From a virus, in IMG/VR virus record IMGVR_UViG_3300000553_000189, positions 9,136 to 32,065 of that record: 22,930 nucleotides of DNA. One strand, given 5' to 3'. A program made the position numbers and the translations under genes. Positions within the stretch are counted from its first letter, which is position 1. Each line of letters opens with the position of its first letter. The notes beneath the pieces were generated by a model, which was not told where the DNA came from, did not search any database, and worked only from the letters and a program-made list of their open reading frames with translations. Positions 1 to 22,930 of this stretch are shown here, one piece after another.

Positions 1-233
1 CCATTGAAGAAATTGGTTCTGTTATTAAGACTCATTTGCAAAGCAGTTGATTCAATGCGATCAAGAAAATGTTGTTTTCCTGCTCTTGTGCTGAAATCAA
101 TTACATACTGAGAAATCTCTGTCCAGTATGGGCTCGTTAAAGGAGCGGTATTTGAAGTCGTCAGAGTGTAACCTAATGAAACTGGATTGAATGCAACATA
201 CACTTTGACATTTGGTAACGATTGAATCGTCAT
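1..233 (-). CDS. Tail protein, N-terminal fragment (cut by window edge)
   Basis: The frame opens at an ATG at 233 and stays open to base 1, giving 77 complete residues that begin MTIQSLPNVKVYVAF. The ATG overlaps the previous gene's stop as TAATG, so translation is probably coupled. The segment with PYWTEISQYVIDF followed by RAGKQHFLDRIE resembles the start of minor or distal tail proteins of actinophages, where a short beta-rich stretch precedes a 'defined volume' repeat. Its place right after the tape measure and one small gene fits a distal tail or baseplate part. The rest lies outside the window, so the exact role is open. A competing longer frame at 97-315 on the same strand overlaps it but has no phage-like content. 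Confidence 0.7.
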   Translation of the reverse strand, partial: MTIQSLPNVKVYVAFNPVSLGYTLTTSNTAPLTSPYWTEISQYVIDFSTRAGKQHFLDRIESTALQMSLNNRTNFFN

Positions 234-481
234 TAGTTAAGCCGTCTCGTTTTATTTGTATTGAGAGTCGGTGGCTGTGTCTGATTATTGAGATGTTGAT
301 TCGCAACTTTTCCATAAAGATTACCGATTGATCGAACTTCTTTTGTTAATTCATTGCGAACTGCAAGCGCAATCATTTTGATAAACGCAGGATTGTCAGC
401 AAGGAATTGACCAATCGCATCTGCATCAATGTTGATAACAATCTCATCAACATTTCCCGAATGGAATGATCCGATGCTCAT
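233..481 (-). CDS. Small unrecognised protein after the tape measure (82 aa)
   Basis: I do not recognise this family. The protein begins MSIGSFHSGNVDEIVINID and is mixed: a short beta-like N-terminus, a probable amphipathic helix around residues 24-60 (AIGQFLADNPAFIKMIALAV), and a polar tail rich in Asn, Gln and Thr. No cysteines, membrane segment or signal peptide is seen. Its ATG overlaps the tape measure stop as ATGA and its own stop overlaps the next start as TAATG, so it belongs to the tail operon and is probably made with it. A small tail-tip or tape-measure-associated role is possible from position only. Confidence 0.75.
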   Translation of the reverse strand: MSIGSFHSGNVDEIVINIDADAIGQFLADNPAFIKMIALAVRNELTKEVRSIGNLYGKVANQHLNNQTQPPTLNTNKTRRLN

Positions 482-2124
482 GGCTTTGTCACAGTCACTT
501 TAACTGTTCCGTATGCACTAGTCGGCATTGTCTGAGCATTAATGCCGGGAAAGTTTTTGACTCCGGTGACTGATGTGACAGTTGGATTAATGATTGGAAC
601 TTTAGGAATTGCTGGCGATCCCGGCAAGATGCTAAGTAATTTATTTGCGGCACCAGTTATGACGTTGAGACTTAATGCGCCAACATCAACTGCGCCTTTT
701 AATTTATTTTGTTGCAATGTTGCGCTGGCATTTGCCCATTCAGTCGGTGTCACATTGCCTTTGCCAAGGTTCCAAATTGCTAACGCCGCCAAGACTGCGG
801 CTCCGATTGCAGTTCCAATAACGACTGCTGTTCCTGCCGCTATCTCTGCGCCAAATGCAGTTGCAATAGTTATCCCAACTTGCGCAAGTTTGCCAGCCAA
901 CATACCGGAGACTATTGCAGTTCCAATCATCCCAAAATTGCCCATGAATGATTTGTTATTAAGAAGCGCAATCGCTCCTTTCATCGCACCAGTAAAAATA
1001 GGAAGTAATTTTTGCCCAAGCGGAATCAATAAATCTTGAAGAGTCGAAGTGAAGTTTGCAATAACTCCGCTGGGTGTTGATAACCATTGAGAAAATGCAG
1101 ATTTAGTTGATCCTGTCTGATTCATTTTGTCTAGCATTGCGTTTAACTGAGGCAACTGTGTCATCAAACCTGCAAATGCTGGTCCTGCTTGGGCTCCAAA
1201 GATTTGTTGCATGAATGCGCCAATGCCTGCCGCCTTTTGAGATGATGTTGCATTCTTGTTCCATGCTTCATTCAACTGATTAAGAACAAGCAGCAGACCG
1301 CCCGGCTTTTGAATCTCATTTGCCATTGCTTGTTGATTAATGCCGACTTTCGCAAGAATGTTTGCTTGAGTCGTCAAATGCCCATTTGTCGTATACATCG
1401 GTTTTTCAAGTGCCGCCAAACCTGTTCTTAACATCAAAGTTGAGCGCATACCTGTCAAGTTTTCTTGAGCGAATCCTGCAAGTGCGACGGTTGATGTTTT
1501 CAGATCAACACCATAAGCGGCAAAGCCAGAAAGGATCTTGCCACTAAATGAATCTGCAAGATCTTGAGCAGTCAGTTTTGAGTTCTTGATTGCATTTGTA
1601 AAGATGTCCATCGTTGATGCAACGTCTGTAGTTCCCTTCATGTGTAATTTGTAAATACCCAAAGCGGCAGTCAAAGTATCGCTAAGATTTGCGTTTTCGG
1701 CTTTTGCAAACATCGCTGATGATCGAACAGCATCAGTTGATTGAGCAACGCTGAGACCTGCTTTGGCTGTTTGCGTGTATGCGCCAATGATTTCTGTTGC
1801 AGACGTAGCGGTTTCTTTTGAAACGGTCAGCGCAACTTTGCCAACTTCTTCAACTTGTGCTTTTGTCAAGTTTGATTGAAGCGCAAGTTTGTCTAATGCT
1901 TCGTTGTAATCAAATGCCAATTTTGTTGCGTATGCGCCAATGCCGGCGGCTCCCAGCAATGCAAAGTTAGTTATCTTTGCTCCGAGCGCACTTAATTTTG
2001 CAGAAGTGGCGGCTCCGGCTGATTGGATTTCTTCTGTCCCTTGCAAGATTTCATTTTTAGTCGCAGTGAACTCTTTGGCATTAGCCAAGATTTGAATAAC
2101 TACTGGTGGAAGAAAACCATCCAT
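478..2124 (-). CDS. Tail tape measure protein
   Basis: This 548-residue protein fixes tail length and is carried inside the tail tube. Residues about 80-270 carry the TP901-type tape measure core: alternating Ala/Thr/Ser-rich helices with an ATEIIGAYTQTAKAG-like segment, then a DIFTNAIKNSKLTAQDLADS segment and a LAGFAQENLTGMRS segment. Residues about 385-450 form a long hydrophobic, Gly/Ala-rich stretch (for example AGTAVVIGTAIGAAVLAALA) with probable membrane-active helices, as is common in siphophage tape measures. The length is short for the family, which implies a short tail of very roughly 80 nm if the usual 0.15 nm per residue holds. The ATG overlaps the upstream stop (TAATG) and the stop overlaps the following start (ATGA). 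It is the first long gene after the chaperone pair and gp10-like gene, the usual order. Confidence 0.93.
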   Translation of the reverse strand: MDGFLPPVVIQILANAKEFTATKNEILQGTEEIQSAGAATSAKLSALGAKITNFALLGAAGIGAYATKLAFDYNEALDKLALQSNLTKAQVEEVGKVALTVSKETATSATEIIGAYTQTAKAGLSVAQSTDAVRSSAMFAKAENANLSDTLTAALGIYKLHMKGTTDVASTMDIFTNAIKNSKLTAQDLADSFSGKILSGFAAYGVDLKTSTVALAGFAQENLTGMRSTLMLRTGLAALEKPMYTTNGHLTTQANILAKVGINQQAMANEIQKPGGLLLVLNQLNEAWNKNATSSQKAAGIGAFMQQIFGAQAGPAFAGLMTQLPQLNAMLDKMNQTGSTKSAFSQWLSTPSGVIANFTSTLQDLLIPLGQKLLPIFTGAMKGAIALLNNKSFMGNFGMIGTAIVSGMLAGKLAQVGITIATAFGAEIAAGTAVVIGTAIGAAVLAALAIWNLGKGNVTPTEWANASATLQQNKLKGAVDVGALSLNVITGAANKLLSILPGSPAIPKVPIINPTVTSVTGVKNFPGINAQTMPTSAYGTVKVTVTKP

Positions 2125-2579
2125 TATTTGCCTATCGCGTTGCGGTATTCCGAATTGTAAAGTTCAACAAGACGAGGCTTTGCTTCAATGAAGCCCGGGT
2201 ATAGATAGGGAAATGGGCGAGTCGTTACATGAACCTCTGTTCCCTTCTTAGTCGTGTATGAAGATGATCCGCCCAATTCGACTCTGCGACCATAAATCAT
2301 TGTTGGTCCCACGCTTGATTTCCATGATCCGGGCCCGACACGTGTGACATCTTTGACTTCAATCGAATCTCTTAAGTTGCCAGTTCTGCGAGTTGGTCGA
2401 GGTGGATTTGGCAAAGCATGAGTATCGCCTCTGAATTGTCTTTTGGCTGAATTAGCAATCAGAAGTCCGCCACGTTCAACAATTCTGCGAGATGCATTGT
2501 CAATTCTGAAAGTCATGTCTTCGAGAGCCTTGCCGAGTCCTTGAACTCCGCTTACTTTCATAACAATGTCCTCAGCCAT
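2124..2579 (-). CDS. HK97 gp10-like tail/neck protein
   Basis: This 151-residue protein matches the HK97-gp10-like family of tail completion or minor tail proteins. The characteristic pattern is visible: an N-terminal helical segment (LGKALEDMTFRIDNASRRIV), then GLLIANSAKRQF, then the Arg/Pro-rich RRTGNLRDSIEV segment around residues 64-75, then beta strands ending near EAKPRLVELYN. It has a single ATG at 2579 inside the end of the frameshifted chaperone reading frame, which runs 8 bases past this start. The family normally sits between head-tail connectors and tail tube; here it lies after the chaperones and directly before the tape measure, a slightly shifted order. Confidence 0.8.
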   Translation of the reverse strand: MAEDIVMKVSGVQGLGKALEDMTFRIDNASRRIVERGGLLIANSAKRQFRGDTHALPNPPRPTRRTGNLRDSIEVKDVTRVGPGSWKSSVGPTMIYGRRVELGGSSSYTTKKGTEVHVTTRPFPYLYPGFIEAKPRLVELYNSEYRNAIGK

Positions 2580-3164
2580 TTTGGATCTCTTTCACTATTC
2601 CATCTATTGTAAGCAACCAGTCAATGAGTTCGCTTGGCTCATTGAGGAACTCCTCATGCGAAGCATTGAACGTAGTCCGGTAACGGTATTCTCGAAAGTA
2701 AAATCCTACATCGCCATCAAGATCAACATCTTTGCCTTTTAAGGCGGATCGAAGTTTGTTTAGTTGTCGGTAGGCACTTTTGGGTCTGTCACACCATCCG
2801 GCGAAAACTCAGGTGTATTGCTGTATTCATTTGAGCAAAGAAGCGCAAGTTCTTGAAATAGCGAAGTCGGTAAATCTAATGCAGTATCAATAGTTGGCAA
2901 TTCGCCCCTAGACCATGATTTGACCATGCCAACAATCAATGCGGCTTGGTATGCATTGATTTTGTCTTGATCTTCTTCATCGAGTTGCGACCATTTATCC
3001 CATGTCGCCATGTCTGTTTCATCGAAACCTAATTTTTGCAATTTCATTGCCGTTGCTCCTGCGACCATGAATGCTCTGCCGATAGTTCGATTTGTTCGTT
3101 CTGAAATCTCATTTCGAGAATACAGAATTGCTGAATCGCCGTTTGATAATTCTATTGCTGGCAT
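2572..3164 (-). CDS. Tail assembly chaperone, -1 frameshift product (GT-like)
   Basis: The frame 0 chaperone continues by a -1 shift at CCCAAAA (2784 to 2778). The -1 frame is open from just after a TGA near 2810 to a TGA at 2574-2572 and adds 68 residues to the first 129, giving 197. The added part reads SAYRQLNKLRSALKGKDVDL and onwards, and ends with a helical PSELIDWLLTIDGIVKEIQ segment like the T domain of other phage chaperone fusions. Zero-frame codons at the site are CCA AAA, so both tRNAs can re-pair after slipping. The otherwise unexplained 180 bases between the chaperone and gp10-like genes are fully accounted for by this extension. The fusion is known in lambda-like tails to link tape measure and tube protein; that it happens here is inferred from sequence. 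Confidence 0.82.
2760..3164 (-). CDS. Tail assembly chaperone, unshifted product (G-like)
   Basis: This 134-residue acidic, helical protein starts MPAIELSNGDSAILYSRNEI and has the fold pattern of siphophage tail assembly chaperones that coat the tape measure before the tail tube polymerises. It follows the tail tube gene and precedes the tape measure, the canonical location. A strong ribosome site (AAGGGGAG) lies three bases before the ATG. The frame ends in TAA at 2762-2760, but seven codons upstream of that stop is a slippery heptamer that lets some ribosomes continue in the -1 frame. This unshifted product should be the abundant form. Confidence 0.85.
   Translation of the reverse strand: MPAIELSNGDSAILYSRNEISERTNRTIGRAFMVAGATAMKLQKLGFDETDMATWDKWSQLDEEDQDKINAYQAALIVGMVKSWSRGELPTIDTALDLPTSLFQELALLCSNEYSNTPEFSPDGVTDPKVPTDN
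2778..2784 (-). promoter_or_regulatory. Programmed -1 frameshift site CCCAAAA
   Basis: On the minus strand the heptamer is C CCA AAA in the chaperone reading frame, an exact X XXY YYZ pattern. It lies 15 bases before the frame 0 stop codon, within the region where both the 0 and -1 frames are open. I did not identify a convincing downstream pseudoknot or an upstream Shine-Dalgarno stimulator. Confidence 0.85.
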
Positions 3165-3181
3165 GTTCTCCCCTTAGTTAA

Positions 3182-4294
3182 TTAATAGCCGGTTTGGTAA
3201 GCAGTTGAAATTGAATTGACAGTCGTTGTCACGATTGGCGAGTATCCCAAGTAACCAGTTCCTGAAGGAACATCAGCAGTATTCGCATTTGCGGTGAATG
3301 CAACTTCTACTTCTGTGTATTCCTTACCTCTCGTTCGTTTTACATCGTGGAACTGAGCCGAAGATGTTTGGAATGAAATTGAATGATTCGTATTTGGGTT
3401 TGTCAAAGTAATGACAACTGGCTCAGGTGAACGATTCAATGCAAATGCAGAACTCGTAATTGTTCCGCTTGAGTATGCAGAAGGAGTTGAGAAAGTATCT
3501 GCATTGCTACTGATAACGGCTGTAAACTTTCCTGTCACTTCTACTGGTCCAGCAAAGTTTGTGTATGGTCCCTGTCCGCCCATTGTAAAAATGCTTTGAG
3601 TTTTGCGCTCAATTTTCAATTCACCTGAAGCAATGTAATTGTATGTAGTTCCATTAATAGTGATTGTTGTATCCCAAGCAGGGATCAACTGCTCACCAGT
3701 TTCTTCAAGGTAATTGAATGAACTTTGAAATACAGAAGGTAGCGATGAGGTCGAGGTTGTTGAGACGTAAGGATTAGCAAAGAACTTGATAGTTGCATCT
3801 GCGGCGGCCTCGGCTCCAAAAGTCATTGCAAGGTTGTCTGCTTGTGCGCCTGTCATGTAGAAATAATTTGCGCCATCGAAATCAACGATTGTGTATGAAA
3901 GTGGCTGAGATCCAGAAGTCGAATCATTGTAAAGACCAATCTTGTGAGAGTAGGGTCCTGCTCCGGTGACGATGTCATTGCCACCAAGAACTGATGTCAG
4001 CAGTTGAGGGAATGTGTCTGCATAAAGATAAAACTTTGCATCGTATTCATCATGACGAACGCTTTGAACTTGGTCATAGACCATTGCTGGCGATCCTCGG
4101 AATGCTTCATCACGAAGAAATGTCTGCATTGGAGTGATTTGAGGTGTTGTAACCGGAATGTAAAGAGGCGCATAGTTTCCAGCACCGCCAGTTGTCGTGG
4201 TTCCTCGAGTCGGTGTTGTTACGCCGGCGGCAAGATTCGCTTCGAGAGCAAGACCGAAATAACTATTGGCGGATAAGTAAGCGTTTTGGGTCAT
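3182..4294 (-). CDS. Major tail tube protein
   Basis: The 370-residue protein starts MTQNAYLSANSYFGLALE and is rich in Thr, Ser, Gly and aromatic residues with beta-strand periodicity, typical of siphophage tail tube proteins. A conserved-looking early motif runs through ITPMQTFLRDEAFRGSP at about residues 53-69 and later strands include GELKIERKTQSIFT and GPVEVTGKFTAVI. The C-terminal part (about 285-370), with a VVITLTNPN strand and a KRTRGKEYTEVEVAF strand, may be a separate beta sandwich domain. It sits just before the chaperone pair, the usual place. Its ATG overlaps the preceding stop (ATGA). It is long for a minimal tube protein, which supports an extra surface domain. Confidence 0.85.
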   Translation of the reverse strand: MTQNAYLSANSYFGLALEANLAAGVTTPTRGTTTTGGAGNYAPLYIPVTTPQITPMQTFLRDEAFRGSPAMVYDQVQSVRHDEYDAKFYLYADTFPQLLTSVLGGNDIVTGAGPYSHKIGLYNDSTSGSQPLSYTIVDFDGANYFYMTGAQADNLAMTFGAEAAADATIKFFANPYVSTTSTSSLPSVFQSSFNYLEETGEQLIPAWDTTITINGTTYNYIASGELKIERKTQSIFTMGGQGPYTNFAGPVEVTGKFTAVISSNADTFSTPSAYSSGTITSSAFALNRSPEPVVITLTNPNTNHSISFQTSSAQFHDVKRTRGKEYTEVEVAFTANANTADVPSGTGYLGYSPIVTTTVNSISTAYQTGY

Positions 4295-4542
4295 TCTGAT
4301 TCCTTAGTGGTTGATGGGTCTGCTTCTGCGATTGCGGGCTCAGAAACGGCTTCTGGGGCTGTCTCAGGGGATTTTGATACTGACTTCGCTATTTTCTCAG
4401 CGACTTGGATCTCCCATCGACCATCAGCAGGATCATTAGCAAGTTCGTAAGTCTTGCCAGCCTCAGCGACGAGGACTCCGGCATCATGAATGATGTGAGG
4501 GTAGGTGCGCTTTACTGAATCAATGTATTTGAATAGCGACAT
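4291..4542 (-). CDS. Small head-tail region protein (83 aa)
   Basis: I do not recognise a named family. The N-terminal half (MSLFKYIDSVKRTYPHIIHD to ADGRWEIQVAEKI, residues 1-52) looks folded, while residues 53-83 are an acidic, Ala/Glu/Pro/Ser-rich tail that is probably disordered. A good ribosome site (TTAGGAG, five bases before ATG) supports the start. It lies between the tail terminator-like gene and the tube gene and overlaps the tube start by four bases. Small proteins at this place in related phages are often of unknown structural role. Confidence 0.75.
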   Translation of the reverse strand: MSLFKYIDSVKRTYPHIIHDAGVLVAEAGKTYELANDPADGRWEIQVAEKIAKSVSKSPETAPEAVSEPAIAEADPSTTKESE

Positions 4543-4549
4543 CGTTCTC

Positions 4550-5071
4550 CTAAGTATCCAAAATCTCTACAACTGAAACTCTAACAGAGGAGTAGATTTG
4601 AGTCACGCTGGCTCCTCCATTTAGCAAACGAGGATAGTACGAAGTTACATCAATGTCATCTCCGCCGGGGAATACTCCCTCACCCCATTGAAAAATAGGA
4701 AATGGTTTGCCTTCTGTCCCTGCTGTTCGATCTGCCCTAATCGCTAAGACCAAAGCATCAAGAAATGTCTCATTGTCAAAGCCGGCATCTTCCGCCTTAC
4801 GTCTTGAAGATCGCATGAAACAATCAAGAACCATGCGGTATTCAACTGCCTTGCGCCCATTATGCGGTCCACCAAGTGCAATTCGCTTTTCGGTTTCTCG
4901 TTCGATGTATAGATAAATGATTGCGCCAGATGTATGCCCCGGATCCTCGCCAGCATAAAACTCCATTTCAGGAGTGAACTTGGCAGGGAATGGTTTGACA
5001 GTCGAAAGGAATGGGATCTCTGCCCCGACAAGATAATTGTAAATCTGTTCTCGAACAGTTGCTCTCGACAT
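4550..5071 (-). CDS. Probable tail terminator or head-tail joining protein
   Basis: The 173-residue protein starts MSRATVREQIYNYLVGAEIP. This opening, a short helix that leads into a beta sheet with IIYLYIERETEKRIALGG and a later YRMVLDCFMRSSRRKAEDAG helix region, is the general layout of tail terminator or minor tail U-like proteins, which cap the tail tube and join it to the head. Position between connector and tube genes agrees. It has no motif that proves the role, so a head-completion protein is the main alternative. Its ATG shares a base with the stop of the previous gene (TAATG). Confidence 0.6.
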   Translation of the reverse strand: MSRATVREQIYNYLVGAEIPFLSTVKPFPAKFTPEMEFYAGEDPGHTSGAIIYLYIERETEKRIALGGPHNGRKAVEYRMVLDCFMRSSRRKAEDAGFDNETFLDALVLAIRADRTAGTEGKPFPIFQWGEGVFPGGDDIDVTSYYPRLLNGGASVTQIYSSVRVSVVEILDT

Positions 5072-6000
5072 TAACTACGAGCCCAAACGATGCGGTATTG
5101 ATCGAGAAGGTCGTAGGCGGCCATCATGTCTTCGGCAGAAGATTGAGCCTTTGGAGTTACTGCTGATGGTTCACCAAGTTCATTAATAATTAAGCCACCT
5201 TGACCTCGTTGCTTAACAAGAGCAACTACAAAGTGAATTACTGCTTGTTTTATAGTTGCTGGCATTGCTGAGAAATTAACTCCTCGCCCATGCTTGAACT
5301 TTGTTGGGTTGACCAAAGGAACAGTCGTGCTTCCAAATACGAAAGAAGAATCGACTTGAACATACTCATCAAGCATCCCATCCCAGATTGTCATGTTCAT
5401 ACCCGGGAAGATTCCTGTCGAATCATTGATAGTGATTTCAGTCGATCCAGCAGGCATGACATCAGTCGTAAATGAGTTTGCCCAACCATTGATGTATGTC
5501 CATTCAGCAAATAATTCTGCATCAGGAGCCCAATTACCGCCAGCGATTGTTATTGGTCCGACAGAAAGTCCGATTGAAGATGCATACGTCACGATAAATT
5601 GCTCTCGTTCGATTGAGCAAGTATCAGGTGTGATGGTCACGTCATACAGTCCTTGTCCGGGTCCCCAGCCAATCATGAAATTAGTGACAGCAAGAATTGG
5701 GGTGAAATACGGATTGATGATGACTTGTCCCAAGCGATTTGGGCGATAGCGACCATTTTCAGTATTGTAAGTTGCATTCAAGGATCCGTATTGACCCATG
5801 CAATGAAGGTCTGCCATTGCAGATGCTCGAACAATCAATTCAGTAAGCGAGCGATCTTGAACGGCGGCGGATCCATTCTCGACAAGATTTGAAAAATCAA
5901 CTGCTGATGCTGTTGCAGAAAACTTAACTTCTTCAAGTGAGACATAAGGCTCGATTCGACCTGATTGGAGGATCCATGAAGCGGTTGCCATGTTACTCAT
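5071..6000 (-). CDS. Head-tail connector or head-associated protein (309 aa)
   Basis: This protein starts MSNMATASWILQSGRIEPYV and lies directly between the capsid region and the tail terminator-like gene. Features seen are a helical N-terminal part around residues 45-65 (AAVQDRSLTELIVRASAMAD), a beta-rich middle with GSTEITINDSTGIFPGMNMT and YVQVDS typical of phage particle proteins, and a helical C-terminus (IKQAVIHFVVALVKQRGQGG, then AEDMMAAYDLLDQYRIVWAR). The C-terminal helices recall head-tail adaptor proteins of the gp6/gp15 kind, enlarged by an extra beta domain. I cannot assign it more closely. The start overlaps the preceding gene by eight bases; a second ATG three codons later is possible. 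Confidence 0.6.
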   Translation of the reverse strand: MSNMATASWILQSGRIEPYVSLEEVKFSATASAVDFSNLVENGSAAVQDRSLTELIVRASAMADLHCMGQYGSLNATYNTENGRYRPNRLGQVIINPYFTPILAVTNFMIGWGPGQGLYDVTITPDTCSIEREQFIVTYASSIGLSVGPITIAGGNWAPDAELFAEWTYINGWANSFTTDVMPAGSTEITINDSTGIFPGMNMTIWDGMLDEYVQVDSSFVFGSTTVPLVNPTKFKHGRGVNFSAMPATIKQAVIHFVVALVKQRGQGGLIINELGEPSAVTPKAQSSAEDMMAAYDLLDQYRIVWARS

Positions 6001-6259
6001 CAGATGATCCTTCTGCTATTAGTTCAGTCCCCCCACATTTACCACACTTGTCTCGATAAAGTCCGATGAAATTGCATGCTTTACAGATCCAACCATTTGT
6101 ATTTCGAAATGTAATACCAGCCACAGCAAAGTCTCCTGATTTTTTAAGAAGAGTCGCTTCTGGTCCCGACACATTGAATGTGCCATCTTTCGAGCGATTG
6201 ATTACTTTATTCCCGACCTCAACTTGTTGAAGTCCTCTGTCACTACCTACGAGTCTCAT
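5993..6259 (-). CDS. Small zinc-ribbon protein (88 aa)
   Basis: I choose the ATG at 6259 (MRLVGSDRGLQQVEV) because an AGGGAG ribosome site lies nine bases before it. The longer open frame from 6325 would begin inside a strong hairpin and read through it. The C-terminal part has a clear four-cysteine zinc-binding pattern, WICKACNFIGLYRDKCGKCGG at about residues 58-78, a rubredoxin-like knuckle pair. The N-terminal part is beta-like and Val/Gly/Asn-rich. Location between the capsid and connector genes suggests a head-related or a cleaved accessory protein. No named family is recognised. Confidence 0.75.
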   Translation of the reverse strand: MRLVGSDRGLQQVEVGNKVINRSKDGTFNVSGPEATLLKKSGDFAVAGITFRNTNGWICKACNFIGLYRDKCGKCGGTELIAEGSSDE

Positions 6260-6274
6260 GGATCCATTCTCCCT

Positions 6275-6322
6275 TAAATAGAGAAACGGTGCAAGGGTCA
6301 GGGGAGGCAAACCCTTGCACCG
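6275..6322 (-). terminator. Terminator-like hairpin after the major capsid gene
   Basis: On the minus strand a perfect 12-base stem, CGGTGCAAGGGT pairing with ACCCTTGCACCG, has a 12-base loop and is followed by TTTCTCTATTT. It begins about 50 bases after the capsid stop. The strong G+C-rich stem in an A+T-rich context fits an intrinsic terminator or partial attenuator. The T tract is broken, so some transcripts probably read into the connector and tail genes. Confidence 0.7.
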
Positions 6323-6371
6323 CATTCTCTAGTGCTAAACGATTACTCGATTAGCGATGTTGTACCAATCG

Positions 6372-8018
6372 TTATGAAACGATGTTGGTGATCGCACCAC
6401 TCCACGCAGGGGCGCGGAATGCGAGTGTTCCGTACTGGTATGTGCTGATGTCCCAACTGAGTTGGATCTGTGGCCATTCCAATACGATCATGTCCTGAAC
6501 GTTAACTACCTGAACAGTCTCAGAAACTCCTGAGTCTGGGAAAGGAAGTGTCTTGCTGTGAATCAAAGCAACACCAGCAGGCATGTATGGGTGAGCAACA
6601 ACGTCAACCATCTTGCCTGTTGATTCATTCTGAATCGCAGTTACGACTGAACCGATTGTGATTCCATCGCTTCCTGTCTGGTAGTTCAAGCGGTATCCGG
6701 TAGGAGTTCCTTCCTGCTGAATGCTGGCCGCCAATGACTTACGAATTGATGCAGTCGTAAGAATCATGTCTGGGTCAGCAATAACTGAGGAGTAGAGATC
6801 ATAGAAGATCGTCTGGAAGTCATTGCCCGGTACTGCTGTGTTCAATGGTCCGTTCAACTGAGTCACCGCTCCTGCAAGCGCAGGGTTAGTAAGAGTTGAA
6901 ACAAAGCCAGAGTATCCAAGTGGGTTTCCTGATCCATTGTCAGCAGATGTTGATGGCAGAGCCGATACAACTGCAAACACAGAAGGAGAGTCACCATTGC
7001 TTAGAACAGTTGTTCCCTTATAGATAGAAGTTCCATCAACGTAAGTGTTTACGGCAATAGTTCCTACTGGGATGCTGTTAATTGTCAAAGCAACACCCTC
7101 ACCTGATGATGTTGAAACCGTTCCAGCAGAAATAGCCTGCGATTCACCAGCAGAAGATGAGAATGTAACGTAAACATCTGCACCTGACTGAGATGGCATG
7201 CCACTTGATGATGGAAGTGAAACTGCGCTTGCGCTTGCAGTTACACCAGCAATGCTGGTGACAACTGAGTTTGCGTTCAGCATGTTGCGTTCTTCTCCGA
7301 GCATGTGAGCCCAGATAGTTGAAGTGTGCGACAACTGACGAAGATCGGTGTAACCCTGACCAGCAAATTGCGCTGTCAAGTCAACCTGGTCAGAAACACC
7401 TTGGTTAACGTGAGACAGAACAATCTTGTCTGCGGCGTATTCGATCTTGCTTGGGCGGTTAAGCGTTACAGGTCCGAACTGAGCAGTTGTGCCAGTTGGG
7501 TTGAAGAACGTACTCATGTTTGGTACGCCACCTGTGTTCGAGTTTGTCACACCAAGGATGCGGCGGAACTCGTATGCCTGACCAATTCCACCGATGCGGC
7601 TTGTTGAGTTACGAAGAATGAATGAGCGAGGAACAAGAAGTGCCAATGCTGGTTCAAGGTCGTAAGGAACAAGACCAGTAACACCAGAGGTCGAGTTGTC
7701 AAGAGGGTTAGTAAGTGTCCACTCTGATCCAGCCTTAGTTACATCGCTGACACGATCAAGTGCAGATGTGATGTCACCAAGTTGTTCAGCAGACATTCCT
7801 TTTGTTACGAGGTCACGGATTTCACCAATGCGCTCAGAAACAGAAGCAGACTTTTCCAACTTGTTGCCACGAAACTGAACTGTTCCAGTCTTTGCGGCTC
7901 GAATTGAATTGGTCTGGCAAACGCTGAGTGCTGATTTGTATGCCTCGAAACGATCAATGCGCTGTTCAGCAGGAAGTCCGCCAAACAACTGATCTAATGA
8001 TGGGGCTGTAAATGCCAT
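6372..8018 (-). CDS. Major capsid protein, HK97 fold with inserted beta domain
   Basis: The 548-residue protein begins MAFTAPSLDQLFGGLPAEQR and follows the protease-scaffold gene. Residues 1-110 are helical and charged, resembling a delta or scaffold-like N-terminal segment. A GLVPYDLEPALALLVPRSFI stretch (about 115-135) and the GIGQAYEFRRILGVTN segment match the start of HK97-type capsid domains; C-terminal parts include DMIVLEWPQIQLSW and YGTLAFRAPAWSG. Between about residues 255 and 375 is a Ser/Gly/Thr/Val-rich stretch (for example GADVYVTFSSSAGESQ, TINSIPVGTIAVNTYVDG) that looks like an Ig- or fibronectin-III-type domain inserted in the capsid fold. The ATG is nine bases after an AGGAG, which is itself part of a small inverted repeat. 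Confidence 0.9.
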   Translation of the reverse strand: MAFTAPSLDQLFGGLPAEQRIDRFEAYKSALSVCQTNSIRAAKTGTVQFRGNKLEKSASVSERIGEIRDLVTKGMSAEQLGDITSALDRVSDVTKAGSEWTLTNPLDNSTSGVTGLVPYDLEPALALLVPRSFILRNSTSRIGGIGQAYEFRRILGVTNSNTGGVPNMSTFFNPTGTTAQFGPVTLNRPSKIEYAADKIVLSHVNQGVSDQVDLTAQFAGQGYTDLRQLSHTSTIWAHMLGEERNMLNANSVVTSIAGVTASASAVSLPSSSGMPSQSGADVYVTFSSSAGESQAISAGTVSTSSGEGVALTINSIPVGTIAVNTYVDGTSIYKGTTVLSNGDSPSVFAVVSALPSTSADNGSGNPLGYSGFVSTLTNPALAGAVTQLNGPLNTAVPGNDFQTIFYDLYSSVIADPDMILTTASIRKSLAASIQQEGTPTGYRLNYQTGSDGITIGSVVTAIQNESTGKMVDVVAHPYMPAGVALIHSKTLPFPDSGVSETVQVVNVQDMIVLEWPQIQLSWDISTYQYGTLAFRAPAWSGAITNIVS

Positions 8019-8021
8019 TGT

Positions 8022-8039
8022 AATTTCTCCTAAGAAATT
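8022..8039 (-). promoter_or_regulatory. Inverted repeat holding the capsid ribosome binding site
   Basis: Upstream of the capsid ATG, arms AATTTCT and AGAAATT flank TAGG, so the AGGAG ribosome site is split between the loop and the 3' arm. The stem is A+T-rich and weak and could be chance, but the position could tune capsid translation. Confidence 0.35.
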
Positions 8040-8042
8040 GGG

Positions 8043-8444
8043 TTAGTTATTTGAGATTCGCTTTGAATCGGCTTCAAGTTCGACAGCCTTATTCAAGTAT
8101 GCGGATTTCATGGTTGGGTCAACTACCTCATGAGCAAGTTTTCTAAATCTTCCTGCTTCTGCTTGTAGTCGTTCGACATCGGCAGATTTGCTTGCCTGTG
8201 CCTGTGTTGCTCGAAGAACTGGTCCTCCGGGCGATGCCATCTCACGCACTTCATCCAACGCCGCCTTTAGGAGATTGATTTCCTCTTTTGCTTCGCTGAG
8301 TTCAGCCTTTGTTGTGATGGTTTCTTCAAGACCTAATGCCTTGACGATCTCTGTTCGAAGTTCAGATTTGATTTCATCTGTTGCTTCTGGCAATGATGCG
8401 GACTTAATTAAGTCAGCGTTCACTCCTAGTCCAATGTATGCCAT
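8043..8444 (-). CDS. Nested in-frame scaffold protein (internal start)
   Basis: Within the protease gene an ATG at 8444 (MAYIGLGVNADLIKSASLP) is preceded by a strong AGGAG eight bases upstream, an ideal ribosome site. Translation from it would give 133 residues covering the helical C-terminus: TKAELSEAKEEINLLKAALDE, then DVERLQAEAGRFRKLAHEV and a final LNKAVELEADSKRISNN. This mirrors lambda, where the scaffold Nu3 is made from an internal start in the protease gene C. The upstream stretch is an acidic Glu/Thr linker, a natural domain border. Separate expression is inferred. Confidence 0.6.
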   Translation of the reverse strand: MAYIGLGVNADLIKSASLPEATDEIKSELRTEIVKALGLEETITTKAELSEAKEEINLLKAALDEVREMASPGGPVLRATQAQASKSADVERLQAEAGRFRKLAHEVVDPTMKSAYLNKAVELEADSKRISNN

Positions 8445-9680
8445 GTAATCATCTCCTGATTCGGTTGTTGTTGAGAATGGTTCAGTTGTTTCTTCTTCTT
8501 CTGCTTCCTTCTCCCACCAGCAAAGGAAAAGATCCAATGCTCGAGTTAGTTCATAAATGTCACAGATTTCATTTTCTTCACCTGATGCCATTTCATCAAG
8601 TTCTGCTTTGATTAGATTGATGAGCGATTGGCGAACGGCGGCAAGATCATCAGGATCATGCTCCATCTTTTCAACATCTGCTTCAACATCTTTCCAATTA
8701 TCAGGCAGAAGATCTTCTTTGCCAAGTGCTTCCGCTCTCGCTTTGATGTGAGCCTTAGTTGCGGCTTTGTCTTTGGCGCGCCCAAATGCTTTGATTGCAT
8801 TTTTTAAGTCGCCAACGGTCTTAATTGGGTATGAACCATCTGGCAATGCTTGACCTTTGTCTGCAAGATTCTGCCGTTGCTTGTCGGAGTAATCCTTTTT
8901 TTCTGTTTCTGCTTCAACTGCTTTGTCATCGTCATCTTCAATAATGTTAGGAAAATCATTGCCCGGTGTAATTACTTCTGCTGTTGATTGACCTGATCCG
9001 CCACAAACTTCGCATGTTGCACCCATCTGCATCGTTCGACCTGTTCCGTTGCATCCTGCGCATGGGCGAGCCGCAGGGTATTCAGAAGGATCATCTGAAT
9101 TAGCAATCGAATGTTCTTCGTTGTAAATGACTTCTTGCTGAATTGATCCAGCATCATGAGTCATCTGAGTATTTGGAATAACTTCTTGCATGTCAAGAGT
9201 TTTGGTGATTTCTAATTCTCCGCCATTTATTGCTTTTGCAATGCCAACTGTGGCTGTCGGATTTGCTGGTCGGTCAACGAGCGAAACTTCAACAATCTGT
9301 CCGCCAACAATGCGACCATTAGGCGCATCTTCTGATTTGACGATCCTTGCGCCTTTGATTCCGATTGAGTATCCCTTGAGAACACCCTTTTCAACTTTCT
9401 TTTGAGTGCCAGAATCGACGACTTCTGATTTCAAATACCAATCTTCACCATCTGCGTTGAGTTCTATTCCGACTCCGGCGGCGATTGATGCATGCATCTC
9501 TCGAACATTTGCGCCAGTTGCCAACCATTGTGGCATTGCTGTCTTGAGCCAATCAGCATCGCAAATCTGCTGGTCGAGATCTAGGTCTGGTCCAGTTGCT
9601 TTGCCGTAAACGAACATTGATCCGTCTTCGGTTGATTTGTACGTTAAGTCTCCGAAGCCAACGTAGGTAATGTCGCTCAT
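8043..9680 (-). CDS. Prohead protease with C-terminal scaffold region
   Basis: The start is set at the ATG at 9680 (MSDITYVGFGDLTYKS), preceded by AGGAG at eight bases; the open frame extends further up but into the portal gene. Residues about 1-160 form a HK97-type prohead serine protease: the His region EMHASIAAG near residue 62, the Ser region VLKGYSIGIKG near 105, and the conserved VEVSLVDRPANP near 135. A double CxxCxGxG zinc finger (CAGCNGTG and CEVCGGSG) follows at about 207-230. Next is a helical Lys/Ala-rich block, DKQRQNLADKGQALPDGS and onwards at about 265-330, seen in other phage protease genes. The C-terminal 133 residues are coiled-coil-like and probably scaffold. Protease cleaves scaffold and capsid during prohead maturation. 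Confidence 0.88.
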   Translation of the reverse strand: MSDITYVGFGDLTYKSTEDGSMFVYGKATGPDLDLDQQICDADWLKTAMPQWLATGANVREMHASIAAGVGIELNADGEDWYLKSEVVDSGTQKKVEKGVLKGYSIGIKGARIVKSEDAPNGRIVGGQIVEVSLVDRPANPTATVGIAKAINGGELEITKTLDMQEVIPNTQMTHDAGSIQQEVIYNEEHSIANSDDPSEYPAARPCAGCNGTGRTMQMGATCEVCGGSGQSTAEVITPGNDFPNIIEDDDDKAVEAETEKKDYSDKQRQNLADKGQALPDGSYPIKTVGDLKNAIKAFGRAKDKAATKAHIKARAEALGKEDLLPDNWKDVEADVEKMEHDPDDLAAVRQSLINLIKAELDEMASGEENEICDIYELTRALDLFLCWWEKEAEEEETTEPFSTTTESGDDYMAYIGLGVNADLIKSASLPEATDEIKSELRTEIVKALGLEETITTKAELSEAKEEINLLKAALDEVREMASPGGPVLRATQAQASKSADVERLQAEAGRFRKLAHEVVDPTMKSAYLNKAVELEADSKRISNN

Positions 9681-9697
9681 GAAAATAACTCCTCTGT

Positions 9698-12505
9698 CTA
9701 ACTTGTTGAGATTACTGCATTTGTTGTGCATCTGCAATTTGGGTGCAATGGTGGAACATCATCTGCAAGATCATGCGGATTCAATGCTTCAAGCGCAAGA
9801 CATTCAGGACATGCATCATCATACGCAACCCAATCAAATTGAGTCACTCCAAAGTTTGCATACTGATCAATGGATCCTTCGTTGTATGCTCGGGCTGTTT
9901 CCGTCAATGCAATCATGTCGGCTCTGGCTTGGCTGAGATCTGTCGATGCATAAATGTCTTTTGCAATTTGCTTTGCAGGAATACCTTGAGCGACTCCTTG
10001 ACCAATAATGTTGCCAATTCGATCAATCGTTGTTTCGCCAATGCCGTCAATAGTTATGCCGATGCGATCAAGCGTTTTAGCAAGTGCGCCATCGCTGACC
10101 ATTTGCGATGCGATCGGATTGCCGGGCTTCCAATTAGCCCAGTCAAAGTTGATTGCTGATTGGCCAATCTTGTCTTTGGGTTCAAATCCGGGCAGTTGTT
10201 TGACTGCGTATGCAGTTCCTACATAGCCACCATCAAGATAAACACCTCGAAGCGGTTCCTGCAAAGGTGTTCGATTGAACTTTAGTTCTGTTGTTACTGC
10301 TGTTGAGATTTTCTTTTCCATTTTGAGAGCCTCGGCGATTGCTTCTTCAACTCCTGAAATTGAATCTCTCAATGCCTTTTCAATCAAAGGCGCATAGTGC
10401 CGTTCAATGGCGATGCGTTCTTCGTAACCGGAATGATCCGATGCTTTGCGCTTAGTAAGTGAACTGCCTTTTGGGGTATCTGTTATCTGCTCTTTCGTGA
10501 TGCTCTGAGCCCATTCAAATAGATTGTCTGGCATTGGGACTGTTCCCTTAACCAAGAAGTAAGCATCATTGTTTAACTGATCTGCGACTTCTTCTTCAAT
10601 CGTTACAAAATCAAATGCTCGCCATTTGCCAGTTTTGTTTCTTGATTTAACAAAGCGAACAAACTCTCGTAATTCTTCTGCTTCAACAGATTTCTTTAAC
10701 TGAGTTTCCTTCGAGCCGCTTTCACCGATACTTTGCGAGCCTTGTGCGCTTTCGCTTTCCTTGCTTTGCGAACTTTGCCCGATTTGTTCGGAGCCACGTT
10801 TGGTCCCACTATCCACTGCATTTGATACTCCTTCTACTGATCCGATTGTTTCCCCTGATTGATCTATTGCGAGCAATCCATTTAAGAATTGAACTTGATT
10901 GCCAGCAAGGATGAACGGCTCATCTGATTCAGGCATGTCATACAAGGGATAACCAAGTTCTCCTCGAACATCATTCAAAGTCATCTGACCAGATTCAAGC
11001 GAGACTTGATAGGCAGATGCTTTCGTTTGCATAGTAGTTGGATTGTCATCATCATCATCGAATGCAAAAGTTATGTTTTTATCAGTCCCGAGGAATCGGC
11101 GGCTCAATGTATTGATTGTTTCGACAATAAATGATTCAAGTGGTTTCTGCGATGTTGTGAGAGCCTGTTGCGCTTCGCCTGCTCGTTCGCCAGATCCACC
11201 AAGACCTGATCGAGGAACGATTCCAAGAGTTGATGGCGCAACGCCAAAGATTGTTGCAATGCGCAAAATTAAGAAGTTGTCGTATTCATTTTTGTATCGC
11301 TCATCAATCGTTGGAGCAAAGATTGGTTTGAATCCTCTAGGCAAAACTTTCATGCGGTGTCGCTCTGCTGTGGATCCTGCAAGACGATCATTGAATACTC
11401 GCTCAAATGCCGCCAAGCGAGTGATGTCCATTTCATCAGAGTCAGTCTCAAAGAATGCAATAGGAGCAACGCCTTCTTGGTATTCAGCCTTCATCCATTG
11501 CTGACGTTCGAGATAAAGAGTTGCAGATGGGATTGCTTCTTCAACGCATGAGTATCCATACGGCGACCATGTTCGGCGATTGCGAACAAAGTAAGCAAGT
11601 TGATCTCGCATGTATTCGTTGTATTTGCCGGGAGCATTGAAGAACTCGCCATCATTGTCGGGAGTCGCTTGGTATTCGCCTCGTGGGAATCCCCAAAGAA
11701 CTTGTTGAAAGGCTGGCGCAGGAGGAGCAGGAACCGCACCTCGATTGTCAAGAAGAACTTTGATTGTTGGCGCATCAATAATTTCAAAGCCAATGACATT
11801 CTTGCCCAAGTTGTATCGAGGATAGATAGGAGTGCCATCAAAGACAAAGTGTTGCCAAAGGAACTCAGTCATCCATTCAGTAAATGATCTTCCTAATTGA
11901 GGGTATGGGTTTTCCCAGAACTGGCGCAATGTTGCAATGTCTTCGTCATAACGATCTCTCGCAATTTTGGCGGCTTTTGCATGCGAGCAATTTTGCTCTG
12001 CCATGATCTCGCCAATAGTTGAATCTTCAACTGAGAATGACCATTCAAGTTTTGTTATTTCTGAGATTTTGATTTCAATGCATCGATGAATAATGTCAAT
12101 TTGATCTGCCATTGATCGAAGAACATTCCAAGGAGCAGTTCGCTGATTTAGATCAAGGTTCCAAGCGACAGGGTATTCCCATAGTCGAGGTAATGCTCTG
12201 CCGGAATCTTCAAAGACTGGATCAAGAGGCGCAGGCAGAAAAGGAGCCGCAGGACCAAGTTGAGATCCGAAATCCATTGCAGGTCGAGGCAGAGGGCTTG
12301 CTTGACGACCCGGAGTTTGAAGCAGACCTTGTCCACCTGATCCTGCTGATGGCCATGACATAGTTGAGGGATTAGCGGCAGTTGTCGTTGCATAACCAGC
12401 ACCCGAGTATGGAGTGCCCTGCATGTTGTTCGATGCTTTTTGTAATTCTTCTACGATGCGAGAAACAAGAGCGTCATCGTTTTTCTTCCGGCTGAATAAC
12501 GCCAC
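9698..12505 (-). CDS. Portal protein fused to MuF-like minor head protein
   Basis: This 935-residue protein starts with GTG at 12505, four bases after GAGGAG. Residues 1-100 are low-complexity, Pro/Gly/Ser-rich. Residues about 105-545 are the portal: WNVLRSMADQIDIIHRCIEI, EWMTEFLWQHFVFDGTPIYP, the MKAEYQEGVAPIAFFETDSD helix region, and LRIATIFGVAPSTLGIVP. A Ser/Gln/Glu-rich linker (about 560-605) leads to a middle domain and a C-terminal Mu gpF-like domain, about 820-935, with ARADMIALTETARAYNEGS and the zinc-like DDACPECLAL plus HPNCRCT motif. The portal is the DNA gate of the capsid; MuF-domain proteins are injected or internal head proteins. The fusion is seen in some actinophages. It ends 17 bases before the protease start. 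Confidence 0.9.
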   Translation of the reverse strand: MALFSRKKNDDALVSRIVEELQKASNNMQGTPYSGAGYATTTAANPSTMSWPSAGSGGQGLLQTPGRQASPLPRPAMDFGSQLGPAAPFLPAPLDPVFEDSGRALPRLWEYPVAWNLDLNQRTAPWNVLRSMADQIDIIHRCIEIKISEITKLEWSFSVEDSTIGEIMAEQNCSHAKAAKIARDRYDEDIATLRQFWENPYPQLGRSFTEWMTEFLWQHFVFDGTPIYPRYNLGKNVIGFEIIDAPTIKVLLDNRGAVPAPPAPAFQQVLWGFPRGEYQATPDNDGEFFNAPGKYNEYMRDQLAYFVRNRRTWSPYGYSCVEEAIPSATLYLERQQWMKAEYQEGVAPIAFFETDSDEMDITRLAAFERVFNDRLAGSTAERHRMKVLPRGFKPIFAPTIDERYKNEYDNFLILRIATIFGVAPSTLGIVPRSGLGGSGERAGEAQQALTTSQKPLESFIVETINTLSRRFLGTDKNITFAFDDDDDNPTTMQTKASAYQVSLESGQMTLNDVRGELGYPLYDMPESDEPFILAGNQVQFLNGLLAIDQSGETIGSVEGVSNAVDSGTKRGSEQIGQSSQSKESESAQGSQSIGESGSKETQLKKSVEAEELREFVRFVKSRNKTGKWRAFDFVTIEEEVADQLNNDAYFLVKGTVPMPDNLFEWAQSITKEQITDTPKGSSLTKRKASDHSGYEERIAIERHYAPLIEKALRDSISGVEEAIAEALKMEKKISTAVTTELKFNRTPLQEPLRGVYLDGGYVGTAYAVKQLPGFEPKDKIGQSAINFDWANWKPGNPIASQMVSDGALAKTLDRIGITIDGIGETTIDRIGNIIGQGVAQGIPAKQIAKDIYASTDLSQARADMIALTETARAYNEGSIDQYANFGVTQFDWVAYDDACPECLALEALNPHDLADDVPPLHPNCRCTTNAVISTS

Positions 12506-12528
12506 AGGTCTCCTCGGTTAGTTATCGG

Positions 12529-13893
12529 TCATTGTAGTGCTTTGCCACAACTTGAGCAATGTGTGTTCTTAACATCATTTGGCAGATCACAATGAGGACA
12601 TGGTGGAGCGACACTTGCAAAGAAGGCATCAGAAAATCCTCCTGCGCCAATTCCTAATTGAGTCAAGCCATGAACTAATGCATCAATGCGGTCTGGCGAA
12701 AAGTCTGCTTGATCCGAAACCCATGATGTCATCTGTTCTTCTAATTCAGGAAATACTCCATGATGAGAAACTCTGCCTTGCTCATACAATGCGCTGACGG
12801 GTTCTGCTCGAAGAACTTTTCCTCGCTTCGCAACTACTCCTCGGTATGGAATGTTTGGTCGCAACTGATGAATGATCGTCTCAATCATGTCACCGCCCAT
12901 GTTTGATTCTCCAACAATTCGGCTTGCTTGAAACTCATCGTAAGCATCAATCGCTCTCTGCGCCCATGCTTTTGGAGAACTTCTGCATGAACGATCTGCA
13001 AGAACATAACCTCTGCCGTCAATTCCTTTTCCAACAACAACTATGCCTGTCTCGTCTGAGTTTTCATTGCTTGTGGCGGCAGGGTCAATCGCTACAACAA
13101 CTCTTGCCATGTCGGGAACATCTTTAACTCGGCAATCTTCAATCATTTGCAAAGTCCATAATGCGCCGGGGGTGTCTTCAAGAACCTCTGCATACAATTC
13201 TTGGCGACCTAGGCGAGTCCCCTCATAGCGATTGCGCAGTTGTTGAAGGGCAGATGGCGCAAGATTCTTTGCATTATCAAATGTATTGCCTCGAATTAAT
13301 TTGACGGATCCATCATCTTTAGCGACTAATTCTTTGATCAACTTTTTGGGCTGAGGAGTCGTTGTAATAATAATTTGAGGTTGATCGCCCAATCGAAGCG
13401 TGAACTGTAATTGCTCATAGGTTTCGGGGTATCGCCAAGCCGCCAATTCGTCACACCATGCGCCATGAAATTGAGGACCTCGCAAGCGATCTGGTTCATC
13501 TGCGGAGAATAGTTTGATCAGGGATCCATTGGTCAATTTGATTTCGCCCATTGATCTGTTGTAATTGCGCATCGTTTTATAGTCTCGAAGAATCGGGACA
13601 AGACCTGATTCACCTTCTGCGCAAGTATCTCTCGCATCGCCAAATGTTGGTGCGACTACTGCCCAGCGAGTATCAGGGAAGCATGAAGCATTCCAAGCGA
13701 TCCATTCGGCGGCAGTTCTAGTTTTGCCTGCGCCTCGACCTGCAAGATACAACCATACCGACCATGTTTCATCTTCAGTCGGTAATTGCTCCGGTCTCGC
13801 TAATTCCTCGGTCCAAAGCAATCGCCTCGCCACGATTGGCTCGTATGATGGCTCGGATTCGCTCGAGTTCTCCAATAATGGTTCCTGAATCAT
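12529..13893 (-). CDS. Terminase large subunit
   Basis: I set the start at the ATG at 13893 (MIQEPLLENSSESEPS), with GGAGG nine bases upstream; the frame is open further but lies deep in the small subunit gene. The 454-residue protein has the packaging ATPase Walker A motif LAGRGAGKTRTAAEW near residue 55, Walker B in FHGAWCDELAAWRYPE near 155, and a TTTPQPKKLIKEL coupling segment. The nuclease domain starts at VVAIDPAATSNENSDETG near 265 with its first catalytic Asp and continues to DALVHGLTQLG. At the extreme C-terminus is a zinc-ribbon, CPHCDLPNDVKNTHCSSCGK. It cuts and pumps DNA into the prohead. The gene overlaps the small subunit gene by 119 bases. Confidence 0.95.
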   Translation of the reverse strand: MIQEPLLENSSESEPSYEPIVARRLLWTEELARPEQLPTEDETWSVWLYLAGRGAGKTRTAAEWIAWNASCFPDTRWAVVAPTFGDARDTCAEGESGLVPILRDYKTMRNYNRSMGEIKLTNGSLIKLFSADEPDRLRGPQFHGAWCDELAAWRYPETYEQLQFTLRLGDQPQIIITTTPQPKKLIKELVAKDDGSVKLIRGNTFDNAKNLAPSALQQLRNRYEGTRLGRQELYAEVLEDTPGALWTLQMIEDCRVKDVPDMARVVVAIDPAATSNENSDETGIVVVGKGIDGRGYVLADRSCRSSPKAWAQRAIDAYDEFQASRIVGESNMGGDMIETIIHQLRPNIPYRGVVAKRGKVLRAEPVSALYEQGRVSHHGVFPELEEQMTSWVSDQADFSPDRIDALVHGLTQLGIGAGGFSDAFFASVAPPCPHCDLPNDVKNTHCSSCGKALQ

Positions 13894-14245
13894 AAACTGT
13901 CGCCTCCACCTGCATTCGTGCAGGAGCATACAAACCACGATACTTCGCTCGATGCTCCATAATTTTCAATACTCGATCTAATGCAACGACATCGCCATTA
14001 ATTGCTTTTGCCCAATAGACACGCTGTAAACGATCAAGACGATCTAGTTCTTCTTCCCTTGCTTCTTGGGCTCCTGCTTCATTCAGAGTTCGCTTCAATG
14101 CTCTTTTGTATGCGAGCAATGCGCCCTGGGCACTTGCATAACCAGTTGCTTTAGCAATCTCGTCATACGTCACGCCCATTCGCCTTAATTCAAGGACTTG
14201 GCGTTCTTTGTCTATCAATTCTGGATCAGGATTTCTATTGCTCAT
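13775..14245 (-). CDS. Terminase small subunit
   Basis: The 156-residue protein has an N-terminal helix-turn-helix: DKERQVLELRRMGVTYDEIA then KATGYASAQGALLAYKRALK, the DNA-recognition layout of small terminase subunits. Residues 55-110 are highly charged helices (AREEELDRLDRLQRVYWAKA, then VALDRVLKIMEHRAKYRGLY), the oligomerising region. It lies directly before the large subunit gene with a long overlap. Its ATG is overlapped by the stop of the preceding 32-residue ORF (ATGA). It should bind the packaging site and hand DNA to the large subunit. Confidence 0.9.
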   Translation of the reverse strand: MSNRNPDPELIDKERQVLELRRMGVTYDEIAKATGYASAQGALLAYKRALKRTLNEAGAQEAREEELDRLDRLQRVYWAKAINGDVVALDRVLKIMEHRAKYRGLYAPARMQVEATVYDSGTIIGELERIRAIIRANRGEAIALDRGISETGAITD

Positions 14246-14340
14246 GTATCTACTGTATCTGCATCATTGAAGCCTTTTAGAAATTGAATGAACTCGTCTG
14301 CCGTCATCGGGTCGCTGATCCATTCTTCATCTTCTGACAT
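14242..14340 (-). CDS. Small acidic ORF between FolE fusion and terminase (32 aa)
   Basis: The frame begins at ATG 14340, four bases after the FolE stop, and its TGA overlaps the terminase small subunit ATG. The peptide MSEDEEWISDPMTADEFIQF is strongly acidic and continues LKGFNDADTVDT. No clear ribosome site precedes it, so expression would depend on coupling to the FolE gene. It fills an otherwise empty 100-base gap exactly. I recognise no family. It may be a real small protein or a translational bridge into the packaging genes. Confidence 0.5.
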   Translation of the reverse strand: MSEDEEWISDPMTADEFIQFLKGFNDADTVDT

Positions 14341-14344
14341 GCAA

Positions 14345-15235
14345 TTAGTCTTTGTGATGGCTTAGGAACTCGGCTCTAGTTTCTGGCTCATCTCGCATTG
14401 CACCAAGAAGCGATGAGGTCGTCATCTTTGCGTTTGCTTTTCTAATCCCTCTCATGCCCATACAAGAATGATGAGAGGTAATAACCACCCCACAACCCAA
14501 TGGTTTGAGGATGTCTTGAATTGAATGGGCGATTTGTTCAGTCATGCGTTCTTGAACTTGAAGGCGGCGAGCATACATTTCAACTAATCGAGCCAATTTT
14601 GATAGCCCGACAATGGATCCATTTGGTATGTAACCAACTGTTGCATGCCCAGTAAATGGAAGCATGTGATGTTCGCACATTGAACTGAACTCGATGCCAG
14701 AGACAACAACCATCTCATCGCAGGCTTCATCAAAAGTGGTCGTCAAAATCTCGGTATCTATTTTCTCATACCCATCAGTAAGTTCTTTAAATGCTTTGAT
14801 TACTCGCTTGGGAGTTTCGATCAAGCCTTCTCGCTTTGGATCTTCACCGATGTATTCAAGAATCCTGACAACTGCTTCTTCGGGACCGCTTTCATTTGCT
14901 TCCCAAGGGAATACGATCCAGTTATCAATGACTTTGGCATGAGGAGCAAGATGCGATGGCGAATGCGATTTACGAAACAAAGCATCAAACTGATGGTATT
15001 CAGATGCTGTCCTGCCAGAGTCAACAAGATCATCAACAACTAAGCAACCGCCGTTGTATTCATCGAGCAATGGGACTCCGAGGATCTGAGCGACCATGAT
15101 CGCAACATAAGTGCCGCCTCTTGGAACACCCCAAACGCCGGAAATTGGCTGAGTATCCCATCTGCCGGCTAATTCCCTTGATAACTGCTTTAACTGCTCG
15201 AAATCGGCGTATAACGGCATTTCAGGGCGTTTCAT
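14345..15235 (-). CDS. folE: Gpt-like phosphoribosyltransferase fused to GTP cyclohydrolase I (FolE)
   Basis: I choose the ATG at 15235 (MKRPEMPLYADFEQLKQ), with GAGG nine bases upstream inside the end of queE. Residues 1-112 look like a compact xanthine/guanine phosphoribosyltransferase: a DFEQLKQLSRELAGRW helix, GVWGVPRGG (33-41), the PRPP loop CLVVDDLVDSGRT (64-76), and DNWIVFPWE (104-112), which recalls the base-pocket end of Gpt. The usual hood region between PRGG and the PRPP loop is short. Residues about 115-296 are GTP cyclohydrolase I with zinc ligands C187, H190 and C258 (SSMCEHH; HHSCMGMRGI). FolE turns GTP into dihydroneopterin triphosphate, the first step to preQ0. It is the last modification gene of the operon. 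Confidence 0.88.
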   Translation of the reverse strand: MKRPEMPLYADFEQLKQLSRELAGRWDTQPISGVWGVPRGGTYVAIMVAQILGVPLLDEYNGGCLVVDDLVDSGRTASEYHQFDALFRKSHSPSHLAPHAKVIDNWIVFPWEANESGPEEAVVRILEYIGEDPKREGLIETPKRVIKAFKELTDGYEKIDTEILTTTFDEACDEMVVVSGIEFSSMCEHHMLPFTGHATVGYIPNGSIVGLSKLARLVEMYARRLQVQERMTEQIAHSIQDILKPLGCGVVITSHHSCMGMRGIRKANAKMTTSSLLGAMRDEPETRAEFLSHHKD

Positions 15236-15237
15236 GA

Positions 15238-15948
15238 TTAGTGACCTCTTTCGGATCCCCACAAAAGAATGTGAAGACGATACGAGAAGTTCATGCCATT
15301 CTGAATTGCTAATTCTGCAACCCATTTCGCTTTGTCATTAATTTCTTCAAGCGTTCGACCCTCTGGCATCAAATACGTCTGCTTGCGAGGCAATTTCAAA
15401 TCAAGGATCTCATCAATGTCGCTTGGATCTGTTATGACAAACTTGAAAATTGAATTGAGCGGGTATGAAGCGAGAGCCTTTGGGCGGATCCCATTGCCAT
15501 TGCCAGAACTTAATAACTTTGGAGAAATGTTCCAGCGTGTTCCAAGTGGCGCACCAATAGGGTAGGGGCGAGTCCCATTAGTCTCAACTTCTGCGCTGAT
15601 CCCGACAAGTTCGAGTGCGTTGAGTAATCGAATCAATGCTCTGCTTTGAACTAATGGCTCGCCACCGGTTATGACAACATGATTGGCAAAGCGGACTTCG
15701 TCAACCACATTGGCGATCTGCATGACTTTTTCTTCTTGTTTCTTGTCAAACTTTTTCCCATTTTTGCCCGACCAGTCCCATGTGTAGGGAGTGTCACACC
15801 ATGAGCATTCGAGATTGCATCCACTTAGTCGAATAAACCAACATTGTTTACCGACAGATGCGCCCTCGCCTTGAAGTGTCGGTCCAAAGATCTCTGAGAC
15901 TCTCAAACTTGAAGCAAGATGGGCTGAAATTGCGACTTCGTAACTCAT
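15238..15948 (-). CDS. queE: 7-carboxy-7-deazaguanine synthase (radical SAM)
   Basis: QueE turns 6-carboxytetrahydropterin into 7-carboxy-7-deazaguanine (CDG). The 236-residue protein has the family opening LRVSEIFGPTLQGEGASVG at 15-33 and the radical SAM cluster motif CNLECSWC with C44, C48 and C51, followed by DTPYTWDW, a hallmark of QueE. Further motifs are HVVITGGEPLVQ near 92-103 and VETNGTRPYP near 121-130. About 14 residues precede the normal family start, but the ATG overlaps the queD stop as ATGA, so I keep it. Its stop lies two bases before the FolE fusion start. The fold looks complete. Confidence 0.95.
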   Translation of the reverse strand: MSYEVAISAHLASSLRVSEIFGPTLQGEGASVGKQCWFIRLSGCNLECSWCDTPYTWDWSGKNGKKFDKKQEEKVMQIANVVDEVRFANHVVITGGEPLVQSRALIRLLNALELVGISAEVETNGTRPYPIGAPLGTRWNISPKLLSSGNGNGIRPKALASYPLNSIFKFVITDPSDIDEILDLKLPRKQTYLMPEGRTLEEINDKAKWVAELAIQNGMNFSYRLHILLWGSERGH

Positions 15949-16391
15949 TCGACAATCGCTTTCGATGTCGGAGTTTCCCAGACTTCAATTTTGACAAGCC
16001 TGATGTTATTTCTCCAATGACTTTCAATGATAGGAGCAAGCCGATCAAAGATGTCTTGAGCCATGTTTTCAGCAGTCGGGATGAAAGGAACGATGACGAT
16101 CTTCCAATCCGGCGATCCATGCTCCAATGATGAGCGCATAATGTCATCATTTTCATAAACGACAAAAGCGTGATCATAAACATCGTGAACGTATTCAGTC
16201 ATCCAAGCCTTTAGGTCTGAAAAATCAACAAGCATGCCATTGTCGGCGGCTCCATCTTCATTAATTAATTCACCAGCGCATGTTGCTCGGACACGATAGC
16301 GATGCCCATGCGGATTGAAGCATTTACTGGCATGATCTGGGACGCGATGCCCTGTATCAAACTCGACTTCTTTAGTTAAGGACATTCTCAT
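15945..16391 (-). CDS. queD: 6-carboxytetrahydropterin synthase
   Basis: QueD converts dihydroneopterin triphosphate to 6-carboxy-5,6,7,8-tetrahydropterin. The 148-residue protein has the expected zinc site, H15 in FDTGHRV and H28/H30 in NPHGHRY, with the catalytic Cys at C24 (SKCFNPHGH). The DHAFV motif, a PTAENMAQDIF helix with its Glu, and the C-terminal VWETPTS Glu that binds the pterin are all present. Length is normal for a QueD with a moderately long insertion around 85-105. GGGGAG lies just before the ATG, which overlaps the queC stop (ATGA). All active-site elements that I know are kept. Confidence 0.95.
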   Translation of the reverse strand: MRMSLTKEVEFDTGHRVPDHASKCFNPHGHRYRVRATCAGELINEDGAADNGMLVDFSDLKAWMTEYVHDVYDHAFVVYENDDIMRSSLEHGSPDWKIVIVPFIPTAENMAQDIFDRLAPIIESHWRNNIRLVKIEVWETPTSKAIVE

Positions 16392-17113
16392 TGTTCTCCC
16401 CTTTTATGTTTTTCAATCGCTTCCCATGCGAAATCGTAATCTTCGTAAAGAGTTGGATCCTCTACACCTGACAGCATAAAGGCTTCTCTGCGCTCAACAC
16501 AAGTGCCACATCTGCCACAATGAATCTCGCCACCTTTATAGCAACTCCAAGTATCATTCCAATCAACATGCATTGCATGACCTAATGCGGCAATGTAAGC
16601 CTTGTCAGTCGTTATGAATGGGGAATAGATTCCTTCAAATGCGCCTTCAGTAAAGAGATCATCGGCGGCCAAAGACATCGCCATACTAAGCGCATCAACA
16701 AAAGCAGGTCTGCAATCTGGGTAAATAAAATGATCGCCACCATGAACGGCTGTTGCAACAAAATGCGATCCAATGTTCATTGCGGCTCCTGCGGCGATTG
16801 ACAGCATTATTGCATTGCGGTTCGGCACTACTGTTTGTCGCATCGTTAAATCTGCAAAGTGACCATCAGGAACTTCTTTGCCAAAAGTCAATGCTGAAGA
16901 AGTAATCAATTCCGTAATGCCAGTCAGATCAATGATTCGATGTTCAAATCCTAATTTCTTGCAAGTTATTGCAATAAAATCAAGTTCTTTTTTATGCCGT
17001 TGTCCGTAATCAAATGACAAAACAAGAGTCTCAAATCCTCTCTCATTTAAATCATACAGAAGAACCGTTGAATCCATTCCCCCTGATGCAATCGCAACTG
17101 CTTTATCTTTCAT
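16388..17113 (-). CDS. queC: 7-cyano-7-deazaguanine (preQ0) synthase
   Basis: QueC turns CDG into preQ0 using ATP and ammonia. The 241-residue protein starts MKDKAVAIASGGMDSTVLL with the PP-loop SGGMDS at 10-15. It keeps VVPNRNAIMLSIAAGAA near 95-111, VHGGDHFIYPDCRP near 123-136, and a C-terminal zinc site with C191, C199, C202 and C205 (CYKGGEIHCGRCGTC). No amidotransferase extension (as in Gat-QueC fusions) is present. Ribosome site AAGGAG lies before the ATG, which overlaps the DpdA stop by four bases. It should be fully active. Confidence 0.95.
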   Translation of the reverse strand: MKDKAVAIASGGMDSTVLLYDLNERGFETLVLSFDYGQRHKKELDFIAITCKKLGFEHRIIDLTGITELITSSALTFGKEVPDGHFADLTMRQTVVPNRNAIMLSIAAGAAMNIGSHFVATAVHGGDHFIYPDCRPAFVDALSMAMSLAADDLFTEGAFEGIYSPFITTDKAYIAALGHAMHVDWNDTWSCYKGGEIHCGRCGTCVERREAFMLSGVEDPTLYEDYDFAWEAIEKHKRGEQ

Positions 17114-18036
17114 GTCATCTCCTTCAATAGCGGCGCAATAAGTCGAAGATCTTGAGGTGTCAGAACGTTATGAACATTGATGCCATTTTGCCCATCGGAT
17201 CCAAATGAAGGTGCGCTAATTTCACCAAAGCGTTTGCGCAAAAACTTTTGCAGATTGACAGAACTTCTGGCGGCGAAATAAATAACGAGCCCCCAATTTT
17301 CAGGTGTTGAAGTCGAAATCTGAGATGGGTTGAGATCATAGAGTCTCTTTAGTTCATCTTTGAGCAAATAAGCATCTTTTCCATTTGCTTGATACTGCCA
17401 TCGTTTAAGAGAACGATCATCGTGAAGAACAAAACTGCCCCACCGTTGACCGCTTTTAAATGCTGATGAATCAACAGAATAGAAAGGAACTTGAGATACA
17501 AGCCGAGTGCCAGAGCATCCCCAACCATGAAATCTAACTTGAGGATGATGATCTCTGACGTATCGGAATACTTCGACAAACCATCGAAGTAGATTCTTTG
17601 CGTCTCGAACTCCAACGGATCCGCCAAGTCCAAAGAAATCAATACTTGAATCAAATGCAATGTATTTGCTAATTAATGTCGGCGAGGCTGGATAATGAAT
17701 TGTTGGAATTATGTCAAGACCTTTGTTGCGCAAGTATTTAAAGTTTTCAAATGAACCATCTGCATCGCCAATAACATCAAGCGATGCCATCCAGCAAACA
17801 TGATTTTTAACAACATGACACCACTCTGCGTATTCATCAATGTCAATAACTGCGCCAATGCTTGCGACAGAGTATGCCCCGGAATCTGCAACAAATCGAT
17901 ACCCGAGTTTTGATAATGCAATTACTTCTTCTGGCTCTGACACCGTATGAAATGAGAGAAGCGCATTGAATCGTTTAGGTATTGTCAGCGTTGTATCTGC
18001 AAGAAGAATTGCTTGCCGGGCTGAGGAAGAACTCAT
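17110..18036 (-). CDS. dpdA: DpdA-like DNA 7-deazaguanine transglycosylase
   Basis: The 308-residue protein belongs to the tRNA-guanine transglycosylase-like group used by phages to place 7-deazaguanines in DNA. Visible motifs are FVADSGAYS (catalytic-site Asp at D51), DVIGDADGSFENFKYL, an FFGLGGSVGVRD glycine loop at 134-145, and FHGWGCSG leading to FYSVDSSAF with the likely nucleophile D189. The four-ligand zinc site of bacterial Tgt is not seen, as is usual in short phage forms. It follows a ParB-like gene with an ATGA overlap and precedes queC likewise. Next to a full preQ0 pathway, DNA is a more likely substrate than tRNA. The exact DpdA subfamily is not determined here. Confidence 0.85.
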   Translation of the reverse strand: MSSSSARQAILLADTTLTIPKRFNALLSFHTVSEPEEVIALSKLGYRFVADSGAYSVASIGAVIDIDEYAEWCHVVKNHVCWMASLDVIGDADGSFENFKYLRNKGLDIIPTIHYPASPTLISKYIAFDSSIDFFGLGGSVGVRDAKNLLRWFVEVFRYVRDHHPQVRFHGWGCSGTRLVSQVPFYSVDSSAFKSGQRWGSFVLHDDRSLKRWQYQANGKDAYLLKDELKRLYDLNPSQISTSTPENWGLVIYFAARSSVNLQKFLRKRFGEISAPSFGSDGQNGINVHNVLTPQDLRLIAPLLKEMT

Positions 18037-18596
18037 GTGACCTGATCGAGCAATCGATTCAATTTTTCATCATCGCTGAGGCTTGGATCAATGAATGCTG
18101 ATTTCCAACGATTCAATGTTGCTCGAGTTACTTTAAGAAGAAGCGAGTATTCATCAGGGACATCTTGAGTGTTGCCTATTTCATTCGCTAATGCATCAAG
18201 ATCGGGTGGAGTTAATTGATGCAAAAGATCAGTCACGTCTTGCTCGATGTATCCTGTGCCAGCCAAATCAATGTCGCTAATCATTGCAAGCAATAATTCA
18301 GGATCGTATGTTCCTAATTGCGAAGTTCGATTGGCCGCTAAAGAATACGCTTTTGCAGTCGCTTCATCCATGTCAACAAAGATAACTTCTAATGAATCCC
18401 AACCAAGTTGTTTGGCGGCATCAAGTTGATGATTACCATCAATGACGATTCCAACCTCATCGCCTGTTCTTCGAGCAACGATTGGTTTGACTTGCCCAAA
18501 GCGAGAATAGGATTCTGCAATCGCATCAACATCTCCCATTCGAGGATTGCCTGCTAAATGAGCAAGATTATTTAACGGAACTCTAACTGGCTTCAT
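18033..18596 (-). CDS. ParB/Srx-like N-terminal domain protein
   Basis: The 187-residue protein starts MKPVRVPLNNLAHLAGNPRM and has the ParB/sulfiredoxin domain: the NPRMGDVDAIAESYSRFGQV opening, then the IVIDGNHQLDAAKQLGW motif around residues 50-66 that binds nucleotide in this fold, and TAKAYSLAANRTSQLG near 85-100. The C-terminal part (about 150-187) has a helical YSLLLKVTRATLNRWKSAF segment. Single ParB-domain proteins like this are often found in phage DNA modification loci and are annotated as nuclease or CTPase. Its place as the first gene of the modification operon, overlapping dpdA by four bases, suggests help in target choice or strand access; this is inference. GGGGAGG lies just before its ATG. 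Confidence 0.82.
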   Translation of the reverse strand: MKPVRVPLNNLAHLAGNPRMGDVDAIAESYSRFGQVKPIVARRTGDEVGIVIDGNHQLDAAKQLGWDSLEVIFVDMDEATAKAYSLAANRTSQLGTYDPELLLAMISDIDLAGTGYIEQDVTDLLHQLTPPDLDALANEIGNTQDVPDEYSLLLKVTRATLNRWKSAFIDPSLSDDEKLNRLLDQVT

Positions 18597-18612
18597 GCCT
18601 CCCCTTTCATTC

Positions 18613-19098
18613 TTACATCTTTACTTCTAGCACAGAAAATGGTCTGCGAACAAGGGTGCAATGCGCTTCTGATGCTTTAAGCGCAGTTAGAACGCTTGCT
18701 TTGTCAATGTGGTCAGCATACAAGGAGCCAAATGCGACTGATGCGCCGGATCCTATTGCGTTGTATGCGCCGTCTGCATCGCCTCTTGATTCGATGACCG
18801 ATAAATCATCTTGGATTTCAAACAGTTTGCCTTTTTCAATAACAAGAAGCGACCATTCTGTTTCGGTTGTTTTGAATTGCTTAATAAATAATTCAATTTT
18901 TGGATTTTGCATTCTTTCAAATTGATCAAATGCTTGAGATCCTGCCTTCCATGATCCAGCAAAGCCAACTAACAGACCGCCAATGTTCTTAATTTTCGGC
19001 GTATTGCTGATCGTATACAGATTTTCATCATCAACAGAAATTGAATCACAACCCATGTATGCGCCGCTTTGAGTCACAAGCCCAACAACGCATGTCAT
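18613..19098 (-). CDS. HslV/proteasome-like Ntn hydrolase
   Basis: The 161-residue protein starts MTCVVGLVTQSGAYMGCDSI. After Met removal the N-terminus would be Thr, the nucleophile of proteasome-type peptidases. Counting that Thr as 1, Asp17 (GCDS) and a Lys at about 34-36 (TPKIKNIGG) match the T1/D17/K33 triad. LVGFAGSWKAGSQAFDQFER and the AYNAIGSGASVAFGSLYADH segment agree with the HslV/beta-subunit fold, including the AIGSG motif. It is slightly shorter than HslV, and no ATPase partner is seen in the window. The ATG overlaps the preceding small ORF's stop. It may be a stand-alone peptidase in infected cells or act with a host ATPase. It could instead be another Ntn hydrolase. Confidence 0.8.
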   Translation of the reverse strand: MTCVVGLVTQSGAYMGCDSISVDDENLYTISNTPKIKNIGGLLVGFAGSWKAGSQAFDQFERMQNPKIELFIKQFKTTETEWSLLVIEKGKLFEIQDDLSVIESRGDADGAYNAIGSGASVAFGSLYADHIDKASVLTALKASEAHCTLVRRPFSVLEVKM

Positions 19099-19187
19099 TT
19101 TTTAAAAAATAGTGAAATTACCATGATCAATGATGCGAGTGCAGAAGCATCCATCAGGATAACGCCGAACCACATCAAGGCATGCAT
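19095..19187 (-). CDS. Tiny membrane peptide ORF 2 (30 aa)
   Basis: The peptide MHALMWFGVILMDASALASL continues IMVISLFFKK. It is almost entirely hydrophobic with a Lys-Lys end, a typical single membrane helix. Its ATG overlaps the stop of the previous tiny ORF (TGATG) and its TGA overlaps the Ntn hydrolase ATG (ATGA), so it is locked into the operon by translational coupling. Too short for family recognition. A membrane anchor or a holin-like part are possibilities. Confidence 0.55.
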   Translation of the reverse strand: MHALMWFGVILMDASALASLIMVISLFFKK

Positions 19188-19261
19188 CAGAGAGTCGCCA
19201 TTGCATACAACAAAGCAATCATCCAAACAACAGTCAATGCTTCAAGTAAATACTTCATCAT
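19187..19261 (-). CDS. Tiny membrane peptide ORF 1 (24 aa)
   Basis: Starting at one of two adjacent ATGs (19261 or 19258), the peptide MMKYLLEALTVVWMIALLYA ends MATL. It is one hydrophobic segment with a single Lys and Glu near the front, so an inner-membrane helix is likely. A GAAGGG ribosome site lies four bases before the first ATG, inside the end of the YqaJ gene, whose stop it overlaps. It is followed stop-to-start by a second tiny membrane ORF. The hydrophobic content in both frames and the perfect coupling argue against chance. Confidence 0.55.
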   Translation of the reverse strand: MMKYLLEALTVVWMIALLYAMATL

Positions 19262-20280
19262 TCACCCTTCATCCTAAAGACTCGATGGCCTTTCTTTGGT
19301 TTCATAAACTTAGCAAAGATTTCTGGATGCTCAAGTTTAAATGCTTTTTGATCAAATGATTCTGAATCTTTTGTTGACTTGTAGGTAAATAATGCATTCC
19401 CTTGATACTCCATAGTGTCTCCTTCGCCGATAGCAATTTCAAGCCGGGCTCGCAATTCTTTAAGTCGAGCCTCACCTTGAGCGACCTCATCTTTGACTTT
19501 GGTGTAGATCGTGTATGTCTCAAGAATGAAATCATCTGCCTGAACGATGACACCTTCTTTGCTCTCGGGATACATTTTGCCAATCGTCTCAAGAGTGCTT
19601 GTATGTCCGTCAGGATCGGGCTCGATGCCGGTCTTTACGAGATCCCAAAACAACGTCTCTCGCTTTATGCAATCAAATCGTTCTTCTGCTGAATACTCTC
19701 GATCTCTGACGATCAATCCTTCGCCAGCAACTAAGGCGGCAAAAGTCACATTTTCAATGCCGGTGACGCATGAATAGTGAAGACCTTGCAGTTCATAATT
19801 TCTTGGTATGAAATTATCTTCCCAGCCCCTTGCATTCCCTCGACCAACAATGCCAGTCGTCTTAATTTCAAGAATTGAATCAATTTCGACTTTGCTTGGA
19901 TCAAAGGTCAGATCTTTAGTGACTCGACCTTTTGGGTATTCAAATGAAGATTTGACAATCAAGAAATCAAGATTTGCCAGCATGAATGAATGCGCTTTGC
20001 TTCTAAGCATTACTGGCCATTCAACAACAGCGACATCGTATTCTTTAGCAAACTTTTCAGCGACGACTCGCTCAAGCAGATTGCCCCATTCCATTGCTTC
20101 ATTCGTTTCATTAATTCGCTCTACTCGCCCTGATTTCTCAGCCCACAATGAAAACTGCGATGCGTATGCTGATGATCCGAAAATTGCGCCAGCATCGCTT
20201 CCGCCAATGCCAGTTGATCTCAAATCAAGCCATTCATCATGAGTCAATTCATCTACATTTGCTATTACGTCACACAACAT
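19258..20280 (-). CDS. YqaJ-type recombination exonuclease
   Basis: The 340-residue protein carries the YqaJ viral recombinase domain, a PD-(D/E)XK fold related to lambda exonuclease. Motifs: DEWLDLRSTGIGGSDAGAIF at about 15-35 with the conserved Arg and GGSDA, an EWGNLLERVVAEKFA helix with its Glu, the active-site Asp in LANLDFLIV near 103, and the ILEIKTT Glu-x-Lys pair near 140. RNYELQGLHYSCVTG contributes the conserved Gln. The C-terminal third has helices (EARLKELRARLEIAIGEGD) and an FTYKSTKDSES strand, as in many phage YqaJ proteins. It would resect DNA ends for annealing; no annealing protein is seen in the window. GGGAG six bases upstream supports the ATG. Confidence 0.9.
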   Translation of the reverse strand: MLCDVIANVDELTHDEWLDLRSTGIGGSDAGAIFGSSAYASQFSLWAEKSGRVERINETNEAMEWGNLLERVVAEKFAKEYDVAVVEWPVMLRSKAHSFMLANLDFLIVKSSFEYPKGRVTKDLTFDPSKVEIDSILEIKTTGIVGRGNARGWEDNFIPRNYELQGLHYSCVTGIENVTFAALVAGEGLIVRDREYSAEERFDCIKRETLFWDLVKTGIEPDPDGHTSTLETIGKMYPESKEGVIVQADDFILETYTIYTKVKDEVAQGEARLKELRARLEIAIGEGDTMEYQGNALFTYKSTKDSESFDQKAFKLEHPEIFAKFMKPKKGHRVFRMKGE

Positions 20281-20282
20281 AA

Positions 20283-20615
20283 CTATCTCCCTTGATTCGT
20301 TTCATTTAAAGATGCTTCTACAATTTGATTCATTCTTTTTGCATCTCGAAAGAGCGCAAGCGCAATCGCTGAATACACAGCCATGTCAATTAATGAATCT
20401 TCAACACCCTCGTTAATTAGAGTGGATCCTCTTGCCGCCGATTGCAATCGCCGCATTTTGTCGTTTGCTCGAATTAATGCGCCGATCCATCCTTCAACGC
20501 CGAAATCTTCTGATGCTCGAACATTTGCAAATGCATCTTCTTTGCGTCCATAGTCAGATCGTTTTCGATCATGCAAGATTTTCATTTCTTCTAATACGTT
20601 TTCAAACTCATTCAT
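20283..20615 (-). CDS. Probable Nmad1/DUF1599-like protein
   Basis: I set the start at the ATG at 20615 (MNEFENVLEEMKILHDRKRS) because AGGGAG lies eight bases upstream; the open frame upstream overlaps the Rpf-like gene. The 110-residue protein is all-helical. The pattern KRSDYGRKEDAFANVRASED, then WIGALIRANDKMRRLQSAAR, then EDSLIDMAVYSAIALALFRD matches the DUF1599 'nucleotide modification associated domain 1' family, which is close to MazG-like all-alpha nucleotide pyrophosphatases. The family name comes from its association with base-modification loci, which fits the preQ0/DpdA operon downstream. Function is not established; a nucleotide-handling role is inferred. A related DUF of the same fold is the alternative. 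Confidence 0.7.
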   Translation of the reverse strand: MNEFENVLEEMKILHDRKRSDYGRKEDAFANVRASEDFGVEGWIGALIRANDKMRRLQSAARGSTLINEGVEDSLIDMAVYSAIALALFRDAKRMNQIVEASLNETNQGR

Positions 20616-20626
20616 TTGGTATCTCC

Positions 20627-21025
20627 CTACCATCCATGTCCGCAATCATTTTGATCGGGCACATAATTTCCTAAACCATTCAATCGTTGAATCTTAATTG
20701 CTATGAAAACCTGTTCTGCTGGCGTTGCTGAATACTCTGCGCCGAAGATCCAACCACCATAAGCCATCCAATTTATTTCAAGGATCCCTAATCCTCCTGA
20801 ATAAATTGATCCTCTTGTATGCCAGTTGCTTCCAGTTTCGCATTGAGCGACTTTTGCCCATTGTTCCATTACTGCTGGCGCAATAATCGGTTCTGGCGGC
20901 ACATACCTAATTGATTTGCTTTGCGGGACTTTATTAATTCGTGCAACATTTTTTGTATTTGCTTGCGCTGGCATTGTCATAGCAATGGTCAATGCAACGG
21001 TCAGAATGATAAGCGGTTTCTTCAA
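20627..21025 (-). CDS. Secreted Rpf-type transglycosylase-like protein
   Basis: The start is a TTG at 21025 (MKKPLIILTVALTIAMTMPA), overlapping the previous stop and preceded by GGAG. Only this start yields a signal peptide: KK, a hydrophobic core, and a likely AQA cleavage near residue 22. From about residue 54 the Rpf domain is visible: EQWAKVAQCETGSNWHTRGS with the catalytic Glu at 63, then YSGGLGILEINWMAYGG, and a C-terminal DQNDCGHGW. Cys62 and Cys128 match the disulfide pair of Rpf domains. It would cut peptidoglycan of an actinobacterial cell wall. It may be the phage's lysin or a secreted helper. The mature part has no other wall-binding domain. Confidence 0.85.
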   Translation of the reverse strand: MKKPLIILTVALTIAMTMPAQANTKNVARINKVPQSKSIRYVPPEPIIAPAVMEQWAKVAQCETGSNWHTRGSIYSGGLGILEINWMAYGGWIFGAEYSATPAEQVFIAIKIQRLNGLGNYVPDQNDCGHGW

Positions 21026-21408
21026 CGATCTCCGATGCTTGAGGCTTCCGCTTGCGAGAGTCTTTGAATGCGAGTCTCGGTTGCGCTGTCTTGATTGATG
21101 CTCTTAATCGTAAAAACTCCTGCAAGTACAGGTTCTTGTTGCATTAATAATCGAGCGTAGTATGCCCGATGATTATTGCTCAACTTAAAACCCGAAACAT
21201 CAGTCGTTTGCTCAAACCATTGCCATCTCATTTGCTCATACAACATTGCAATTCCGATTTTCTTATGACCTCTCGCAACGAGGATCATGGCAAGCCTTTT
21301 GAGTTCTTCATACACTTTTGGATTTGCTCGATGAAAAGCCTCAAACTTTTCTTTAAGAGATGCATTCTTGTCAACATCTGCTTCAATAAAATCCCACAGC
21401 GTTGTCAT
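21022..21408 (-). CDS. Conserved phage protein of unknown function (128 aa)
   Basis: The protein starts MTTLWDFIEADVDKNASLKE and is helical and basic. The order 'ANPKVYEELKRLAMILVARG' then 'HKKIGIAMLYEQMRWQWFEQ' then 'FKLSNNHRAYYARLLMQQEP' is widely seen in small phage proteins that still have no known function. Aromatic and Arg residues near 58-95 suggest nucleic-acid contact. It overlaps both neighbours by four bases (ATGA before, TTGA after), so it is part of the same operon. No catalytic motif is recognised. Confidence 0.8.
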   Translation of the reverse strand: MTTLWDFIEADVDKNASLKEKFEAFHRANPKVYEELKRLAMILVARGHKKIGIAMLYEQMRWQWFEQTTDVSGFKLSNNHRAYYARLLMQQEPVLAGVFTIKSINQDSATETRIQRLSQAEASSIGDR

Positions 21409-21716
21409 GATTCCAACTCTGCAATCTGCTTCGCATAACGCTTGGCGGCCGAAGCAGTTTCAAATTGTTGAAACTCGCTAAGCGATTGAATCATGCCTTC
21501 TTGATCAATAAATCGAACTGTGTATTTTCGAGGTATCTCTGGCGCAAGAATCGGATCAAATTGTTCTGAAGAAATAAAGATGGATCCATGCTTGCCAAAT
21601 ACTGATCGCAAAGTTCTTGAGTTAAAAAATCTGCGCTCAAATTGACCAAAGAAAGTTCCGCCTGCTTCTTCATTATGAAAACGAATGTCTCTCATAGTTT
21701 GATAATGACGCTTCAT
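21405..21716 (-). CDS. Small unrecognised protein (103 aa)
   Basis: I prefer the ATG at 21716 (MKRHYQTMRDIRFHNEEAGG) because GGAG lies six bases before it and it shares a base with the preceding stop (TAATG). A second ATG at 21728 would add four residues. The protein has a FFGQFERRFFNSRTLRSVFG aromatic/basic block near 22-42 and a C-terminal YTVRFIDQEGMIQSLSEFQQ plus FETASAAKRYAKQIAEL, which looks like a small beta-alpha unit. I recognise no family. Confidence 0.75.
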   Translation of the reverse strand: MKRHYQTMRDIRFHNEEAGGTFFGQFERRFFNSRTLRSVFGKHGSIFISSEQFDPILAPEIPRKYTVRFIDQEGMIQSLSEFQQFETASAAKRYAKQIAELES

Positions 21717-21982
21717 TAGATGCTCCATTTCACTAAGACGTATGTGTTTGCTGGCTTTTTGTTTTTAGTCAAGTAAATCATTTTGCCATTTGATTTGATT
21801 ATCTTCTTCGTGACCAGATTGTTGACCGCATCTCGAATGATTGCAATCGGGACTCGACTGCCGATTGCTTTTTTTAAATCTGAGCAAGTCATTGAGACTG
21901 GATACAAATTGCCTCTTGAATCCTTCTTCCGTTGATCAAGAACTTGAACGATCATCTTTTCGCAAAACTCGACATTCATCAT
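21716..21982 (-). CDS. Small winged-helix-like protein (88 aa)
   Basis: The open frame begins with TTG at 22009, but I choose the ATG at 21982 (MMNVEFCEKMIVQVLDQRKK), which overlaps the preceding stop as ATGA and has GGCAGG just before it. The next ATG at 21979 is equally possible. The layout is that of a small winged helix: helix IVQVLDQRK, helix MTCSDLKKAIG, recognition helix AIIRDAVNNLVTKKIIKSNG and a beta wing KMIYLTKNKKPANTYVLVKW. It may bind DNA as a phage regulator; no target is known. Confidence 0.7.
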   Translation of the reverse strand: MMNVEFCEKMIVQVLDQRKKDSRGNLYPVSMTCSDLKKAIGSRVPIAIIRDAVNNLVTKKIIKSNGKMIYLTKNKKPANTYVLVKWSI

Positions 21983-22284
21983 GCACCTGCCTTTGAACCG
22001 ATCTGGCAACCGATGTGACGAGGCGCAATGTCAAGCGACAACTTGCCGTCTGCCTCGAAGTAATAGTCGGGCATTATGTATCCGCATGTGTAATCAAAAT
22101 GATCATCATCCTGACATCCCATGCACCATTGATCTGAGTGCGCCTTGAAACTCAAGATGTTGCGCTTTGATGTTCCTTGAATCATCTCTGAATGCAATGA
22201 GCAAATCAATGCCCACTTGCCGCCATCTTCAATTTCAGATCCGAACATCTCAACTAATTCAATCTGCTTGCTTGATGCCTTCAT
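21979..22284 (-). CDS. Cys/His-rich small protein (101 aa)
   Basis: The 101-residue protein starts MKASSKQIELVEMFGSEIED, with AGGAG eight bases before the ATG. Residues 25-70 include CSLHSEM, HSDQWCMGCQDDDHFDYTC and a later HIGC, enough Cys and His for a zinc site though no standard spacing is seen. It is the first gene after the 22285-22409 gap and heads a long coupled gene run. I recognise no family; a small DNA- or protein-binding role is possible only by position. Confidence 0.75.
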   Translation of the reverse strand: MKASSKQIELVEMFGSEIEDGGKWALICSLHSEMIQGTSKRNILSFKAHSDQWCMGCQDDDHFDYTCGYIMPDYYFEADGKLSLDIAPRHIGCQIGSKAGA

Positions 22285-22331
22285 CTTTCCTGCTCCTTCT
22301 TGAAGTTACTTTGCTTCGCTTCAATACTTCT

Positions 22332-22395
22332 ATCTTAATGGCGTTTCGTCAGCCAATGCAAGCATTTGTCAAACACCACTAATCCCTTGGTGTTT
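22332..22395 (-). promoter_or_regulatory. Possible promoter and hairpin before the 101-aa gene
   Basis: This is the only sizeable gap of the accessory region. On the minus strand GGTGTTT (22395 to 22389 partner AAACACC at 22371-22377) forms a seven-base stem with an 11-base loop and no T tract. An exact TTGACA (22372 to 22367) overlaps its lower arm, and AATGCTTGCATT is an imperfect palindrome next to it. A TAAGAT (22337 to 22332) is too far from TTGACA for a normal spacer, but 18 bases from TTGCAT. A regulated start for the downstream operon is possible and weakly supported. Confidence 0.3.
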
Positions 22396-22409
22396 AGGAT
22401 CTCAAATCT

Positions 22410-22745
22410 CTATCGTCCAATGATTTTCTCGATTTCCAGCCAATCAGAAGGTCGCCACACATAAACCTCTGATCCGATGCTTCTCAACTGATGAATGATT
22501 TCATTTTGTGCTGGAGACGTTTTGCCTTTTTCTCTTTTCAATTCAACAAAGATCAATTTTCTTTTCTTTACATGCCACATAGTCAAATCGGGATAACCAG
22601 CCAATGATGCTCTGCGAGAATCTGGTACTGAATAAATTGTCCAGCCATTCAAGCGAGCGTAGTGACAAACTTGATCTTGAAAATCTTTTTCTAATTGCAA
22701 TGATTTAAGTTGCTCCCCTGAGAACAAACTAAAGTCCTTCGCCAT
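22410..22745 (-). CDS. VRR-NUC domain nuclease
   Basis: The 111-residue protein starts MAKDFSLFSGEQLKSLQLEK. It shows the VRR-NUC layout, a stand-alone virus-type replication-repair nuclease with PD-(D/E)XK active site: helix FQDQVCHYARLNGW, then SRRASLAGYPDLTMW with Asp53, then KLIFVELKREKGKTSPAQNE with Glu68 and Lys70. The C-terminal strand SEVYVWRPSDW closes the fold. The length is complete for phage forms. Its start overlaps the end of the HNH gene by 17 bases. It may act on branched DNA or during packaging preparation. Confidence 0.9.
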   Translation of the reverse strand: MAKDFSLFSGEQLKSLQLEKDFQDQVCHYARLNGWTIYSVPDSRRASLAGYPDLTMWHVKKRKLIFVELKREKGKTSPAQNEIIHQLRSIGSEVYVWRPSDWLEIEKIIGR

Positions 22746-22930
22746 AATCAGATAAAGTCATGACTCCAAATCGCCAAACTTCTCTCGCTCTTTTGGCGGC
22801 CAGCATCTCTGCATCGCCAGCCCATGCATGAACAACATAACCATGTTCTAAAGCCCATGCAGGATTATCTGTTATGTAACGATGACACATTCGACAAAGA
22901 GCCAAACAATTTTCAACATCAACTATTGAT
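22729..22930 (-). CDS. HNH endonuclease, C-terminal fragment (cut by window edge)
   Basis: A frame open from the window edge to a TAG at 22731-22729 encodes about 67 residues. It includes VDVENCLALCRMCHRYITDN, the second zinc knuckle and catalytic end of an actinophage-type HNH nuclease, followed by PAWALEHGYVVHAW. The rest of the gene, including the first His-Asn part, lies outside. HNH nucleases next to terminase modules help packaging in some phages, but here the gene lies in the accessory region. Confidence 0.75.
   Translation of the reverse strand, partial: SIVDVENCLALCRMCHRYITDNPAWALEHGYVVHAWAGDAEMLAAKRAREVWRFGVMTLSDYGEGL

Follow-up and report, generated by a model that had tools for sequence, protein, structure and literature searches.

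The window, a stretch of 22,930 nucleotides (positions 9,136 to 32,065 of the IMG/VR virus record IMGVR_UViG_3300000553_000189) that belongs to a metagenomic contig of 32 kb, probably incomplete, encodes a protein in which a lidless phosphoribosyltransferase (PRTase) domain of the Gpt type is fused to FolE, GTP cyclohydrolase I. Both domains were assigned to their classes, the gene lies in a 7-deazaguanine operon, and the PRTase domain is linked to DpdA-type DNA guanine transglycosylases across many phages. We favour, with moderate confidence, the reading that this bifunctional enzyme salvages the guanine released by DpdA to GMP for phage 7-deazaguanine DNA modification.

The fusion gene (14345..15235, minus strand) starts with an ATG at 15235 and stops at 14345. 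A Shine-Dalgarno-like AAAGAGG (15251-15245) was found 9 bases ahead of the ATG, and the TAA of the preceding queE (15240-15238) lies 2 bases ahead of it. The product of 296 amino acids was modelled by AlphaFold2 with a pLDDT of 95.6 and a pTM of 0.82. Its architecture was as the first-pass annotation had described it: a PRTase domain of about 112 amino acids (residues 1-112; 14900..15235, minus strand), followed by a FolE domain (residues 119-296; 14345..14881, minus strand). The latter matched PF01227 over residues 119-294 (E = 5.4e-73) and model positions 2-178 of 179, and is therefore a complete catalytic domain. The candidate zinc ligands C187, H190 and C258 were kept, and C187, E188, H189, H190 and C258 were invariant among 69 fused proteins. 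An assembly artefact was rejected, since the full 296 residues recur at 100% identity in another IMG/VR contig and the PRTase domain at 100% in a second one, and the same domain order was present in about 75 other non-redundant loci.

The general Pfam PRTase family (PF00156) matched the N-terminal part alone with an E-value of 9e-4, under the Pfam cut-off. Better matches were obtained with phrog_8995, named 'phosphoribosyl transferase' (3.6e-9), and with the NCBIfam xanthine PRTase model PRK09177 (5e-9); 107 of 119 relatives of the domain also matched the NCBIfam xanthine PRTase model. A Pfam match to an SDF transporter (E = 1e-3) occurred in 3 of the 119 members and was rejected as chance. 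When a profile of the 119 relatives was compared with the PDB, purine PRTases ranked above every other PRTase class, with the Pyrococcus purine PRTase (6.5e-21), XGPRT (2e-17) and Sulfolobus GPT-2 (2e-15) as matches. The PRTase domain was also modelled separately (AlphaFold2, pLDDT 95.8), the alignments for structure prediction being made of the window and IMG/VR loci. Foldseek placed the fold closest to Gpt: ranks 1-24 against the PDB were all E. coli or Yersinia XGPRT, the best with an E-value of 6e-10. Several of these structures contain guanine, GMP or a guanine-based inhibitor, among them 1a95 (guanine and cPRPP) and 1a97 (GMP). The profile match of 6.5e-21 and the model-to-XGPRT match of 6e-10 put the PRTase assignment far beyond chance.

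The three motifs quoted in the first-pass annotation were all present: PRGG (residues 38-41; 15113..15124), VVDDLVDSGRT (residues 66-76; 15008..15040) and DNWIVFPWE (residues 104-112), of which WIVFPWE covers residues 106-112 (14900..14920), all on the minus strand. PRGG forms loop I, the pyrophosphate loop, with G41 kept in 119 and G40 in 115 of the 119 relatives. VVDDLVDSGRT has the form of the PRPP loop, hhhhDDhhD(S/T)GxT, the third Asp of which serves as the general base. D68 was conserved in all 119 members, D69 in 118 and D72 in 116. We take D68 and D69 to bind PRPP and D72 to be this general base, which in 6-oxopurine PRTases is an Asp directed at N7. Adenine, uracil and orotate PRTases are not known to conserve an Asp at the D72 position, so the Gpt class call stands. 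By profile alignment, K89 (14969..14971, minus strand; Lys in 95 of 119) corresponds to the lysine of Gpt that binds the base O6, and W106 to the base-stacking Trp in the hood; W106 and W111 were both found in 119 of 119. With T76, these tryptophans and the three aspartates are nearly fixed in a family with a mean identity of about 25% over 119 members, and the motifs were altered in a few members (L146, L024). Fold, profile and residues thus bore out the proposed Gpt-like class, and the structure prediction gave no sign of another PRTase class.

One element of Gpt was missing. The spacing between the RGG and DD motifs was approximately 26 residues in the whole family, compared with 48 in bacterial Gpt relatives, and in the profile alignments a gap of 22-25 residues fell between these motifs. 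In Gpt, this segment comprises a beta strand together with flexible loop II. In type I PRTases, loop II is the lid that closes over the active site. The domain was therefore filed as Gpt-like in fold and not as a proven Gpt, and with the lid missing its catalysis is not assured. Brevundimonas phage MaInes encodes a Gpt-like PRTase of lid length (spacing 56; L160:9001-9486) directly behind folE, which is preceded by genes for RNR and a dNMP kinase, the kinase gene being just ahead of folE. The MaInes protein may be the older form. In a genome scan with a 7-row alignment, lidless Gpt-like PRTases were also found in contigs of the candidate-phylum bacteria Azambacteria, Yanofskybacteria and Lloydbacteria (L217:7614-8276, L228:7971-8384 and L231:7818-8390), with no que genes near them, which suggests that the lidless core can be retained for its own sake.

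The operon of the window runs in the order ParB-DpdA-QueC-QueD-QueE-PRTase-FolE on the minus strand and is followed by terminase genes; its deazaguanine genes are contiguous (14345-18036). At its head is a ParB-like protein (18033..18596; phrog_723, 1.4e-33). The DpdA-type DNA guanine transglycosylase (308 amino acids, 17110..18036) matched phrog_7068 (1.5e-56) and phrog_887 (4.5e-31) and kept the DSGA motif in the alignment. Next to it are QueC, the preQ0 synthase (241 amino acids, 16388..17113; PF06508, 1.7e-55), which has no Gat domain, a QueD-like 6-pyruvoyl-tetrahydropterin synthase (148 amino acids, 15945..16391; phrog_2389, 2.4e-35; PF01242, 3.3e-30) and a QueE-like radical SAM protein (236 amino acids, 15238..15948; phrog_2076, 4.8e-54). 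Since neither Gat, ArcS nor QueF was in view in the window, the modified base of the virion DNA is predicted from the gene content to be preQ0. Just upstream of the operon, an ORF of 161 amino acids (18613-19098) resembles HslV/proteasome proteins (phrog_1040, 3.2e-18).

IMG/VR was scanned with two queries, the isolated PRTase domain and the fusion. Supplemented with GenBank examples, these scans yielded 130 non-redundant loci, 76 with fused and 54 with free-standing PRTases. The fetched stretch contained folE in 120 of these 130, compared with FolE matches in 393 of 50,697 phage records overall. In the IMG/VR scan with the PRTase domain alone, 71 of the 80 matches fell on folE loci. Where a free-standing PRTase occurred with folE (n = 45), all pairs were on the same strand and 28 were at most 150 bases apart. 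The coexistence of fused and neighbouring forms is classic evidence of a shared pathway. The fused label changed only 2 times on the domain tree, so recurrent independent fusion was rejected; a single old fusion appears to account for the data, at the low resolution of a tree with few columns and thin support. In Cellulophaga phage phi13:1 (loci L163 and L159 being phi13:1 and phiST), the PRTase lies about 20 kb from queD-queE-folE.

GenBank fusions were found in Pseudomonas phage NP1 and relatives, Vibrio phages 033B, VpKK5 and 1.207.B, Stenotrophomonas phage ply2008005c and Sphingomonas phage MMDA13. In the regions examined, these genes adjoin DpdA and are annotated only as 'GTP cyclohydrolase'. 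In the record of Pseudomonas phage PaMx25 (JQ067084.3), a separate 'hypothetical protein' annotation (31426-31758) overlaps the PRTase half, so folE was probably given the wrong start there.

DpdA-type genes were detected with phrog_887, phrog_7068, phrog_19058 and home-made models. Such a gene lay within the stretch in 111 of 147 PRTase loci, and searches of whole contigs added five more (L033, L120, L122, L040 and L087), so that at least 116 of the 147 had one, either in the locus or elsewhere on its contig. Many of the remaining loci are on short or cut contigs. The phrog and home-made models found no DpdA-type gene in a few longer contigs (e.g., L016, L146 and L079), which may hold a type outside the models used. 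The Pfam TGT model PF01702 was discarded as a test of DpdA because it missed every phage record, known DpdA carriers included.

The reverse dependence was much weaker. Of 73 loci that combine folE with a DpdA like that of the window, 20 carried the fusion and 2 had a free-standing PRTase, whereas 51 had neither. Phages 9g, Laurie, RHEph04, nt-1 and others had no PRTase of this family in the whole genome. The PRTase thus foretells DpdA far better than DpdA foretells the PRTase, a pattern that fits a dispensable aid to base exchange, and its absence from 51 of the 73 loci marks the domain as an accessory that the pathway does not require. The first-pass annotation had tied the fusion to DpdA clusters, and the survey upheld this: the fusion was not common in phages without DpdA. 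The rarity that it had implied did not hold, as the fusion was found widely among the phages of GenBank and IMG/VR.

Three types of transglycosylase were distinguished: that of phrog_887/7068, present in the window and 9g; the short type of phrog_19058, present in Flavobacterium phage immuto; and a protein of 540 amino acids in Pseudomonas phage MIJ3. The 540-aa ORF is weakly similar to the short type and could, judging from this similarity, be a further DpdA type; a protein search with it gave no matches. It is close to a gpt-annotated PRTase gene that adjoins queE (L162:2044-3663 and 5995-6429). In PHROGs, phrog_19058 is of 'unknown function', and a member is annotated as DpdA in immuto. Members of this type (L006:8135-8929, L043:2142-2924, L077:2239-3042 and L046:2031-2822) are frequent in IMG/VR contigs beside folE/que genes and a free-standing PRTase. 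Gene product gp036 of phage phi13:1 is another, annotated as hypothetical.

A short transglycosylase of the phrog_19058/immuto type was likewise detected with a home-made model in Campylobacter phage CP20 (L177:14512-15309 (54512-55309), E = 2.8e-72). CP20 also carries a PRTase (162299-162712), with matches to folE, queC, queD and queE scattered over the genome. Campylobacter phages have been listed without DpdA though carrying dADG, and the group of CP20 was proposed to use modified dGTP (PMC6884629).

Based on these findings and on known pathways, the fused enzyme would act at two points of a cycle. Its FolE half would convert GTP to dihydroneopterin triphosphate, the first step to preQ0, and QueD, QueE and QueC would complete preQ0, each molecule costing one GTP. 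DpdA would exchange guanine of the phage DNA for preQ0 and release guanine, which the Gpt-like half, if active and guanine-preferring, would join to PRPP to form GMP. Two steps by host kinases would raise GMP to GTP, to be fed back to the FolE half, and hand-over (channelling) between the two halves is conceivable. With free guanine removed, preQ0 would also face no competition from it in the reverse exchange. Assuming about 8,000 swaps per genome and about 100 genomes per cell, approximately 1 million GTP per infected cell would be involved. This equals about one cell's free GTP under the same assumed figures, so recycling could pay.

Guanine salvage is favoured by the Gpt class of the domain, its conserved catalytic residues and its linkage to folE and DpdA-type genes, by the position of the free-standing PRTase beside folE and of the lid-length MaInes protein directly after it, and by CP20, which combines a PRTase with a short-type transglycosylase in a group thought to have no DpdA. 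Against it count the missing lid in the whole family, the many DpdA phages that do without the domain, and the lidless PRTases of a few candidate-phylum bacterial contigs without que genes. Hosts mostly possess guanine salvage of their own, which likewise counts against it.

The main rival is that the PRTase-like half is a sensor, which would bind PRPP, GMP or (p)ppGpp without turnover and tune FolE, in the manner of PurR and PyrR, regulators with a PRTase fold. We regard this as unlikely but worth serious consideration: the lid is absent, the binding loops are conserved, and the domain is joined to FolE, which catalyses the committing first step of the pathway. However, nearly half of the family is free-standing, which is ill-suited to an intramolecular control domain. 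The general base D72 is needless for ligand binding alone, and in MaInes the equal position is taken by an intact lid-bearing Gpt-like protein.

General purine salvage, in which xanthine, hypoxanthine and guanine would all be used to make more GTP available to FolE and to replication with no specific tie to guanine released by DpdA, seems improbable to us. The nearest structures do act on xanthine, guanine and hypoxanthine, and the lidless bacterial forms occur apart from que genes. Such an enzyme would, however, be expected in many phages without deazaguanine clusters, whereas the phage members are almost confined to these clusters, mostly with a DpdA-type gene.

We give still less credit to a PRTase that acts on the 7-deazaguanine base itself, joining preQ0 to PRPP so that the modified base could be incorporated as a dNTP. 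The PRTase travels with the preQ0 genes, and CP20, from the group with a proposed modified dGTP (PMC6884629), has one. This route is nevertheless needless where DpdA is present, and CP20 does carry a DpdA-type gene of the short family. In addition, the N7-facing Asp would have no partner in a 7-deazapurine; D72 suits guanine and not the 7-deazaguanines, because the latter have no N7. A decayed N-terminal half, or one that binds no ligand and is retained for structure only, as the lost lid and the altered motifs of L146 and L024 might imply, is hardly credible given motifs fixed at such low identity and the retention of a single old fusion.

Guanine salvage, if correct, can be widened to the proposal that base-exchanging phages have a dedicated recycling enzyme, a lidless Gpt that is often fused to FolE. 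Its missing lid would define a new subfamily by structure, in which a partner domain perhaps closes the site; we consider the chances of this broader proposal to be even. A literature search yielded no description of the fusion or of a PRTase in this pathway, which is weak evidence, as most subscription journals were outside its scope. FolE alone is mentioned in papers on MMDA13 and in general treatments of the deazaguanine genes of phages. The PRTase fold and the deazaguanine pathway are known; the lidless subfamily, the fusion and its role are undescribed within the literature searched. The finding adds a widespread component, unnamed in the fused records examined, to a well-studied DNA-modification pathway of phages, and it opens what becomes of the displaced guanine to direct testing. 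The PRTase also serves as a marker for unrecognised DpdA types, having led to the transglycosylase gene in CP20, whose group was reported without one.

Compared with known PRTases, the domain shares with the E. coli and Yersinia Gpt (1a95, 4jls and 6kp5) the fold (TM about 0.8 by query), the PRPP loop, the N7-facing Asp, the base Lys and the W..PW(E/D) hood motif. Unlike Gpt (152 amino acids), it has no flexible lid loop, is about 112 amino acids long, is fused to FolE and lies in a phage operon. The purine PRTase of Pyrococcus horikoshii (1vdm) was the best profile match, with an identical WIVFPWE; both this enzyme and Sulfolobus GPT-2 (4z1o and 4zfn) differ from the domain in being stand-alone and in having the inter-motif loop. 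Among phage proteins, phrog_8995 (Flavobacterium phage immuto, Cellulophaga phage phiST) has an equal lidless domain, but as a separate ORF. In immuto it is near folE and the transglycosylase gene, and PHROGs gives phrog_8995 no deazaguanine link. The fusions of Queuovirinae and related phages (NP1, VpKK5, 033B, 1.207.B, MMDA13 and ply2008005c) are 40-45% identical overall to that of the window, but their records leave the N-terminal domain unnamed. The phage 7-deazaguanine systems of 9g, CAjan and Rosebush (PMC6884629) share the FolE-QueD-QueE-QueC-DpdA set with the window. In 9g and in Rosebushvirus Laurie, FolE is unfused, and no PRTase of this family was found in either genome. The gene order of Laurie, ParB-DpdA-QueC-QueD-QueE-FolE-terminase, equals that of the window at 12529-18596, which hints at an actinobacteriophage-like lineage for the window.
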